A stretch of 64,000 nt of DNA from assembly GCF_016888165.1 (NCBI RefSeq), contig NZ_JACSWC010000158.1:1-64000 (forward strand). The letters run 5' to 3'. This document shows, piece after piece, positions 1 through 64,000 of this stretch. Positions within the stretch are counted from its first letter, which is position 1. Each line of letters opens with the position of its first letter. The notes beneath the pieces were generated by a model. It was not told the origin of the DNA. It ran no database searches and was given only the letters and a program-made list of their open reading frames with translations. Both the position numbers and the translations under genes were made by a program. The stretch comes from Halomicronema sp. CCY15110 (GTDB lineage: Bacteria > Cyanobacteriota > Cyanobacteriia > Phormidesmidales > Phormidesmidaceae).

Positions 1-364
1 TAAGTAGCTGGGCCTAATTAAACGATAGCCTGGTGGCTGATTTCGACTCCGCTCAATCAGCGATATTGCTTGGCAGGCCAGAAGTTGAGGGTTGAGCGGA
101 GTCGAAACCCGTTTGTGAAATAATTTTGCCTATCTACTTACATCAATCCCAAGGGTGAAGTTAGCTTTTCCCCGGCGAGATGACCTGACATTGCGTACAT
201 AACTCAATGTTTTGAGATGACAATCCCCAAAAGAGTGTTAAGGGGCTTGGTGTCGCTTCCATTTGTCGTCACAATTACGTTTATTGCCGTAGTCAGAGGC
301 CATGGACCAACGACCTCGATAAACTGCGATCGCATGATTAACGCTCTGTAGACAGCTTGGAACT
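1..364. other. Non-coding edge region with inverted repeat
   Basis: No gene is supported here. Bases 41-56 (tttcgactccgctcaa) are the exact reverse complement of bases 92-107. They form a 16-bp inverted repeat around a 35-base spacer, which resembles a dispersed intergenic repeat or an upstream gene's terminator. The rest is the upstream region of the phosphorylase gene that starts at 365; no clear promoter boxes were identified. Confidence 0.5.
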
Positions 365-3007
365 ATGCGCCCAATTCGCACCTTTAACGTCACGCCTGCT
401 TTGCCACCTCGCTTGGCCGGCTTAAAAAAGCTGGCTTATAACCTGCAGTGGGACTGGGATGTCGATACCATCGAGCTATTTCGCCGCTTAGATCCAGACC
501 TGTGGGAATCGAGCCACTACAATCCCGTGTTGATGTTAGGGATGCTGAACCAGCAACGCTTGCAGGCGATCGCGGACGATGAGGGCTTTGTCGCCCAAGC
601 CGATCGCGCGGCACAGCGGCTGGAAGATTACCTGAGCGAGCGCACCTGGCACCACCGAAACCGAGCTCAGGCGGGCGAGTGCTATGCCTACTTCTCGATG
701 GAGTTTGGGCTGACTTCTTGTATGCCCGTTTATTCGGGGGGATTAGGCGTACTGGCAGGCGACCATCTCAAATCAGCCAGCGATTTGGGGTTACCCCTGG
801 TGGGGGTGGGGCTGCTCTATCAAGAAGGGTATTTTGCCCAATATTTCAACGCCGATGGCTGGCAGCAGGAGCGCTATCCGGTCAATGACTTTTACAATAT
901 GCCGCTAGAACTGGAGCGCGATGACCAAGGCTCCGAAATTCGCATTGCGGTGGAATATCCTGGCCGCACGGTCTATGCTCGCGTCTGGCGAGTGCAGGTT
1001 GGCAGGGTGCCGCTCTATTTACTCGACACCAACATCGAGCCGAATAATCAATACGATCAGGACATCTGCGATCGCCTCTACGGCGGCGATATTGATATGC
1101 GGATTCACCAAGAAATCATGCTGGGGATTGGCGGTGTCCGGATGCTGGAGGCATTGGGGCTGAAACCCACGGCTTACCACATGAACGAGGGCCATTCCGC
1201 CTTCCTGGCCCTAGAGCGGATTCGCCGCTTCATGGAGGGCGATAGCTTAACTTATGCCGAAGCCTTACAGGTAGCTGCGTCTAGCCAAATTTTCACCACC
1301 CATACCCCCGTACCGGCTGGCATTGACCTGTTCGGCGCTGACAAAATTCTGTATTACCTCGGTCGCTACGCCCGCAAATTTGGCCTCGCCGATGACGAAT
1401 TTCTCGCCCTGGGGCGCGAAGATACCGGCAATCTCTCAACCCCGTTTAGCATGGCCGTACTCGCGATTAAAACGGCTTCCTTTGTCAACGGGGTGAGTCA
1501 GTTACATGGGGCCGTCTCACGCGATATGTTTGGTGGGCTGTGGCAAGATTTGCCTCAACCGGAAGTGCCCATCACCGCCATCACCAATGGGGTGCATGCC
1601 CGCAGTTGTGTCGCTAAGCCGACTCAAGAGCTTTACGATCGCTACCTCGGCCCGAACTGGTCGCAGGCGGGAGCCCAAGATGCCCTCTGGGAGCGAGTCA
1701 AATCCATTCCTGATGAAGAACTGTGGCGCAACCACGAACTCTGCCGCTCGCAGTTAGTCAAGTATGTGCGCAGTCACTTGCAGAAAAGTTTGCTGGAGCG
1801 CGATGCTGCCCCCACAGAAGTCGCCAAAGCCGCAGAAGTCCTAGATCCCTCGGTCTTGACCATTGGCTTTGCGCGGCGGTTTGCCACCTATAAACGCGCC
1901 ACCTTATTTCTCCGCGACGTAGAACGGATTCGTAAAATTATCACCGGCGGCGGCCAAAGAAATCGGCGCGTCCAGTTTGTCATTGCCGGCAAGGCGCATC
2001 CCAAAGACATTCCCGGCAAAGAACTCATCCGCAGCATTATCCACTTCACGCGGGATGAAGGGCTAGATGGCTCGATTGTGTTTGTGCCCAACTATGACAT
2101 TCACACCGCCCGCGCCATGGTTGCCGGAGCTGATATCTGGCTCAACAATCCCCGTCGCCCCCGTGAAGCCTCGGGCACCAGCGGCATGAAAGCGGCGATG
2201 AACGGCTTGCTGAATCTAAGTGTGCTCGACGGTTGGTGGGATGAAGCCGACCACGTCAGAACCGGGTGGGCGATCGGCTCTGGCGAAGAGTATGACGACC
2301 CCGATTACCAAGATGAAGTGGAAGCAAATGCGCTGTATGAACTCATTGAAAAAGAAGTGGTGCCGCTCTTCTACGATCGCGACGAGAACGACACCCCCCG
2401 GGGCTGGGTCGCCAAAATGAAGGATGCGATCCACCTCAATACGCCTCGGTTCAACACCTCGCGGATGGTGAAGGAATATACCCGGCGCGCTTACTTCATG
2501 GTGAGCGATCGCTTGCACCAGTTGAGTGCTGACCAGTACGCCCCCGCCAAAGAACTCGCCGCCTGGCATAACCGCCTGTATGAGCATTGGTATGACACGA
2601 AAATCCAAGCTATTAACATTGCTGCGCCGTCAGACCTGCAAGTCAACGAAACCTTCAATGTTCAGGCTAAAATTTCTTTGGGAAAATTAAGCCCGGAAGA
2701 TGTTCTAGTCGAACTTTATCAAGGCACCGTGCAAGTGGATGGGGAAATGCATACGGGCATCGCCATCGCCATGGACTATCAAGGCCAAGATGCCGATGGC
2801 AAAAGCTTATATGCCACCGAGATGCAGTACGTCACCAGTGGTTTGCAGGGCTTATCCCTCCGGCTACTCCCTCGACATCGTTATTTACACAGTTCCCTAG
2901 AGACGCGGCTCATGCTCTGGGCCAATCCCGAAGAAGTGGCTATCAATATGGAGTCTAGCGCGCCCCCTGTGGCTCCTACGGCCCCGGCTACGCCCCACCC
3001 GTCTTGA
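365..3007 (+). CDS. glgP: Alpha-glucan (glycogen/maltodextrin) phosphorylase
   Basis: Phosphorolytic release of glucose-1-phosphate from alpha-1,4-glucans such as glycogen, in the cytoplasm. The protein is 880 aa, of the DUF3417-containing 'alpha-glucan family phosphorylase' type (GT35) rather than the classical shorter-headed GlgP. The N-terminal DUF3417-like part (about residues 1-110) carries the motif LAYNLQWDWD. The PLP-site motif EASGTSGMKAAMNG lies near residue 600, with the likely Schiff-base lysine at K609. The last ~20 residues are a Pro/Ala-rich tail. The ATG at 365 fits the conserved family N terminus (MRPIRTFNV). It is convergent with the kinase gene on the other strand, with only about 50 bases between the two stops. 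The family call is firm; the chain-length preference of the substrate cannot be told from sequence. Confidence 0.93.
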   Translation: MRPIRTFNVTPALPPRLAGLKKLAYNLQWDWDVDTIELFRRLDPDLWESSHYNPVLMLGMLNQQRLQAIADDEGFVAQADRAAQRLEDYLSERTWHHRNRAQAGECYAYFSMEFGLTSCMPVYSGGLGVLAGDHLKSASDLGLPLVGVGLLYQEGYFAQYFNADGWQQERYPVNDFYNMPLELERDDQGSEIRIAVEYPGRTVYARVWRVQVGRVPLYLLDTNIEPNNQYDQDICDRLYGGDIDMRIHQEIMLGIGGVRMLEALGLKPTAYHMNEGHSAFLALERIRRFMEGDSLTYAEALQVAASSQIFTTHTPVPAGIDLFGADKILYYLGRYARKFGLADDEFLALGREDTGNLSTPFSMAVLAIKTASFVNGVSQLHGAVSRDMFGGLWQDLPQPEVPITAITNGVHARSCVAKPTQELYDRYLGPNWSQAGAQDALWERVKSIPDEELWRNHELCRSQLVKYVRSHLQKSLLERDAAPTEVAKAAEVLDPSVLTIGFARRFATYKRATLFLRDVERIRKIITGGGQRNRRVQFVIAGKAHPKDIPGKELIRSIIHFTRDEGLDGSIVFVPNYDIHTARAMVAGADIWLNNPRRPREASGTSGMKAAMNGLLNLSVLDGWWDEADHVRTGWAIGSGEEYDDPDYQDEVEANALYELIEKEVVPLFYDRDENDTPRGWVAKMKDAIHLNTPRFNTSRMVKEYTRRAYFMVSDRLHQLSADQYAPAKELAAWHNRLYEHWYDTKIQAINIAAPSDLQVNETFNVQAKISLGKLSPEDVLVELYQGTVQVDGEMHTGIAIAMDYQGQDADGKSLYATEMQYVTSGLQGLSLRLLPRHRYLHSSLETRLMLWANPEEVAINMESSAPPVAPTAPATPHPS

Positions 3008-3058
3008 AGTCTGGCGATGGCAGACGGCTCTGGATCCCGGAGATTTGTACCCCTGAGT

Positions 3059-4855
3059 TTACCGGACACTACTCAGGGAAAGGGTCTTTCCCAACAGTCT
3101 TTGGCAAGCAGTTTGGGCTGAGTCGAAGGTGGGCTGGAGCTTGGCCGCTTTTTGGTAGGCGGCGATCGCGGCGCGATAATCCGCCAGCTGTTCTAACATG
3201 CGCCCCCGCTGATACCAGGCCCAATGGTTGTGGGGCTGTAGGCGGGTAACATTACCGTAGGCCTTGGCCGCCCGCTTGGGATGTCCCAGTTCTTCGAGTA
3301 CGGTGCCTAGGCGAAACCAGGCCATGTGATCGTCCGGTTGTAAGCGGATGACGGTGTTGTAAGCGATCGCCGCAGCGGCTAAATCCTGTTGATTTTCGAG
3401 CGCCATGCCTCGCATCAGCCACAGGGTAGCATCTTGAGGATTTTCTTTGAGCGCCTGATCACAGGCGGCGATCGCATCGTCGTAATGCTGCAAGGTGTAG
3501 AGTTCGTCCACCCGCTTGAGCGTAATGAGGAGTTGCTTTCGACGCTCTTGAGCCAGTTGAAAGTCAGGTTTGAGCTCAATGGCGCGATCGTAAGCTGCTA
3601 GCGCTTCCTCTACCCGTTCCGTTTTTTCCAAAATTTGACCGCGATCGGCCCACACCCAATAGTTTTTGGGTTGCAGTTTAAGCACTTCATCGTAAGCCAC
3701 AAGCGCTGCTTCATACTGCCCTAGGCGCTCTCTCACTTTGCCCAATTTAAGCCAGGCCAAATAATCTTCAGACTGGCGTTCAGTCACGGTCTGATAGGCT
3801 TCGACCGCTAAGGCGTATTGCTCGATGTGGTCGAGGGCCATACCCAACTTGAACCAAGCCGTCGTGGCATTGGGTTGCACCTTGACCACCTTTTCGTAAC
3901 AGCGCGCCGCTTCATGGAAGCGATTTTGTTCAAACAATTCGTCCGCGCGTTCTAACCAGGCCACATGGGCCTCTAGCGCTTGGGAAGTTAGATCAATTTG
4001 GGGATTGGGGTGGTTTGCTGTTCCCGGAGAGGGAGCCGTTGCTTGATTCAGGGCCGCCAAGGCGGCTCTCGCATTGGCGTAGCGCTGGCGATAGTCATAG
4101 CACACCATCTTATCTAAAACATTGGCGAGTTCTGGTCTGATTGAGACCAAATTCCGCCACATAAGTTCACTGGTGGTGGGGTCTTTGGGAATGCGCTTTG
4201 GATCACGACCCATGAGGGCTTGTAATGCCAAGATCCCGACCGCGTAGATATCACTACTCAGGCAAGGTTGACCCGCCAGTTGTTCGTTAGGCATGTACCC
4301 CAATGAGCCGACGGCAACCGTCATGCTGTAGGGCGTCGCTTCATCCAGGGGTTGATTGCTGATTTGCTTGACCGCGCCAAAATCGATTAGCACAATTTTG
4401 CGATCGCGCGCTCGGCGAATCAAATTGGATGGCTTGATATCGCGATGAATCACCCCATGATCATGAACAGTGCAGAGGGTCGTCAGGATGTCCTGAATCA
4501 TTTCAACGGTTTGAGTTTCCGAAAGCTGCGCCCCAGGATGAATTTCTTCGGTTAATAAGTCGCCTTGAATATATTCTTGAGCTAAATAAAAGTGCCGATT
4601 CTCTTCAAAGTGAGCGAGCAATCGGGGAATCTGATCGTGATTGCCCAAGGTGTACAGGGCTTCCGCTTCACTGTTGAACAACCGACGAGCCGAGTCGAGG
4701 GAAATGCCATCAGTGTTGCGGGGCTGTAGACGCTTGACGACGCAACAGGGATGTCCAGGTAGATGAAGATCGTTAGCCAGAAACGTTTGGCCAAATCCTC
4801 CTCCCCCCAATGGTTGAATAATGCTATATCGGCTACCTAAAATCTGTAGGGACAT
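3059..4855 (-). CDS. Ser/Thr protein kinase with TPR domain
   Basis: A 598-aa PknB-like eukaryotic-type protein kinase fused to tetratricopeptide repeats. Kinase landmarks in order are the Gly-rich loop LGGGGFGQTF (16-25), ATP lysine K41 (CCVVKRL), catalytic loop HRDIKPSN with D139, and the IDFG metal-binding motif with D158. From about residue 290 to 590 there are at least seven TPR-like units (pattern AWFKLGMAL...A...Y), a scaffold for protein partners. No transmembrane helix is evident, so it is likely cytosolic. All catalytic residues are present, so it should be active. This kinase-plus-TPR build is common in filamentous cyanobacteria; the substrate is unknown. A short perfect hairpin (gggaaag/ctttccc) near the 3' end may help terminate one of the two convergent transcripts. 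Confidence 0.92.
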   Translation of the reverse strand: MSLQILGSRYSIIQPLGGGGFGQTFLANDLHLPGHPCCVVKRLQPRNTDGISLDSARRLFNSEAEALYTLGNHDQIPRLLAHFEENRHFYLAQEYIQGDLLTEEIHPGAQLSETQTVEMIQDILTTLCTVHDHGVIHRDIKPSNLIRRARDRKIVLIDFGAVKQISNQPLDEATPYSMTVAVGSLGYMPNEQLAGQPCLSSDIYAVGILALQALMGRDPKRIPKDPTTSELMWRNLVSIRPELANVLDKMVCYDYRQRYANARAALAALNQATAPSPGTANHPNPQIDLTSQALEAHVAWLERADELFEQNRFHEAARCYEKVVKVQPNATTAWFKLGMALDHIEQYALAVEAYQTVTERQSEDYLAWLKLGKVRERLGQYEAALVAYDEVLKLQPKNYWVWADRGQILEKTERVEEALAAYDRAIELKPDFQLAQERRKQLLITLKRVDELYTLQHYDDAIAACDQALKENPQDATLWLMRGMALENQQDLAAAAIAYNTVIRLQPDDHMAWFRLGTVLEELGHPKRAAKAYGNVTRLQPHNHWAWYQRGRMLEQLADYRAAIAAYQKAAKLQPTFDSAQTACQRLLGKTLSLSSVR

Positions 4856-5307
4856 GCAATCGCACCCTTAAAGCTATCTACACAAAAGAAACGTTAAAGA
4901 GCCTTTAAATCAGTGCAGAGCCAGGCAACTCACAGACATTTTAATCGTTCTGAAAGCTGTGCCAGGATCAGCTTTTACATGGTTTAAAGAGCATCCTTGT
5001 ATTGATATCGATAACATTTGCCCAGTCAGTGATTGAAAAGAAGCTGCCAATTAATGACTTATCCACTCGCCCAAGACCTGCTAATGCTCTAACAGTTTTT
5101 TACTAACAATGGAAAGGGTGATAATGCTGAACTTCACCTGAATGAATCGATCCCTCCCTGCTTCTCAAGACTCGGTGCATTGTGCTGAAGCCGATTAACC
5201 CTGCACCAGCTCATTTACACGCTTGAGTATAGTGTCGCTATTCGACCGCCACATGAGCCAACGGATGAGCCTTCTTTGCGAAAATTTCATCATTTTGTAA
5301 TTCAGCC
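4856..5307. other. Intergenic region without gene
   Basis: A relatively AT-rich 450-base spacer between the start of the kinase gene and the end of the IctB-like gene. It should hold the kinase promoter. No open frame with coding character, no tRNA-like fold and no strong hairpin with a T-run were seen. Confidence 0.4.
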
Positions 5308-6720
5308 TCATGCTTGGTGAGTGCTTTCGAAGGCGGCTTGATTGCGGTCAAAGAGTTGTTGATGGTTGTGATAGTAACTCGCCACGATCGCTAACATGAG
5401 CCACCACAGGGTGCTGACCTGGGGGCGAAACCAGATGGTGTCGACGAGGCCATGGACGAGCATCCCCGTCATGGTCGAGATCGCGGCCATGAGCCAATAA
5501 GCCTGCACAGATTGGGTTTCGCGCAGTTGTTGCAACCGCCGCCAGCCCTGCCCAAAGGTGACGGCAAGCAGCCAGACAAAGCAGGCCAAACCAATCAGGC
5601 CCGCTTCTACCGCAATTTCCAAAAAGACGGAGTAAGCGCTAAGGGCGGTGTAGCGCGGACGCTGAAAGAGTGGATAAACCTGATTAAACGCATCGTTGCC
5701 AGGGCCAATGCCGAGGATGGGGCGGGCTTTGATCATGTCGATCACGGCCATCCAGACATTGATCCGAAAGTTGTTGCTGCTGTCGCTGCGTCCGGCAAAG
5801 ATGCTCATGACGCGATCGCGCAGCGGATCGAGGGCAGCGATGCTGACAAACAAAAACGCCGCTGAGCCGCCCAGCAAGATTGGCATCGCCCACTGCCGCC
5901 AAAATGTGTTGAACCGCAGGCTCCAAAACTGCACGAGCAAGACTAATAGGGTGAATCCGGCGGCGATAAAGCCGAGCCAACCGCCCCGGCTAAACGTCAG
6001 GACTAAACAAGCCATGTTGACCAGCAGCGACACCATCGCTAACAGCTTAGGAGTCCAGCGCGGCCAGGCAAAGATCGCACTCCCACTCAGCATCACGGCA
6101 GGAATGAGGTAGCCCGCTAGCAGGTTAGGATTGCCCAGAAAGCTATAAACCCGCGTGGTGCCTGCCAAGTTCGAGGTGGGGTCAACCCAAGTGGCCAGGG
6201 CATCGGCCCCAAAGAACCATTGGCGGAGTCCAAACACGGAGACCACTAAGGCAGTGAGTAGGTACACCGTGATCAACGTGGTGCGCAGTCGCGGCTGTCG
6301 CAATACCCGCGCCATCAGCAGAAATAGCAGGACATTGAGCGTGAGTTTGATCAACCCAGCGATCGCGGCCCCCCGCACGGGAGACAACGCGGTCGCCAGG
6401 ACCATCACCCCCCAATAGGCGATGACGACTAAGTGAATAGGTGTCAGCCCTTCCCCCGCGTTGTCCGTCAGCGTTAGCAGTAGCCAAAAGGCGCTACAGG
6501 CAATTAACAAGACGCCGATGAGCGATGTGGGTACGTAGGGGGCGAGGGCGAACAAAATTGCCACAATACCGAGGGCGATCGCCTCGCCCCACTGCAACAA
6601 AAAACTACCCTGTCGCCAGACCCGGGCAAACCCTAATAACCGATGTAGCACACTGACTTCACGCCATTGTGATAGCGCTAAGCGATTGAGAGTCACACTT
6701 TGCCAAACGTTGCTCAACAT
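5308..6720 (-). CDS. ictB: IctB-family membrane protein (O-antigen ligase superfamily)
   Basis: A 470-aa polytopic inner-membrane protein with roughly 10-12 hydrophobic segments. It belongs to the IctB family, once proposed as a bicarbonate transporter. The family sits in the Wzy/RfaL O-antigen ligase superfamily, so the true activity may be glycan ligation or polymerisation. Supporting motifs are SFLGNPNLLAGYL in the first half and the large periplasmic loop motif SSNNFRINVWMAVIDMI followed by PILGIGPGNDAFN. The C-terminal part has the conserved HGLVDTIWFRP. The length matches the family (~470 aa). It stands alone, with no adjacent carbon-concentrating genes. Family membership is secure; a transport role is not shown by the sequence. 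Confidence 0.85.
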   Translation of the reverse strand: MLSNVWQSVTLNRLALSQWREVSVLHRLLGFARVWRQGSFLLQWGEAIALGIVAILFALAPYVPTSLIGVLLIACSAFWLLLTLTDNAGEGLTPIHLVVIAYWGVMVLATALSPVRGAAIAGLIKLTLNVLLFLLMARVLRQPRLRTTLITVYLLTALVVSVFGLRQWFFGADALATWVDPTSNLAGTTRVYSFLGNPNLLAGYLIPAVMLSGSAIFAWPRWTPKLLAMVSLLVNMACLVLTFSRGGWLGFIAAGFTLLVLLVQFWSLRFNTFWRQWAMPILLGGSAAFLFVSIAALDPLRDRVMSIFAGRSDSSNNFRINVWMAVIDMIKARPILGIGPGNDAFNQVYPLFQRPRYTALSAYSVFLEIAVEAGLIGLACFVWLLAVTFGQGWRRLQQLRETQSVQAYWLMAAISTMTGMLVHGLVDTIWFRPQVSTLWWLMLAIVASYYHNHQQLFDRNQAAFESTHQA

Positions 6721-7025
6721 CGGGAATCGATCGCCCCAAAATAACTAGGCTTTATTCTGCATCATTCTGATGGGTTTGCGGCGTCAGATTAACCTAACGG
6801 TTGTCTGACTGGAGAATTCAGCGAGCTCCAGGAATAGATAACGAGCACACATCTCATCTGTTGGGGGTATCGCCAGGAGGCCGTTTGTTTGCTACGAAAA
6901 CCAGCAGTCTCAAAAGCTTTGCTGGGAGTTTATTAAATCTTTTGCCATGCCCTCAGGCTGAGGGGCTGATCGTGATTTGCTGAAGGGTGGCGATAATTCA
7001 GCCAATTTTTAGAGAGGTGATTTAG
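6721..7025. other. Divergent intergenic region
   Basis: About 300 bases between two divergently transcribed genes. It carries both promoters, but no convincing boxes can be named. A good Shine-Dalgarno sequence (agagaggtga) ends five bases before the ATG at 7026. Confidence 0.4.
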
Positions 7026-7628
7026 ATGAGATTTTCTGCATCAACGATGGCAATGGCTGGGGCCTTGACGTTGGGAACGGCTTGGTTGGCTCCGGGGGCG
7101 ATCGCTCAAACGACGCAAGACGGCACCTGGCTAGATGATAAGACCAATTGGAATACGCCCGGAGCAGCGATGCCGATGGCCCCGGAACTGGAATATTCCA
7201 ACCTAGCCGAATGTGAGCGCACCTTTCGCTCGCCGCGATTGTATGAAGATGCGCTGGTGGAGGCCGCTGGCTGGACTTTGACTGGCCCGGCTTACATCTT
7301 TGGCGACACAACCTTGGTGATGGGCATGGCCAATGCGGATGGCATGTGTCGCCCCTTTAGCTATCAGGCGTTTGTCTTTGTGGATGGCGATTTTGCGGGC
7401 ACACTCTCCCCCAATTTGATGGACGCTCGCACGGATGGCAGCCTGTACGATGTGCGGCTGTATAACGATGGCTCGATTGATGCTTTCTTCAACCGCTATG
7501 CGCCGGATGATGCGTTGTGCTGCGCCTCGGCAGAGAGCCGCATCTTTTACAGCATTGAGGCCACTGAAGACGGCCCGGTGTTGGTGCCCCAGCTCCCGGC
7601 AGACACGACAGATCGCCCCCAGCCCTAG
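7026..7628 (+). CDS. Secreted protein, possibly LppP/LprE-like
   Basis: A 200-aa exported protein of unknown function. Residues 1-27 form a classic signal peptide ending in AIA-Q; no lipobox cysteine is present. The mature part has a conserved-looking C-terminal motif DALCCASAES followed by beta-strand-rich sequence. This resembles the LppP/LprE lipoprotein family, known mainly from actinobacteria, in which a double cysteine (LCCPSG) occurs near the C terminus. Four cysteines in the mature part suggest disulphides in the periplasm. The ATG at 7026 is preceded by a strong ribosome binding site (gaggtga). The match is by eye and moderate only. Confidence 0.6.
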   Translation: MRFSASTMAMAGALTLGTAWLAPGAIAQTTQDGTWLDDKTNWNTPGAAMPMAPELEYSNLAECERTFRSPRLYEDALVEAAGWTLTGPAYIFGDTTLVMGMANADGMCRPFSYQAFVFVDGDFAGTLSPNLMDARTDGSLYDVRLYNDGSIDAFFNRYAPDDALCCASAESRIFYSIEATEDGPVLVPQLPADTTDRPQP

Positions 7629-7665
7629 CTTGGACTAACTGAGGCGATCGCGCTGTTTTCGCACG

Positions 7666-7893
7666 TTACTGCTCATCGCGATCGGCCTCATCATCATCGT
7701 CGTTGGACTGGCTGGCGAGCAAGCCGATCAGCGTCGTAGTGCCCATTGTCCAGGTGGCGTTAGCCCCGTCAAACAACCGATTTTGCGCCGGGCTCAGGGT
7801 GGGCTGACTGCCCAGGTAAAACGCGGCCCCGCCCGAGGTTAGGGTCAAGCAAAAAACGGCAGTAAAGATAGCTTGGAAGTGAACGGTTTTCAT
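7666..7893 (-). CDS. Small membrane/exported hypothetical protein
   Basis: A 75-aa protein starting at ATG 7893, with the ribosome binding site AAGGGAG upstream (an in-frame TTG at 7902 is too close to it). There is one N-terminal hydrophobic segment (about residues 8-27). A second weaker hydrophobic stretch (TLIGLLAS) and a very acidic tail (NDDDDEADRDEQ) follow. The central motif LSPAQNRLFDGANATWTMG looks like a conserved small cyanobacterial protein of unknown role. Its stop lies about 37 bases from the stop of the convergent 7026 gene. Confidence 0.6.
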   Translation of the reverse strand: MKTVHFQAIFTAVFCLTLTSGGAAFYLGSQPTLSPAQNRLFDGANATWTMGTTTLIGLLASQSNDDDDEADRDEQ

Positions 7894-8102
7894 TAGAATC
7901 AAGTCTCCCTTGCGTGGTTGTATCTACTGTCGCAAGGGGGATTTGGAGTTTTCTCTCTAACTTCAGCCTGACTTCCCTGACTTAGCCTGACTTAATTCCA
8001 ATCGTTGCCAGATTGACCCATTCGAGAGCGCAGCAGGGAGCCTCCCTCATCGCGATCAGTGAGTTACGCTTTGAGCAACCCAAAGTTTTGTCTGCTAGAG
8101 CT

Positions 8103-10463
8103 ATGCAACCTTTGCCTTCAAGCTTTCTGGAAACTATTGCAAAGCAATACGAGTTGTCACCTGAGCAAACAGAAGCACTCATAAAACGATTGGGTGAGCA
8201 GCAAAGTGAACAAGACGATGCGGAGGCATTGCACATCAGCGTCAATGCCTTGCGTAATCGCATGAGCGGTGTGTATGGCAAGTTCAGCATTGGTGGAAAA
8301 GGGCCGGGGAAGCTACGCAGGCTGCACGATTTTCTATCGGCGCAATATCGGAAGGAACTGCCGGACAACTCGGATGTTTATGGCCCTGAGACGGATATTG
8401 ACGCCTTAGTGCAAACCGTGCGCCAACAGGTACGGGCCGACATCCATCATCGCTGCGGCACGATGCGGGTGCTGGATATGGAGCAGCCTATCGGCATTGG
8501 TGACATCTACACCAACGTCAACATCCTTGAAAAGCTGTCGGGGCGGCGACGCCTGGGGCTGAACGAACTGCTGCAAGACTGCGACCTGGAAAACTTTGAC
8601 CGCTTCTCGCTGGGGCAAATCCGCCATGAGCGGGTACCGGGCTTGGAAGCAGTGGAGCGCCACCGCCAGCTCATGGTGCTGGGTAAGCCAGGAGCGGGCA
8701 AAACCACCTTTATGAAGCGGCTGGCGACGCTGTGCAACCAGGGCGAGTTTCAGGCGGGACGGGTGCCCATGTTTGTGACGCTGAAGGAGTTTGCCGAGGC
8801 GAAGGGGCAGCCCGACTTGCAAACCTACATCGGCCAACAGTGGGGTGCCTGCGGTGTTGAAGACGCCGAGGCGTCGGCGCAGATCTTGAGGGCGGGTGGA
8901 GCGCTGATTTTGCTGGATGGGTTGGATGAGGTGCAGGAGACCGACCATGACCGCATCTTGCAGGACATTAAAGACTTTACGAGGCAGTATCGCGATTGCC
9001 AGTTTGTGATGACCTGTCGCATTGCCGCAAGGGAATATACCTTTCAGCACTTTACCGAAGTGGAGGTGGCGGACTTTGACCAGGAGCAGATCGCAGAATT
9101 TGCCACGAAATGGTTCACCGCCAAGCAAGACCCAGAAAAGGGCGAAACCTTGATTCAACGGCTGGAGGACAATGAGCCGATTCAAGAACTGGCGACCAAC
9201 CCGCTGCTGTTGACGCTGCTGTGTCTGGTGTTTGGTGAGGCGAATGACTTTCCAGCTAACCGCGCGGAACTATATAAAGAAGGGCTGGATGTGCTGCTGA
9301 AAAAGTGGGACGCCAAGCGCAACATTGAGCGGGATCAGGTCTACAAAAAGCTGTCGCTCAAGCGCAAAGAAGACCTGCTCAGCCAACTAGCTTTTGCCAC
9401 CTTTGAAAAAGGAGACTACTTCTTCAAACAGTCGGTGGTGGAGCAGCACATTATCGACTACATCCGTAATTTGCCGGGAGCCCAGGAAGATGAGGAGGCC
9501 CTGCAACTTGACAGCGAAGCGGTACTGAAATCTATTGAGGCGCAGCATGGCTTACTGGTGGAGCGGGCACGGGGCATCTACTCCTTTTCGCACCTGACGT
9601 TTCAAGAATATTTCACTGCCAAGCAAATCACCCGACCCACGGCTCAATTCCCCCAAGCCCTCACGAATCTCGCCAAGCATGCCATCGAAAAGCGTTATCG
9701 AGAAATCTTTTTGCTCACCGTCAGCATGCTGCCCAAAGCGGATGAGCTATTGATATCAATAAAGCAGCAAGTCGATTTATTGTTGGCCGAATACGATGAT
9801 CTGCAAGCCTTGATGAGCTGGGCAGCGCAAAAGGCTGAGTCGGTCGGTGTTTCCTATAAGCCTGCTGCCGTCCGAGCGCATTACCTCTCTCGCGTTTTCG
9901 ACTTCTCCCGCGTCTTCGCCCTCTCCCGCGTCCTCGCCCTCTCGCTCGACGGAGCCCCATCCCTCGCCCTCTCGCTCGACGGAGCCCTCTCCCGCACCCT
10001 CTCCCACGCGAGTGCCCATATCTTCTCTCTCGCTTCTCTCGCTTTCTTCCGCGACTTGAACTGCGCCCTTCCCCGTGCCTTCAATCTCGACCTCAACAGC
10101 ACTGCCACAATAGCAGCAGAGAGCAATCCGACACTAAAGCATCAGATTGATAAGTTAAGTGCACAATTGCCCAGTTTTCGAGACTCAGATACTTATGCTT
10201 ATTGGCAATGGTGGAAGGAGCATGGGGTAGGCTGGATTGGTCAATTGCGCCAAGTGATGATCAAGTATCGAAATATTGGTCATAATTGGCAGTTCACCGA
10301 TGCGCAAAAAGTAAAGTTGCAACAGTACTACGACGCTAACAAACTGCTAGTCGAATGCCTCAACAGCGACTGCTACGTCACCAAAGCCACCCGGCAATAT
10401 ATAGAAGACACGCTGCTGTTGCCCATGAGCGAGATTGAGCAGATCCCAGTTCCCAAGAATTAA
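8103..10463 (+). CDS. NACHT-domain NTPase (NLR-like)
   Basis: A STAND-class P-loop NTPase, probably involved in signalling or anti-phage defence by analogy with bacterial NACHT proteins. In order it has an N-terminal helix-turn-helix-like domain (about 1-80; VNALRNRMSGVYGKF) and a NACHT module. The module has Walker A GKPGAGKTT (K200), Walker B LLDGLDE (D272, D275), the motif NPLLLTLLCLVF and the winged-helix motif FSHLTFQEYF. A helical region follows, then a Leu/Ser/Arg repeat segment (about residues 594-650), and a C-terminal CLNSDC module resembling the cysteine-containing NCH domains of cyanobacterial NACHT proteins. I chose ATG 8103 (786 aa); the frame is open to a TTG at 8013. No separate effector gene is adjacent, so any effector activity must be in the N-terminal domain or elsewhere. 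It is orphan and accessory in look. Confidence 0.85.
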   Translation: MQPLPSSFLETIAKQYELSPEQTEALIKRLGEQQSEQDDAEALHISVNALRNRMSGVYGKFSIGGKGPGKLRRLHDFLSAQYRKELPDNSDVYGPETDIDALVQTVRQQVRADIHHRCGTMRVLDMEQPIGIGDIYTNVNILEKLSGRRRLGLNELLQDCDLENFDRFSLGQIRHERVPGLEAVERHRQLMVLGKPGAGKTTFMKRLATLCNQGEFQAGRVPMFVTLKEFAEAKGQPDLQTYIGQQWGACGVEDAEASAQILRAGGALILLDGLDEVQETDHDRILQDIKDFTRQYRDCQFVMTCRIAAREYTFQHFTEVEVADFDQEQIAEFATKWFTAKQDPEKGETLIQRLEDNEPIQELATNPLLLTLLCLVFGEANDFPANRAELYKEGLDVLLKKWDAKRNIERDQVYKKLSLKRKEDLLSQLAFATFEKGDYFFKQSVVEQHIIDYIRNLPGAQEDEEALQLDSEAVLKSIEAQHGLLVERARGIYSFSHLTFQEYFTAKQITRPTAQFPQALTNLAKHAIEKRYREIFLLTVSMLPKADELLISIKQQVDLLLAEYDDLQALMSWAAQKAESVGVSYKPAAVRAHYLSRVFDFSRVFALSRVLALSLDGAPSLALSLDGALSRTLSHASAHIFSLASLAFFRDLNCALPRAFNLDLNSTATIAAESNPTLKHQIDKLSAQLPSFRDSDTYAYWQWWKEHGVGWIGQLRQVMIKYRNIGHNWQFTDAQKVKLQQYYDANKLLVECLNSDCYVTKATRQYIEDTLLLPMSEIEQIPVPKN
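9883..10100 (+). repeat. Repetitive coding segment in the NACHT gene
   Basis: A C/T-rich tract inside the NACHT gene made of near-repeats. A 26-base unit (starting cctcgccctctcgctcgacg) occurs at 9932-9957 and again, identical, at 9962-9987, a 30-base period. Around it, shorter 18-base units encode xxSRVF/xLSRVL hexapeptides. In protein this reads as Leu-Ser-Arg-Val and LSLDGA repeats. The other strand is correspondingly G/A-rich. Such a tract can expand and contract by slippage or recombination without shifting frame. Confidence 0.75.
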
Positions 10464-10499
10464 CCTCCGTCGAAGGTGAGAACTGGAGTTGGGGATGGG

Positions 10500-10640
10500 C
10501 GGGCAGAACCTCACCTAGCCTCTCCTAAGCCCTCTGGGCAGGCTTCGCCAAGCGCAAGGAGAGGAACCGGAATCGTCATTAAACCTCTCCTTGCGAAGGA
10601 GAGGTGCCGCAGGCGGTGAGGTTGGGCAAGATGTCAACCC
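10500..10640. repeat. Dispersed intergenic repeat with perfect hairpin
   Basis: Between the NACHT gene and the PH-domain gene lies a palindromic repeat of the kind scattered through cyanobacterial genomes. It runs from cctcacctagcctctcc to ggcggtgaggttggg. Its core is a perfect 10-bp stem, 10583-10592 (acctctcctt) with 10596-10605 (aaggagaggt), around a 3-base loop. It could act as a terminator-like structure for the NACHT gene, but there is no T-run. Confidence 0.55.
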
Positions 10641-10739
10641 TCCACGACAGAAACTAGATGAGATTGGGCACCAGCAGTGGGCTAAGCAGGCTAGGGATGC
10701 CGCTCTCCAATAAGGCCAAGTTCCTGATACATCCGTAGA

Positions 10740-11132
10740 TCAAACCCCGATCGCCTCTCGAAACGCCTCAGGATCGGCGGGCGACACCAGAATGGTTTTG
10801 CTTTGGCCGTATTGAATTTCTAACCGATTGAGGGAGAGAGCAGGCGCGGAGAGGAGCGATCGCGACGGTTGAATGCTGTAAATTTCGCTGCGGGGAATGC
10901 GCCACCGAAACGGCCCCGATCGCACATCCAGCACATCGGTACGCACCGTGTAATTCGTCGTCAACATCAGCCAAATCGGCAAGCCCAGGGATAACACCGC
11001 CGCCAAAAGGACAATCACCATCCCAGCGATCGCGCCCGATTTCAGCAGCCCGACCAAAGCCACAGCCAGGATGATTGCAGTGACGGCAATCATGACGTAA
11101 TACCAAGTATCGATCGCTGATTTGAACACCAT
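10740..11132 (-). CDS. Small PH-domain membrane protein
   Basis: A 130-aa protein with two adjacent hydrophobic segments near the N terminus (about residues 10-55), followed by a short bacterial PH-like domain of beta strands (TNYTVRTDVLDVRSGPFRWRI, ending SPADPEAFREAI). This is the arrangement of the YyaB-like/bPH family. The start at 11132 (MVFKSAIDTW) fits the family N terminus and has an AGAGGGA ribosome binding site. The frame is open upstream to 11168. The role is unknown; it probably sits in the membrane with the PH fold in the cytoplasm. It is on the same strand as ilvE, about 130 bases downstream of that gene's stop. Confidence 0.7.
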   Translation of the reverse strand: MVFKSAIDTWYYVMIAVTAIILAVALVGLLKSGAIAGMVIVLLAAVLSLGLPIWLMLTTNYTVRTDVLDVRSGPFRWRIPRSEIYSIQPSRSLLSAPALSLNRLEIQYGQSKTILVSPADPEAFREAIGV

Positions 11133-11263
11133 CTCACCGTTCCCTCTCGCCGTGATCTTGCCAGTCACCCCAGTTTACTCAGGCCCAGCCAAGTGCGGCG
11201 GGCAATCTGGCGGGCGATCGCGGTTGGGGTGTCCGTTCGCCTCACCTCCCTGAGTCCCGAGTC

Positions 11264-12181
11264 TTAGCTCTCCAGCGGAATCACATCGACCCAGTCGCGA
11301 TATTTGGGTTCGCGGTTTTCGACGATCGCCTTCAACAGATCCTGCAACTGAGTAGTGACGGGGCGATCGGTGGGCAGAGCGTAGTTTTCGATGCGCTTGA
11401 CCGGGGCAATGCGGGCAGCGGTGCCGCAGAGAAACACTTCGTCGGCAATGAGCAGTTCGGTGCGATCGACCGCCCGTTCCACCACCGACATTCCCAAGTC
11501 GCGGGCCACTTGAATCACACTGTTGCGGGTGATGCCTTCCAAAATGTCTTGATCGACACCAGGGGTGATGAGTTGCCCCTCCCGCACCAAAAAGATATTC
11601 ATGCCCGACGCTTCGCTGACCTTGCCTTGAGAGTTCAGCATAATGGCCTCATCAAAGCCGGACTTTTTGGCCTCGGTTTTCGCCAGGGACGAGTTGATGT
11701 AGCAGCCCGTGATTTTGCCGCGCAGGGGCAGATTGAGATCCGACGGGCGCTGCCAAGAGCTGATGCGACAGGTAATGCCCTCGGGCGACAGATAATCGCC
11801 CAGGGGCAGGCCATACACCGCAAAATCATGGTCAACATCATGCACCCGAGGGGCAATGCCCAAGTCCGACGTGTAGACCAGCGGGCGAATGTAGAACGGT
11901 TCCGTGGGCCGATTCTTTTTCACAAAGTCGATAATGACTGACTTGATCTGCCCAGCTTCCAGGTCGTACTGCAAAAATTTGGCACTTTGGCTGAGGCGTT
12001 GACAGTGCCGCTCTAACCGAAATAGCAGCGCTTGTTGGGGGTTGGCCGGGTCTGGCAGGCCGCGCAGGCCGCCAAAGGCTCCGGTGCCGTAGTGCAGTCC
12101 GTGGGTGGCAATGGAGATAGTCGCCTCTGCGAAGGGGCAAAACTTTTGCTGAAAATAGGCAATGGGCAGGAACTGTGGCAT
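11264..12181 (-). CDS. ilvE: Branched-chain amino acid aminotransferase
   Basis: A class IV PLP aminotransferase of 305 aa that performs the last step of leucine, isoleucine and valine synthesis (2-oxoacid plus glutamate). Landmarks are THGLHYGTGAFGGLRG near residue 26, the PLP lysine K156 in LPLRGKITGCY, and the motif EASGMNIFLV followed by ILEGITRNSVI in the C-terminal half. Length and both substrate-loop motifs match the short cyanobacterial IlvE type. The fold is shared with D-amino acid aminotransferase and ADC lyase, but the motif set favours IlvE. The ATG at 12181 is the only sensible start. Confidence 0.92.
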   Translation of the reverse strand: MPQFLPIAYFQQKFCPFAEATISIATHGLHYGTGAFGGLRGLPDPANPQQALLFRLERHCQRLSQSAKFLQYDLEAGQIKSVIIDFVKKNRPTEPFYIRPLVYTSDLGIAPRVHDVDHDFAVYGLPLGDYLSPEGITCRISSWQRPSDLNLPLRGKITGCYINSSLAKTEAKKSGFDEAIMLNSQGKVSEASGMNIFLVREGQLITPGVDQDILEGITRNSVIQVARDLGMSVVERAVDRTELLIADEVFLCGTAARIAPVKRIENYALPTDRPVTTQLQDLLKAIVENREPKYRDWVDVIPLES

Positions 12182-12692
12182 CGGAGTTTCCTAACTCTGT
12201 CAGTGGGTGAATGTATTGTCGTAAAAAATCCGACTTTAGGGAATGCCGATGTTTGTAAACCGTAAAGTATTGGTGGTGCCTGAGGTGTGTAAGCCGCCCT
12301 GACGGATGCTGGCTTTACACCGCAACTTGCTAAGTCACCGATTACACCTACCAAGCTGCGGCGATGCGCAGCCAGAAACATCATCGCACCAGGTGTCTGC
12401 TCGCGTATCTTTGGAATCAGGTTATACGGACTGTCGTAATTGTGCGTGTCCCTCATGAACTGCAACTGCCTTCAGTGAAGCCCCTTCACATAGTTAAAGC
12501 TTTTACAGAAACCGCGATCGCTTGAATTCCGTATAAATTTCAATCCCCCGCTATTTCACTAAGCTGACGGCCAAATTAGAGTTGTTTTAGTCACAGGGGT
12601 GTGTTGATTACGGTTGTCTTGGATGGGTCAATTCAAGTTCTCCCCTCTGAGCAGCCAACCACAAACCGCACACTTAAATTCAAGGAAAACGT
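12182..12692. other. Divergent intergenic region
   Basis: About 510 bases between ilvE and the PEP-CTERM gene, carrying both promoters. A purine-rich Shine-Dalgarno (caaggaaaac) precedes the ATG at 12693. No RNA gene or long repeat was seen; short open frames on both strands lack coding character. Confidence 0.4.
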
Positions 12693-13469
12693 ATGACTAA
12701 GAATTCACTCATTCGCTCTTTGCAGAAAATCGGTTATGTCGCCCCAATGCTGGCAGCGTCCGTGATGGGGGTAGGCGCGATCGCCCCAGAGGCCGAGGCT
12801 AATTCACTAGTTCCTCAGAAAGAAGGCGAAGTGAATGTCGGTTTAGGGGCTTGCCTACCGACCCCTGACGGCTGTTCTTACTTGAATTTAGGCCCTCTAA
12901 TTGAATCTGTTGTCAGTCTTAAAGACAGCTCGACAAATACCAAAAGTCGCTTATTTGTCGATCAATCGGGAACTGCCAACAAGTACGGCGGTGTCAGGTT
13001 CAAATCCACAGATATCGGCACCTCTGATGGCTCTGGCGACTATTGGTTCCGTCCTGCGGCAATGAAAGCAGATGGCGAGACCACGCTGGTCGAGAAAGGG
13101 CAGCTTGAGGTCGGAACCTTTTTATTCACCTTTACCCAAGCCCTCAGTGACTTGACGGTGAACTGGTTTGACACCGAGCGGCAAGGGGGTACTCGCTACA
13201 CTGCTTTCGACCTTAATGGTAACGAGGTTGCCGCCGGGACAATCGCCGCCGGGAGCAACAACAACGTTCAAGAAACGACGCTAACGGGTGTTAAGTCGAT
13301 TCTCCTGAATCTGGGTGAGCGTCATGGTGGCACTGGTGACGGGGTCAACTTCCAACTTGATGGCGTGGCCGCAGTGCCCGAACCGGGTTTAATGATGGGC
13401 TTAGGTGCCTTTGCCGTGGCAGGGGGATTTGGCCTCCGCAAGCGCCCGTCTGACAGCCCCTCGGCATAG
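12693..13469 (+). CDS. PEP-CTERM protein, LEVG-type
   Basis: A 258-aa secreted protein. An N-terminal signal peptide spans about residues 1-36 (ending EAEA-N). A beta-rich body contains the segment KGQLEVGTFLFTF, the hallmark after which the cyanobacterial 'LEVG family' of PEP-CTERM proteins is named. The C terminus has the tripartite sorting signal: VPEPG, a hydrophobic helix and an RKR stop. Exosortase/archaeosortase-type enzymes process such tails, placing the protein at the cell surface or in exopolysaccharide. No exosortase gene is nearby, as is usual for these substrates. An intrinsic terminator follows at 13507-13541. Confidence 0.85.
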   Translation: MTKNSLIRSLQKIGYVAPMLAASVMGVGAIAPEAEANSLVPQKEGEVNVGLGACLPTPDGCSYLNLGPLIESVVSLKDSSTNTKSRLFVDQSGTANKYGGVRFKSTDIGTSDGSGDYWFRPAAMKADGETTLVEKGQLEVGTFLFTFTQALSDLTVNWFDTERQGGTRYTAFDLNGNEVAAGTIAAGSNNNVQETTLTGVKSILLNLGERHGGTGDGVNFQLDGVAAVPEPGLMMGLGAFAVAGGFGLRKRPSDSPSA

Positions 13470-13506
13470 CCGCAAGATCTCCTAAATGTTCGTTAAACAT
13501 CGCCTT

Positions 13507-13541
13507 GCTGCCGTTTCTGACCTAGAAGCGGCAGCTTTTTT
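13507..13541 (+). terminator. Intrinsic terminator after PEP-CTERM gene
   Basis: Stem gctgccgttt (13507-13516) pairs with aagcggcagc (13526-13535), with one G-U wobble, over a 9-base loop. It is followed directly by six T residues (13536-13541). This is a textbook Rho-independent terminator 37 bases after the PEP-CTERM stop codon. Confidence 0.85.
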
Positions 13542-13604
13542 AGCGATCCAAAAATCTGGCAAATACCTGATTGGGAGACCTGAAACTGGCAATTTGGGGA
13601 TCAA

Positions 13605-14201
13605 TTATGGGGTTGGAGTGGAAAAGGTGTGGGCCACACCGGCAACGGGGGGCGCGGGCGCGGCAGCGTCGGGCCAGGGGCCGGGAGAGGCGTCCGGCAG
13701 AACGACTACTGTGTTCTCAGTTTTATAGCGGGTAAAGCCCCGTGCTTCGTAGTTTTTATAAGCGTGTTGGCTATCTAACGAACAGGTATCGAGCCACACC
13801 CGCCGAGTTGTCTGCTCCCAAGCGCGCTCAATGGCGCAAGTGAGCAGGTGCCCGCCAATGCCCTGCCCGATGAACTGCGGCAAGAGGCCAAAGTATTCAA
13901 TTTTGACACTTTGATCGGGCTGGACAATCAGTTCACAATAGCCAGCTGGTGTCCCGGCGAGATAAGCCACCCAGGTTTCGAGTTCGGGGCGGCTGAGGTG
14001 GGCGAGCCACTGGTCATAGGTCCACGGTAGCCGATCGCTCCAGTGCCAGTGGCCGCCCACGCTGGTATATAGAAAGCGGCTAAATTCGGGGCTAGGAATG
14101 CTGGCTTGCTGCACCGTCAGCCCCGGTAAGTTGGCCCGCTTCGGACGCAAGTCGTCGGGCGATCGCATTTCCAAATACCAAGTCGTGAGTGGGATTTTCA
14201 T
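13605..14201 (-). CDS. GNAT-family N-acetyltransferase
   Basis: A 198-aa acetyl-CoA-dependent acyltransferase of the GNAT superfamily. The acetyl-CoA pyrophosphate loop is visible as QFIGQGIGGHLL around residue 115. It is preceded by the strand VKIEYFGLLP and followed by a C-terminal strand/helix set (VWLDTCSLDSQHAYKNYEARGF). The substrate is not predictable. The last ~25 residues are a Pro/Ala-rich low-complexity tail that may reflect a degraded end. It is about 30 bases downstream of the small gene at 14232 and probably co-transcribed with it. Confidence 0.85.
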   Translation of the reverse strand: MKIPLTTWYLEMRSPDDLRPKRANLPGLTVQQASIPSPEFSRFLYTSVGGHWHWSDRLPWTYDQWLAHLSRPELETWVAYLAGTPAGYCELIVQPDQSVKIEYFGLLPQFIGQGIGGHLLTCAIERAWEQTTRRVWLDTCSLDSQHAYKNYEARGFTRYKTENTVVVLPDASPGPWPDAAAPAPPVAGVAHTFSTPTP

Positions 14202-14231
14202 GGGAGCGATCGCCCTCCGGCAAGTTTGGCG

Positions 14232-14528
14232 CTATTGATAATACCGCCCCTCTAACCAAACCCGCACCTCCGGTTCTGAGTCAAAGGTGTAATGACGCTG
14301 ATCAACCGGATCATATACCCGGTAATAGAGGCGGCCAGCGCGATCGTGCCGCCGTTGAATGCGGGGCGCAGTGGAGCCCACAAAGTAGCGCCATAGACTT
14401 TGCCCCCAGCGCTGCCAGCGAGGGGCTGATGTCGCCTTGGGAGCCCCCAAATCTTGATGGGACGAGCCATCCAGACGAGGTTCGGGTTGAAGTTGCTCTA
14501 AACGGGCGTAAACATGTTCCGGTTGCAC
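14232..14528 (-). CDS. Small conserved-looking hypothetical protein
   Basis: A 98-aa soluble protein. The N-terminal half is Pro/Gln-rich and low in complexity. The C-terminal half has a compact pattern of aromatic and charged residues (YYRVYDPVDQRHYTFDSE, then VWLEGRYYQ at the very end) that looks like a small folded domain. I do not recognise a named family. It lies immediately upstream of the GNAT gene on the same strand. Codon use and HIP1 content resemble the neighbours. Confidence 0.6.
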   Translation of the reverse strand: MQPEHVYARLEQLQPEPRLDGSSHQDLGAPKATSAPRWQRWGQSLWRYFVGSTAPRIQRRHDRAGRLYYRVYDPVDQRHYTFDSEPEVRVWLEGRYYQ

Positions 14529-14805
14529 GAGTCTGTCCTCCGGGTGAAAGATCAGCTCGAATCGATTCGGCCTGGATTTAGTATCAGCGATTTGCCCCTA
14601 GCCGAACAGAGGCAGTCGCGATAGATTGTTCTGGTAACAGTTTAAATTCTAGAAACTGTTCCGGTCAAATGTGAGGCCAACTGTTTAGCCGCCCTCAAAT
14701 CAAGCTCATCCCGTCACGTCTCAGCCTTCTGTTGCGCCGCATGGCCACCGGAAATCGCTAACTTTCTCCTCTCGGTCAATCCTCCAGCCAGTCCCAGGTG
14801 ACGTC

Positions 14806-16281
14806 ATGAAACTTTCGCCGATTACATTAGAAGCCGACCAGGTGCTGTATGAGCAGGTGGCCGAGCGGCTGCAAACTCTGATTCTGGAAGGAACGCTGAA
14901 GACGGGCGATCGCCTACCCTCGGTGCGCAAACTGCGGCAACAGCTGTCGGTAAGCACATCGACGGTGTTAGAAGCGTATCGCCTGCTGGAAGATCGCGGC
15001 CTGGTCACCGTGCGGCCGCAGTCTGGCTACTACGTCAAATCCACTGCGCTGAATCTGCTGCAAGAACCAGCTATTACGACCCCCGCCACCGACGAGGCGC
15101 GCGAAATCGATACGCCATTATCCCTGCGGCTGATGCTCGCGGCTCAAAATCCCGAAATCGTTCAGTTAGGAACGGCACTGCCCGCCCTGTCGCTAATGCC
15201 GCTGACGCAGCTAAATCGACTAACGGGCAAAATTTTGCGCGATCGCCCAGAATACGCCCACGCCTATGCCAGTCCCCTGGGGGATGAAGGATTGCGAGCC
15301 GAAATTGCTAAACGGATGCTCAATACAGGTTGTGCGGTTGCCCCAGACGACTTGCTCATTACGAACGGGGCATCAGAGGCGCTGTATTTCTCGTTGCAGG
15401 TGGTGACTCAGCCGGGTGACACCGTAGCAGTGGAATCACCGACCTATCACACCCTGCTCGAAAGTCTCAAAAGACTCAACCTCAAAGCTTTGACGCTGCC
15501 AACCCACCCTCGGGAGGGCATCAGCCTGGCGCATCTAGAGGCGGCCTTGCAGACTCAACAAATCAAGGTGCTGCTGCTGGTTTCAAACTTTAGTAATCCC
15601 CTCGGTAGCTGTATGGATGATGACAAGAAAAAACGGCTAATGACTCTGCTGAACCGCTATGACGTGCCGTTGATTGAAGATGATGTTTACGGCGAGCTGT
15701 ACTTTACCGGCGATCGCCCCAAAGCCATCAAAGCTTTTGATACCGAAAATCGCGTTCTGTATTGCTCGTCGCTGAGCAAAGTGCTATCGCCCGGCTTACG
15801 CATTGGTTGGTGCGCTGGGGGGCGTTATCAAGCCGCAGTCACCAGTCACAAGTCGGTCACTAACCTGAGCACTGCGATCGCCCCGCAACTCACCGCCGCT
15901 GCCTTTCTGACTAACGGCGGCTTTGACCGTCATCTGCGCCAACTGCGTCGGGCCTATCAGGAACAGATGACCCGCCTGCAACAGGCGATCGCCGACTACT
16001 TTCCCGCCGAGAGCCGCGTGACCCGCCCCAACGGGGGTCATGTCCTGTGGGTCGAAATGCCTGCCGGATTCGATGCCTTCGCTTTTCACCAAGCCGCCCT
16101 AGCGCAAAACATCAGTGTGGTGCCCGGCTTTATGTTTTCCGCATCGGGGCATGATTATTGCAACTGCTTCCGCCTCAATACCGCTGTGCCCTGGTCAGAC
16201 TCGCTAGATCAGGCGATGCAAACCCTGGGGCAACTCGCCAAGAAACAACTTGCCCAGCAATGGCTCAGCGACATGTCGTGA
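14806..16281 (+). CDS. MocR-type GntR regulator / aminotransferase fusion
   Basis: A 491-aa transcription factor of the MocR/PdxR class. An N-terminal GntR winged helix spans about residues 10-80 (YEQVAERLQTLILEGTL; GDRLPSVRKLRQQLSVS). A linker and a fold-type I aminotransferase domain that binds PLP follow. The aminotransferase motifs are NGASEALYFSLQ, LLVSNFSNPLGS, DDVYGELYF and the PLP lysine K325 in SSLSKVLSPGLRIGW. Such proteins usually sense PLP or an amino acid and control vitamin B6 or amino-acid genes. No obvious target lies next door; the ~280-base upstream region may hold an autoregulatory site. An enzymatic role cannot be excluded because the PLP-site residues look intact. Confidence 0.9.
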   Translation: MKLSPITLEADQVLYEQVAERLQTLILEGTLKTGDRLPSVRKLRQQLSVSTSTVLEAYRLLEDRGLVTVRPQSGYYVKSTALNLLQEPAITTPATDEAREIDTPLSLRLMLAAQNPEIVQLGTALPALSLMPLTQLNRLTGKILRDRPEYAHAYASPLGDEGLRAEIAKRMLNTGCAVAPDDLLITNGASEALYFSLQVVTQPGDTVAVESPTYHTLLESLKRLNLKALTLPTHPREGISLAHLEAALQTQQIKVLLLVSNFSNPLGSCMDDDKKKRLMTLLNRYDVPLIEDDVYGELYFTGDRPKAIKAFDTENRVLYCSSLSKVLSPGLRIGWCAGGRYQAAVTSHKSVTNLSTAIAPQLTAAAFLTNGGFDRHLRQLRRAYQEQMTRLQQAIADYFPAESRVTRPNGGHVLWVEMPAGFDAFAFHQAALAQNISVVPGFMFSASGHDYCNCFRLNTAVPWSDSLDQAMQTLGQLAKKQLAQQWLSDMS

Positions 16282-16355
16282 TCCAGAGTCGCCAGCGGGA
16301 CTTTAGAGGCTGCTTTAAAGGGGTTGCTTTGCATAACAACAATGACCTCAACCCC

Positions 16356-17726
16356 TTATTCAGTTGTCTCTCCCTCTTGGGCCGTCACAATGCGAGAAAA
16401 GATACGACAAGCTTCAATTTCTTCCGTCGTCCAAGTACGCTTTTCGTAATTAAAATTGTCTGAACCTTGACGTTCAGGCGAAATCAGGTTGTATTCAATA
16501 TTCTCAGTGTGAATCGCAAACGTAACTTGAAAGACCTCTAAAAAATTGATTACCCAATTGCACTGTTCGCTTGGAAACTGGTCGTAATAGCGGATTAAGT
16601 CAGCAATACGGGCTTCTAAATAATGGTGAGAACTTTTGGAGACCAACACGATCTTAAGCAGCAAGATCGCAAGCAAAATTGAGCTGCTTTGCGAAAGTAA
16701 TAATGTGAACAACGGCGACGGCGATCGCTGATCTTCCGTCATCAGCGCATCAATAATGCGATTACAGGTGCGCAGCCGTAAAGAAGGATCAATGGGGTCG
16801 CGATCGTGCTCAACGTATAGCCGACTCAGCTTTTGACCAAGATTATGTTTGAGGGTTTTGACGACGTCAGGCTGCTTCACAGAGTAGGTTAAATACTCAA
16901 CGAGGCTTTTTTTAAAGCTGCCATAGTTCAAGTCTTGAACTTGCTCTGAAAACAAGTTAGCCAAGCTTTTGTAACTATACTGACCCTTCCGTGCCACGAT
17001 CGCCTTAATCAAACGTAGTGCGCCATCTCCAAGCACCGTGGGGTTCTTCAGGCGCTTCTGACTTGAATCTGTAAAGTTCTGAGAATGGGCCGTGTACATC
17101 GCCAGATCCATCTTGTACTGATCTTTCAGCTTCCGTGATAGCGATCGTGCCGCTTCCCGCTGTTCTAAAGGGTTGTCAGTATTGATGTATTGCTGAATGA
17201 GCAGATAAGACGTGTATCGAGAAGTCCACGGTGTCTCTACCTCAGTAAATCTGGCGGCAAACAACTTCAGTTCTTCAAAGTCGCTGCTCTGGGCAAAATT
17301 TGCCACCCAAGTCCGCAGCCGTTTCAGACTGGGGGAAACCGTATATTTGTTGAGAGTAGAGCCCTTGAAAAGCTCGACGAGGTCTTGGATCGCTTGGTAT
17401 TCGCGCGCCACTTCCCAGTTATTGATCAAAATGTAGCAAGATCGCTTCAGCGTATTGCGAAATTCTTGCTCATTATTGTTGAACAGTAAGGCATAAATCC
17501 CTGAAGAAACCTCAGTGCTGGCAGTCTCACCATGCTCAAAAAATAGTTGCTTGAACTGCGCTAAAACATCTTCGACCTCCCAGGTCTTTACAATACTTAG
17601 CAAAAAGCTGAAGATCGTTTCTTGAGCTTCGTGAACGCTGACCTGAGATCGCTGGTAGCGTTGCACGCCTGGTTGTTGACTGCGATCTACCACAAAAGTA
17701 TCAACCCTCGTCATATCAATCTTCAT
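16356..17726 (-). CDS. Hypothetical cytoplasmic protein (456 aa)
   Basis: An unrecognised 456-aa protein, mostly alpha-helical by composition. It is rich in Leu, Lys, Glu and Gln, with regular helical segments such as SLANLFSEQVQDLNYGSF. There is no signal peptide. One hydrophobic stretch near residues 330-350 (LLSQSSSILLAILLLKIVLV) could be a buried helix or a membrane segment. Base composition is a little more AT-rich than neighbouring genes. HIP1-type sites are present but few. It resembles lineage-specific conserved cyanobacterial proteins, but no family can be named. The start at ATG 17726 gives the longest frame. Confidence 0.65.
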   Translation of the reverse strand: MKIDMTRVDTFVVDRSQQPGVQRYQRSQVSVHEAQETIFSFLLSIVKTWEVEDVLAQFKQLFFEHGETASTEVSSGIYALLFNNNEQEFRNTLKRSCYILINNWEVAREYQAIQDLVELFKGSTLNKYTVSPSLKRLRTWVANFAQSSDFEELKLFAARFTEVETPWTSRYTSYLLIQQYINTDNPLEQREAARSLSRKLKDQYKMDLAMYTAHSQNFTDSSQKRLKNPTVLGDGALRLIKAIVARKGQYSYKSLANLFSEQVQDLNYGSFKKSLVEYLTYSVKQPDVVKTLKHNLGQKLSRLYVEHDRDPIDPSLRLRTCNRIIDALMTEDQRSPSPLFTLLLSQSSSILLAILLLKIVLVSKSSHHYLEARIADLIRYYDQFPSEQCNWVINFLEVFQVTFAIHTENIEYNLISPERQGSDNFNYEKRTWTTEEIEACRIFSRIVTAQEGETTE

Positions 17727-18706
17727 CTACCCAGGACATACTGCGGTTGGAGTGTCCATCGCCAATCAAGAATGTGCCGATTGTTGCTCGAAATACGTAG
17801 ATCGCGCAACGCCGTTCGCATCTGGATTAGTGATATGGCCGGTTAAGTTCAGTGAAACCAACGATGACACCGTGTATCCATATCCTTCAACGTCGATGAC
17901 CACGAATCCGTTTAAAGTACCAACAAATTTGTCAAAACGGACTGATTTACTCTCGGCTGTGTGAATAAATAATGCTGGCGACAGTTAATTATTGGCTGCT
18001 AAGCGCCTCGCCCAAGGGTGTCCCAACATCGCAAACCGCCCGTCCTGCGGGGAAAGCAGGGTTTGACTATTCGCCAACCTTCTAATGTCACAATTGGGAA
18101 GAGGGGGGAAACCACTAACTCCAAAATCTCCCCCTCAAAACTGGTACCGCTGGCGACATATTTTGCAAACTTGCCCACGCCTTATCCACTCAATAAATCC
18201 CCAAACGTCGGGAGCCTTTCGGCCCTTGCTCCCCCAAAGTTGGGGCTGGGGGGGCTCGAAAACGGTTGTCAGTCAGCCAGTGCTGCTAACGGTTAATTTC
18301 GCCGAGGTTACTGGGAAAGGGATTGAGGGAGAGCGTTAAATAGCGCAGATACAAAGTCGGGATGAGCGCCATCGCGTCGGCAGCAATAGTCTTGCCGACG
18401 GCAGCACAGGCACCTTGACCAGGCAATTGGAATCAGTCAAAACGATGGATGGATGAACGAAAGTGAGTCGTCAAAGATGCAAACGGTAGATGGTGAACCT
18501 GATGGATGCATTTTAGGTGCATCAGCAGTGAGGAGAAATCTATTGAGTCGGCGAGCACAATTCTCCATCCTCGACGGCCTGTATGACCTGTCTAAAGAAC
18601 AATCTCGTTGATCGAGCAGAGTCGCTAGCGCTGTTGGTTTGATATTTTTGGCTATCCAATGAGCCTCAGCGACTGATCAACCAGCGCTGGGATAAAAGTT
18701 TAAGAA
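17727..18706. other. Gene-free ~1 kb region
   Basis: Nearly a kilobase upstream of the 456-aa protein and downstream of tRNA-Leu (which reads leftwards). Short overlapping open frames around 18018-18339 occur in two frames of a G-runs/C-runs stretch and show no coding character. A hairpin-prone patch occurs near 18210-18250 (ggagcctttcggcccttgctcc). No tRNA, transposase remnant or long repeat was recognised. Confidence 0.4.
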
Positions 18707-19078
18707 TGGGGGCGGAGGGACTTGAACCCTCACGACCTTAACGGTCAACGGATTTTCATCCTCCCGCAGCTTTCGCTGCTGCCAAGGGATAAGTGAAACA
18801 CTTTCCTTAGCTTTGAGAATTGGACCCTCCCTTTACCCTCGCCTCGCGCGTTAGGGTAGCTCCCGTCGGGCCTCTGCACCTTCCAACCAAGTCTGTCGAG
18901 CAGATGGCATTTGGTTGGCTTGGCTCAGGATTGCCATGTTCTCAATCACTGCAAGCGATTAAACGCTGACCGAAAGAGAATTTAGGTTTCCCTGAGTTTG
19001 AGAGCTTCCACTCAACAGATTTCTCCGCTGAGGCTCAGTTTTCTAAGTCCGTAGCGTCTACCATTCCGCCACGCCCCC
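18707..19078 (-). tRNA. trnL-UAA: tRNA-Leu(UAA) with group I intron
   Basis: On the minus strand the 5' exon (19078-19045) reads GGGGGCGTGGCGGAATGG... and ends ...CGGACTT. The 3' exon (18756-18707) starts AAAATCCGTTG. The spliced anticodon stem is ACGGA/UCCGU with loop CUUAAAA, so the anticodon is UAA, interrupted after its first base (U34). The acceptor stem GGGGGCG/CGCCCCC is perfect. The 3' exon also contains a long class II variable arm (GACC/GGUC) and a T arm with loop TTCAAGT. The discriminator base is A. CCA is not encoded. The spliced length is 84 nt, as expected for Leu. Confidence 0.95.
18757..19044 (-). ncRNA. Group I intron in tRNA-Leu
   Basis: A 288-nt intron placed between U34 and A35 of the anticodon, the classic cyanobacterial/plastid position. 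The exon before it ends in U and the intron's last base is G (omega G), as group I splicing needs. Conserved core elements can be read on the minus strand: GGCAATCCTGAGCCAA (P3/P4 region) and GGTGCAGAGGCCCGACGGGA, then GCTACCCTAAC (P7/P3 region). It contains no open frame for a homing endonuclease. It should be self-splicing. Confidence 0.93.
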
Positions 19079-19253
19079 TGGTTGTGCCTAAGAGTCAAAC
19101 CCTCAGGAATATCTATATTACAGATGAAACTCCACTATCGATCATCTTTCTACCAAGAATCGTCTTGCCCTTAGAATATGTTTACGGAAGTTATGTCATG
19201 TTGACTGTGGGGCCAGTGCAGTGTCGCGGCCCAGCCATTTACTGGAGAATTGC

Positions 19254-19499
19254 ATGTTGGAAACGTTGCCCCTCTCTTTAGACACTTTGATTAGTCTTGG
19301 TCTGTATGGCGGTCTGGCGATCGCTTATTTGCTGGTGATTCCGGCGGCGATTCTGTTTTACCTCAAGGCAAAATGGCATAAGGTGAGTTCGGTCGAGCGG
19401 TTTGTGCTGTACGGATTGATGTTTGTCTTTTTTCCCGGCATGTTGCTGCTGAGCCCCTTTTTGAACTTTCGCCCGCAGCCACGATCGCTGAATTCTTAG
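19254..19499 (+). CDS. ndhL: NAD(P)H-quinone oxidoreductase subunit L
   Basis: A subunit of the thylakoid NDH-1 complex (photosynthetic complex I) needed for cyclic electron flow and CO2 uptake. The protein is 81 aa with two transmembrane helices (about residues 12-35 and 45-65) and the diagnostic block [16 protein letters not shown] near the C terminus. The start at ATG 19254 ([10 protein letters not shown]) gives the usual family length; the frame is open to 19221. It lies about 175 bases from the intron-containing tRNA gene, divergently oriented. Confidence 0.9.
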
Positions 19500-19709
19500 A
19501 CCTTGTGGGGTTTACCACGGGTTTCCTTAACCACTGTCGTTGATGGGCTTGGCCGGCACATAGTTGAGGGCCAGCTCGTCGGAAAATGATTTCGTTGGGT
19601 GCTGACGCAATCGATTATTTTCTCTCGGGTGCGCATTCGCCAGTACATGAGCGATCGCATTTGCTTGGGCGAGAGAATACGGGGTTTGTCAGGCATCTGG
19701 AGCAATGGC

Positions 19710-21230
19710 ATGGACGTTGGGGCAGGCAGGTGGCGACGCTGGGGACTGGTAGGGGTGGCCTTGCTGGGCAGCTGTAGCGGGGGGGCTCCGGCTGAGTCAC
19801 TGCATCTGGCGACGGCACCGGGAGCCACCGTGCCAACGCCAGAAGCGGGCGTCATCGTCCATTTATTTGAGTGGACCTGGCCGGACATCGCCCAGGAATG
19901 CGAGCGGGTGCTGGGGCCGCAGGGCTATCAGGCGGTGCAGATTTCGCCGCCGCAAGAGCACGTCATCGTACCGGAACTGGGGTTTCCGTGGTGGCAACGG
20001 TATCAGCCGGTGAGCTATCAGCTCATTAGCCGCAGCGGCGATCGCGCGCAGTTGGCGGACATGGTGCAGCGCTGCCGGGCCGTTGGAGTCGAGGTTTATG
20101 CCGATGTGGTGATCAATCACATGGCGGCGATCGACTCAGCGCCGGGCTCTGCGGGAACGATCTTTCGCCGATATCACTACCCAGGGTTGTACGGCTCCGC
20201 AGACTTCAACCATTGTCAGCAGTCGATTCGTGATTATCAAAACGCCGATGAAGTAACCCAGTGTGAGTTGGTGGGACTGCCCGACTTGAACACCGCTTTG
20301 CCGTCGGTGCAGGGCCAGTTAGCCGATTATTTGGTTGATTTGGCGAGTTTGGGGATTGCCGGATTTCGCATTGATGCGGCTAAGCATATACGCAGTGAAG
20401 AACTGGCGGCGATTTTGCAGCAGGTGCGAGATCGCCTGGATGCCGATCCTTTCATCTACCAAGAGGTCATCGACCCCGGCACGGAGGCGATTAAAAAGCA
20501 CGACTATTACGAGGCGGGCCATGTGATTGACTTTGAGTATGGTCGGTTAGTGGGGGAGGCGTTTTTGAATGCGGGCGATCGCTCCCCGGCGGATTTACTC
20601 GAAGCGCTATCCATCGCTGATTTAGTGCCGAGTCAGCAAGCGGTGGTGTTTATCGACAATCACGATAAGCAGCGGGGGCATGGTGGGGGTGGCAACTATG
20701 TCACGTATCAATCTGGGGATTTGCATACCCTGGCGATGGTGTTTATGCTGGCGTATCCCTACGGTCAGCCCCGGATCATGTCGAGCTACGCTTTCGAAAC
20801 TTCTGATCAAGGCCCGCCTGCGACGGCGGCGGGTCGCACCCGCACCGTTTATTCGCCCGATCGCCTCGGCTGTGGGGGCGAATGGGTCTGTGAGCACCGC
20901 CAGCCGGAAATTATGGCGATGGTGGCGTTTCGGGCGGCGACCCAAGAACAGTCTACGGTAACGGACTGGTGGAGCAACGGTAGCAATCAGATTGCCTTTG
21001 GGCGGGGAGATCGCGGCTTTGTCGTGATCAACCGTGAATCGACAACGCTGACCCATACCTTTCAAACTCAGCTCCCGGCGGGCGATTATTGCGAAGTGAT
21101 GAGTGCGGAAATTCAGGCCAATGGCGACTGCGATCGCGTCATTACCGTGGATGAGACGGGACAGTTTCGGACGACGGTAGCGGCGATGTCAGCGATCGCT
21201 CTACATCAAGCGGCGCTGATACATGAGTAG
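19710..21230 (+). CDS. Lipoprotein alpha-amylase (GH13)
   Basis: An endo-alpha-1,4-glucanase of glycoside hydrolase family 13, 506 aa from ATG 19710. All four conserved regions are present: DVVINH; GFRIDAAKH with nucleophile D222; YQEVID with acid/base E252; and FIDNHD with D319. The chosen start has a GGAG ribosome binding site (19699-19702). It gives a lipoprotein signal: Arg/Trp-rich head, hydrophobic core and lipobox LLGSC with C22. The enzyme is thus predicted to be exported and lipid-anchored, acting on external or periplasmic starch-like glucans. The frame is open upstream to 19599 but that would bury the signal. It resembles actinobacterial alpha-amylases with HLFEWTW at the mature N terminus. 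Confidence 0.92.
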   Translation: MDVGAGRWRRWGLVGVALLGSCSGGAPAESLHLATAPGATVPTPEAGVIVHLFEWTWPDIAQECERVLGPQGYQAVQISPPQEHVIVPELGFPWWQRYQPVSYQLISRSGDRAQLADMVQRCRAVGVEVYADVVINHMAAIDSAPGSAGTIFRRYHYPGLYGSADFNHCQQSIRDYQNADEVTQCELVGLPDLNTALPSVQGQLADYLVDLASLGIAGFRIDAAKHIRSEELAAILQQVRDRLDADPFIYQEVIDPGTEAIKKHDYYEAGHVIDFEYGRLVGEAFLNAGDRSPADLLEALSIADLVPSQQAVVFIDNHDKQRGHGGGGNYVTYQSGDLHTLAMVFMLAYPYGQPRIMSSYAFETSDQGPPATAAGRTRTVYSPDRLGCGGEWVCEHRQPEIMAMVAFRAATQEQSTVTDWWSNGSNQIAFGRGDRGFVVINRESTTLTHTFQTQLPAGDYCEVMSAEIQANGDCDRVITVDETGQFRTTVAAMSAIALHQAALIHE

Positions 21231-21309
21231 CTGAGGACAGGGGATGAGTCGCGCAGACGACCGGAACTAATTCGCAAGTTAAAATCGAAGCGAACTCAAG
21301 CTTACCGCT

Positions 21310-22059
21310 ATGACCCTATTCGTATCTGGGACGGCCCCCCAGCCGCCGGGCGTCATGATGCCGCTGCAGCCCGTTGTGCAGCTAGAACAGATTTCGCGGA
21401 TCTACGGCACGGGGGAAGCGATGATCAAAGCCTGCGATCGCATTACCCTGACCATTCACCGGGGCGAATATTGCGCCATTATGGGCGAATCTGGCTCGGG
21501 CAAGACCACTCTGATGAACATCATCGGCTGTCTGGATCAGCCGAGTCGCGGGCGCTATGAACTGGATGGCGTCAACGTGTCGCACCTGAGCAAAAATCGC
21601 TTGGCGCGGCTACGCAATCGCCAGATTGGCTTTGTGTTTCAGCGCTACGAACTGTTGAATAATCTGACGGCTCTGGAAAATGTGATTTTGCCGTTGATGT
21701 ATGCGGGGGTGGGACGACGCCAGCGGCAACGTCTGGCCACCGCAGCGCTGCGGCGCATGGGGCTGGGCCATCGGCTGGATAAACGTCCCAGTCAACTGTC
21801 GGGCGGGCAGCAGCAGCGAGTGGCGATCGCCCGCGCCATTGTCAACCGGCCTCTGCTCTTGTTGGCGGACGAGCCGACCGGAGCGCTGGATACCCATTCT
21901 GCCGAGACCGTCATGACGATCTTTGATGAACTGCACGCCAGCGGCATGACCATTGTGATGGTCACCCATTCCCATGAGGTGGCTTGCTACAGTAAGCGCA
22001 TCATTCAGGTCAGTGATGGCCACATTGTGAATGATCATTTGTCGCCCCAGGAGGTCTGA
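21310..22059 (+). CDS. ABC transporter ATPase, MacB/LolD type
   Basis: A 249-aa ATP-binding subunit and first gene of a four-gene efflux operon. Walker A is GESGSGKTT (59-67), the signature LSGGQQQRVAIARA, Walker B LLLLADEPTGALD, and an H-loop VTHSHEV. The D-loop/Walker B wording places it in the MacB/FtsE/LolD group that drives FtsX-type permeases. In E. coli MacB the ATPase and permease are fused; here they are separate genes. It is followed after 34 bases by the adaptor gene. No good ribosome binding site is seen before ATG 21310; in-frame ATGs at 21355 and 21358 are alternatives. Confidence 0.93.
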   Translation: MTLFVSGTAPQPPGVMMPLQPVVQLEQISRIYGTGEAMIKACDRITLTIHRGEYCAIMGESGSGKTTLMNIIGCLDQPSRGRYELDGVNVSHLSKNRLARLRNRQIGFVFQRYELLNNLTALENVILPLMYAGVGRRQRQRLATAALRRMGLGHRLDKRPSQLSGGQQQRVAIARAIVNRPLLLLADEPTGALDTHSAETVMTIFDELHASGMTIVMVTHSHEVACYSKRIIQVSDGHIVNDHLSPQEV

Positions 22060-22093
22060 CACTCCACGGCGGCAGCACTGTCATTGACGATGG

Positions 22094-23536
22094 ATGAAGG
22101 AAACTCAGCTAACCCAAATTATGGTGGACGATTCAGGTGTGCCTCCCAATCAGGACCGCGTTTTGGCCTCCTCAGCCCCTGAGGAGATGCCGACAACCAT
22201 GCCCTCTGCTCCAACCTCTATGCCCCTGGCCGATCATGCCGATGACTTAGAGGACTTAGATGTGTGGGCGGCGGCGGCCAACGCCAAACAGTCAGCCGGG
22301 TTCAAATGGCTGTTGGCCTCTGGTCTGGTAGCAGTCTTGGGCATGGGGGCCTGGCTGGGCTATCGGGGGTTTAGTCAGGCGTCGCCAGCGGTCGTCATGG
22401 TCAGCACCGCGCCCGTCAGTCGCGATGATTTAGAAGTGGTCATCACGGAGGCGGGGGTGGTGGAGCTGGGCGGCCAGCAAACCTTTAAAGCTCCCGGCGA
22501 TGTGACGGTGCAGGCGGTGTTGGTGGAAGAACGGCAGCGGGTGGCACAGGGCCAAGTGTTGCTGGAATTGCGCGATCGCGATTTGCAGCAACGGCTGGCC
22601 GATCGCTCAGTGCAAGCCCGCATCAATCAAATCGATCTCCAGCGGCAAGCAGAAGTGTTGGCCGAGCGGCGATCGCGGGTAGTGGATGCCGAAAACCGCT
22701 TGGCCGACTCGACGGACTTGCTGGAGCAAGGCTACATCTCAGAAGATGCCTTTCGGGATGATCGGCGAGCGTTAGAGGATGCGCAATCGGATCTGCGCAA
22801 TGCCGAAGTGGAATTAACCAAAGCCCAATTGCAAGTACAGCAAGACCAACTGACCTTAGCCAGCCTCCAGCAAGAACTGACCGATAATCAGATTGTGTCG
22901 CCCATTGCGGCGATCGTGCTGAATGTAGATGTGAACCCCGGCGATGGCGTTGAGCGGGAAGGGCGACTGCTGAGTATTGGCGACCCCACCCAAGAGAGCA
23001 TTCGCCTAGAGCTGACCACCTTGAATGCGACCAGAGTGGGCCTGGGGATGCCGGTGCGAGTGAGCGTGATTGGCCCGAATCCGGAGATTTTTGAGGGACG
23101 CATTGTGCGCGTCTCGCCCCAAGCCGTGACCGAAGACACCAACGCGGAGCAGTCCACCGTCGAGGCCGAGGCCACGTTGAACCAGCCCAGTGGCTCGTTG
23201 ATTCCGGGCAGTGCCGTCAGCGTCGATATTATCTTGGAGCAGCGTCAAAATGCCCTCGTGGTGCCCGTAACGGCGGTGCAGCGAGAGGGCGAAACGCCCT
23301 ATGTCTGGGTGCGCGATGCAGATGATCTGGCCCAGCGTCGCGAAGTGGCCATTGGTTTGGAAACTCTGGAAGCGGTGGAGATTACGTCGGGGCTTCAAGA
23401 GGGGGATGAAATTGTCGTGTCGATGCCCCCCGAAGCACGTCTCGTGCCGGGGCAACCCTTGCAGACGGAGGCCGACGCGGGGCCGACTGATCAGCAAAAT
23501 GGCGCTAACCAAAGTCGTCGCGGTGGAGCAATGTAA
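22094..23536 (+). CDS. Periplasmic adaptor (MacA/HlyD-type membrane fusion protein)
   Basis: A 480-aa membrane fusion protein linking the inner-membrane ABC transporter to the outer-membrane channel. A variable, acidic N-terminal cytosolic tail (about 70 residues) precedes one transmembrane helix (about 73-92; WLLASGLVAVLGMGAWLGY). A lipoyl/barrel-sandwich half-motif follows (DVTVQAVLVEERQRVAQGQ), then a long alpha-hairpin coiled coil (about 165-265), the second lipoyl half (NQIVSPIAAIVLNVDVNPGD), a beta-barrel and a membrane-proximal domain (VVPVTAVQREGETPYVWV). Its stop is two bases before the permease start. Confidence 0.92.
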   Translation: MKETQLTQIMVDDSGVPPNQDRVLASSAPEEMPTTMPSAPTSMPLADHADDLEDLDVWAAAANAKQSAGFKWLLASGLVAVLGMGAWLGYRGFSQASPAVVMVSTAPVSRDDLEVVITEAGVVELGGQQTFKAPGDVTVQAVLVEERQRVAQGQVLLELRDRDLQQRLADRSVQARINQIDLQRQAEVLAERRSRVVDAENRLADSTDLLEQGYISEDAFRDDRRALEDAQSDLRNAEVELTKAQLQVQQDQLTLASLQQELTDNQIVSPIAAIVLNVDVNPGDGVEREGRLLSIGDPTQESIRLELTTLNATRVGLGMPVRVSVIGPNPEIFEGRIVRVSPQAVTEDTNAEQSTVEAEATLNQPSGSLIPGSAVSVDIILEQRQNALVVPVTAVQREGETPYVWVRDADDLAQRREVAIGLETLEAVEITSGLQEGDEIVVSMPPEARLVPGQPLQTEADAGPTDQQNGANQSRRGGAM

Positions 23537-23538
23537 CC

Positions 23539-24735
23539 ATGGCCCTTTCTCCTGCGGATTTAATCTTGACCACCTTCCGCGATTTGGGCGGTAACTGGGT
23601 GCGATCGGGGCTGACCACCCTGGGCATTTTCATGGGCGTAGCGGCAGTCAATGCCACCTTGAATATCGAGGCGATCACGTCGGCCCAGATTCAGCAAAAG
23701 CTTGACCAGCGCGATAACCCGTTCGTATTCACCTGGATGTATGACCCCACCTGGACTAAACCCGCCCCGGAACTCGGGGAAGAAGATTTTGTGGCGATGC
23801 AGCAAACTGTCGCTGGCATTGCTGGCGTGAGTCGCACCACGCAGGTGTTTAACGTTGACCAAGTGCGGCATCAAGGTCAAGTGTCCAATGAGGCCGACAT
23901 TGAGGGGGTATCGCTCAACTTTCAACAAATCACGGGGCGACAAATCACGGCTGGACGATTTTTTCAGCAGGCCGATTTCGATGAATACTATCCCGTTGCG
24001 GTGATTGATTCGGTGTTGGCCGAGCAGCTGTTTCCGGAGGGATCGCCAGTGGGACAGGGCTTATTTTTAGACACGGTGCGGTTGACGGTGGTCGGTGTGG
24101 TGGAGACGAAACGCGGGCGGGCCGATCGCGAACCGACGGGATTGGTTTGGTTGACCCAAAATTATGCCGATGCGATCGCGGGGCGATCGACTTGGGGCCG
24201 GACTCAAATCGCCATTGCTGAACTCGACGATTACGAAACAGTGGAAGATGGCGTGCGTAATTTTTTAGAGCAGCGGTATCCGGGCTTTACCGTGCAGGTA
24301 TTTGGTAATGCTGAGGATCTCTATCGCGAAGAACAGCAGCAGCGCACCAGCACCCGCATCCTGAAAGTGGTGGGGCTGCTGGCTCTCGTCATCGGTGGTG
24401 TGGGCATTGCCAATATTACGATCGCGGCGGTGATGGAACGCACCCGCGAGATTGGTCTGCGTCGCGCCATTGGGGCCACCGATTGGGAAGTCATGATGCA
24501 GTTTATTGCCGAGGCGGCGCTGTTGAGTTTGATTGGCGGCACGGCGGCGATCGCCTCCATTCACGGGTTAACCAAAGTGGCGACGACCCAGGTGTTTGAA
24601 GCGCCCTACACGTTTCGCGTCCAAGACGCGGCGATCTCCATGGGGGCGGCCTTTGCGGTGGGGGTGGGGGCGAGTTTTTTCCCTGCCCTGCGGATTACGC
24701 AAATTGATGTTGTCCAAGCCCTGCGAGGAGAGTAG
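23539..24735 (+). CDS. ABC transporter permease, MacB/FtsX type
   Basis: A 398-aa inner-membrane permease with the MacB topology. The first transmembrane segment is near residues 20-40. A large periplasmic MacB_PCD-like domain spans about 45-260. Three C-terminal helices (about 275-395) form the FtsX domain; its motif VMERTREIGLRRAIGA is the coupling region typical of this family. Two bases separate it from the preceding adaptor stop and two from the following TolC gene, so the four genes are almost certainly one transcript. It probably exports a lipid, peptide, polyketide or drug; the cargo is not predictable. Confidence 0.92.
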   Translation: MALSPADLILTTFRDLGGNWVRSGLTTLGIFMGVAAVNATLNIEAITSAQIQQKLDQRDNPFVFTWMYDPTWTKPAPELGEEDFVAMQQTVAGIAGVSRTTQVFNVDQVRHQGQVSNEADIEGVSLNFQQITGRQITAGRFFQQADFDEYYPVAVIDSVLAEQLFPEGSPVGQGLFLDTVRLTVVGVVETKRGRADREPTGLVWLTQNYADAIAGRSTWGRTQIAIAELDDYETVEDGVRNFLEQRYPGFTVQVFGNAEDLYREEQQQRTSTRILKVVGLLALVIGGVGIANITIAAVMERTREIGLRRAIGATDWEVMMQFIAEAALLSLIGGTAAIASIHGLTKVATTQVFEAPYTFRVQDAAISMGAAFAVGVGASFFPALRITQIDVVQALRGE

Positions 24736-24737
24736 CC

Positions 24738-26396
24738 ATGGTCTGGTTCTGCGGTCAACGGATGGGGCGTTTAGCGGGAAGTCTCGCGCTGCTGGGGGCG
24801 ATCGCTCCCATTCCCACTTTCGCCAATGTCACCGAACCGCTGGACGCCACCAGTCCAGTGATCCTAGCTAGCGACCATGCTGCGCCAGCAGGCACTGCCC
24901 CGACTTTCAACAATGAGTCAGAGCTAGGGCAAAGCGATCGCCCCCAAGTCGCCTTGAATCTGACCGATTTGATTCAGTTGGTGGTGGCGGGCAATCGGGA
25001 TTTGCGCGATCGCCAATTGCAGCGGCTGATCGAGCAGCAACAACTGGTCGAAGCCGAGTCGCGCTTTGACCCGCGTTTTACCCCGGCAGTGGGCCTTGGT
25101 ACCACCCAAACCTTTGCAGACGACTTCATCCTCAACCGGAATCTACGAGGCAGCATTGGGGGCAGTGCGATCGAAATTGGCGATCGCACTGCCCTGACCC
25201 AAAGCGCGGGGGTACTGGGCGAAGTAACTACCCGCCAGGGCACCCAAATTGGCCTCACCCTCGACGCTTTAGGAGACACCCCTATGAGCTTGCGGCTGAC
25301 TCAGCCCCTGTTGCGTGGGGCCGGCACCACCATTAACGAGGCTCCGGTAGACATTGCCCGATTGCAAGAATCACAAAACTTTCTGGGATTACAGCAAACC
25401 TTGATCGAGACGGTGAGCACCACGGTGACGCAATACACCAGCCTCATTCAGGCCCAAGCGGCGGTGGAAATTCAATCTCAGGCCTTAGCTCGCCGCCAGC
25501 AGCAACTCGAAATTTTGACCGCCTTAGTGGCAGCGGGGCGTCGGGCCGCAGTGGAACTAACCGACACCCGGCGCTCCGTCGCGAATGCCGAGCGCGACTT
25601 GTTGGTGGCGCAGACGGGCCTGGAGGCGGCCAACACAGCATTACTAGATCAATTGGGAACGGATCAAAATCTGTTGTTTGTTGCAGCGGCGGAGACGATT
25701 CGCGACCTGTTTGCAGCGGCGGTGGCGCGCGTGGAACCCTATGAGGTCGAAACCTTAGTGGCGATCGCCTATCAACAGCGCCCTGACTATCGCCAAACCC
25801 TGCTAGCCCAGGATGTGGCCCAGCTCAATTTAGCAGTAGCGGCTGATGACTTACGCTGGCAGCTCAATCTAGAAGGCGATGCAGATCTGGGCGATGCTTC
25901 AAACACGACGCTGGGGCTAGTCGCCCGGCGCACCTTTGACGACCCAGCGCTAGAAACCGCGCGGGTGCGCCGGGAAGTTGAGACCGCTCAGCAGGCCAAT
26001 CGACTGTCGCAGCAGCGCATCGCCATTCGCAATGAAATCACCAACCGCCTGAATACTGTGCAGACCAACTTGGTGCGCGTCGATGCGGCGCGGCGGGCCA
26101 CAGAAAATGCCCGTTTGCAGTTGGAGGCGACCCGTGAACTGTTTGAACGGGGCCGCTCAGGCGGCAATCTATTTCAGGTTATTTCTCAAGAGGAAAACCT
26201 GGTCACCGCCCAAAGCCAGGAACTCCAGGCCGAAATCGAATTCCTCAACAGCATCGTTGCCCTGGATCAGTCGGTCGGTCTGACGTTGGACATTTGGCGC
26301 AGTGAGGTCGACTTTACGCCCGCATTTTCACCCCCCACCACGACTGAACCACTGGCTCCGACTGATATTACTGAAATTGAGGTGGGGAACCCGTAG
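24738..26396 (+). CDS. TolC-family outer-membrane channel
   Basis: A 552-aa outer-membrane efflux protein. A signal peptide spans about residues 1-30 (ending TFA-N). Two homologous OEP halves follow: the first carries NLTDLIQLVVAGNRDL and a coiled-coil hairpin; the second contains TNRLNTVQTNLVRVDAARRA, ELFERGRSGGNLFQVI and the long helix NLVTAQSQELQAEIEFLN. It starts with a clear GAGGAG ribosome binding site two bases after the permease stop, completing a self-contained tripartite efflux system. The C-terminal ~40 residues are Pro/Thr-rich. Confidence 0.92.
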   Translation: MVWFCGQRMGRLAGSLALLGAIAPIPTFANVTEPLDATSPVILASDHAAPAGTAPTFNNESELGQSDRPQVALNLTDLIQLVVAGNRDLRDRQLQRLIEQQQLVEAESRFDPRFTPAVGLGTTQTFADDFILNRNLRGSIGGSAIEIGDRTALTQSAGVLGEVTTRQGTQIGLTLDALGDTPMSLRLTQPLLRGAGTTINEAPVDIARLQESQNFLGLQQTLIETVSTTVTQYTSLIQAQAAVEIQSQALARRQQQLEILTALVAAGRRAAVELTDTRRSVANAERDLLVAQTGLEAANTALLDQLGTDQNLLFVAAAETIRDLFAAAVARVEPYEVETLVAIAYQQRPDYRQTLLAQDVAQLNLAVAADDLRWQLNLEGDADLGDASNTTLGLVARRTFDDPALETARVRREVETAQQANRLSQQRIAIRNEITNRLNTVQTNLVRVDAARRATENARLQLEATRELFERGRSGGNLFQVISQEENLVTAQSQELQAEIEFLNSIVALDQSVGLTLDIWRSEVDFTPAFSPPTTTEPLAPTDITEIEVGNP

Positions 26397-26756
26397 CCTA
26401 AGCCGAGCGCTACAACTATGCAAAGGTGCCAGGTCCATGGGAGCTTCGCTCACGGGGGGAATACCAATTTAGTTTTGAAATGCCCCTTTACCGATGAAGG
26501 TAAAGGGGCATGAGCATAAAAATCGAGGTGAACTGTTTCCTGATAATTGAAGAAAATCCCTCTACGCTCAAAAGTGAAAGACCTAGAGAGCCCCCCCTTT
26601 TTCAGGATGTATCGGCAGCATACTGCGGTGGTTCAGGGGGCTGACCCGATGTCCGCTGATGTTTGCCAATGAGTGGAAAAACCATATCAATAGCGCCATA
26701 CTATTGCGCCCCAAAATAAAACCCCTCACCGGCAAAGGCAAGGGGAGCATGAGGAG
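26397..26756. repeat. Post-operon spacer with hairpin and MITE-end sequence
   Basis: There is no gene here. Bases 26480-26492 pair perfectly with 26499-26511 (atgcccctttacc/ggtaaaggggcat) around a 6-base loop, a strong hairpin that probably ends the efflux operon. The 24 bases leading into it (taccaatttagttttgaaat, then gccc) match the end of the MITE-like element at 28060-28180. So a solo or degraded copy of that element may lie here. A second G/C-rich hairpin-like tract follows around 26720-26750 (cccctcaccggcaaaggcaagggg). Confidence 0.55.
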
Positions 26757-26841
26757 TCACTGATGAAATGTATGCACCTCGAAGTTGATTAATCGTCTCG
26801 TTTCATCCAGAGTGACGACACTGTGATCAAAAACCGTTATT

Positions 26842-27264
26842 TCAATATCCATCCCGTTGATCACGGTTGAAGTTATGCCGCTCATCCAGTGTGACTTCAT
26901 CGTTGCCATTGGTATCGGTAGCTTCATCCAATGATTGATGCGCCACAGTTGCCGCCGGACCCTTGTGATACCCATCCCGTTGATCACGGTTGAAGTTATG
27001 CCGCTCATGCAATGTGAGTACCTCATTGCCATTGATATCGGTAGCTTCATCCAATGATTGATGCGCCACAGTTGCCGTCGGACCCTTGTGATACCCATCC
27101 CGTTGATCACGGTTGAAGTTATGCAACTCATGCAGTGTGACTTCATCGTTGCCATTGATATCGGCAGCTTCATCTTTCGGGCCAAATTGCTCAGCCTGAG
27201 CAGTCGCTGCTAGCGTGCCTAGCGAAACCAAAATTACTAAGGTGGAAAATAAAAAGCGTTTCAT
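26842..27264 (-). CDS. Secreted EF-hand-like tandem repeat protein
   Basis: A 140-aa exported protein. The signal peptide (residues 1-24, cleavage after TAQA) precedes a mature part of two complete 41-residue repeats and a third cut after 28 residues. Each repeat carries an EF-hand-like loop: DINGNDEVTLHE, DINGNEVLTLHE and DTNGNDEVTLDE. The spacing (D1, N3, N5, T9, E12) fits calcium coordination, and each is followed by HNFNRDQRDGY. The DNA repeats (period 123 bp, 26845-27174) are nearly identical, indicating recent amplification. The third repeat reads TGA where the others continue with CAC, so the protein ends mid-unit. It may bind Ca2+ in the periplasm or outside; no partner is visible. 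Confidence 0.75.
   Translation of the reverse strand: MKRFLFSTLVILVSLGTLAATAQAEQFGPKDEAADINGNDEVTLHELHNFNRDQRDGYHKGPTATVAHQSLDEATDINGNEVLTLHERHNFNRDQRDGYHKGPAATVAHQSLDEATDTNGNDEVTLDERHNFNRDQRDGY
26845..27174 (-). repeat. 123-bp tandem repeats, 2.7 copies
   Basis: Three direct repeats with period 123 bases (27174-27052, 27051-26929, 26928-26845), in frame with the EF-hand-like protein. They differ by only a few substitutions, so unit number could vary between strains. Confidence 0.85.
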
Positions 27265-28059
27265 TATATGAGTCTCAATTCAATCAAAGCTCAAACCTTT
27301 TTAAAGGGGTTATTGCTTTGTTGCTACCTATTTTACCACTTCTTATTCGGCATTTATCTGATAGCACACCAGGGACAGGCTGAGAAAGAAATTAAGATTG
27401 CTCAGACAAAAAACAAAGTCTATTACCACATGAAAAAGGGACTACTGTTTTCTTCGAATGATACTAAATTGCTTTCTAGCGTACTGTTTTCCGAGAAAAG
27501 TATTTTTCTTGCAGCCTCAAAATATGTAACGCATTCGTTACAAGAAACCCCATGAGGTTTCCCCAGAAAAGTGAATTTTATTGCCGTTAATTCTTTTTCG
27601 GAAAGTAATAAATTGACGGCTATTATCGCTAGTAATCAACCACTTCTTTCTATTTGAAGTACTGTTTAAAGGGGAGTTAATTTGTTGATATTTCAAAAAA
27701 TGAAGGATAATAAAAATCCCTCATGTGAGTATCGTTGCCTATGGTGCCAAGCTCGAGCGAACATCTCGATCAGCGTCGTGCCGACACTCCTAAACATCCT
27801 GAATGCCCCCCGGCTCTAGCCAGTCAAAGTCAACGGATGCACTCTGCCCACCTCGGTTGGTATTGGCGATCGCTCTCTGTTCGTAGCCTTTCAAGTAGCG
27901 GTGTTAAGCCTTCGTATCGATGCTCGCTTTACGAGCGCTGGCATTATTGACCCTGGCTCCGACTACTAGGCAGTCAACCAGGCGCAGTAAGATTTCATCG
28001 CCAAAGGTCAGCGAACACGCCAGCCATGCCTAAGTTGTCGAGATTGCGGATGATATCAA
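27265..28059. other. AT-rich then degraded gene-poor region
   Basis: Bases 27265-27720 are markedly AT-rich with no convincing gene. A 95-aa frame at 27268-27555 starts three bases from the opposite-strand EF-hand start and looks like chance. From about 27760 to 27960 the minus strand has a fairly long open frame with one in-frame stop (around GYEQRAIANTNRGGQ), which may be the remnant of an unidentified gene. Nothing can be named. Confidence 0.4.
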
Positions 28060-28180
28060 TTTGGTTTTGAAATGTCCCATATGCACATTCGGCTAGTGGC
28101 AGGGCATCGCCCTGTAAGCTTTATCGCCCGACAAGCTTTAGAGAGTATCAACTTTAGATACGGGACATTTCAAAACTAAA
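28060..28180. mobile_element. MITE-like element, ~121 bp
   Basis: Terminal inverted repeats of 23 bases (28060-28082 and 28158-28180) match at 21 positions; the core ttttgaaatgtccc is identical. The interior has no coding capacity and contains small palindromes (agggcatcgccct). A related end sequence occurs at 26461-26484. This is the structure of a miniature inverted-repeat element mobilised by a transposase encoded elsewhere. Confidence 0.65.
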
Positions 28181-28549
28181 GAGGTCAATAATCGCGTAGG
28201 AATGGGCCTTAAGGCGATTGGGAAGTTCTTGCCTTAGGGCGATCGCTAGGGAAGATGCGCAGAAGTACCTCGCGAGCATTTATACCTAATCTATCTGTTT
28301 CCACTAGGTGCGATCAGTCTCGACTGAGTTTTTTGCGAAGACGGCAACAATTGATAGGCTTCTCAACGTTGCTTTTCGTTCTGTTACGGGTTGCTCGCTG
28401 ATGAGCTGAGTAGCTCCAGTTTGCAGCCTCTCTCAGAACCTCCCAGCACGGCTCTTCCCACTGGCTCAATTCCCCCGCGCGGAGATTAAACATCACCCAG
28501 GATGGCCGTGACAAAACTCAATGATCACCTCACTGACAGCGGTGTTATG

Positions 28550-28785
28550 GTGAAAGGCCATCGGTTTTAGCGAGGAGCAGTCGCTAAAGGAAACGGGGAA
28601 AGTGCAGTGCAAATCTGCCGCTGTCCCGCAGCTGTGAGCCAGTTTGGCATGGTGGATTTTAGATTTGGGTTGGTAAAAGCCCAAGCGGAAATTCCAACTC
28701 AGTCATCCCAAACTGCGCAAGTCAGAATGCCCGCCGATGCGAACAACCTGTTGTGTATTCGTCTGCGAGGTACGGATGGATTTAC
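28550..28785 (+). promoter_or_regulatory. Cobalamin (B12) riboswitch
   Basis: The conserved core is readable: GGGGAAAGTGCAGTGCAAAT, then CTGCCGCTGTCCCGCAGCTG and TGAG, matching the B12-box region (GCTG-CCCGCA-CTGT). It closes with AGTCAGAATGCCCGCCG, equivalent to the usual AGCCAGGA-ACCTGCC end. A closing stem catcgg (28559-28564) with ccgatg (28734-28739) frames the aptamer. The stretch ctgcgaggtacgg (28762-28774) is typical of the 3' regulatory part. It lies upstream of DUF1636 and CobW genes on the same strand. It is expected to switch them off when adenosylcobalamin is plentiful. Confidence 0.88.
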
Positions 28786-28834
28786 GTGTTCAGTCCTTGA
28801 GCTTATTCAAGGCCAGTTTTGGCTTAGGGAGCTG

Positions 28835-28919
28835 CTTAAAAATAACGTCCCCGATCGTAGGGGGTAGGCATTGCCTAACCCCGACAGAAAGCGTCGTAAT
28901 GTTGGGGATGTTATTTAAG
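28835..28919. mobile_element. Palindromic MITE-like insertion in riboswitch leader
   Basis: Imperfect terminal inverted repeats (28835-28852 cttaaaaataacgtcccc and 28904-28919 ggggatgttatttaag) enclose a nested palindrome ggggtaggca/ttgcctaacccc (28861-28882). The ~85-bp element has no coding potential. It sits between the cobalamin aptamer and the terminator before DUF1636. Confidence 0.5.
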
Positions 28920-29139
28920 TGCGATGCCCTTACAGCAATTTGGGGCGACCAGGATAGGGAGCGCGATCGCCCCATCCAGCTTTCTCCTCGCGGCAACGCC
29001 TGTCATTCAGCGTTTGCCCCTGTGCTGGTCGACTAGCATCTCAAATCGGCATCCTCTAGCCCCCCTTAACTGAGTTGTGGCTAGGGAGACTAACAGGAAT
29101 GCGAGCGATTAGCGATCGCTGTCTATGAATGCCAACTTA

Positions 29140-29174
29140 GCACCTTGGGATAACTCAGGTGCGGCTGCTTTTTT
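29140..29174 (+). terminator. Terminator in leader before DUF1636
   Basis: Stem gcacct (29140-29145) with aggtgc (29157-29162) over an 11-base loop, followed by ggctgc and a run of six T (29169-29174). It ends 24 bases before the DUF1636 start codon and downstream of the cobalamin aptamer. It is therefore a candidate for the riboswitch-controlled terminator. The stem is short. Confidence 0.5.
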
Positions 29175-29197
29175 GCCCCCTTTTTTGACGGTAAGTC

Positions 29198-29578
29198 ATG
29201 TCTGAAACAACTTTGATGGTGTGCGCATTGTGTCGTTTTTCCGCACAAGAGCGCAGCCGCAATGGCGTGTCCGGTGGTCAGTACCTAATCGACCAACTGC
29301 GTCAAGAACTCGCCTCGCGATCGCTGCAAGATGTGGTCAACCTGCAGCCGCTGCGCTGTATGGCTGGCTGCCACCAACCCTGCAACGTCTCCGTGGCGGC
29401 ACCGGGCAAGCTGACGTTTATTCTCAGCAGTGTGGACCCGGCTACGGCGGCTGCCCAAGTCTCAGACTTTTGTCAGCAATACACCGCTATCCCCGATGGT
29501 CGGGTGCCCTATGGCGATCGCGCCACCGCCATCCGCCGCGCCACCGCCTTTGTCCTGCCGCCACTCCCCACTCCCTAG
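29198..29578 (+). CDS. DUF1636 metal/Fe-S-binding protein
   Basis: A 126-aa small soluble protein of the DUF1636 family, thioredoxin-like ferredoxin fold. Cysteine pattern: CALC (residues 9-12), then RCMAGCHQPC around residue 53, suited to a [2Fe-2S] cluster or metal binding. The family is frequently found next to cobW and cobalamin genes and under B12 riboswitches, as here. This context suggests a role in metal supply or electron transfer to cobalamin synthesis, or in the metal economy when B12 is scarce. It is upstream of cobW, separated by a heptanucleotide repeat array. ATG 29198 lies 24 bases after the leader terminator. Confidence 0.8.
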   Translation: MSETTLMVCALCRFSAQERSRNGVSGGQYLIDQLRQELASRSLQDVVNLQPLRCMAGCHQPCNVSVAAPGKLTFILSSVDPATAAAQVSDFCQQYTAIPDGRVPYGDRATAIRRATAFVLPPLPTP

Positions 29579-29631
29579 CCCCGTTCCTTCGCGCTACTTA
29601 GGGATGCGCGGGCAATTAAAGTACTGACTCC

Positions 29632-29736
29632 AGCCACCCAGCACCCCACCCCCAATACCCAACACCCAGCACCCAATACCCAACACCCAATACCCAGCCA
29701 CCCAACACCCAACACCCAATACCCAATACCCAAACA
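29632..29736. repeat. STRR heptanucleotide tandem array
   Basis: About 15 units of a degenerate 7-base repeat, CCCAACA / CCCAATA / CCCAGCA. This is a short tandemly repeated repetitive (STRR) sequence typical of filamentous cyanobacteria. It lies between the DUF1636 and cobW genes. Copy number is probably strain-variable. Confidence 0.85.
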
Positions 29737-29793
29737 CTGCCATTACCGGGCTGTTATTTTCCCGCCGATCCCTTCCCATCACCCCTCAACCCC

Positions 29794-30846
29794 ATGCATA
29801 AAATTCCCGTTACCGTCGTCACTGGCTTCCTGGGTTCCGGCAAAACCACGTTGGTGCGCCATCTGCTGCAAAACAATCAGGGCCGTCGCATTGCCGTACT
29901 CGTAAACGAGTTTGGCGAGGTGGGCATTGATGGCGACATTTTGCGATCGTGCCAGGTCTGTGACGACGAAGACACGACAGCGAATGCCGCCAATGCCAAT
30001 ATCTTGGAACTCGCTAATGGCTGTCTCTGCTGCACCGTGCAGGAAGAGTTTTTGCCCACCATGCAGGAATTGTTGAAGCGGCGACAAGAGATTGACGCGA
30101 TCGTCATCGAAACCTCTGGTCTGGCCTTACCCAAGCCGCTGGTGCAGGCTTTTCGCTGGCCGGAAATTCGTACTGGAGCCACCGTCGATGGCGTGGTGAC
30201 TGTGGTGGATGGCGAGGCTCTGGCTAAGGGCCAAATTGTCGGCGATCTGGCAGCGTTGACCGCCCAACGCCAAGCCGATGACAGCCTGGAGCACGAAACC
30301 CCGATTGAAGAACTGTTTGAAGATCAGCTGGCCTGTGCGGATATGGTGCTGCTGACCAAAACGGACTTGATGGGCGAGGCGGAGCGCGATCGCGTCCAAA
30401 CCTGGCTGCAATCCCAAGCGCCGAGCGGCATTAAAGTCGTCCCCTGTCACCAGGGCGAAATTCATCCCGAGGTGCTGCTGGGCTTCAACGCCGCCGTGGA
30501 AGATCACCTCGACCATCGCCCCAGCCACCACGACCACGAGGAGGAACACGACCACGACGATGACATCAACTCCATTTGCGTGGAACTCAACCAAGCGATC
30601 GACCCCAAAACGTTGGTGAAACGCTTGCAAGCCCTCGTCCAGCAACAAGAAATTTACCGCATTAAAGGATTCGTCGCCGTGCCCAACAAAGCGATGCGCC
30701 TGGTACTGCAAGGCGTGGGGCAGCGGTTTGACCATTTTTATGATCGCCCCTGGCAGCCTGCGGAACGCCGCCAAACCCGCCTTGTCTTTATTGGTCAAAA
30801 CTTAGAGAAAGAGCAAATCGTTCAGGCGTTACAGTTCTGTTTGTGA
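29794..30846 (+). CDS. cobW: CobW-family metallochaperone GTPase
   Basis: A 350-aa G3E-family P-loop GTPase. Motifs: Walker A GFLGSGKTT (about 11-19), NEFGEVGIDGD, the metal site GCLCC in LANGCLCCTVQEEF (CXCC), switch/Walker B IETSGLALP, and the guanine-specifying TKTD. A His/Asp-rich segment (HHDHEEEHDHDDD, about residue 248) precedes the C-terminal CobW_C domain. CobW is implicated in delivering Co(II) for aerobic cobalamin synthesis; related members handle Zn or Fe. The upstream cobalamin riboswitch and DUF1636 support the cobalt assignment. About 215 bases, mostly the STRR array, separate it from DUF1636. Confidence 0.92.
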   Translation: MHKIPVTVVTGFLGSGKTTLVRHLLQNNQGRRIAVLVNEFGEVGIDGDILRSCQVCDDEDTTANAANANILELANGCLCCTVQEEFLPTMQELLKRRQEIDAIVIETSGLALPKPLVQAFRWPEIRTGATVDGVVTVVDGEALAKGQIVGDLAALTAQRQADDSLEHETPIEELFEDQLACADMVLLTKTDLMGEAERDRVQTWLQSQAPSGIKVVPCHQGEIHPEVLLGFNAAVEDHLDHRPSHHDHEEEHDHDDDINSICVELNQAIDPKTLVKRLQALVQQQEIYRIKGFVAVPNKAMRLVLQGVGQRFDHFYDRPWQPAERRQTRLVFIGQNLEKEQIVQALQFCL

Positions 30847-30945
30847 CATTGATATATCCGATACATGTTGTTGTCTTACCTGTGAATTAGTATTCGATGT
30901 GTAGTGAGCCTAGAAACGTTGAATTGCTTCACAGAGAATTTCATC

Positions 30946-31479
30946 ATGCAGAGCGCAAGACATAACTCAGGCAGAATCCAGCCAATTCTGATAAGCGAGA
31001 TTGCCCGAAGCGACTCTCTGATAGAGCGACATGGTCAACGAAGCAACATATTTTTATCAATTGAATATGAATCTTTTTGCAACTGTAGTGGTGTGACAGT
31101 CGGCGTTTGGCCATTCCGAAAGAAATCGAATGTAACTTTCAACTTATCCAGTGCCATACTTCACTACTCCTTAACTAATGGCAAGGTCTATCATTATGTT
31201 CAGGAGAAGAAAAATCCTGGCTTTAAAATATGTGAGAATGGCAACTTTTCTGGTTACACTACAAGCAACGATCTCAGAGATGAATTACTTGAGTTTTCTT
31301 TTTATCCAAAAGGAGCGTCAGCTCATGGAATCCACAAAAATAAGCAAACTTATGTCGAACCGAAATCTGGAGACATAACCTTAAACTTTCAGGAAATTGA
31401 TCCGGAATTAATATCTAGAAGAGGGAGTAACATAATACCATACTTCATCATGCTATGGAGAAATCATGCCAAATGCTGA
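30946..31479 (+). CDS. AT-rich hypothetical protein, first of a coupled pair
   Basis: An unrecognised 177-aa protein from ATG 30946 (the frame is open to a GTG at 30904). It is soluble, with no signal peptide or membrane helix, and mixed alpha/beta in look (VTFNLSSAILHYSLTNGKVY; GDITLNFQEIDPEL). Codon use is strongly AT-biased and the gene lacks any HIP1 core (CGATCG), unlike its neighbours, which indicates transfer. Its last 14 bases overlap the start of the next gene, so the two are translationally coupled and probably functional partners. Confidence 0.6.
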   Translation: MQSARHNSGRIQPILISEIARSDSLIERHGQRSNIFLSIEYESFCNCSGVTVGVWPFRKKSNVTFNLSSAILHYSLTNGKVYHYVQEKKNPGFKICENGNFSGYTTSNDLRDELLEFSFYPKGASAHGIHKNKQTYVEPKSGDITLNFQEIDPELISRRGSNIIPYFIMLWRNHAKC

Positions 31480-32485
31480 TCATGGGAATTTGTCAGTAGA
31501 GATTCCTGTTGATTTAAGGATTTCTAATATAAGAGCTCCACACGAAAATAGCCTCACGCAAGCAGCGAAGAAATTCTCTCATTTGCTGTCTGTTACTTTC
31601 TTCCTTTTTTTATGTTTCATTTCTTATCAAATTCTTGGAAGAATAGATCTCCCAATATTAGATGATCCATTACTTCAATTTATTGGATTTGCGGCAATTT
31701 CGACTTTCGCTGTGAATTTCTTCCTTTTCTTATTGAATAGATTTGAGAAAATTGTCGAAAAAGTTTTTCTTGGGGGGTTGAAGGCTGAGCTCTCTGATAA
31801 AGTTCTCCATGACTCAGAAAATATACAAATAGATTTTGTTCGCGGTAGAAATCCTAAATATATAAACCTTGTCTGCTTTTGCTTTCATCGAGGCTCTGGA
31901 AATCAGAGCAGCATCAAACTTGAAGCGCTTCTTTACCATGTTACCTCAGGCAAGATTGACGCTCTCAAAAAAGTAGATATACAACAAAAATACGAATCAG
32001 AATTAGTTGAAATTGACTGCTCTATGATTGATTGTCAGTTAGATTTCCCTTGGAAGTCTCCCTCTTTATTTCCTGAGGATTTGAAGATAAAATTTATAAA
32101 TTCCCACTTTGAAAATGATTTCCCTCAGGGAATGAGTGGGCTCTCTTTTAAAGAAGAAGATTCAGTGTCATGTTTTGATGGAAAAGTGTTGCTTGATAGA
32201 GGAACTTGCACATTTTCTGGGACAAGCCTAAACAAAATTGCACAAGCCATTGAACAGCAACGAAAAGACGATCTTGCACGCCTCACTAATGAGGGAGGCT
32301 GGCTGGCGAGACATCTCTCAGATGTCTTGCCAGCGGATCTTAATCATGATGCAGTCCGCGAACATTTGGGTGACAGTTCAAACTATCCACCTGGCCAACT
32401 AACTGTAGACCAGGTTCAAGATGCTTTGCGACAATTTCTTGATAATAATGGAATGAACATTGAGGGAATGAACATTGAGACGTAG
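31466..32485 (+). CDS. AT-rich two-helix membrane protein, second of the pair
   Basis: An unrecognised 339-aa protein. A 38-residue N-terminal cytosolic part is followed by two transmembrane helices (about 39-57, LLSVTFFLFLCFISYQIL; and about 68-90, FIGFAAISTFAVNFFLFLL). A ~240-residue soluble domain follows, beta-rich first and then with helices (NKIAQAIEQQRKDDLARL). The ATG has a GGAG ribosome binding site (31457-31460) inside the preceding gene, and the genes overlap by 14 bases. The final codons contain a perfect 15-base tandem duplication (32450-32464, 32465-32479). Strong AT bias and absence of HIP1 suggest acquisition. No family is recognised. Confidence 0.6.
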   Translation: MPNADHGNLSVEIPVDLRISNIRAPHENSLTQAAKKFSHLLSVTFFLFLCFISYQILGRIDLPILDDPLLQFIGFAAISTFAVNFFLFLLNRFEKIVEKVFLGGLKAELSDKVLHDSENIQIDFVRGRNPKYINLVCFCFHRGSGNQSSIKLEALLYHVTSGKIDALKKVDIQQKYESELVEIDCSMIDCQLDFPWKSPSLFPEDLKIKFINSHFENDFPQGMSGLSFKEEDSVSCFDGKVLLDRGTCTFSGTSLNKIAQAIEQQRKDDLARLTNEGGWLARHLSDVLPADLNHDAVREHLGDSSNYPPGQLTVDQVQDALRQFLDNNGMNIEGMNIET

Positions 32486-32568
32486 GTGAACCTTGATTAT
32501 TTTTCAGATTAACAGGTTGGTTTAGTAGAACATCGGTATCCTTAAAAATGAGGGGAACTGATGGAGTC

Positions 32569-33144
32569 ATGCTGACTAATCCGCCCATTCGTCGCAGTGT
32601 GATGCTGCTGTGCTTCGGCGCAGCCGGATTGTTGCTGGCGGCCGAGTGGCATATTCTGCGATCGCAACCCGACCCCGTGGCGATCCCCATCCGTCCTACC
32701 CGAGTCAGTCAACTCGCCACCCTGCTGCGCTCTCCCCTACCTAACATGGTGCGAGAGGCCCGTCTCGTCATTCGCCTCGCCCCCAAAAAGCTGGAATATT
32801 ACGAAGGCGACACCCTAATCAAGCAGTACGACATTGCTGTGGGCCAAGCCGATTGGGAAACCCCCGTGGGACATTTCTCCGTCCTCGACCTGCGGGAAAA
32901 CCCGCTCTGGAAGCATCCCATTACGGGCGAAGCCATTCCCACTGGCCCGAATAATCCCCTGGGCTCGCGGTGGGTGGGGTTTGCCTACGACGACGAATAT
33001 CACATCGGCATTCATGGCACCAATCAAGAGGAACTGGTGGGGCAGGCCGTCTCTCACGGCTGCGTGCGCATGCGCGATGGCGAAATTCAAGAGCTATTTC
33101 AAAAGCTCGCGATCGGCACACCGATTACGGTGAGTCCAGATTGA
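32569..33144 (+). CDS. L,D-transpeptidase (YkuD)
   Basis: A 191-aa periplasmic cell-wall enzyme that cross-links peptidoglycan through L,D bonds or attaches proteins to it. An N-terminal signal-anchor (about residues 9-27) leads into the YkuD domain. The catalytic motif HGTN (H149) and SHGCVRM (H163, nucleophile C165) are intact. ATG 32569 has a GGAG just upstream; ATG 32548 is an in-frame alternative adding seven residues. HIP1 sites resume here, marking the end of the AT-rich segment. Confidence 0.88.
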   Translation: MLTNPPIRRSVMLLCFGAAGLLLAAEWHILRSQPDPVAIPIRPTRVSQLATLLRSPLPNMVREARLVIRLAPKKLEYYEGDTLIKQYDIAVGQADWETPVGHFSVLDLRENPLWKHPITGEAIPTGPNNPLGSRWVGFAYDDEYHIGIHGTNQEELVGQAVSHGCVRMRDGEIQELFQKLAIGTPITVSPD

Positions 33145-33316
33145 GCCGCCGACCCTGATTTTTTACATGGTCAGGACTCTCGACACCGCCCTCATGCCCG
33201 CCCCGGCGGCTGAGCCCCCCTGCACCCCGCCCCGAAATTACCTAAGCTGAATATGCCGATAGGCAAACCACCGGATGACGGCTAGCGATTGTGATGGACT
33301 GCTGAGAGGAAAAGCC

Positions 33317-33907
33317 ATGAAATATTTCGAGAAACCAGGCCCTGAGATGCGCGATCGCGTCCCCCCTGGACAGCATTTAGCCAAAGGCTTTCCCGTATTG
33401 ACCTATGGTGATACCCCACAAGTTCCGCGCGCTGACTGGCAGCTGAAAACCTGGGGCTTGGCAGAGGCCAAAAGCTACAACTGGGATGACATGCTAGCGC
33501 TGCCCCAGCAAGACTTCACCGCTGATTTTCATTGCGTCACCACCTGGTCAAAGCTCGATGTGAAATGGACGGGCATTGCCGTGCCGGACTTTCTCGCCAC
33601 GCTCAAGGTCGAACCGACTGCCACCCATGTATTGCTGCACTGCTTCGGCGACTACACCACTAACCTCACCCTTGAGGACTTTAATCGCCCCGAAAATTTC
33701 TTTGCGCACACCCTGTATGGCGAACCGCTACCCGCTGACCACGGCGGGCCGATGCGCCTCGTCGTCCCCCATCTTTACGCCTGGAAGAGTGCCAAGTGGA
33801 TCAACGGTATTGAGTTTTTGCCCCAAGAGAGCCTGGGCTTTTGGGAGCGTAACGGCTACCACCCTCGGGGTGAACCCTTCGCCGCAGAGCGCTACGCTGG
33901 ACGCTAA
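33317..33907 (+). CDS. Molybdopterin-dependent oxidoreductase (sulfite oxidase-like)
   Basis: A 196-aa protein with an oxidoreductase molybdopterin-binding domain of the sulfite oxidase/MsrP fold. The molybdenum-ligating cysteine is C73 in DFHCVTTWSKLDV. The conserved DHGGPMRLVVPHLYAWKSAKW lies in the C-terminal half. It is short and lacks Tat signal, heme and dimerisation domains, so it is a cytosolic stand-alone catalytic domain of unknown substrate. ATG 33317 has a GAGAGGA ribosome binding site; an in-frame ATG at 33275 is unlikely. A large hairpin follows at 33942-33985. Confidence 0.88.
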   Translation: MKYFEKPGPEMRDRVPPGQHLAKGFPVLTYGDTPQVPRADWQLKTWGLAEAKSYNWDDMLALPQQDFTADFHCVTTWSKLDVKWTGIAVPDFLATLKVEPTATHVLLHCFGDYTTNLTLEDFNRPENFFAHTLYGEPLPADHGGPMRLVVPHLYAWKSAKWINGIEFLPQESLGFWERNGYHPRGEPFAAERYAGR

Positions 33908-33941
33908 TCAATTCGTTGACAAACAAAACAGACCGTAAACT

Positions 33942-33985
33942 GTTGCCCCCACTCTCTCAACCGTAGTTGAAAGAGTGGGGGCAAC
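33942..33985. terminator. Bidirectional terminator hairpin
   Basis: A 20-bp stem with one mismatch, gttgcccccactctctcaac (33942-33961) with 33966-33985, around a 4-base loop. It sits between the convergent molybdopterin oxidoreductase and dps genes, so it can serve both. Confidence 0.75.
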
Positions 33986-34032
33986 TAATAATTCCGCGAC
34001 TTGATAAAGCTGCCTGGAATTCTCCGAAGGAA

Positions 34033-34545
34033 TTATTCGCTGATCAGGTGTGCTTCAAGGAACCAGAGACGTTTGTCAATGGTGCGAGAGACTTCGGTAT
34101 AAAGGTCAGCGGTATCCGCATCACCCAATTCGTCCGTCGCGTCGATCGCTTCCCGCACATGCTTGGCGTAGGCCGCATAGCGATCGGCCAAGGCGGTGAC
34201 ATGATCCATCCCATTGACTGCATTGATGGGATATTCGGGCAAAATCGACTGCTCAGCCGCCATTCTAGCGGTGCCTAGCGCCGTGCCACCAAGGGCCGTC
34301 ACTCGTTCTGCCACCATATCGACATACTCTTCCAGCTCACCCGCCATTTCATCAAAGAGTTCATGTAGCTGGTAAAAGTCTTTGCCCTTGACATTCCAGT
34401 GAGCTTGCTTCGTCTGCGTCTTGAGGTCAAGCGTCGCCGCCAAGCTTTGGTTCAAAATAGCCGTCACTTGTTCGCGCACTGACGCCGATAAGTCGTTGCG
34501 CGTCGGATAAAACCGGGCAGTGGGTTTAGCGGAGGTTGCAACCAT
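34033..34545 (-). CDS. dps: Dps-family ferritin-like DNA protection protein
   Basis: A 170-aa subunit of a 12-mer that oxidises and stores iron and protects DNA from peroxide. Ferroxidase residues at the inter-subunit site are present with the right spacing: H49 (KQAHWNVKG), H61, D76 and E80. The N-terminal tail is short with a few basic residues. Length and signature match cyanobacterial Dps proteins. A good ribosome binding site (AAGGAG) precedes the ATG at 34545. Its promoter lies in the 34546-35146 spacer shared with the kinase gene on the other strand. Confidence 0.92.
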   Translation of the reverse strand: MVATSAKPTARFYPTRNDLSASVREQVTAILNQSLAATLDLKTQTKQAHWNVKGKDFYQLHELFDEMAGELEEYVDMVAERVTALGGTALGTARMAAEQSILPEYPINAVNGMDHVTALADRYAAYAKHVREAIDATDELGDADTADLYTEVSRTIDKRLWFLEAHLISE

Positions 34546-35146
34546 GAGAATTTCTCCTTAATCAATTCCTGAGCGGACTTTAGTAAAGCAAGTATAAACG
34601 CCTCACTTTTCAGACATCCTTTGCTAAATCATACTCGTTATGACTTCGTCTTGCAACGATAGTTTCTCACTTTTTCCCTAATGGGTCAGCGTGGGTTGGG
34701 GCCATCGCCCACAACCGAGCAAGCGCCAAGGTTGCGTTGGGCGGCCAGGACGCTCCCCCACTGTACTTATGCAAAGTGGCCGAGGGACTAACGGGTACAT
34801 CATCGAGATTGCCTTGAGCCTGACGCTGAAGGCGCGATCGGACTGGTTAACTTCAGTGGTAACGGGGTGGGTCGGTTCCACGGACATGCGAATTTCTGTT
34901 GCTCACCCGGCGGCCTTTGGGAGTAGCCCAAGGGTAGATTCACTTTATTGCCAGCAGCCAATACCTAGACAAAAGCATTGAGCGATCGCTGCTGGTAGCC
35001 TGAACGACACCTCAGTGTCTTGCGTGATTAAGATTACTAATTCTTTGGGAAAGCATTTATAAGTTTCTTGAGTCCAGATCCATTGATCCCTACAATTAAT
35101 AGAATCCATTAATAAGCAAAAATACGCAGTTTAGTTAGGAGGAACT
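34546..35146. other. Divergent promoter region, no gene
   Basis: Six hundred bases between dps (leftward) and the phosphoribulokinase-family gene (rightward). The part beside each gene is AT-rich, as expected for promoters; the middle (34690-34940) is GC-rich with open frames on both strands that lack coding character. A strong ribosome binding site (taggagga) precedes ATG 35147. No repeat or RNA gene was recognised. Confidence 0.4.
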
Positions 35147-36103
35147 ATGGCGAATCGTCCAATTATTCTCGGGATCGTGGGCGACAGCGCCGCGGGCAAG
35201 ACCACCCTTACCCGTGGGATCGGTCAAATTTTAGGTGAGGATCAGGTCACGGCCATTTGCACGGACGATTACCATCGCTACGATCGCCAACAGCGCAAAG
35301 ACATGGGCATCTCGGCGCTGCACCCTGACTGCAACTATCTCGACATTATCGAACAGCATTTGCAACTGCTGCGGGAAGGCAAGCCCATCCTGAAGCCGAT
35401 TTATAACCACACCACCGGCATGTTTGACCCGCCCGAATACATCAAGCCAACTAAGTTCGTCATTGTGGAAGGACTGTTGGGGTATTCCACCGCGATCGCT
35501 CGCGACTGCTACGACGTGATGGTGTATTTGGCTCCGCCAGAAGAAATTCGCGCCAACTGGAAGATTAAACGCGACACCCGTAAACGCGGCTACACCGAAG
35601 AGCAGGTGCTCGACCAACTCAAGGCGCGGGAGCCCGATTCCGAAGCGTTCATTCGTCCTCAACGACAGTGGGCCGACGTGATTGTGAGCTTTTGTCCCCC
35701 AGCGGAGGGGAACGGCGGCAAGGATGACTTGCTGCTAGATGTGAAACTGGTGCTGCGCCCCACCATTTCTCACCCGGATTTCACCCACATTTTGGATGGC
35801 ACCGGCAGCCACTTGGGAGATTCTATTCGGTTGGTGCTTGATCGTGACATGAGCAAGCCAGTGGATGTACTGGAAATTGACGGTCAGGCGACGCAAGAGC
35901 AGGTGCAAGAGCTGGAGCGGATTTTGTGTGGCGAAGTGCCGTACCTGGGCCAATTTTGTAGCCTCGAAGGCAACGACGAAATCGGCAAGTTAGTTGGCAC
36001 CACGGGTGAAACCTTGCAAAGTTACCCGCTAGCGCTGACGCAGCTATTTATCACCTATCACATGCTGAAAGCCGACAAGGTGGCTAAGCAGCTGGTGACT
36101 TAG
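35147..36103 (+). CDS. Phosphoribulokinase-family kinase, divergent paralogue
   Basis: A 318-aa P-loop kinase of the phosphoribulokinase/uridine kinase family. Walker A is GDSAAGKT (12-19), then ICTDDYHRYDR (C38), the substrate-site run KPIYNHTTGMFDPPE, and Walker B-like FVIVEGLLGY. The familiar Calvin-cycle enzyme has a cysteine in its P-loop (GDSGCGKS), which pairs with the cysteine before DDYH for thioredoxin/CP12 control. Here the P-loop position is A16, so that disulphide cannot form. The C-terminal Cys pair region of the canonical enzyme is not recognisable either. It may make ribulose-1,5-bisphosphate without redox control or use another substrate. A terminator follows at 36129-36162. 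Confidence 0.85.
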   Translation: MANRPIILGIVGDSAAGKTTLTRGIGQILGEDQVTAICTDDYHRYDRQQRKDMGISALHPDCNYLDIIEQHLQLLREGKPILKPIYNHTTGMFDPPEYIKPTKFVIVEGLLGYSTAIARDCYDVMVYLAPPEEIRANWKIKRDTRKRGYTEEQVLDQLKAREPDSEAFIRPQRQWADVIVSFCPPAEGNGGKDDLLLDVKLVLRPTISHPDFTHILDGTGSHLGDSIRLVLDRDMSKPVDVLEIDGQATQEQVQELERILCGEVPYLGQFCSLEGNDEIGKLVGTTGETLQSYPLALTQLFITYHMLKADKVAKQLVT

Positions 36104-36128
36104 GAAACGGGTAAACTCGGATTTGTCA

Positions 36129-36162
36129 GGGGGATGGAGCCATGCGCCCATCCCCCATTTTT
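36129..36162 (+). terminator. Intrinsic terminator after PRK-family gene
   Basis: Stem gggggatgg (36129-36137) pairs perfectly with ccatccccc (36148-36156) around a 10-base loop and is followed by a run of five T (36158-36162). It lies 26 bases after the stop codon of the phosphoribulokinase-family gene. Confidence 0.85.
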
Positions 36163-36265
36163 GTGTCAGGGATAGTGGACAGGCAGAGTGTTGCTGGGGG
36201 TGCCGTCATGCAAGTGAGCTGGCGATATGGGCACAACTACAACGATCGCCCTGCCCTCTTGAGGC

Positions 36266-36355
36266 TAATCCTGTAGGGGGTTCAGCATTCTGGTTGGATG
36301 CCCATCCAGGCCGTCCAAGGCGGCATTGGCCTTTTGGGAACCCCCTACAGGATTA
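36266..36355. mobile_element. MITE-like element, 90 bp, perfect ends
   Basis: An 18-base perfect terminal inverted repeat, taatcctgtagggggttc (36266-36283) with its exact complement at 36338-36355. The interior has secondary palindromes (tggatgcccatcca) and no coding capacity. This could be a miniature mobile element or a dispersed palindromic repeat. No transposase is in the window. Confidence 0.6.
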
Positions 36356-36519
36356 CCGCTTGAGGTAGGGAAATTGCCCATCCAAAATGAGGTTAAGTTC
36401 CCCAAAGGCTTATTAAAAGAGCGTTACAGTATGAAAAACAGCGATCGTGCCATCTCCTCATGGTGTACCTGTAAGAGATAGCGCTGTATAGTTCGCGATA
36501 AAACTGTCTGGATAGCATT

Positions 36520-37467
36520 ATGGGTTTCAAGCTTCACAACCTTTTTCGTCGTCTCAAGCCTCTGGTTAAGCCAATCATGGCGATCGCGCTAGTGGGCGTT
36601 TTGGTCTTTGGTCATGCTGATGGTGCCCTGGCGGCGCGCGCCGGGGGGCGCATTGGGGGCGGCAGCTTCCGGGCACCCAGTCGGGTTTCGCCCAGTCCGT
36701 CTTACCGCAGTCCCAGTGGTGGCGGGTATTATCCCGGTGGGGGCTTTGGTTTTCCGTTTCTATTCCCGCTGTTTGGCTTTGGCGGCGGCTTTGGCGGCCT
36801 GTTCACGATTATCCTGTTCATCGGTTTAGCCAACTTCATCATGCGCACCGTCCGTGAGATGGGCAGCAACGATGACGGCATGGGCACGGTGGATAATCCT
36901 GCCGTTTCAGTCGCTAAGCTGCAAATCGGCCTCTTGGCCGAGGCGCGTTCTTTGCAAGAAGACCTCAATCGCATGGCATTGTCAGCCGATACGTCCTCTG
37001 CCACTGGACTCACTCAGGTTTTGCAAGAGGCCAGCCTGTCGCTGTTGCGGCACCCGGAATATTGGCAATATGCCACCGCTCAAATCGAGTCAACCCGGTT
37101 ACTATCCGCCGAGCAAAAGTTCAACCAGTTGGCGCTGGCTGAGCGCAGCAAATTTACGGGCGAGTCGGTGAGTAATGTCAACAATCGGCTACAGCAGGGC
37201 GTTCCCAAACCGACTGAGGCGGGGGATCTAGCGACGATGGAACCCGGTCAATACATCGTGGCGTCGGTGATTGTGGCCACTCAGGGTAAGTTAAATCTGC
37301 CCAAGGTGTCTTCCACTCAAGATGTGCGGCAGGCGTTGAGCACGTTGGGCGCAGTGTCGAGCGATCGCCTCTTAGCCGTTGAGATTCTCTGGACCCCTCA
37401 AGCTTCTGGCGAAACGTTGACGGCAGACGAAATGATTGCCGAATATCCAGAATTGACCCTGATATAA
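36520..37467 (+). CDS. DUF1517 membrane protein
   Basis: A 315-aa protein of the DUF1517 family, found in cyanobacteria and chloroplasts. An N-terminal signal-like hydrophobic segment (about 16-38, ending ALAA) is followed by a Gly/Ser/Pro/Tyr-rich low-complexity stretch (GGGSFRAPSRVSPSPS). A second transmembrane helix (about 92-110, LFTIILFIGLANFI) and a conserved ~190-residue soluble domain (VSVAKLQIGLLAEARSLQEDL) come next. It is probably in the thylakoid or plasma membrane; the function is unknown. A strong intrinsic hairpin follows at 37500-37535. Confidence 0.85.
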   Translation: MGFKLHNLFRRLKPLVKPIMAIALVGVLVFGHADGALAARAGGRIGGGSFRAPSRVSPSPSYRSPSGGGYYPGGGFGFPFLFPLFGFGGGFGGLFTIILFIGLANFIMRTVREMGSNDDGMGTVDNPAVSVAKLQIGLLAEARSLQEDLNRMALSADTSSATGLTQVLQEASLSLLRHPEYWQYATAQIESTRLLSAEQKFNQLALAERSKFTGESVSNVNNRLQQGVPKPTEAGDLATMEPGQYIVASVIVATQGKLNLPKVSSTQDVRQALSTLGAVSSDRLLAVEILWTPQASGETLTADEMIAEYPELTLI

Positions 37468-37499
37468 CGTCTAACGGTTCATCACAATTCATTGTGGGC

Positions 37500-37535
37500 A
37501 AACCCGCCCGAATCTTATTTGGTTCGGGCGGGTTT
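37500..37535 (+). terminator. Terminator hairpin after DUF1517 gene
   Basis: A 13-bp perfect stem aaacccgcccgaa (37500-37512) with ttcgggcgggttt (37523-37535) around a 10-base loop, ending in a short T-rich run. It separates DUF1517 from proA. Confidence 0.8.
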
Positions 37536-37577
37536 GTTAGAATCTGAGACTGCACTCTGGTTCGGGAACTTGCAACG

Positions 37578-38909
37578 ATGACGGTATCTCAGGCGGCAAC
37601 GACAAACACCCCCAGTTCAGTCGATCTTTTGCCCATCGCCCAGCGCACGCGGGCGGCGGCTCAAGCTTTAGCCCCGCTGCCAACAACAATCAAGAACCAA
37701 GCCATTGCCGCCATTGCCGACGCCCTTGCCGCTCAAACAGAGGAAATTTTGGCGGCTAACGCAGCCGACTGTGAAGCGGCGATCGCCGATCAAATCGCGA
37801 AGCCGCTCTACAATCGCCTCAAGCTGGATGCGGTGAAACTCGCTGGGGCGATCGCGGGCGTGCGCGATGTGGCCCAACTGCCCGATCCCGTTGGCGTTGT
37901 CCAAGTTCACACCGAGCTAGATGCCGGGTTAGAACTGCAACGAATTAGCGCACCCTTGGGCGTATTAGGGGTGATTTTTGAGTCGCGTCCCGATGCGGTG
38001 ATGCAAATTTCTAGCCTCGCGGTGAAATCGGGCAACGGGGTGATTTTGAAAGGGGGTAAGGAAGCCGTCCGCTCTTGTCAGGCGTTGGTGACGGCCATTC
38101 GCGCTGGGCTCGAGGCCGCCGGGGTGAACCCCGATGCGGTGCAACTTTTGACCACCCGCGAAGAGACCCGCGCCATGCTGGCATTGGAAGGATATCTCGA
38201 TCTGATTATCCCGCGCGGTTCCAACTCCTTTGTCCGGTTCGTACAAGACAACACGCGCATTCCGGTACTGGGACACGCCGATGGGATTTGTCACCTGTAT
38301 GTTGATCGGGCTGCTGATTTTGACAAAGCGATCCAGATTGCGATCGATGCCAAGGTCGGTTACCCCTCAGCCTGCAACGCGATCGAAACCTTGCTGGTGC
38401 ATACAGCGATCGCGGCGGAATTTTTGCCCCAACTTGCTACCGCCCTACAACAGCACGGGGTGGAATTGCGAGGCGATGCCCTCACCCAGTCCATCCTGCC
38501 AGACGTGACACCGGCGACGGAAGCCGATTGGGCCACAGAATATAGCGATCTGATCCTCGCGATTAAAGGAGTGGATGCCCTGTCGGCCGCGATCGCCCAC
38601 ATCAACACTTTCGGATCTCGCCATACGGATGCGATCGTGACCGAAGATCTGGAGGCGGCCGCCACCTTCCGCAATCAGGTCAATGCCGCTGGGGTCTATC
38701 ACAACTGTTCCACGCGCTTTGCCGACGGCTTCCGCTACGGATTTGGCGCAGAAGTGGGCATTAGCACCCAAACCATGCCCCCCCGTGGCCCTGTGGGGTT
38801 AGAGGGGCTAGTGACCTATAAATATCACCTAGTGGGCAATGGGCACATTGTGGCCACCTACTCTGGCGAAGCAGCCCAGCCCTTTTCGCACAAAAACCGG
38901 CTGTCGTAG
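37578..38909 (+). CDS. proA: Glutamate-5-semialdehyde dehydrogenase
   Basis: NADPH-dependent reduction of gamma-glutamyl phosphate to glutamate-5-semialdehyde, the second step of proline synthesis. The 443-aa protein has the aldehyde dehydrogenase fold with ProA-specific motifs: [39 protein letters not shown], the nucleophile C266 in [12 protein letters not shown], and the C-terminal [12 protein letters not shown]. The sequence is complete. The partner kinase gene proB is not in the window, so the two are not in one operon. A short N-terminal extension (about 15 residues) of Ser/Thr precedes the conserved start. Confidence 0.95.
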
Positions 38910-39024
38910 CATGCTTCTGACGACGTAGCGCAGTGACGGTGGGAAGGCGTGGCGACTTGCTCTCTCTGGAGAGATGCGTCATGCTAACAAGCAAGGACTT
39001 TTTAGCGATCGTCGCCTGTTGATC

Positions 39025-39348
39025 ATGTTTTCGCTGCTCACCCGTTTCTTTAATCGTCATTTGGCGGATATGCAAGCCGATGTCGAGATTTACACCTGGC
39101 AGACTTGCCCCTATTGCATCCGCGCCAAACTGCTGCTCTGGTGGAAGGGCGTCACGTATCAGGAATATAAAATTGACGGCGACGGTGCAGCCCGAGTGCG
39201 CATGGCAGAACGCGCCCACGGTCGCAAGTCCGTGCCCCAAATTTTCATTAACAACGCGCATATCGGTGGCTGTGATGAGCTGTATGCGCTTGATCGCCAA
39301 GGCCGTTTAGACCCGCTACTAATCCAAGCAAAAACCGCAGAACTCTAG
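39025..39348 (+). CDS. grxC: Glutaredoxin 3
   Basis: A 107-aa dithiol glutaredoxin that reduces disulphides with glutathione in the cytosol. The active site is CPYC (C28, C31), with the cis-proline/GSH-binding motif SVPQIFINN and the GGCDELYALD motif after it. ATG 39025 gives the N-terminal MFSLLTRFF extension common in cyanobacterial homologues; the frame is open to 38974, and ATG 39070 is a shorter alternative. It lies downstream of proA on the same strand, about 115 bases away. Confidence 0.92.
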   Translation: MFSLLTRFFNRHLADMQADVEIYTWQTCPYCIRAKLLLWWKGVTYQEYKIDGDGAARVRMAERAHGRKSVPQIFINNAHIGGCDELYALDRQGRLDPLLIQAKTAEL

Positions 39349-39629
39349 CGCCGCGTCAACTTAAAAGACTGGGATAAGTCGTCGTGTGGAGAACAAACGC
39401 AATGCAACCATCGCCGCTGAGCAAGCCATGCGGTTGATTCTCGGGTTCGCCGGAACGTCTAAGCGATACTGACCGGCACTCGGTTGGCTGGACAGCGTGG
39501 CCTCTTTGTCGTAGAGCAACCGGTCGCGGCCAGCTCGAATGAGCCGATGCCCAGATGCTTGACGAATCTGAACCCACGGCTCCTAGATGTCTGATTCGGT
39601 ATCGCAAATGTCGGTCATCTGCCAACTCC
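39349..39629. other. Convergent intergenic region
   Basis: About 280 bases between grxC and the XRE regulator, which converge. No coding frame with credible composition and no strong terminator hairpin were identified. Confidence 0.4.
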
Positions 39630-40313
39630 CTAAGTCTGGATAGGACTGACCTGGGCGCGGTGTAGTAGTTTGCCCTGATGGCGAAAGCCGGTGTAGCGTA
39701 TTTTGACCAATTCACCGGGGTTGGCATGGCCATTCATTAGTTGGTGCAATTGGGGATCAAAAGGGACGATCGCTCCGACGGGGGCGATCGCCTCCACCGC
39801 CCACTGCTCCAGCAGAGTTTGCACGGGATTTACCAGGGGCACTAAGCGACTGGCGGGGAGGTCAGGATTGTTCTCGACCGCATGGGTGACGGTGGGCCAT
39901 TGCAGCAGCCAGGATTCCAGAGTGGTCAGGGCGGTGGTTTGAAACTGCGCTTGCAACTGGACGGCTTGCTGCTCCAGTTGCGTTTGCAAACGCTGATATT
40001 CGGTCTGGAGGGTTGCCAGCGCGGCGGCTGGGGCCGCTTCATTGTCAGCCGATCGCGAGTCAGCGATCGCGCCAAAATGGCTCAAGAGTTCCGCCAATGA
40101 AAGGTTCAAAGCCGCCGCAATTTTTTGCAAGGTCTCGAGGCGCATGGCTGGGAGGCGATCGCTGCGCAGTTGTCGGATTGTCCAGTCCGAAACCTGGGCC
40201 TGCCGGGCCAAAGCGCGAAAACTGGCAATTCCTGCGGCGATCATCAGCGATCGCAGCTGCTCGGTCGCCATCGGGGAAGTGCGGGTCGGAGAGGCAGGGA
40301 GGTCGCGGGTCAT
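39630..40313 (-). CDS. XRE-type regulator with GrpE-like C-terminal domain
   Basis: A 227-aa protein. An N-terminal helix-turn-helix of the XRE type spans about residues 18-72 (SFRALARQAQVSDWTIRQLR; LETLQKIAAALNLSLAELL). A central coiled coil follows (about 95-130, ALATLQTEYQRLQTQLEQQA). The C-terminal stretch (about 165-227) reads like the beta-domain of GrpE: AIAPVGAIVPFDPQLHQLM, NPGELVKIRYTGFRHQGKLLHRAQV. It may tie DNA binding to DnaK or to protein folding state; the GrpE resemblance is by eye. ATG 40313 is used; ATG 40271 is a shorter alternative. It is 39 bases downstream of nothing recognisable and follows the transglutaminase gene on the same strand. Confidence 0.7.
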   Translation of the reverse strand: MTRDLPASPTRTSPMATEQLRSLMIAAGIASFRALARQAQVSDWTIRQLRSDRLPAMRLETLQKIAAALNLSLAELLSHFGAIADSRSADNEAAPAAALATLQTEYQRLQTQLEQQAVQLQAQFQTTALTTLESWLLQWPTVTHAVENNPDLPASRLVPLVNPVQTLLEQWAVEAIAPVGAIVPFDPQLHQLMNGHANPGELVKIRYTGFRHQGKLLHRAQVSPIQT

Positions 40314-40356
40314 GGCCAATTTCGATGCAATGCAGCGCGTCTAAGGCTTAACGTCT

Positions 40357-42066
40357 CTAAGGCTTAACGTCATTCACCGAAGCCGCGATCGCCGCCGCTG
40401 GCATCAGTTCATCCAAAATCTGAAAGCGAATGTGGTTGATCGCTAAATGTCGCACCGACAGCTTCTCGGGTTTATCATCGGCATTGAGTCGGCTGAAGGG
40501 AATGCCCTTGCCCAGTTCTGTGTGATACCAGGCGAGGCCCATGAAATAGCGCTGCGGATAAGGCCCCCGTTCAATCACATCATCCACGTTGGATTCCATG
40601 GGCAGCCAGCCCACCCCCGGCACATAAAACTCCAGCCACACATGGTTAAAGTCGGGTTCTAACGGCAGGTGGCGATATTCGGGATGCGCCGGACATTTGT
40701 AACGGCCAATAGTGCGACAGGCAATGCCACTGAGCCGCGCCAGCGCCAACAACACCCCCACGTATTCCCCACAGGAGGCGACCCCCCGAGCGAGGGCCAC
40801 ATCGGGGGTGTCGATTTTGGGTTGAATGCCGTAGGAAAGGCAATCGTACACATAGTTCCGAATCCGCAACATCTTGCGCAAGACGTTCGTTTCCCGACCG
40901 GCCCCGTTCCGCGCTGCCTGCTGAATGATGGGAGTCTCCATCGAGAGTTCGTCATCATCAATTAGATACCGCTGAAAACCTGCCGGGAGGGACAAGTTGG
41001 CATCAATATCTTCAGGGGTGAGGAAATATTTCAAGCTATACATCTCGACGATCGCCCGCCACCCGACGAGGCCACCCTGAAAGGGCTGCAACTGGTCAAA
41101 CCGAAAGACCGCGACCGGCTGACCATCCTGTTCCTCGATGGTAAAAGGATGGCCAATCGGTTCCACCTGCCGCACCCGCTGGCGCTGAGTATTGGCGGGT
41201 AGCGCGATGCGCCATTCCACATTGTTGAGGCTCACAGCATCCAGCTGAGACAACTCCTCGACATAGGAAATCTCGATAAGGAAACCGTTGGACAGGGTGT
41301 AACGCTCATCGGAATTAACGTAGAGATGCAGGGGATGAATGAAGGTGCGATCGCGAAACGCCAATTCCAAGGGCGACTCGCTGTTGGGGTTATCGCGCAA
41401 ATAGGGTTCTTCGTCGGCATAGACGACATAGCAAGTAGGCTCACCGTCGCCGTCTGGAGCGTAGAACGTAATGCCCGTAGGGGAGGTGAAGGGCGTTAGA
41501 GCGCTCAGTTGAATTGCCCCGGTTCTGGGATTCAGGCAATAGACGGTTTGCTCATCACGATCGCAGACCCAGAGCCCTGATTCATTTACCGTCAGGGTTT
41601 CGGCCCCGATCCCCGGCTGCGGAAACTTGCCCAGCTTCGCCCCACTGCTGCGTTCGAATAGATGGATATAGCCCGACTTTTGAGAGCTGACGTAGACGGT
41701 GGCATCCCAAACGGCCACCCCATCAGCAGGATAGGGCAACCGCGCAAAAAAGGTTGGTTTCAACGTGTCGCGATCGCACCAAAAAACGGACTCATCCTGC
41801 GTGAACCAAAACGTATCGTCGGCGAGGGACAAGCCCCCCACGCCCATCCAGTCCTTATCTTCGAGCTGATAAGGATTCAAGATGACGGTGTTGTTAGTTT
41901 GCGGATCAATGGCGACCAGATAGCCGCGCACCGTATCAATGGAGTACAGGCGATCGCCATCGGTAGCCAGTCCTGACAGAGCATAGACCCCGATCGGGCG
42001 AATTGTAGACGGTCGCGCAGTTGCGCCGGGAAACCCCTGCTCAGATTTAGACATAAACGAAACCAA
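40357..42066 (-). CDS. Beta-propeller plus transglutaminase-like protein
   Basis: A 569-aa two-part protein. Residues ~20-230 show repeated strands with the feel of an NHL/SMP30-type propeller (GLATDGDRLYSIDTVRGYLV; GLWVCDRDEQTVYCLNPRTG). Residues ~270-350 are a beta-rich linker. Residues ~390-530 are a transglutaminase-like domain with nucleophile cysteine in GVASCGEYVGVLLALARLSG and histidine in FNHVWLEFYVPGVGWLPME. These residues fit a cysteine protease or amidase of the transglutaminase superfamily. There is no signal peptide, so it is cytosolic. ATG 42066 or 42054 may start the protein. It lies upstream of the XRE regulator on the same strand. Confidence 0.8.
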   Translation of the reverse strand: MVSFMSKSEQGFPGATARPSTIRPIGVYALSGLATDGDRLYSIDTVRGYLVAIDPQTNNTVILNPYQLEDKDWMGVGGLSLADDTFWFTQDESVFWCDRDTLKPTFFARLPYPADGVAVWDATVYVSSQKSGYIHLFERSSGAKLGKFPQPGIGAETLTVNESGLWVCDRDEQTVYCLNPRTGAIQLSALTPFTSPTGITFYAPDGDGEPTCYVVYADEEPYLRDNPNSESPLELAFRDRTFIHPLHLYVNSDERYTLSNGFLIEISYVEELSQLDAVSLNNVEWRIALPANTQRQRVRQVEPIGHPFTIEEQDGQPVAVFRFDQLQPFQGGLVGWRAIVEMYSLKYFLTPEDIDANLSLPAGFQRYLIDDDELSMETPIIQQAARNGAGRETNVLRKMLRIRNYVYDCLSYGIQPKIDTPDVALARGVASCGEYVGVLLALARLSGIACRTIGRYKCPAHPEYRHLPLEPDFNHVWLEFYVPGVGWLPMESNVDDVIERGPYPQRYFMGLAWYHTELGKGIPFSRLNADDKPEKLSVRHLAINHIRFQILDELMPAAAIAASVNDVKP

Positions 42067-42284
42067 CTCCCGACTGCCGTTAGGATCTTTAACAACGGAT
42101 CACGGCACTCATTATAGGGATTCCTGCCCGCTTTACATCGTCCGTTCAGCCATGACATCTGCTCACGATGACAATTGGTTGCCCGCGCCCAAATGAGACA
42201 GCTTTTGCGATCGCCCTCGCCTGAATCCGCTATGCTGACAGCCATGCCAATTCTACGGAGATCACGATTTTGGGGTCTGAGGTC

Positions 42285-43145
42285 ATGAATTCAGCCGTTG
42301 CCCCCTTACCCACGCCGGGGCGAGCGTGGCACGGGCAAGCCACCCTCACGTTTGAACGCCGGGGCGAGCGCACGGTGCCGCAAGCGCAAACCCAAGCGCC
42401 GCTGAAGGTGCAGCGACCGTTTTATCCCGAGGGACCGAGCCTTTGTCAGTCAGTGTTACTGCACACGGCTGGGGGCATGGTGGGGGGCGATCGCCTCAGC
42501 TATGATCTACACCTCAAAGCTAACGCTCACGCTCTGGTCACCACGGCAGCAGCGGCGAAAATTTACCGTGATCATCCCCAACCCGCCCAGGTCAACGGCA
42601 CCGTTCGCGTTGAACCGGGAGCCTGGTTGGAATGGTTGCCCCAGGAAGCGATCGTGTTTGAAGGCGCGCAATACCATCAAAACTGGCGGGTTGACCTGGC
42701 GGCCCAGGCCCATTGGCTCGGGTGGGATGTGCTCCGGTTGGGGCGCACGGCACGGGGCGAACGGTTTTGCCAAGGCGAGGTGCGATCGCGGTTTGAAGTG
42801 TGGCACGATGGCCAGCTGATTTGGCTGGATCCGCAACGACTCGTCGGCAGCAAAACGCTGTGGCAAAGCCCCCATGGGTTAAACGGCTGCCCCGTCATTG
42901 GCACGCTGGTGTGGGTTGGCGCTGTTCCCACGGACGAGGTGATCACAGCGGTTCGCGCCATCTGGGAGCAGCAGCCCAATCCCCAGGGCGAAGCTGGCGT
43001 GACCGCCCTACAGCGAGGTTTACTCTGTCGCTATCGCGGCGCATCGACTAGCGCCGCCCGCCGCTGGTTTATACAAGTTTGGCAATTGCTGCGGCCCCAC
43101 TATAGCGACACTGCGGCGACCATTCCCCGCGTCTGGCAACGTTAA
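42285..43145 (+). CDS. ureD: Urease accessory protein UreD
   Basis: A 286-aa chaperone for nickel insertion into urease, acting with UreF and UreG on the apo-enzyme. Conserved blocks: SVLLHTAGGMVGGDRL, ALVTTAAAAKIYR, WLEWLPQEAIVFEGA, and the C-terminal CRYRGASTSAARRWFIQVW. ATG 42285 fits the usual N terminus (MNSAVAPLP leading into AWHGQATLTFERRG); an upstream TTG at 42270 is possible. No other urease genes are in the window, so ureD is not followed here by ureABC. The opposite-strand GT39 gene ends 19 bases after its stop. Confidence 0.93.
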   Translation: MNSAVAPLPTPGRAWHGQATLTFERRGERTVPQAQTQAPLKVQRPFYPEGPSLCQSVLLHTAGGMVGGDRLSYDLHLKANAHALVTTAAAAKIYRDHPQPAQVNGTVRVEPGAWLEWLPQEAIVFEGAQYHQNWRVDLAAQAHWLGWDVLRLGRTARGERFCQGEVRSRFEVWHDGQLIWLDPQRLVGSKTLWQSPHGLNGCPVIGTLVWVGAVPTDEVITAVRAIWEQQPNPQGEAGVTALQRGLLCRYRGASTSAARRWFIQVWQLLRPHYSDTAATIPRVWQR

Positions 43146-43164
43146 CTCAACGGCAAACCAGTCG

Positions 43165-45009
43165 TTAGACCGGCTTGGCGGAATTGCCCCGACAGCTAAA
43201 GTGCAGATATAGATAGCCGCCTTTATTGCCTTGGGGTTGGTCAGCCGCCAACTGACAGATCGAGGGAGTTGCCATGATGAGCGGATCGGCCGGATCGATT
43301 TCGGAGCGGATTACCCACAGATCCGTCGGGTCGGTGAACTGACTGACTAGATTAGCAAAGCTCTCAGTCACAGGACGCGCCACACCATAGCCTTGCTTAA
43401 TGGCAAAAAAGATGGGTTGGGATGACCAGCCACTGGCCGCATGGCCAGGGTGAAAGTTGCGCTCGATCTCCCATCCGAGGCTGAGAAACTTGGCCCCAAT
43501 AACGGTAGGCTCGGCGAAAATTTTCTCCGTGGAAGCGATCGCAATCGGCTGGGAAGAATGCGCCTGCATGAAGGGGATGAAGCGATCCGGGGCGTAGTAT
43601 TTGGGAAAAGCAAAATTATTCACCACCATCAGCGCACTCAGCAGTCCGGCCACCCAAACCCCCAGCACAAATTGCCGCCCACTGAGGCGACGCTGGCTAA
43701 ACGGTAAAGCTACACTCAGGGCTTCGGCGGGCGATCGCCCCGGCCAGTAAGTGGCAAAAATGCCCCCGGCCAAAATCATGAGCGCCGGGTAGTAGGTAAA
43801 CATGTACCGCAATCCGCGCGTAATATCAGACCCCTGACCGTAGCAAATTAGCGCAAACAGCCCCAGCATCGCCAACCCAAAGCCTCCCATAATCACCAGT
43901 CCGATATGGCCTTCGGGATGACGATTGAGCAGCCGTGCTCCCCGCATCATCGCTGGGACAAATATCACGATGAACCCCAAGGTCAGCACGATGGAAACCG
44001 CGATAAACGCCATCTGCCCAGGACTTTGGGCAAAAAAGTTGGCGGGCGTGACAAAACTCGTCACCATCGCCGCAAAACTCTGGGCGATCGGGTTGATGAA
44101 CTTCATGAGCGAAGCGTCTTCTTCTTTCAGGAAGGTGGTTTGGGGACTACCGTAGAAATTGATCAACACGGGCAACCAAAGCAAAATGCTGACCGTCGTC
44201 ATCAGCGCCACCCCATAGATTCGTCGCCAGCGGCGATGCCACAGCACCGCGCCCCCCTCACGACGCCACTGCTGATAAGCGATCGCCACCAGCACCATAC
44301 CCTCCGCCGTAAAGCTCAACGCCGAAAAGTAGTGATTGGCAAACCCCAAGGCATTGATGAAAATCCACCCGCAGCACAACCGCCAACTCGGCGCATTGCC
44401 CGCCAAGATTGAACGGGCGGCGATCGCAAAGCATCCTAGCGACAGACTGATCAGGGTGATGGCTAAGCCATAATGTCGGGCCTCCTGCGACAAAAATAGG
44501 CTGAACGGCGACACCGCCATAAACGCCGCGCTCAACACCCCCGCCCATTTTGATCGAAAGGTATGCTGGCTGGCCCAGTAAATCACGGGAATGGCCGCCG
44601 CTCCCCAAAGCGCGGAAAAGAGTCGAGCGATCGGCAGCGAAGCCGTCACGCCAGCGGTTGAAAACAGATCCATCCACAGGTGAGCCAGCATGAAATACAG
44701 TGGCGGATGGTTATTTTCTTGCAACAGGAACCGAGCGGCATCAAGCGGCGTCGCGCCCGCCTGAGCCCGAATCGGTTGCAGCAGCGCGTCCAGATCCACC
44801 AGCTGATCCACCGGCAACGACAAGCTGCTGTTCCCCAAGCTAAAAATGACGGTGCTCACCTCATCCATCCAAACCGTCTTGAGGTCGAGGTTGCTCACCC
44901 GGAGCAGCAACCCTAACAGAAACAACGCCAGCACCCAAACCCAAGTCGACTGAGTCGATTGAGATGCCTTAATCCGGCTCTTTTCTGGTGGACGCAACAC
45001 TGGATTCAA
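43165..45009 (-). CDS. GT39-type membrane glycosyltransferase
   Basis: A 614-aa polytopic protein of the ArnT/PMT-like GT-C superfamily that uses a polyprenyl-phosphate sugar donor. About 11-13 hydrophobic segments are visible. The first periplasmic loop carries the acidic motif KTVWMDEVST (residues ~48-57), the expected catalytic aspartate/glutamate site. NNHPPLYFMLAHLWM is typical of the family, and the C-terminal ~150 residues are periplasmic. The acceptor (protein, lipid or glycan) is unknown. It is convergent with ureD. The length (~600 aa) agrees with cyanobacterial glycosyltransferase family 39 proteins. Confidence 0.85.
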   Translation of the reverse strand: MNPVLRPPEKSRIKASQSTQSTWVWVLALFLLGLLLRVSNLDLKTVWMDEVSTVIFSLGNSSLSLPVDQLVDLDALLQPIRAQAGATPLDAARFLLQENNHPPLYFMLAHLWMDLFSTAGVTASLPIARLFSALWGAAAIPVIYWASQHTFRSKWAGVLSAAFMAVSPFSLFLSQEARHYGLAITLISLSLGCFAIAARSILAGNAPSWRLCCGWIFINALGFANHYFSALSFTAEGMVLVAIAYQQWRREGGAVLWHRRWRRIYGVALMTTVSILLWLPVLINFYGSPQTTFLKEEDASLMKFINPIAQSFAAMVTSFVTPANFFAQSPGQMAFIAVSIVLTLGFIVIFVPAMMRGARLLNRHPEGHIGLVIMGGFGLAMLGLFALICYGQGSDITRGLRYMFTYYPALMILAGGIFATYWPGRSPAEALSVALPFSQRRLSGRQFVLGVWVAGLLSALMVVNNFAFPKYYAPDRFIPFMQAHSSQPIAIASTEKIFAEPTVIGAKFLSLGWEIERNFHPGHAASGWSSQPIFFAIKQGYGVARPVTESFANLVSQFTDPTDLWVIRSEIDPADPLIMATPSICQLAADQPQGNKGGYLYLHFSCRGNSAKPV

Positions 45010-45274
45010 GCCGCTGACCTCACCTACAGAGATAACTCAATCGTTAATCATAGTATCTGTATCGGTGGCCAATACTGATCCAGAGCGCTGCCCTTCTCTT
45101 CCAGCGTTCACGGCAATGGATGGGTGCCGAAGATTCGCGATCGCGACGGTCAGATTCAATCAGATGTGAGTAGTCAGGAGGCATCAACGCGATGCGAGAG
45201 CGATCGCACAGAGTGAGGGATCGGCATCAGTGGAGATTGCTGCGAAATCACCGCCCGGCGAGGGAAATCAGTCC

Positions 45275-46327
45275 CTACGGATAAAAACTTTGCTTAGGTA
45301 ACCCCATCTGTTGATCTAGACCGTGCATCAGGTTGAAACACTGAACGGCCTGTCCGGCCTGACCTTTCATCAAATTATCAATCGCGGACATGACAATGAC
45401 TCGTCCCGTGCGGGCATCGACCTCAATCCCGAGATAACAGCGATTAGTGCCCCAAGCCCACTTGGTTTGCGGATAAACCCCCGTGGGCAACACTGTAATC
45501 CAGGGCGATCGCCGATAAAACGTACTGTAAATCGTGTGCAAATCTTCGCGCACCAGACCCGGATCACGGAGATTGGCATACACCGTTGATAAAATGCCGC
45601 GCACCATGGGCACTAAGTGTGGCGTAAATTGCACCATCACCTCTCGACCCGCCAAACGAGAACAAATTTGTTCGATTTCTGGGGTATGGCGATGTTTGGT
45701 CACGCCATAGGCCGCCAATGAGTTATCGGCTTCAGCCAACAACAGATGTTCTTTCGCTTGGCGACCACCGCCAGAGGTGCCTGATTTCGCGTCAATGATT
45801 AGGCTATCCGGTTGGGCTAACCCTTGCTTCAGCAGCGGGGCGATCGCCAACAAACTAGCGGTAGGGTAACACCCCGGACACCCCACCAAGCGAGTCTCCG
45901 CCAGGCCCTCACCAAACAGCTCGGGCAAGCCATACACCGCCTGTTGGTTCGTGCCCGCGTCAGAGCGATCGCTGCCATACCAGGTCTGATAGATCTCTAA
46001 GCTGGCAAATCGGTAATCCGCCGACAAGTCCAACACCTTGCAGCCCCGCTCCAACAGCTGCGGCGCTAGCTCACAAGCAAGACCATTGGGCAGCGACAGG
46101 AACACCACATCACAGCGGTTCACAATCACATCAACACTAACGGTCTCGACCGTCAGCGGTACCGCCAAATGGGGATAAATCTCGACATATTCACGCCCGG
46201 CGCTGCTGTTGCCCCCGAGATACGTAATGTCAGCATGAGGATGCTCACTCAGCAACCGCACCAATTGCACGCCGCCATAGCCCGAAGCGCCGACAATCCC
46301 GACCCGAAGTTGTTTAGACTCGCCCAT
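45275..46327 (-). CDS. argC: N-acetyl-gamma-glutamyl-phosphate reductase
   Basis: NADPH-dependent reduction of N-acetylglutamyl phosphate to the semialdehyde, third step of arginine synthesis. The 350-aa protein starts with the Rossmann motif [10 protein letters not shown] (residues 10-19). It contains the nucleophile C153 in [13 protein letters not shown] and [15 protein letters not shown], and the substrate motif [16 protein letters not shown]. It is complete and typical. It stands alone, as arg genes usually do in cyanobacteria. About 265 bases separate its stop from the GT39 gene's start. Confidence 0.95.
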
Positions 46328-47354
46328 AGTTTTCGCATCTAGCCAATGTCAAAAATTCACCCTATTGGGGAACAAGCATAACGGTAAATAAGCTTGCTGT
46401 TATCTGATTAATTTGTGACAGAACTTTATCGTAATTGAGTGATTAAGGTCACCAGGGTCATCCTGAACATAACCACATCCGCTGCCCTTCAGCCGTTGCC
46501 GCACTTTGACATAAATTTGAGAGTCCAGTCTAGAGAGCGCAAATGTTGTCAATGCATCAATGCTTGAGGACATACCGAATCGCCGGCGATCGCGACTCGT
46601 GACACAAAACTGGGACTCACTTGCGGCAATAGCACTCCTACAGATCTCCATCAAGCCAACGACAGTCCGCAACCTTATGAGCTCTGGAAGATGGATGCAT
46701 CACCGGAAATGGCTCGATTGGGTAATCCTCCTCAAAGCAAAGCGACCATTCAATCGGCCTATCCTGCTATGACGAGCTACAAATCTAGCGGGCCAAGGAA
46801 TCTTCTGAATGTCTCTACCAATCAACATTTTTCCTAAGACGGCCACGGGTTACTGCTACGACCATCCCAGCAATTGTCCGCCCCTGCTGCCATAAGTATC
46901 CTCAGTGGTTGACATCAAATGCCCAGACAAGGAAAAGTGCCCCTAACCTCACACCTATTGCACTTAACATACGGAGACCTAAATGGTAAAAATAGCTTCA
47001 TGAAAGCACCCTCTTACCCGTCGGAAACACGTAGGCAGCCCCAGGCGCTACCTACGTGTTTCAAAAGCACTGAAACGCCTGTAGATCGCCTTGTAAAGCT
47101 GACAGTCCCTATGCCAAGCCGCTTTAGCCCATGGCTTACACAAAATCCGGAAATTTGAAATTTCCCGTAACATCCCTGTGTTTGTTTAGGGTATATCAAG
47201 GCTTAAATAGTAAATGAGACGTATGTAAAGTGCTTAGCCCTAAGTCGCACATACGGCTCAGGTGTTAAGTCTACGCACAATCTCTGTTACGCTTCTTGCC
47301 CCTTGTTGACGTACAGAAAACTACCATCACAACAATCAGTCAGGTGCATAAGCC
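46328..47354. other. Gene-free ~1 kb region with palindromes
   Basis: No gene can be supported. A perfect 12-bp hairpin, gaaacacgtagg (47023-47034) with cctacgtgtttc (47050-47061), and an exact palindrome ggaaattt-g-aaatttcc (47148-47164) are present. On the plus strand an open stretch without a good start (46568-46837) contains YELWKMDASPEMARLG; it could be the remnant of a gene. The last 120 bases carry the promoter of the small exported protein at 47355. Confidence 0.45.
47023..47061. repeat. Perfect inverted repeat (hairpin)
   Basis: Twelve-base perfect arms (47023-47034, 47050-47061) around a 15-base GC-rich loop. There is no T-run, so it is more likely a repeat or protein-binding structure than a terminator. 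Confidence 0.6.
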
Positions 47355-47546
47355 ATGAAATCTTTACTCATTCAACTACTTGTCCTACCTCGCGGTTTAC
47401 TCTGCTTAGGTCTTCTCTGTAGCGCTAGCTTGGTGCTTTTGAGCATCCCCACTGAGACCTTGGCCGATGGGGGCGGCGATGAGTTTCCGGGGCAGCGTCG
47501 TGGAGGCGGCACCCATGTCACGATACAAGCAACGGACGTTCGTTAA
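47355..47546 (+). CDS. Small exported Gly-rich peptide
   Basis: A 63-aa protein with a long N-terminal signal segment (about residues 3-37; a basic PRG interrupts the hydrophobic run) and a tiny mature part reading GGGDEFPGQRRGGGTH before the end. That short motif, an acidic/FPG/RR/GGGT arrangement, resembles the N-terminal part of larger secreted proteins found next to CHASE2 genes in cyanobacteria. It may be a truncated or miniature member. It precedes the CHASE2-GGDEF-EAL gene by 232 bases on the same strand. Confidence 0.5.
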   Translation: MKSLLIQLLVLPRGLLCLGLLCSASLVLLSIPTETLADGGGDEFPGQRRGGGTHVTIQATDVR

Positions 47547-47778
47547 TCTATCTACAACTAACTTCCAAAATTTTCGTAGGTAAGGCCAACTTAATTAGTT
47601 GCTTCTGATTGGGTTTCTCACCGTAGGATTACGAATTATTTTCGTTGCCTAAAGGTTGGGGAAAAAGTGCTGAACATTAAGCCACAGTCTGCGTCTAACC
47701 GGAGTAGTGCCGCTAGGGTGAGTATATAGAGATCAATGCCTTTGAACTCTTATTTACCAAGGCAATCCATTCAGCAGT

Positions 47779-50340
47779 GTGGCTCACATGGTGCGATCGC
47801 CCTTACCGCTAACCCAAACAGTTAAACCCATAATTAGCCGATTGACACAGTCGTTGCCATTTAGCGGGCGTTCAATTTTGATTGCGACCTTGTTGGCGAC
47901 GACTTTAATCACTGGAGCTAAATCCTTAGGGGGACTACAGCGATTCGAGCTCTTCATTTATGATTCGCTGGTTAGGCTCAAACGAGACGAAGGACAAGAT
48001 CCCCGTTTGATCGTCGTCGGCATTAAAGAAACTGATATCCAGAAATATGGGCATCCCCTCTCTGACGGTGAAGTTGCCGAAGTTTTGCAGATTATCCAGA
48101 GACACAACCCCAAAGTGGTTGGTTTAGACATCTATCGCAAAACAGAGCATCCGCCAGGGTTATCTGACTTAAAGACACAACTCTCAGCTAGTAATCTCAT
48201 TGCCATCACCAATGTCGGTACCGACCCCAGTATCGGCGAAGTGCCGCCGCCCGATAGCGTGCCCTGGGAGCGAGTGGGCTTCAATGATTTCAGTATCGAT
48301 CCCGACGGGGTCGTACGACGTGGACTCCTGTTTGTGAGCGCGCCGGATCGTCCCTTCTACTCCTTTGCTTTGCGTTCCGTACTGGCCTACCTGCCCCAAA
48401 ATGAAACGCTCTTTGAATACGACGAGGATGCACTTCACATCAACGGTCAGCAGATTCCCCGCTTGGATGCGAAATCAGGGGGATACCAAAACGCCGACGA
48501 CCGGGGATACCAAACTCTCATGCGCTTTCGAGCGCGAACGGAGGTAGCAGAAGTCATTTCCATCGAAGATGTCATGCAGGGAAATTTTGAGCCCGCACAG
48601 TTCGACGGCAAGATCGTATTAATTGGGTCTGTAGCCCCGAGTCTCAAGGACGAGTTTTTCACACCCTACAGCGCTAGCCGAGACGATCAGTTCAAGATGG
48701 CTGGGGTGGTTGTACATGCACAGATTATCAGTCAACTGTTAGATATTGCCGAGGGACGAGCCGCTCAATATGCCTTTTTGCCGCCAGCTGGAGAACTGCT
48801 GTGGCTATTTGCCTGGGCTGGTTTAGCCAGTTTTCTGACCTGGAAAATTCGGCGTCCTGAAATTTTATTATTGGCTGGTATTGCTCTCCCAGTAGCACTG
48901 TTCGGGATTGGATGGGTCGCACTATCAGAATTTGTATGGCTGCCTATCTTTGAACCGCTGCTGGGCATTTTGGGTGCAGGAACATTAGTGATTGTACAAA
49001 AGTCAATTTACCGTACAACCTACGATAGTCTGACCGATTTACCGGGACGAGAAGTCTTTTTACTGCAAATTCAACGAGCCCTTAATAGCCAGAAAAATAA
49101 CCCTGTAATTGTAGCATTTCTGGATGTTGATCGCTTTCAAATCATCAACAAAAGCTTGGGGCATTTTGCGGGCGATCGCGTCCTTATAGAAATTGCCAAA
49201 CGCTTACGTAACATGTTGGGTGAGTATGGGCAAGTGGCCCGCGTTGGTGGAGATGAGTTTGCGATTTTATTCCATAATATCAGTCAAGTCGAGGTCAAAA
49301 CATTCTTGGATGATATGCGTGGCAAACTGTCGAGTCCAATGATGTTAGGGAAGCATCGCCTATCGATTTCGGCCAGTGTGGGGTTGGCGATCGCTCAGGC
49401 TAACTATGGGCAAACCCCAGAAGAACTTTTGCGGGATGCTCACACTGCAATGTATCGAGCCAAAGCACTGAAAGAGGCACAGTTTCAGGTTTTTTCAAAC
49501 GATATGCGAGAGGAAGCGGTCGCCCGCTTGGACCTAGAAAGTGATCTGATTAAGGCTTTAGAAGACAAGGAATTTTCTCTCTTTTATCAGCCAATTATCC
49601 ACCTCAAAACAGGCAAGATTTCTGGCTTTGAAGCCCTTATTCGCTGGAACCAAGAAGAGCGGGGATTGATTTCACCCAACGATTTTATTCCTGTAGTGGA
49701 AGAAACTGGGATGATTATTCCTTTAGGGGCGTGGATCATTAAAACTGCATGTCAACAGATTCAACTTTGGCATGAACAGTTCCCAGAACTCTCCCTCAAG
49801 ATGAACGTGAATCTATCACGAAGACAGTTTGATCAATTAGATTTAGTACCACAAATAAAAACCATCTTGCAACAGCTCAATTTACCCGGTCATTATCTAC
49901 AACTAGAGATTACCGAAAGTATGATTATGCGTGATGTGGAGGCTGCGCATAATTTAATGATGGAGCTGAAAGCATTAGGCATGCAGTTGGCAATTGACGA
50001 TTTTGGGACCGGTTATTCATCGCTGAGTTATTTGCACCGATTTCCTACCGATACGCTCAAAATTGATCGCTCATTTGTCAGCAGCATGGAAAACAGCGCT
50101 GAAGATCATGACATTGTTGAAACCATCATTAGTTTGGGACAAAAGCTCAGTATGAAGTTGGTTGCTGAAGGCATTGATAGCCCAGAACAACTCAGACTGC
50201 TAAAAATTGCTGGCTGTCATTACGGTCAGGGATACTTTTTCTCACGCCCTTTATCTGCTGAACAGGCGACTCATTTTATTGAGCAAAGTCTGGGCGCAAC
50301 CGCTCCATTTGAAAGTGCCTCTATGGGGGTAGAGCCCTAA
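47779..50340 (+). CDS. CHASE2-GGDEF-EAL c-di-GMP enzyme
   Basis: An 853-aa membrane sensor that can make and break cyclic di-GMP. An N-terminal helix (about 29-46) and extracytoplasmic CHASE2 sensor (about 50-330; VVGLDIYRKTEHPPG, RFRARTEV) precede three transmembrane helices (about 335-410). The GGDEF domain (about 420-580) has an intact GGDEF at 490-494, and the EAL domain (about 595-840) an intact EAL at 618-620 with DDFGTGYSSLSYL and KIDRSF. Both active-site motifs are complete, so either or both activities may operate under control of the sensor. No PAS domain is present. It follows the small exported peptide gene on the same strand. Confidence 0.92.
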   Translation: MAHMVRSPLPLTQTVKPIISRLTQSLPFSGRSILIATLLATTLITGAKSLGGLQRFELFIYDSLVRLKRDEGQDPRLIVVGIKETDIQKYGHPLSDGEVAEVLQIIQRHNPKVVGLDIYRKTEHPPGLSDLKTQLSASNLIAITNVGTDPSIGEVPPPDSVPWERVGFNDFSIDPDGVVRRGLLFVSAPDRPFYSFALRSVLAYLPQNETLFEYDEDALHINGQQIPRLDAKSGGYQNADDRGYQTLMRFRARTEVAEVISIEDVMQGNFEPAQFDGKIVLIGSVAPSLKDEFFTPYSASRDDQFKMAGVVVHAQIISQLLDIAEGRAAQYAFLPPAGELLWLFAWAGLASFLTWKIRRPEILLLAGIALPVALFGIGWVALSEFVWLPIFEPLLGILGAGTLVIVQKSIYRTTYDSLTDLPGREVFLLQIQRALNSQKNNPVIVAFLDVDRFQIINKSLGHFAGDRVLIEIAKRLRNMLGEYGQVARVGGDEFAILFHNISQVEVKTFLDDMRGKLSSPMMLGKHRLSISASVGLAIAQANYGQTPEELLRDAHTAMYRAKALKEAQFQVFSNDMREEAVARLDLESDLIKALEDKEFSLFYQPIIHLKTGKISGFEALIRWNQEERGLISPNDFIPVVEETGMIIPLGAWIIKTACQQIQLWHEQFPELSLKMNVNLSRRQFDQLDLVPQIKTILQQLNLPGHYLQLEITESMIMRDVEAAHNLMMELKALGMQLAIDDFGTGYSSLSYLHRFPTDTLKIDRSFVSSMENSAEDHDIVETIISLGQKLSMKLVAEGIDSPEQLRLLKIAGCHYGQGYFFSRPLSAEQATHFIEQSLGATAPFESASMGVEP

Positions 50341-50421
50341 TGATCAAAATGATTGCGGCGCTTGAGGTAGGAAAGCCCGGTAAAATTATGTTGCTTGTAA
50401 CTTTACTGTAAACAGCAATAA

Positions 50422-50901
50422 ATGACAGATAATACCCATCAACAATTTATGGCAGCGGCGATCGCCCTTTCGAAACAGGCCATTCGTGAAGGTCGGGGGG
50501 GGCCTTATGGGGCCGTAGTCGTAAAAGATGGCGCGATCGTGGGGCGGGGAATGAACGAAGTGACTTCGGTCAATGATCCGACGGCCCATGCTGAAATGAC
50601 AGCGATTCGGCAGGCTTGTGAACAGTTAGGCAGTTGGAATCTGGCTGGTTGTGAACTGTACACCAGCTGTGAGCCCTGTCCAATGTGCCTGGGGGCGATT
50701 TACTGGGCGCGAGTGGACAAAATTTATTACGGCAATACTAAGGAAATCGCTGCCAGGTTTGGCTTTAACAGCCAGTACTTTTACGACGAGGTCGCTAAAG
50801 CCCGCGAAGACCGCCAAATTGCCATGGTGCTGTTGATGCCAGAAGACGCCATCACGGCATTTGAAGAATGGGAGCAGCAAAGAGATCGGCAGTCATATTA
50901 A
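50422..50901 (+). CDS. Guanine deaminase / nucleoside deaminase
   Basis: A 159-aa cytidine-deaminase-fold enzyme, probably converting guanine to xanthine in purine salvage (Bacillus GuaD type). Zinc site: HAE (H56, E58) and PCPMC (C86, C89). The GRGGPYGAVVVKDG start and the C-terminal AARFGFNSQYFYDEV distinguish it from tRNA adenosine deaminase TadA. The C terminus (VAKAREDRQIAMVLLMPED) agrees with GuaD-like proteins, which exchange C-terminal segments. It starts 81 bases after the CHASE2 gene's stop. Confidence 0.88.
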   Translation: MTDNTHQQFMAAAIALSKQAIREGRGGPYGAVVVKDGAIVGRGMNEVTSVNDPTAHAEMTAIRQACEQLGSWNLAGCELYTSCEPCPMCLGAIYWARVDKIYYGNTKEIAARFGFNSQYFYDEVAKAREDRQIAMVLLMPEDAITAFEEWEQQRDRQSY

Positions 50902-50983
50902 CTGGCCGACAATTGAAATGATCGACCATCTGTTGTTGACTCACAGCTCGTGCCCATGGGTATCGCCGGGCTGCGGTGGCTGG

Positions 50984-52669
50984 TTAGTGGTCACTCTGAG
51001 TGGACTCTGAAATGTCTTCCGAAATGTCTTTTGAGGGTGGTGAGTTGAGGCTGTTTTGATGCCGACGTTCACGCATGTGCTGGGCTTTGACTTTTAAGTC
51101 TTTGAAAAAGTCAGTTTCAACAATTTCTTTGACTTCGCGGCTCTTACGAGATTCGTCAATTTCAATTTTGAGGGCTTGGAGTTGGCGCTTGAGATTTTGC
51201 TCACGGTTGTAAACCTCTTGAGCCATTTTTTCGAACACTCGCGCCAGTTTTCCGAGTTCATCACGCCGATCAATTGTTTTATTGAGACTAACCTTGCTGA
51301 AGGTGCCGGACTCGATCGCTTCAGCGGCGTCACTAATGTTGATAATGGGGCGAGTGATGGCGCGATCGCTCAACCAGACAGCAGCAATTGCCCCCACGCC
51401 CAAAAATACAGTAATGACAATGAGCAAGCGATTACGACTGCGGTTAATGCGAGTGAGAAAGACCGATTCCGGGGTGATGGTGCCGACGACCCAATCGAGT
51501 TGCCCTAAGGGTTGAACCGCAATGTAGTATCGTTGCCTGGTGGTGGAATCGTAAAAAGTCAGTTCTTGCAGCCCCGTTAATTGATCGAATTCAATGTTGT
51601 TGGTACGAAAGGCCTGGTGGGCGACCTGCAATAAAGGGTCTTCTACTTGGGCCAGGGGCATTAACTCTGCATCAGCATTGGTACCCTCGCCGACAAATGT
51701 TTCAGACAAGGCACGAGGATTACTAGAGGCAATCACAAACCCCTGAGGATCGGTAATAAAAATTGCGCCTTCATCATCATTTTTGAGTTCGTCAAGGTAC
51801 TGAGAAATTTGCTGAAGTTCAAACGAAATACTGATGACGCCACGAATTGGGGCCTCTTCTGACTCACGATAGGTGGTTGCTGCATCTAATCCGACCGCGT
51901 TGTCTGTCTTAAAGACATACAGATCGGTCCAGACATTTTCACCAGGGCTCTCAAAAGCATCTCGATAAAACGGGCGAATGGGAGCGTAATAGAACTCGCT
52001 GCCTGTGGTTTCTTCCAAAATTTGCCAGTCTTTATCAGCCTGAAATTTATAGGTTCTGACTGTTTTTGCCGCTGTTGTAAAGTCTCCTGGGAGTTGTTGG
52101 GTTTGCAAATATTGTTCAGCAATTTGGGCTCGTTCGGCTTGTTGTGCTGCCAGTGCTGAGCCGGGTTCGGAAAGGGCACCAAGGGTGTCATCCCACTGTC
52201 GTTTGATCAGGTCATATAGTCCATCGGGACGTCTTTTGACCCCTAAGTAATCACCGTTTTCAAAGGCAAATTGAACCCAGGTGAAATTTTCATTCGCTTT
52301 CAATAAGTTTAGATAAAATCGTCCCTGAGTTTCGGGTTCATCTAGCTGAATCAGACCTTCATCTAAGCTACTGGTGATCAACTGTTGTGAAGACAGAATG
52401 TTTTCAAATAAATTATCCACTTCATTTTCAGTGCTGCCCATCACCTCGCTGTTGATTTGGCTCACCATGTCATTGACGTTTTGGCGGGAGGTGTAGGCCC
52501 AGGGAAAGTGGACGATCGCCGCGATCGCACTGACCGTCAGCAACATGACCCCGGTAATTTTGGTCTTGAGACTCAAACTGCGGGGAATTGCGACAGATTT
52601 AGGGGTCACTTTGGCGTGGTTAGACTCAGGGGAGGAACTCATACGGAACCTGTGGAGGAAGCGACTCAA
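50984..52669 (-). CDS. dCache-HAMP sensor without output domain
   Basis: A 561-aa membrane receptor. An N-terminal helix (about 38-55), a large periplasmic double Cache domain (about 60-405; IFITDPQGFVIASSNPRAL), a second helix (about 410-432) and a HAMP domain (about 433-485) are followed by a short coiled coil (REQNLKRQLQALKIEID). An acidic/Ser-rich tail ends the protein. There is no kinase, cyclase, GGDEF or methyl-accepting domain, so it must signal by protein contact with a separate partner. The tail motif SREVKEIVETDFFKDLKVKA is typical of this cyanobacterial class. It converges with the guanine deaminase gene and lies 28 bases downstream of mutS2. Confidence 0.85.
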   Translation of the reverse strand: MSRFLHRFRMSSSPESNHAKVTPKSVAIPRSLSLKTKITGVMLLTVSAIAAIVHFPWAYTSRQNVNDMVSQINSEVMGSTENEVDNLFENILSSQQLITSSLDEGLIQLDEPETQGRFYLNLLKANENFTWVQFAFENGDYLGVKRRPDGLYDLIKRQWDDTLGALSEPGSALAAQQAERAQIAEQYLQTQQLPGDFTTAAKTVRTYKFQADKDWQILEETTGSEFYYAPIRPFYRDAFESPGENVWTDLYVFKTDNAVGLDAATTYRESEEAPIRGVISISFELQQISQYLDELKNDDEGAIFITDPQGFVIASSNPRALSETFVGEGTNADAELMPLAQVEDPLLQVAHQAFRTNNIEFDQLTGLQELTFYDSTTRQRYYIAVQPLGQLDWVVGTITPESVFLTRINRSRNRLLIVITVFLGVGAIAAVWLSDRAITRPIINISDAAEAIESGTFSKVSLNKTIDRRDELGKLARVFEKMAQEVYNREQNLKRQLQALKIEIDESRKSREVKEIVETDFFKDLKVKAQHMRERRHQNSLNSPPSKDISEDISESTQSDH

Positions 52670-52697
52670 CGGCTAATTCTGTTACCAAAGTTTAGCG

Positions 52698-55253
52698 TTA
52701 CAGATAGGCGATAGTAACACCCGTGCCGCCATCCGCTTGCTCAGCCGCTTCAAACTTTTGTACTTGAGGATGACGTTTGAGGTAGTCGTGTACACCGCGC
52801 CGCAGCTTGCCAGTACCGTGACCGTGGATAATCCAAATTGGCCCTTGAGCGCAGGCGATCGCATCTTCTAACTTACTCTCCGCTTCGGCGACCCGCATGC
52901 CCCTTAAATCAAATGTATTTTGAGAGGTGCGGACAGCCGGGGCCGCAGGCGGCGGCGAGGGGGGTGGGGTCATGACCTTGGGCTTCGGCAGTTCGGCTTT
53001 TTCGCCTTGTAGAGACTCGATCTCGGCCAGGCCCACGGTCATCTTCATCAACCCAAAGCGCACCATGACTTTACCGTCTTCGTCGGGATCAGTCAGAACT
53101 TCAGCGGTTTGCCCGAGGCTGGGAATCCGGATGCGATCGCCCATTTGTGGCTTAAAGCCCGACTTGGGCGGTTTCGCTGGGGCTGGAGCCTGATGTTGGG
53201 TGGCAATTTGGTTGACGGCATCCGTGGCCTTTTGAGCCGCTTGGGCAGTGGGCTCACCCTGTTGTAAGCGGCGAATGACCTGAGCAATTTCTTTGCGAGC
53301 ATCGGTAATCGCTGCTTGCACCGCCTTTTCTTGCTGCTGCTTGAGTTCCCGCTCTCTTGCTTCCAGAAAGGCGGCTTTGCGGGCGACCTGCCGATGCAGT
53401 TTTTCCGTTTCTGCTAAGAGTTGGGCTGCGGCGTCGGCTTTGGTTTCCTGCTGTTTGCGCTGAGCCTCTAATCCGGCGATGACCTGGTTTACGTCTTGTT
53501 GGTGGGTAATGCTGATTTGGTCACGGGCTTCGGTCACAATGGCTGCGTCTAGTCCTAACCGCTGGGCAATGGTCAGCGCATTGGAACGGCCCGGAATGCC
53601 CCACAACAAGCGGTAGGTGGGGGACAGACTCACGTCGTCAAATTCCACGGAGGCATTTTCAAAGCGATCGTCCTCGTACTTCAGCGCTTTCAGTTCGCCG
53701 TAGTGGGTCGTGGCCACGGTAAAGCGGGCATGATCCGCGAGATAGTGCAACAGGGCGATCGCCAGCGCACTCCCCTCTGACGGATCAGTGCCAGCCCCCA
53801 CTTCGTCCAGCAGCACCAGCGTGTTGGTGAATGCGGGGGACGGGGGACGGGGGCGAGGGGGCAACGGTTCTGTGATAAGTGGAGCAGAAGGAGAAGGCGA
53901 CTGAGTTGCTGGCTCTTGAGAACCGGTGAAGAGGGCGGGAGGCGTAGCCGCTGCTGATTGATCGCGATCGACGGATGGCGGAACTACGGCTGATTCTGAG
54001 GATGACTCGGTAGGAGGTTGAATGGCAGCCAAAATGCGGCTAATGCGCTTGATGTGGCCGGAAAACGTGGATAGGCTTTGCTCAATAGATTGCTCATCGC
54101 CAATATCGGCCAAAACTTGCTCAAACCAGGGAATTTCTACGGGCTCCCGAGCCGGAATGTAGAGTCCAGCTTTGGCCATCAATGCCGCCAAGCCAATGGT
54201 TTTCAGGGTGACAGTTTTGCCCCCGGTGTTGGGCCCGGTAATCGCGACAACCCGGGTTTGAGGATTCACAATGACATCAATAGGCACCACGTCGCTGCCG
54301 TCTTCGTGGCGCTGTTGCCACACCAACAGGGGATGACGCAGCTTGCGCAGGGTCGTTTGCTCGGTGGGGGGTACAAAGCGCGGCGCGTTGGCTCCCAGCC
54401 AGTCGCCATAGCGGGCGCGGGCAGCGGCTAAATCCAGCACGGTGACGATGCGCAAGAGGTCTTCCAGGTCGTCGTGAACGGCGGCCACTTTGGCGGTCAG
54501 CGCCCGACAAATGGCCTCTTCTTCCACTTGTTCTTGCCGTTGTAACTGGCGCAGGCGATTGCCCATCTGGATAATGCTGTTGGGCTCAATATAGAGGGTC
54601 GCGCCACTGGTAGAAGCGTCGTGAACAATGCCAGAAATGGCGTCTTTTTGGGGGGCTTTGACGGGGATGACGAAGCGATCGCCGCGCTGGGTGATCACCG
54701 CTTCCTGGATGGCGTTGCTCTGCTGTTGCAGGATGTTGTTCAGCTTTTGATAAATTTGGCTGCGCTGTGCTTTTAATTGCTCGCGAATGCCGCCTAGCTT
54801 GGGCGTGGCGCGATCGGCGACTTTGCCGCGATCGTCAATACAGTAGTGAATGTCTTGTTCCAGTTCTGGATAGGTGCGGAGCGGCGCAACGAGTTCCGAC
54901 AAGGTGGGTAACTCGCCGTCTTCAAAACCATCGATCGCCCGCCGCAGTTGGCGCGCCCCCGCGAGAGTGGTCGCAATATCCAGCAGTTCTGGCGGTTGTA
55001 AACAGCCCTGACGTTGGGCCCGTGCCAGCGCGTCGCCAATGTCTTGAATGCCCGCAAACTTTAGCCCCGGCGGTCGTTGGTCAATCTGCATGGCTTCGCC
55101 GGTTTGGGCTAAGAGTTGCTCACTGTCAGCTTGCTGAGTAGGCAACGGTAGTTGCCGGGCGGCGATCGCCCCCAACTTAGTTGCCGCAAAGGTCGATAAA
55201 TGTTGACAGAGACGAGACCACTCTAAGAGAGCAAGCGCTTCAGATTGAATCAA
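52698..55253 (-). CDS. mutS2: Endonuclease MutS2
   Basis: An 851-aa MutS-family ATPase with a C-terminal Smr nuclease domain, implicated in suppressing recombination and in rescuing collided ribosomes. ATPase motifs: Walker A GPNTGGKT, and DEVGAGTDPSEG (Walker B). The Smr domain has LDLRGMR and HGHGTGKLR. A ~75-residue Pro/Ser/Ala-rich insertion (PPTESSSESAVVPPSVDRDQ and onward to RPRPPSPA) splits the ATPase core between SGHIKRISRIL and NTLVLLDEVGAG. The start is TTG 55253, the only codon that fits the conserved N terminus MIQSEALALLEW. It is adjacent to the dCache-HAMP gene on the same strand. Confidence 0.92.
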   Translation of the reverse strand: MIQSEALALLEWSRLCQHLSTFAATKLGAIAARQLPLPTQQADSEQLLAQTGEAMQIDQRPPGLKFAGIQDIGDALARAQRQGCLQPPELLDIATTLAGARQLRRAIDGFEDGELPTLSELVAPLRTYPELEQDIHYCIDDRGKVADRATPKLGGIREQLKAQRSQIYQKLNNILQQQSNAIQEAVITQRGDRFVIPVKAPQKDAISGIVHDASTSGATLYIEPNSIIQMGNRLRQLQRQEQVEEEAICRALTAKVAAVHDDLEDLLRIVTVLDLAAARARYGDWLGANAPRFVPPTEQTTLRKLRHPLLVWQQRHEDGSDVVPIDVIVNPQTRVVAITGPNTGGKTVTLKTIGLAALMAKAGLYIPAREPVEIPWFEQVLADIGDEQSIEQSLSTFSGHIKRISRILAAIQPPTESSSESAVVPPSVDRDQSAAATPPALFTGSQEPATQSPSPSAPLITEPLPPRPRPPSPAFTNTLVLLDEVGAGTDPSEGSALAIALLHYLADHARFTVATTHYGELKALKYEDDRFENASVEFDDVSLSPTYRLLWGIPGRSNALTIAQRLGLDAAIVTEARDQISITHQQDVNQVIAGLEAQRKQQETKADAAAQLLAETEKLHRQVARKAAFLEARERELKQQQEKAVQAAITDARKEIAQVIRRLQQGEPTAQAAQKATDAVNQIATQHQAPAPAKPPKSGFKPQMGDRIRIPSLGQTAEVLTDPDEDGKVMVRFGLMKMTVGLAEIESLQGEKAELPKPKVMTPPPSPPPAAPAVRTSQNTFDLRGMRVAEAESKLEDAIACAQGPIWIIHGHGTGKLRRGVHDYLKRHPQVQKFEAAEQADGGTGVTIAYL

Positions 55254-55845
55254 AACTAGTTAATCGTCGGTGAACAAAGAATCAAAGACTATGAATACAG
55301 CCTTTAGATTCAGTATAGATTCTTGAACCGATGACCGAATATCTACAGAAACTTAATCCAGACTTCAGTGAAAATTCAATCAAACTCGGGATAAATAGCC
55401 ATAGAGTCAGTATATTTTCTGAAATAGGGGGAGACGGCCTGGAGTCATAGAAGGGAATGACTAAACTTATTACGAGCAAATTTCGCTAGGCCCAAAAGCA
55501 CACGCTGCAGTTCAGCAGCTTGCCCAGACGCAGTCGTGACCCTGGGGACAGCCAAGAAATCAGGGCTGTGGGTGGGTTAAGAGGCGATCGCTGGCGTCGG
55601 CAACACCATGGCAGGGCCACATTCGATCGCCCCACCAGACCCACTCATGCAAAATTCCCGGAGGAGGATTTAACTAGACTTACCGGATTCCTTCAATCAG
55701 CGTTAGAAAGAGACTCCTAAGGTCAGATTAGGGAATTTTGTTGGTGTACTGCCTAATTTGAATTCGGGAATCGAGCCGCCCAAACCACACGCTGGCGATC
55801 GCTAGCCCTATTCGCTCACGCTCACCCGCGACTACAGTTCACAGC
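55254..55845. other. Divergent promoter region
   Basis: Nearly 600 bases between mutS2 and the hybrid kinase/cyclase gene. The mutS2-proximal part is AT-rich. No gene, repeat or RNA was recognised; a 66-aa frame at 55520-55720 lacks coding character. Confidence 0.4.
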
Positions 55846-58800
55846 ATGTCCACTCCACCTCACTCGCGCTCGCCACAGTCTGGCACTCGACAACCACCAT
55901 TACGCCTGGTTTTGGTCGTGTCGTTTGTCCTGCAAATTACCGCAGCGGTGGGGTTGACCACAGCGCTCTCTTGGCGCAATGGGCAAAAAGCCGTCGATGA
56001 TTTAGCTTCCCAACTGAGCGAAAAGGCGGCTAATCGGATCCGCGAACATGTGCAGACCTATTTGCTCCAGCCGAACTTGCTCCAGCGCGACAGTCGTAGC
56101 AACCTCTTTTACGGCGATGTGGCCCTGTCGAACTCCCAGGCAATCGCGCGACATTTTTGGCATCAAATTCGCGCGTCCGATGGCATCACCAGCATTTATC
56201 TGGGCTATCCCAACGGCACGTTTGTGGGCATTCAAGAGCGCAACAACGGCCAGACTGTGCTGTGGGAGGTAACTCCAGAAACGCAGCCTCAGCGGTTGAC
56301 CTATCGTTTGAATGAGGCGGGAGAACGGCGAGAACAGTTAAGTTCGCAGTTCTATGACCCTCGCGGGCGGCCTTGGTACCAGGCCGTAGTCAAAAATCGC
56401 CATGCGAGCTGGAGTCCCATTTACAAGTTTGCGTCGCAGGACTATTCCGTTTTGGGCATTACGCTAGCCGCGCCCATTCATGGCGATCGCGGCAAGTTAC
56501 AGGGCGTTTTAGCGCTGGATCTCACGCTAGAACAAATCAGTAGCTATTTGCGAACGCTCAATATCAGCCCCAATGGCGAGGCATTTATCATCGAGCGCAC
56601 AGGTGACATCGTGGCCACCTCAGCCGATGAGTTACCGTTTTTGACCCTAGCAAGTGGCGAACAGACGCGACTGCCCGCCACCGCCAGCCAAGAACCGATT
56701 ATTCGGGAGGCGGCCCAATATCTAATCGCCGAATATGGCAGCCTCGAACAGGTCAACACCGCCCAGCAGTTCACTTATGATTTGGCCGGCCAGGACCAAC
56801 TTGTCCAAATTGTGCCGTTCCGCGATGGTCGGGGACTCGATTGGCTGATTGTGACAGCTATTCCCGAAGCGGATTTCAAAGGTCAAATCGCGGAGAATAC
56901 GCGCAATACGCTGCTGCTGTGTCTGCTATCTCTGATTGTCGCGGGCATCATTGCGGGCATTACCGCCCGTTGGGTGGCTCAACCGATCCATCGCCTGAGC
57001 GCAGCCTCTAAAAAGCTGGCTGTCGGCACCTGGGACTCGCCGCTGCCCAACGGTCGCTTTCAGGAACTGTCGGAGCTATCGTACTCGTTTGAAAGTATGG
57101 CCCAGCAGCTGAAGCAGTCTTTTCAACAACTTGAAGACCACAACTACGAGCTGAAACGCCTGGACAAACTGAAAGATGAGTTTTTAGCCAATACCTCCCA
57201 TGAGTTGCGGACGCCCCTGAACGGCATTATCGGCTTGGCGGAGTCGCTGATTGATGGTGCCAGCGGGCCGCAGACCCGGCAGACGAAGGGCAACTTGGCG
57301 ATGATTGTCGCTAGCGGTAAGCGCTTATCGGCGTTGGTGGATGACATTCTTGACTTTGCCCAACTGCAACAAGACCGGGTCGAAATTCATCCCCGGCCAG
57401 TCGGGGTGCGCGAGGCGGCAGAAGTGGTACTGACCCTGAGTCGGCCCCTCGCTCGGGAAAAAAAGGTGCAGCTGGTGAACGCCGTCTCGCCCAAATTACC
57501 GCCGGTATTGGCCGATGAAAATCGCCTACAGCAAATCTTGCATAATCTGGTGGGCAATGCCGTCAAGTTTACGGACTATGGCATGGTGGGCATCTCGGCG
57601 CAGATTATTCGTCAAGATGAGGGCCAGCTGGTCATGCTGTCGGCAAATTTGCCGAGCATTTGTCCGCGACCGCAACCAGTGGATGAGTTCCTGTCGGCGG
57701 CGGGGGCGCATCGCGTGGCGGGCAAGTCGTTGGCCCAGCCTGACGACAACGACCACACCCGCCAGCCGCTGAGCGCCAGCGGGGTTACCCCGTCACTCAG
57801 ATCCACCACCAAGGCCGCCGACAGTCCGGCAGAGGTGGCCGCTGAAACGGCTGGTTACTACCTCGCCATCACGGTGTCTGACACCGGGATTGGGATTCCC
57901 GAAGACAAGTTAGAGGGAATTTTTGAGCCGTTTGTGCAAGCCGATGGCTCGACTTCGCGGGTGTATGGGGGCATGGGCATTGGTCTGGCGGTGTCGCAAA
58001 AGTTAGTCGAGTTGCAGGGGGGCACGTTTCAGGTGCTGTCGGCGGTCGGGGTCGGGTCACAATTCACCTTTACGCTACCGATCACCACCCAAGCCCATGG
58101 GCTCCCGCTGGCAGAATCCGACTGGTCAACGTTGACGACTGAGCGATCGCGCTTCCCGATCGCCGGACTACCGCTAGAGCTGCCGCCGATTGCCCCGGCC
58201 CCGGCAGTATTAGAGACTGAGATCGATTCATCCATTGCTGTCGGTTCATCCGCCAACGATGTGGCCGATGCGGTATTGGCGCGTAGCAACTTTTCGATTT
58301 TGGTAGTGGATGATGAGCCCATTAATCGGCAGGTCATTCGCAATCACCTAGCGGTGCATAACTACCGTGTCATCCAGGCTGGCAGCGGCCCAGAGGCGTT
58401 GGCCTTACTGGAAAACGGTCTGCAGCCAGATGCGATTTTGCTCGATGTCATGATGCCACAAATGACGGGCTTTGAAGTGTGCCGTAAGCTGCGAGAGACC
58501 TATCCGGCCCATGTGCTGCCGATCATGATGCTGACGGCCAAAAATCAGGTGGGCGATCTGGTCTCGGGGCTATCGGCGGGGGCCAATGATTATCTCACCA
58601 AACCGATTTCTAAAGATGAGCTGCTGGCGCGTCTGAAGACGCACCTGTATCTGGCCAAAATCAATCAGGCCTATGGGCGCTTTGTGCCCCGAGAGTTTTT
58701 GCAATTTTTAGACAAAGAAAGCATTGTCGAGGTGGAACTCGGCAACCATGTGGAGCGGCAAATGTCGGTGGTATTTGCGGATATTCGCGATTTCACCACG

Positions 58801-59487
58801 CTGTCGGAACAGATGAGCCCGGAGGATAATTTCAAGTTTTTGAATGCGTTTTTGTCGCGCATGGAACCCGCGATCGCAGAACACCATGGATTCGTCGATA
58901 AGTATATTGGCGATGCGATTATGGCGCTGTTTAGCCGGGGGGCAGATGATGCCTTGCAAGCCGCGATTGAGATGCTGCGGCGCTTAGAAATATACAACGA
59001 AGAGCGATCGCAGTATGACAAAATCCCCCTTGAGGTTGGCATTGGCATTAACACCGGGAAGGTGATGCTGGGCACCGTTGGCGGTCGTAATCGCATGGAT
59101 AGCACCGCTATCAGTGACACTGTCAATGTCGCGGCGCGGATTGAGCGCATGACCCGTATTTACAGTGCCAACCTGTTGATTTCTCATCACACTTTTTTAG
59201 CCTTGAGTGATTCGAATCAGTATGCGATGCGGGTCATTGATCGGGTACAGGTGAAGGGCAAGGTCGCCTATGTCAGTGTGTATGAGGTATTTGAGCCAGA
59301 TGCCCCCACCCAACGCGAGGGCAAACTGAAGAGCCGTACCGATTTTGAAACCGGGCTGGCGTATTTTTACCAAAATCGTTTTGCCGACGCCCAACAGCGA
59401 TTCCAGCGATGTTTAGACATCTGTCCCACCGATAAAGTAGCCGAAAGCTATTACGAACGATGTACTACCTTGCTACAGCCGCTGTGA
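55846..59487 (+). CDS. Hybrid dCache-HAMP-histidine kinase-receiver-class III cyclase
   Basis: A 1213-aa one-protein signalling chain. In order: N-terminal helix (about 20-40); periplasmic dCache (about 45-345); second helix (about 352-373); HAMP (to ~430); HisKA with H452 in NTSHELRTPLNG; HATPase with ILHNLVGNAVKFTDYG and DTGIGIP; receiver with D867 in ILLDVMMPQ; and class III nucleotide cyclase with metal-binding D979 (FADIRDFTTL) and D1023 (DKYIGDAIM). The lysine in VDKYIGD (K1019) favours ATP, thus cAMP. About 70 residues rich in Pro/Ser/Ala are inserted in the HATPase domain. Signal could run periplasm - phosphorelay - cAMP. The C-terminal ~55 residues have a TPR-like feel. Confidence 0.92.
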   Translation: MSTPPHSRSPQSGTRQPPLRLVLVVSFVLQITAAVGLTTALSWRNGQKAVDDLASQLSEKAANRIREHVQTYLLQPNLLQRDSRSNLFYGDVALSNSQAIARHFWHQIRASDGITSIYLGYPNGTFVGIQERNNGQTVLWEVTPETQPQRLTYRLNEAGERREQLSSQFYDPRGRPWYQAVVKNRHASWSPIYKFASQDYSVLGITLAAPIHGDRGKLQGVLALDLTLEQISSYLRTLNISPNGEAFIIERTGDIVATSADELPFLTLASGEQTRLPATASQEPIIREAAQYLIAEYGSLEQVNTAQQFTYDLAGQDQLVQIVPFRDGRGLDWLIVTAIPEADFKGQIAENTRNTLLLCLLSLIVAGIIAGITARWVAQPIHRLSAASKKLAVGTWDSPLPNGRFQELSELSYSFESMAQQLKQSFQQLEDHNYELKRLDKLKDEFLANTSHELRTPLNGIIGLAESLIDGASGPQTRQTKGNLAMIVASGKRLSALVDDILDFAQLQQDRVEIHPRPVGVREAAEVVLTLSRPLAREKKVQLVNAVSPKLPPVLADENRLQQILHNLVGNAVKFTDYGMVGISAQIIRQDEGQLVMLSANLPSICPRPQPVDEFLSAAGAHRVAGKSLAQPDDNDHTRQPLSASGVTPSLRSTTKAADSPAEVAAETAGYYLAITVSDTGIGIPEDKLEGIFEPFVQADGSTSRVYGGMGIGLAVSQKLVELQGGTFQVLSAVGVGSQFTFTLPITTQAHGLPLAESDWSTLTTERSRFPIAGLPLELPPIAPAPAVLETEIDSSIAVGSSANDVADAVLARSNFSILVVDDEPINRQVIRNHLAVHNYRVIQAGSGPEALALLENGLQPDAILLDVMMPQMTGFEVCRKLRETYPAHVLPIMMLTAKNQVGDLVSGLSAGANDYLTKPISKDELLARLKTHLYLAKINQAYGRFVPREFLQFLDKESIVEVELGNHVERQMSVVFADIRDFTTLSEQMSPEDNFKFLNAFLSRMEPAIAEHHGFVDKYIGDAIMALFSRGADDALQAAIEMLRRLEIYNEERSQYDKIPLEVGIGINTGKVMLGTVGGRNRMDSTAISDTVNVAARIERMTRIYSANLLISHHTFLALSDSNQYAMRVIDRVQVKGKVAYVSVYEVFEPDAPTQREGKLKSRTDFETGLAYFYQNRFADAQQRFQRCLDICPTDKVAESYYERCTTLLQPL

Positions 59488-59563
59488 TGGCAAGGTAGCA
59501 CTCCCGACTCGGCCCAGGGCCGGGGTTGAGGCGTCGCGATCGCTCGGGCAATTCACCTATCGC

Positions 59564-60640
59564 CTATTCCGCTGGTTCTACAGAAGGGCAGAGCTGATTG
59601 ACATCACCGTAGTAGGCCAACAAGCTGTAGGTCTGTAAATGACAGAGGTCTTGCTGAATGATGGCCTGCTCTTGCTCGTAGGTGAAATCAATCGGAGTTT
59701 GACCGAGCAGAATTTCGATGAGGCCGGGCTCGTCGTACCCAATGCGGACTAATTGGTAGTCTTCACCCAGTTCTAGCGATGCGGCCAGGGCCGCGATCGC
59801 GTCAGGTCGGCCACTGGTGCCATCAATCAGGTTGTATTGCTCAGCCTGTTCGGTACCAAAAATGAACGCGCCCATTTCTTGCCGTAGAGTTTGTTCAGAA
59901 ATGTCCCGAGTTTCGGCGACATGGGTCACGAAGTTGTCATATTCGTTATTGATGTTAACCCGCAGATTTTCCAGTTCTTCTTCGGTGGGCTGGCGAAAGG
60001 GGTTGCCCAAATCTTTGCCTTTGCCCGCTGAGATCACAAACTGTTGAATGCCTCCCTGGGTCGTGACCCCGCCGCCGAACAAGCCCCCATCGATCGCGAC
60101 GGGATCGTTGAAATACACCAGGGTTGGGCCAATCACCCCAATACTGCCAACGATGCTCCCCGGAGCTGCCCGGATCTGATCAGCAGCCACCATTGACCAC
60201 ACCCCCCCAGAAGCGGAAAGCCCTTCCACATAGGCGTGTACGGGGCTTTCAGTGGCGTCCTTATAATCAGCCAGGGCGTCATAAACGATGTTCGACCCAA
60301 CAACGGTGCCGCCAGGGGTCGACACCCGCAAAAAGATGCCCTGGATGCGATCGTCTTCAGCGACCTTTTCCATGAGTTTTTGAAACTGGTAGGCATAGGT
60401 GACGCTGGAATCGAGCCCAAAGAAGCCCGAGTTAGAAGGGCTGTTGAGAATTGGCCCGTTGAGGCGCAGTTCCAGCAGGTAGTTTTCGCTATCTTCATCG
60501 CCGTCAACATAGCGAAAATCGAGGGCGTCGTCTTCGCCCTCATCGGAGCTGGAAGAAAAATCGGGAAAACAACCCGTCACTCCCAAACCCAATACGGACA
60601 CCCCTGCGAATGTTGCCAACCACCGAAGCAATTGATTCAT
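59564..60640 (-). CDS. sppA: Signal peptide peptidase SppA, lipoprotein form
   Basis: A 358-aa S49-family serine protease that degrades cleaved signal peptides or other membrane peptides. Ser-Lys dyad: S144 in GLSASGGVWSM and K209 in SAGKGKDLG. STPGG around residue 107 is the oxyanion region. ATG 60640 (MNQLLRWLA) has an AGAGG ribosome binding site and yields a lipoprotein signal with VTGC (C24). The ATT/GTG upstream region to 60685 would bury it. A ~25-residue acidic stretch follows the lipobox cysteine. In cyanobacteria SppA paralogues act on light-harvesting complexes; this short one has only one S49 domain. Confidence 0.88.
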   Translation of the reverse strand: MNQLLRWLATFAGVSVLGLGVTGCFPDFSSSSDEGEDDALDFRYVDGDEDSENYLLELRLNGPILNSPSNSGFFGLDSSVTYAYQFQKLMEKVAEDDRIQGIFLRVSTPGGTVVGSNIVYDALADYKDATESPVHAYVEGLSASGGVWSMVAADQIRAAPGSIVGSIGVIGPTLVYFNDPVAIDGGLFGGGVTTQGGIQQFVISAGKGKDLGNPFRQPTEEELENLRVNINNEYDNFVTHVAETRDISEQTLRQEMGAFIFGTEQAEQYNLIDGTSGRPDAIAALAASLELGEDYQLVRIGYDEPGLIEILLGQTPIDFTYEQEQAIIQQDLCHLQTYSLLAYYGDVNQLCPSVEPAE

Positions 60641-60825
60641 GAACCTCTTTTCCCACTCAATCTTGCGGCTCGTTACGCCTATCACCGTTATGGTAGAACT
60701 ATTTTTTAGTTTGCCAGCCCTTGGGCGTGAATTGTGGCTGTGGAGCAGTCGGGCATGCGGGGCATCAGAGCGCGGACGCCAGGAGCCGCAGGTCTAGGGA
60801 CAAGGACGCGATGGGAGCACAGTGC

Positions 60826-62223
60826 CTACTGGCACCCTTGCTGTTGTGACCACTGGACGAGGGCTTGATCATGAATTTCGCGCCAAGGGCGGTGATGCTG
60901 TTGGGCGATCGCGGCGCAGTCTTCGTATTCAGGATGGGCTTTGAGCGGGCGATCGCTGTTGGGCAAAAAGGCAACCTTCATCCGCACTGTTCCCCAGGGC
61001 AGCTGGAGGGGCACTAATTCGCGACGTAGACGGAGCCGGGTTTGGTCAGTGCGGCGGACTCCCAGGGTCGTCGTTTCGGTCAATAAAACCATTTCACAGG
61101 TCGCCGCTTGGGGCGGATCAGCGATTACCACGAGCAAATGCCCCGGCCGCGATTTTTTCATCATCACCGGCTGCACAAACACATCCAACGCGCCCGCCGC
61201 AAAGAGGCGATCGTACAGATAGCCGATCACCTGGGGAGATAAATCGTCAACCTGGGTTTCTAAGACGGTCACAGTTTCCCGACCGGCTTGGGCTTCTCGC
61301 TCAGTCGTAGTGTGCGAGTGATGTGATTCGTGGGGCATATGCTCATCGGGGACATGATGGTGGGGTGGGTGTTCGTGGGGGGGATGTTCGTGGGGGGCAT
61401 GGTTTTGCGGAGCCGGGTGATGGGTGGGGGCGATTTGAGTCGTGTTTGCTTGGGCGCTGGCCTTTGCGCTCAGTTGATCCACTTGACCGATCCACAGCCG
61501 CAAAATATTCGGGATTGGCAATTCCTTGTTCCCGGCCCCCAAGCCAATTTTTTGCAGTTGCATAGTCGGCGGTTCGCCAAAGCGAGTTGCCAGTTCCGTC
61601 GCGATCGCGGCTCCCGTTGGCGTCACCAGTTCTCCCGTCAGCCCCGCATTGTAAATGGGCACCTGTGCCATCTCCATCAGTTTCAGCACCGCCGGGGCGG
61701 GGACGGGTAGACGACCGTGAGCAGCGCGTACGGTACCTGTGCCCGTCGGCAGCGGCGCACAATGCAGCTCATCAATGCCCAGCCAGTCGAACCCCAAGCA
61801 GGTGCCCACAATATCGACGATCGCATCCGTCGCCCCGACTTCGTGGAAATGCACCTGTTGCGGATCAATGCCATGAATGGCCCCCTCGGCTTGGGCCAAG
61901 CGCCGAAAGATCGCGAGACTCCAGGCGATCGCGCGCTCTGGCAAGGGGGCCTGGGCAATAATCTGAACAATATCGTGCAGGTGACGCACTGGGGGATGGG
62001 GGACATCTGCATGGCCTTCATGGGGCAACCGCACATCCACCTTGGTGGCCGCGATGCCATTCTTGCGAACGCTCATCGCCCTTAGCTGCACCGTTTCTGG
62101 CAGCTGTAGCTGATCAATATGGGTTTGCAAATAGTCCAACGGCACCCCCGCACTCACCAGCGCCCCCAAACACATATCGCCCGAAATGCCGGTCGGACAA
62201 TCCACAAAGGCTAAAGTCTTCAT
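60826..62223 (-). CDS. larC: Nickel pincer cofactor protein LarC
   Basis: A 465-aa CTP-dependent nickel insertase that completes the nickel-pincer nucleotide cofactor of lactate racemase and relatives. The conserved start FVDCPTGISGDMCLGALVSAG, HEVGATDAIVDIVG and the C-terminal ETQVDDLSPQVIGYLYDRL with MMKKSRPGHLL are LarC signatures. A His-rich insert of about 40 residues (HEHPPHEHPPHHH and so on, about 275-315) divides the N- and C-terminal domains and probably buffers Ni. No larA, larB or larE is in the window. ATG 62223 is divergent from the Sua5/YciO gene with 88 bases between them. Confidence 0.92.
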   Translation of the reverse strand: MKTLAFVDCPTGISGDMCLGALVSAGVPLDYLQTHIDQLQLPETVQLRAMSVRKNGIAATKVDVRLPHEGHADVPHPPVRHLHDIVQIIAQAPLPERAIAWSLAIFRRLAQAEGAIHGIDPQQVHFHEVGATDAIVDIVGTCLGFDWLGIDELHCAPLPTGTGTVRAAHGRLPVPAPAVLKLMEMAQVPIYNAGLTGELVTPTGAAIATELATRFGEPPTMQLQKIGLGAGNKELPIPNILRLWIGQVDQLSAKASAQANTTQIAPTHHPAPQNHAPHEHPPHEHPPHHHVPDEHMPHESHHSHTTTEREAQAGRETVTVLETQVDDLSPQVIGYLYDRLFAAGALDVFVQPVMMKKSRPGHLLVVIADPPQAATCEMVLLTETTTLGVRRTDQTRLRLRRELVPLQLPWGTVRMKVAFLPNSDRPLKAHPEYEDCAAIAQQHHRPWREIHDQALVQWSQQQGCQ

Positions 62224-62311
62224 ACAAAGTCGCTGAACCTATCATGACCATCTTTCATAATGAAGACTACCTTGCCCCGACGGCACAAACTACAGCGCGA
62301 GGAGGTTCTCC

Positions 62312-62986
62312 ATGGCGACAATCTACAAAGTGCATCCCCAAACACCGCAAACTCGCAAAATTGAAGCAATTCGCGATGCTCTGCGCAAAGGGGCGGTGAT
62401 GCTTTACCCAACGGACACGGTGTATGCGATCGGCTGCGATCTCACAGTAAAAGGTGCCATTAACCGCGTCCGACAACTCAAGCAGATTTCCAACGATAAG
62501 CCGCTGACCTTTATGTGTTCGTCGCTATCGAATATTGCCGAATATGCCTACGTGAGCGACCCCGCCTATCGCCAGATTCGCCATCTCATTCCGGGCACTT
62601 ACACCTTCATTTTGCCGGCGACCAAACAGGTACCCAAACTCGTCATGAGTCCGAAACGGAAAACGACGGGGATTCGCGTTCCCGACTCGCCCATCTGTTT
62701 GGCCCTGATCGAAGCTTTGGGCAACCCAATCGTTTCAACGTCTGCCCTCTCGCTGTTAGATTTCGACGCTAGGCCAGTGCCGTCTAAGGCCGAGCTGTTT
62801 GACGTGGTGGGGCCACAAGTGGATCTGATCATTGACGACGATCGCGACCTCACCTACGGCCTTTCCACAATTTTGAGCCTAGAAGAACCGACTGCGCCCA
62901 CCATTGAACGGCGAGGGCTCGGTTGGGAACATGCTGCCGACCTCGGCATCGAAGTAGCAGAAGCCCCTGTCCCCTCGCCCCATTAA
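62312..62986 (+). CDS. Sua5/YciO/YrdC-family protein
   Basis: A 224-aa dsRNA-binding-like YrdC-domain protein, possibly L-threonylcarbamoyladenylate synthase for the t6A base of tRNA. Motifs: GAVMLYPTDTVYAIGCDL, RVRQLKQISNDKPLTFMCSS (KPLT), GTYTFILPATKQVPK, KRKTTGIRVPDSP and STSALS. This pattern fits the YciO branch, whose activity is less certain than that of TsaC/Sua5. It has no C-terminal Sua5 domain. The ATG has a GAGGAGG ribosome binding site (62299-62305). The last 20 residues are a variable tail. Confidence 0.88.
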   Translation: MATIYKVHPQTPQTRKIEAIRDALRKGAVMLYPTDTVYAIGCDLTVKGAINRVRQLKQISNDKPLTFMCSSLSNIAEYAYVSDPAYRQIRHLIPGTYTFILPATKQVPKLVMSPKRKTTGIRVPDSPICLALIEALGNPIVSTSALSLLDFDARPVPSKAELFDVVGPQVDLIIDDDRDLTYGLSTILSLEEPTAPTIERRGLGWEHAADLGIEVAEAPVPSPH

Positions 62987-63222
62987 GGAATCTTCGGGTA
63001 ACCAATATTCCGGTCAAGGTCAGTGGATGGAATGCAGACAAGCGGCGATTCTGCCCAGCCTTGGTCTGGTCAAAAATGGTATAGCTCTTGCCTGCCCCGG
63101 AACAGCCGAGACGGCTGTCCACACTTAGATGCAATTCCCATTCTTTAAGCTTCTAGGCTCTCGGCACCTGACTGCGGATTGCTATAGGGGCAGATTGGTT
63201 GAGCAGAGTTAGAAATCACCGA

Positions 63223-64000
63223 CTAGGACTGCTGACCGAGCAATTCCGCAATCTCGTGATGCTCGATGGGGGGTTTGGCGAGTTCGGCCTGGCGGGTATC
63301 GGTAATGAGCCAGTCGAGGGCAGCTGCCTGCATATCGATCGAAGCGCCGGTCTTATCGACACAGTAACGACCAAACACCAACTTATCGACCAGTCGCACG
63401 CCGGGACCAATGCGGGAATATTCAAAGATGACGCTGCGATCGACGATCGCGTTACTGCAAATAGCACAGTTAGGGCCAATCATCGTCGGCCCAACAATCT
63501 TGGCTCCATCCTCGATGTGGGCTCTCGCCCCGATGTAGACCGGTCCTTGAATGTCGACTTTGTCCCAGTTGACTTTGACGTTTAAGCCGGTGTAGATGCC
63601 CGGTTTCACCTCTTCACCGGGAATATCGATGAGTTTGACCTGCCCGGTCATGACATCTTGGATGGCTTGCCAATAGTCGGGCACTTTGCCGATATCGACC
63701 CATTCAAAGTCCATGCGGATGCCGTAAAAGGGAGCCCCAGCGGCGACCAATTTCGGGAACAAGTCGCCCCCAATGTCATATTCCATGGCCGCGGGAATGT
63801 AGTTGAAGATTTCGGGTTCAAAGATGTAAATCCCGGTATTGATGTCGGTGCTCAGGGCTTCTTCGACCTTAGGCTTTTCTTGGAAGGATTTGATCCGCCC
63901 ATCTTCGTCGGTAACAACGACACCGTAGCTGGGCACCTGCTTAATCGGGACAGATTTCATGACGACGGTGGCGATCGCCCCTTTCTCTTTGTGCTGGCGG
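63223..64000 (-). CDS. NDP-sugar pyrophosphorylase, 5' end outside window
   Basis: The C-terminal part of a nucleotidyltransferase (mannose-1-phosphate guanylyltransferase-like) reading leftwards. The open frame continues past 63960 to the window edge (HKEKGAIATVVM is read there), so the start lies outside. The nucleotidyltransferase fold ends with MDFEWVDIGKVPDYWQAI. A left-handed beta-helix of hexapeptide repeats follows (VYIGARAHIEDGAKIVGPTM; AIVDRSVIFEYSRIG). It makes an activated sugar (GDP-mannose or similar) for cell envelope glycans. It ends at 63223, 236 bases from the Sua5/YciO gene's stop, and the two converge. Confidence 0.85.
   Translation of the reverse strand, partial: RQHKEKGAIATVVMKSVPIKQVPSYGVVVTDEDGRIKSFQEKPKVEEALSTDINTGIYIFEPEIFNYIPAAMEYDIGGDLFPKLVAAGAPFYGIRMDFEWVDIGKVPDYWQAIQDVMTGQVKLIDIPGEEVKPGIYTGLNVKVNWDKVDIQGPVYIGARAHIEDGAKIVGPTMIGPNCAICSNAIVDRSVIFEYSRIGPGVRLVDKLVFGRYCVDKTGASIDMQAAALDWLITDTRQAELAKPPIEHHEIAELLGQQS

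Follow-up and report, generated by a model that had tools for sequence, protein, structure and literature searches.

Cobalamin riboswitches of the translational type, represented by E. coli btuB and by env8HyCbl, use an L5-L13 kissing loop that stabilises P13 and hides the ribosome-binding site (PMC10653944). A riboswitch-uORF leader has been described for ppe2 of M. tuberculosis. There, a B12 OFF switch controls a short upstream ORF (uORF), the Shine-Dalgarno (SD) sequence lies in the L13-bearing hairpin, and the gene needs translation of the uORF (PMC11260477). In cyanobacteria, B12 control has been shown for the alr4027-btuB2 locus of Anabaena sp. PCC 7120. At this locus a cobalamin riboswitch lies 5' of a gene for a 'putative metal-binding protein', and B12/cobalt control was seen by reporter and RT-PCR (PMC10878165). 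The transcript rose about 100-fold without cobalt and was removed by B12.

We analysed a 64,000-nucleotide stretch of Halomicronema sp. CCY15110 (hereafter the window), in which a B12 aptamer had been read at 28550-28785, ahead of genes for DUF1636 and CobW (Table 1). The aptamer was borne out by the Rfam cobalamin model, with a score well over the gathering score of 31.5 bits (E 9e-12); this model ends at 28752, before P13. The L5 agrees with the UCCCG consensus quoted for this loop (PMC10653944), and the aptamer is 80% identical to that of a sister genome (G001). The identities of the two downstream genes were likewise confirmed by Pfam. CobW carries both the cobW nucleotide-binding and the CobW_C domains, each passing its cut-off, while DUF1636 has been assigned to a thioredoxin-like [2Fe-2S]-type fold family (PMC4520260).

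Table 1. Positions of the features of the riboswitch locus within the window
Feature	Position	Strand	Evidence
Cobalamin riboswitch aptamer (RF00174)	28545..28752	+	Rfam covariance model, 57.9 bits
L5 UCCCG, aptamer half of kissing loop	28624..28628	+	read from sequence
P13 hairpin (expression platform), loop CGAGGUA	28757..28781	+	covariation in 61 loci
Shine-Dalgarno GAGG inside L13	28767..28770	+	5 nt before AUG; kept in 59/61 loci
AUG of short ORF	28776-28778	+	in 3' strand of P13
uORF, 86 codons	28776..29036	+	first 17 codons homologous to hupE start; rest from MITE frameshift
Hairpin CCUUGAG-cuua-UUCAAGG just 3' of AUG	28795..28812	+	comparison
MITE, 103 bp	28827..28929	+	inverted ends, target-site duplication, genomic copies, empty sister site
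Target-site duplication TTA	left 28824..28826, right 28930-28932	+	
Terminator-like hairpin with T6	stem 29140-29162, T-run 29169-29174	+	sequence, sister comparison
DUF1636 protein gene	29198..29578	+	PF07845 2e-30, 106 vs 31.6 bits gathering
CobW/COG0523 GTPase gene	29794..30846	+	PF02492 1.9e-58, PF07683 5.5e-23

When the riboswitches of relatives were aligned (the search set around the window includes Nodosilinea- and Leptolyngbya-like genomes), a hairpin came to light directly 3' of the aptamer; its sequence, CUGCGAGGUAC(A/G)GAUG, is near-invariant. Across 61 loci, 85-100% of the sequences can form each of the six inner stem pairs of this P13 (27-49% in slid controls), and the pairs covary, with changes such as A-U/G-U/G-C. 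The loop CGAGGUA (CGAGGTA in the DNA) was present in 59 of the 61 loci, and an AUG lay within the 3' strand of P13 in 48. L5 UCCCG and L13 CGAGG can pair at four of five positions, with one A.C mismatch; both loops are near-invariant, so that covariation is uninformative for this contact. An SD in L13 and an AUG in P13, both conserved, are the marks of a translational switch. A transcriptional switch would have, beside the aptamer, a terminator that excludes an antiterminator; no terminator adjoins P13, and the terminator-like hairpin is 360 nt away. The platform thus appears to be of the translational OFF type, and its direct target would be the start of the short ORF, not DUF1636. The earlier reading of the sequence had overlooked the uORF as well as P13/L13 and the SD and AUG that it carries.

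The window shares with E. coli btuB and env8HyCbl (PMC10653944) the aptamer family and, putatively, the L5-L13 kissing-loop design, but differs in that the SD is in L13 itself, the AUG is in P13, and the controlled ORF is a short uORF rather than the gene. The nearest precedent is the ppe2 leader, in which, as in the window to judge from its sequence, the start of a uORF is controlled by the L13 hairpin. The ppe2 uORF, however, overlaps its gene (AUGA, termination-reinitiation), whereas in the window 162 nt separate the uORF stop from the DUF1636 start. Simple termination-reinitiation from the uORF to DUF1636 is unlikely because of this distance.

The uORF itself pointed to a lost gene. Its first 48 nt are identical at 34 positions (34/48) to the start of the riboswitch-linked hupE of the sister genome, and when the comparison was limited to the 45 nt that follow the ATG, a match as good was reached by none of 20,000 shuffles. 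Of the two riboswitches of this kind in the sister, one opens an intact hupE (MNLRVLALSFLKA...) and the other a stub (MDLRVQSLREFKASF...) before DUF1636. In a genome of the same genus (G004) the order is riboswitch-hupE-DUF1636, and only a few nt lie between the end of hupE and DUF1636. This intact operon agrees with the window in its aptamer, its P13, the context of the start codon and the DUF1636 and CobW genes that follow; its riboswitch, however, starts a full-length hupE, whereas the window retains only the first hupE codons. Given the order in G004, the paired riboswitches of the sister and the 34/48 match, the leader ORF is most simply read as a hupE stub, what is left of the 5' part of a hupE-like cobalt-transporter gene. 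A tblastn search of the leader beyond the stub gave no convincing HupE relic (best E 0.04). Elsewhere in the Halomicronema genome there are two HupE genes and one CbiM, all without the exact P13 sequence. The only other riboswitch-like site of this genome is below the cut-off and lies 5' of a CbiX-like ORF (CbiX being a reading from sequence alone). The stem of the small hairpin just 3' of the AUG is kept in the window, the sister stub and the hupE paralogues, while its loop varies. Across 93 loci, the region +18..+52 folds slightly better than its shuffles (mean z -0.60, vs about -0.2 nearby).

A palindromic MITE-like insertion had been proposed at 28835-28919. The element is real, but its ends are wider, and the palindrome corresponds to about its central part. 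It is short and non-coding, with terminal inverted repeats and a target duplication. At least six other copies occur in its own genome at 88-95% identity, and related copies in some relatives. The site is empty in the sister genome, with which the joined MITE flanks are collinear. A search by the end sequences for a parent IS with the same ends returned essentially only MITE copies. A second palindromic MITE-like element lies at 28060-28180, just 5' of the riboswitch; it has 23-nt inverted ends (91% complementary) and, at another site of the genome, a single relative that is partial and diverged (71%).

The original prediction held that the insertion may have replaced or altered the expression platform. 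We found that the MITE begins 45 nt 3' of the end of P13, which is intact and conserved, and so it did neither; the MITE-free sister has the same P13 at its empty site, and the MITE as a new platform was rejected. Equilibrium folds of 461-656 nt with and without the element did give a lower P13 probability with the MITE, but folds of this length are unreliable, and P13 would form before the MITE is transcribed.

What the MITE did change was the uORF. The insertion point is inside the uORF, 51 nt 3' of the A of the AUG, and the 106-nt insertion (MITE plus duplication) shifts the frame after codon 17, so that a uORF of 63 codons became one of 86 and its stop moved from about 29073 to 29036. The pre-MITE uORF and the 65-codon uORF of the sister encode similar peptides. 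The frameshift, the displaced stop and the very stable hairpin that the MITE adds could mean that, in this species only, the switch still controls the uORF while DUF1636-cobW has become uncoupled or constitutive, the sister remaining regulated. We consider this unlikely, as the uORF is still open and of similar size, and many leaders tolerate long and variable spacers.

We also evaluated the terminator proposed at 29140-29174. The hairpin and its T6 do exist, and their position is kept in the sister, where all six stem pairs (6/6) are retained, three of them through double changes. However, the site was not called by a consensus terminator scan, the local fold is ordinary (z -1.05), and between stem and T-run there is an unusual gap of 6 nt. 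Terminator-like sites were also not enriched in such uORF leaders (7/42, vs 3.7 expected). The terminator was accordingly rejected as the platform, the conserved hairpin notwithstanding. A transcriptional riboswitch, with this terminator as its platform and the MITE having altered or replaced an ancestral one, could call on the hairpin and its preservation in the sister. It is nevertheless very improbable: the platform conserved in 61 loci is P13, directly after the aptamer, and the sister, free of the MITE, has both the same P13 and the same hairpin near DUF1636. The translational reading leaves room for this hairpin as a candidate attenuator in this lineage.

Comparison with the sister indicated where selection acts. 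The two genomes share 89% identity over the block that starts at the B12 box, includes P13 and ends where the MITE begins, and the uORF shows no difference in its first 26 nt (26/26). The leader 3' of the MITE is only 48% identical (42-43% in three shuffled controls), and the third codon positions of DUF1636 55%. Owing to this contrast, the aptamer, P13, the AUG and the uORF start are taken to be still under selection. These values bear on the possibility that the riboswitch and stub are decaying after the loss of hupE, with DUF1636 expressed from its own promoter. At the window site hupE is indeed only a stub, the part of the leader from the stub to DUF1636 is not conserved, and DUF1636 is without a strong SD. 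Such decay is nonetheless improbable: neutral sites have diverged between the two species far more than the aptamer, P13, the AUG or the first 26 nt of the stub, and DUF1636 is riboswitch-linked in many cyanobacteria. Nor was a sigma-70-like promoter found at 28200-29700.

To see how general this layout is, we scanned GTDB genomes for the exact P13 sequence, requiring the AUG there, and pooled the hits with the loci already collected. This gave at least 109 riboswitch-linked loci with this platform. Among the matches listed, the first ORF was short in 71 of 109; the others were 15 hupE, 3 cbiM and 20 with another long ORF. The 54 distinct short uORFs (>35% different, among the matches listed) were at least 18 codons long in 96% of cases and of 18-55 codons in 94%. 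Lengths of at least 18 codons were reached by 44% of dinucleotide shuffles (maximum 61%) and by 42% of other ATGs in the same leaders, which rules out chance ORFs. Four uORFs from Nostocales share a length of exactly 31 codons, with spacers that vary between 152 and 286 nt. The peptides are weakly constrained (pN/pS 0.5-1.1), so that conserved peptides are unsupported and the frame or stop matters more than the peptide; only translation of the uORF or the position of its stop can then be of importance.

The genes that follow the short uORFs (among the matches listed) were DUF1636, the commonest (14), an unknown protein of 160 aa ('hyp160', 12), MetE (9), CbiM (5), CobW (4), a TonB receptor (4) and others. 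The uORF-gene gaps were mostly 100-500 nt among the matches listed; a ppe2-like overlap or near-touch was seen there only in the dozen hyp160 loci. The same P13 AUG starts DUF1636 directly in 13 loci (G020 and 12 other cyanobacterial loci), and in other loci the gene it opens is hupE, cbiM or that of a TonB receptor. In Nostocales loci the order is riboswitch-uORF-DUF1636-TonB receptor. The gene order of Anabaena alr4027-btuB2 matches this, and for this reason we infer that alr4027 is DUF1636; unlike for the window, the accessible part of its account mentions neither a uORF nor a MITE. Thus, the proposed B12 control of DUF1636-cobW is well supported by comparison, through the riboswitch 5' of DUF1636 in many relatives, the 13 direct fusions and the Anabaena analogue. 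A layout of B12 switch, short leader frame and gene appears, from these loci, to be common in cyanobacteria. Our search of the open literature found no description of uORFs behind cyanobacterial B12 riboswitches.

Together, these comparisons lead us to favour, as the probable reading, a translational OFF cobalamin riboswitch that gates a hupE-remnant uORF and represses DUF1636-cobW indirectly, with a MITE that spares the platform. With B12 bound, L5 would kiss L13, P13 would be locked, and the GAGG and AUG of the uORF would be hidden; when B12 is scarce, the uORF would be translated. DUF1636 and then cobW follow on the same strand, presumably on the same transcript as the riboswitch. An untranslated leader would give less downstream mRNA, either by decay or by attenuation, for which the hairpin 29140-29174 is a possible site. 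Cyanobacteria are without Rho (PMC13289151). What we infer is the response to the ligand in Halomicronema, the shared transcript, and the way in which uORF translation reaches DUF1636.

More tentatively, and with somewhat less than even confidence, we suggest that most cyanobacterial B12 riboswitches with the SD in L13 gate not the gene itself but a translated uORF that is short and often lies 100-500 nt before it, that ribosome traffic on this uORF sets the downstream mRNA level through an attenuation or stability relay, and that the MITE of the window is a natural relay mutant. If this holds across cyanobacteria, current annotation, which assigns the riboswitch to the gene that follows, has the wrong regulated start codon at about two thirds of these loci, and the true point of control would escape reporters in which the riboswitch is joined to the annotated gene. 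The ~100-fold mRNA change that a seemingly purely translational riboswitch gives in Anabaena would also become easier to explain. The gene for DUF1636, an uncharacterised Fe-S-like protein, follows these switches more often than any other, and on this ground it can be argued that DUF1636 takes part in supplying cobalt or B12.

Several further features were observed. The uORFs L043, L051, L055, L085, L234, L252, L264, L265, L206 and L262 share a DNA motif at their ends, roughly R-R-TTG-TAG. They precede different genes (metE, DUF1636, cobW, unknown) and their peptides differ; the motif might represent an RNA element at the place where the uORF stops. Among the matches listed, the second most frequent gene after these uORFs encodes a protein of unknown function of 150-160 aa (minus-strand ORFs, L077 1088-1552 and L085), homologues of which also occur in a metE-desaturase-DUF1636-cobW cluster. 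In L165, L196, L204, L213 and L237, the DUF1636 started directly from P13 has an N-terminal extension of ~14 residues that resembles the uORF starts of related loci, as if the uORF had been fused to the gene.

Elsewhere in the window, a Group I intron match (RF00028, 66.7 bits) lies at 18804-19054 on the minus strand. ARAGORN called no tRNA anywhere in the window, and the intron either interrupts a tRNA invisible to ARAGORN or has a host gene that is not a tRNA. An ORF at 26757-27264 (minus strand) has imperfect internal repeats (DEATDINGNDEVTLHELHNFNRDQRDGYHKGP) and no Pfam match at the threshold used. Between DUF1636 and cobW, at 29635-29735, there are short tandem repeats of CACCCAA(C/T)ACCC.
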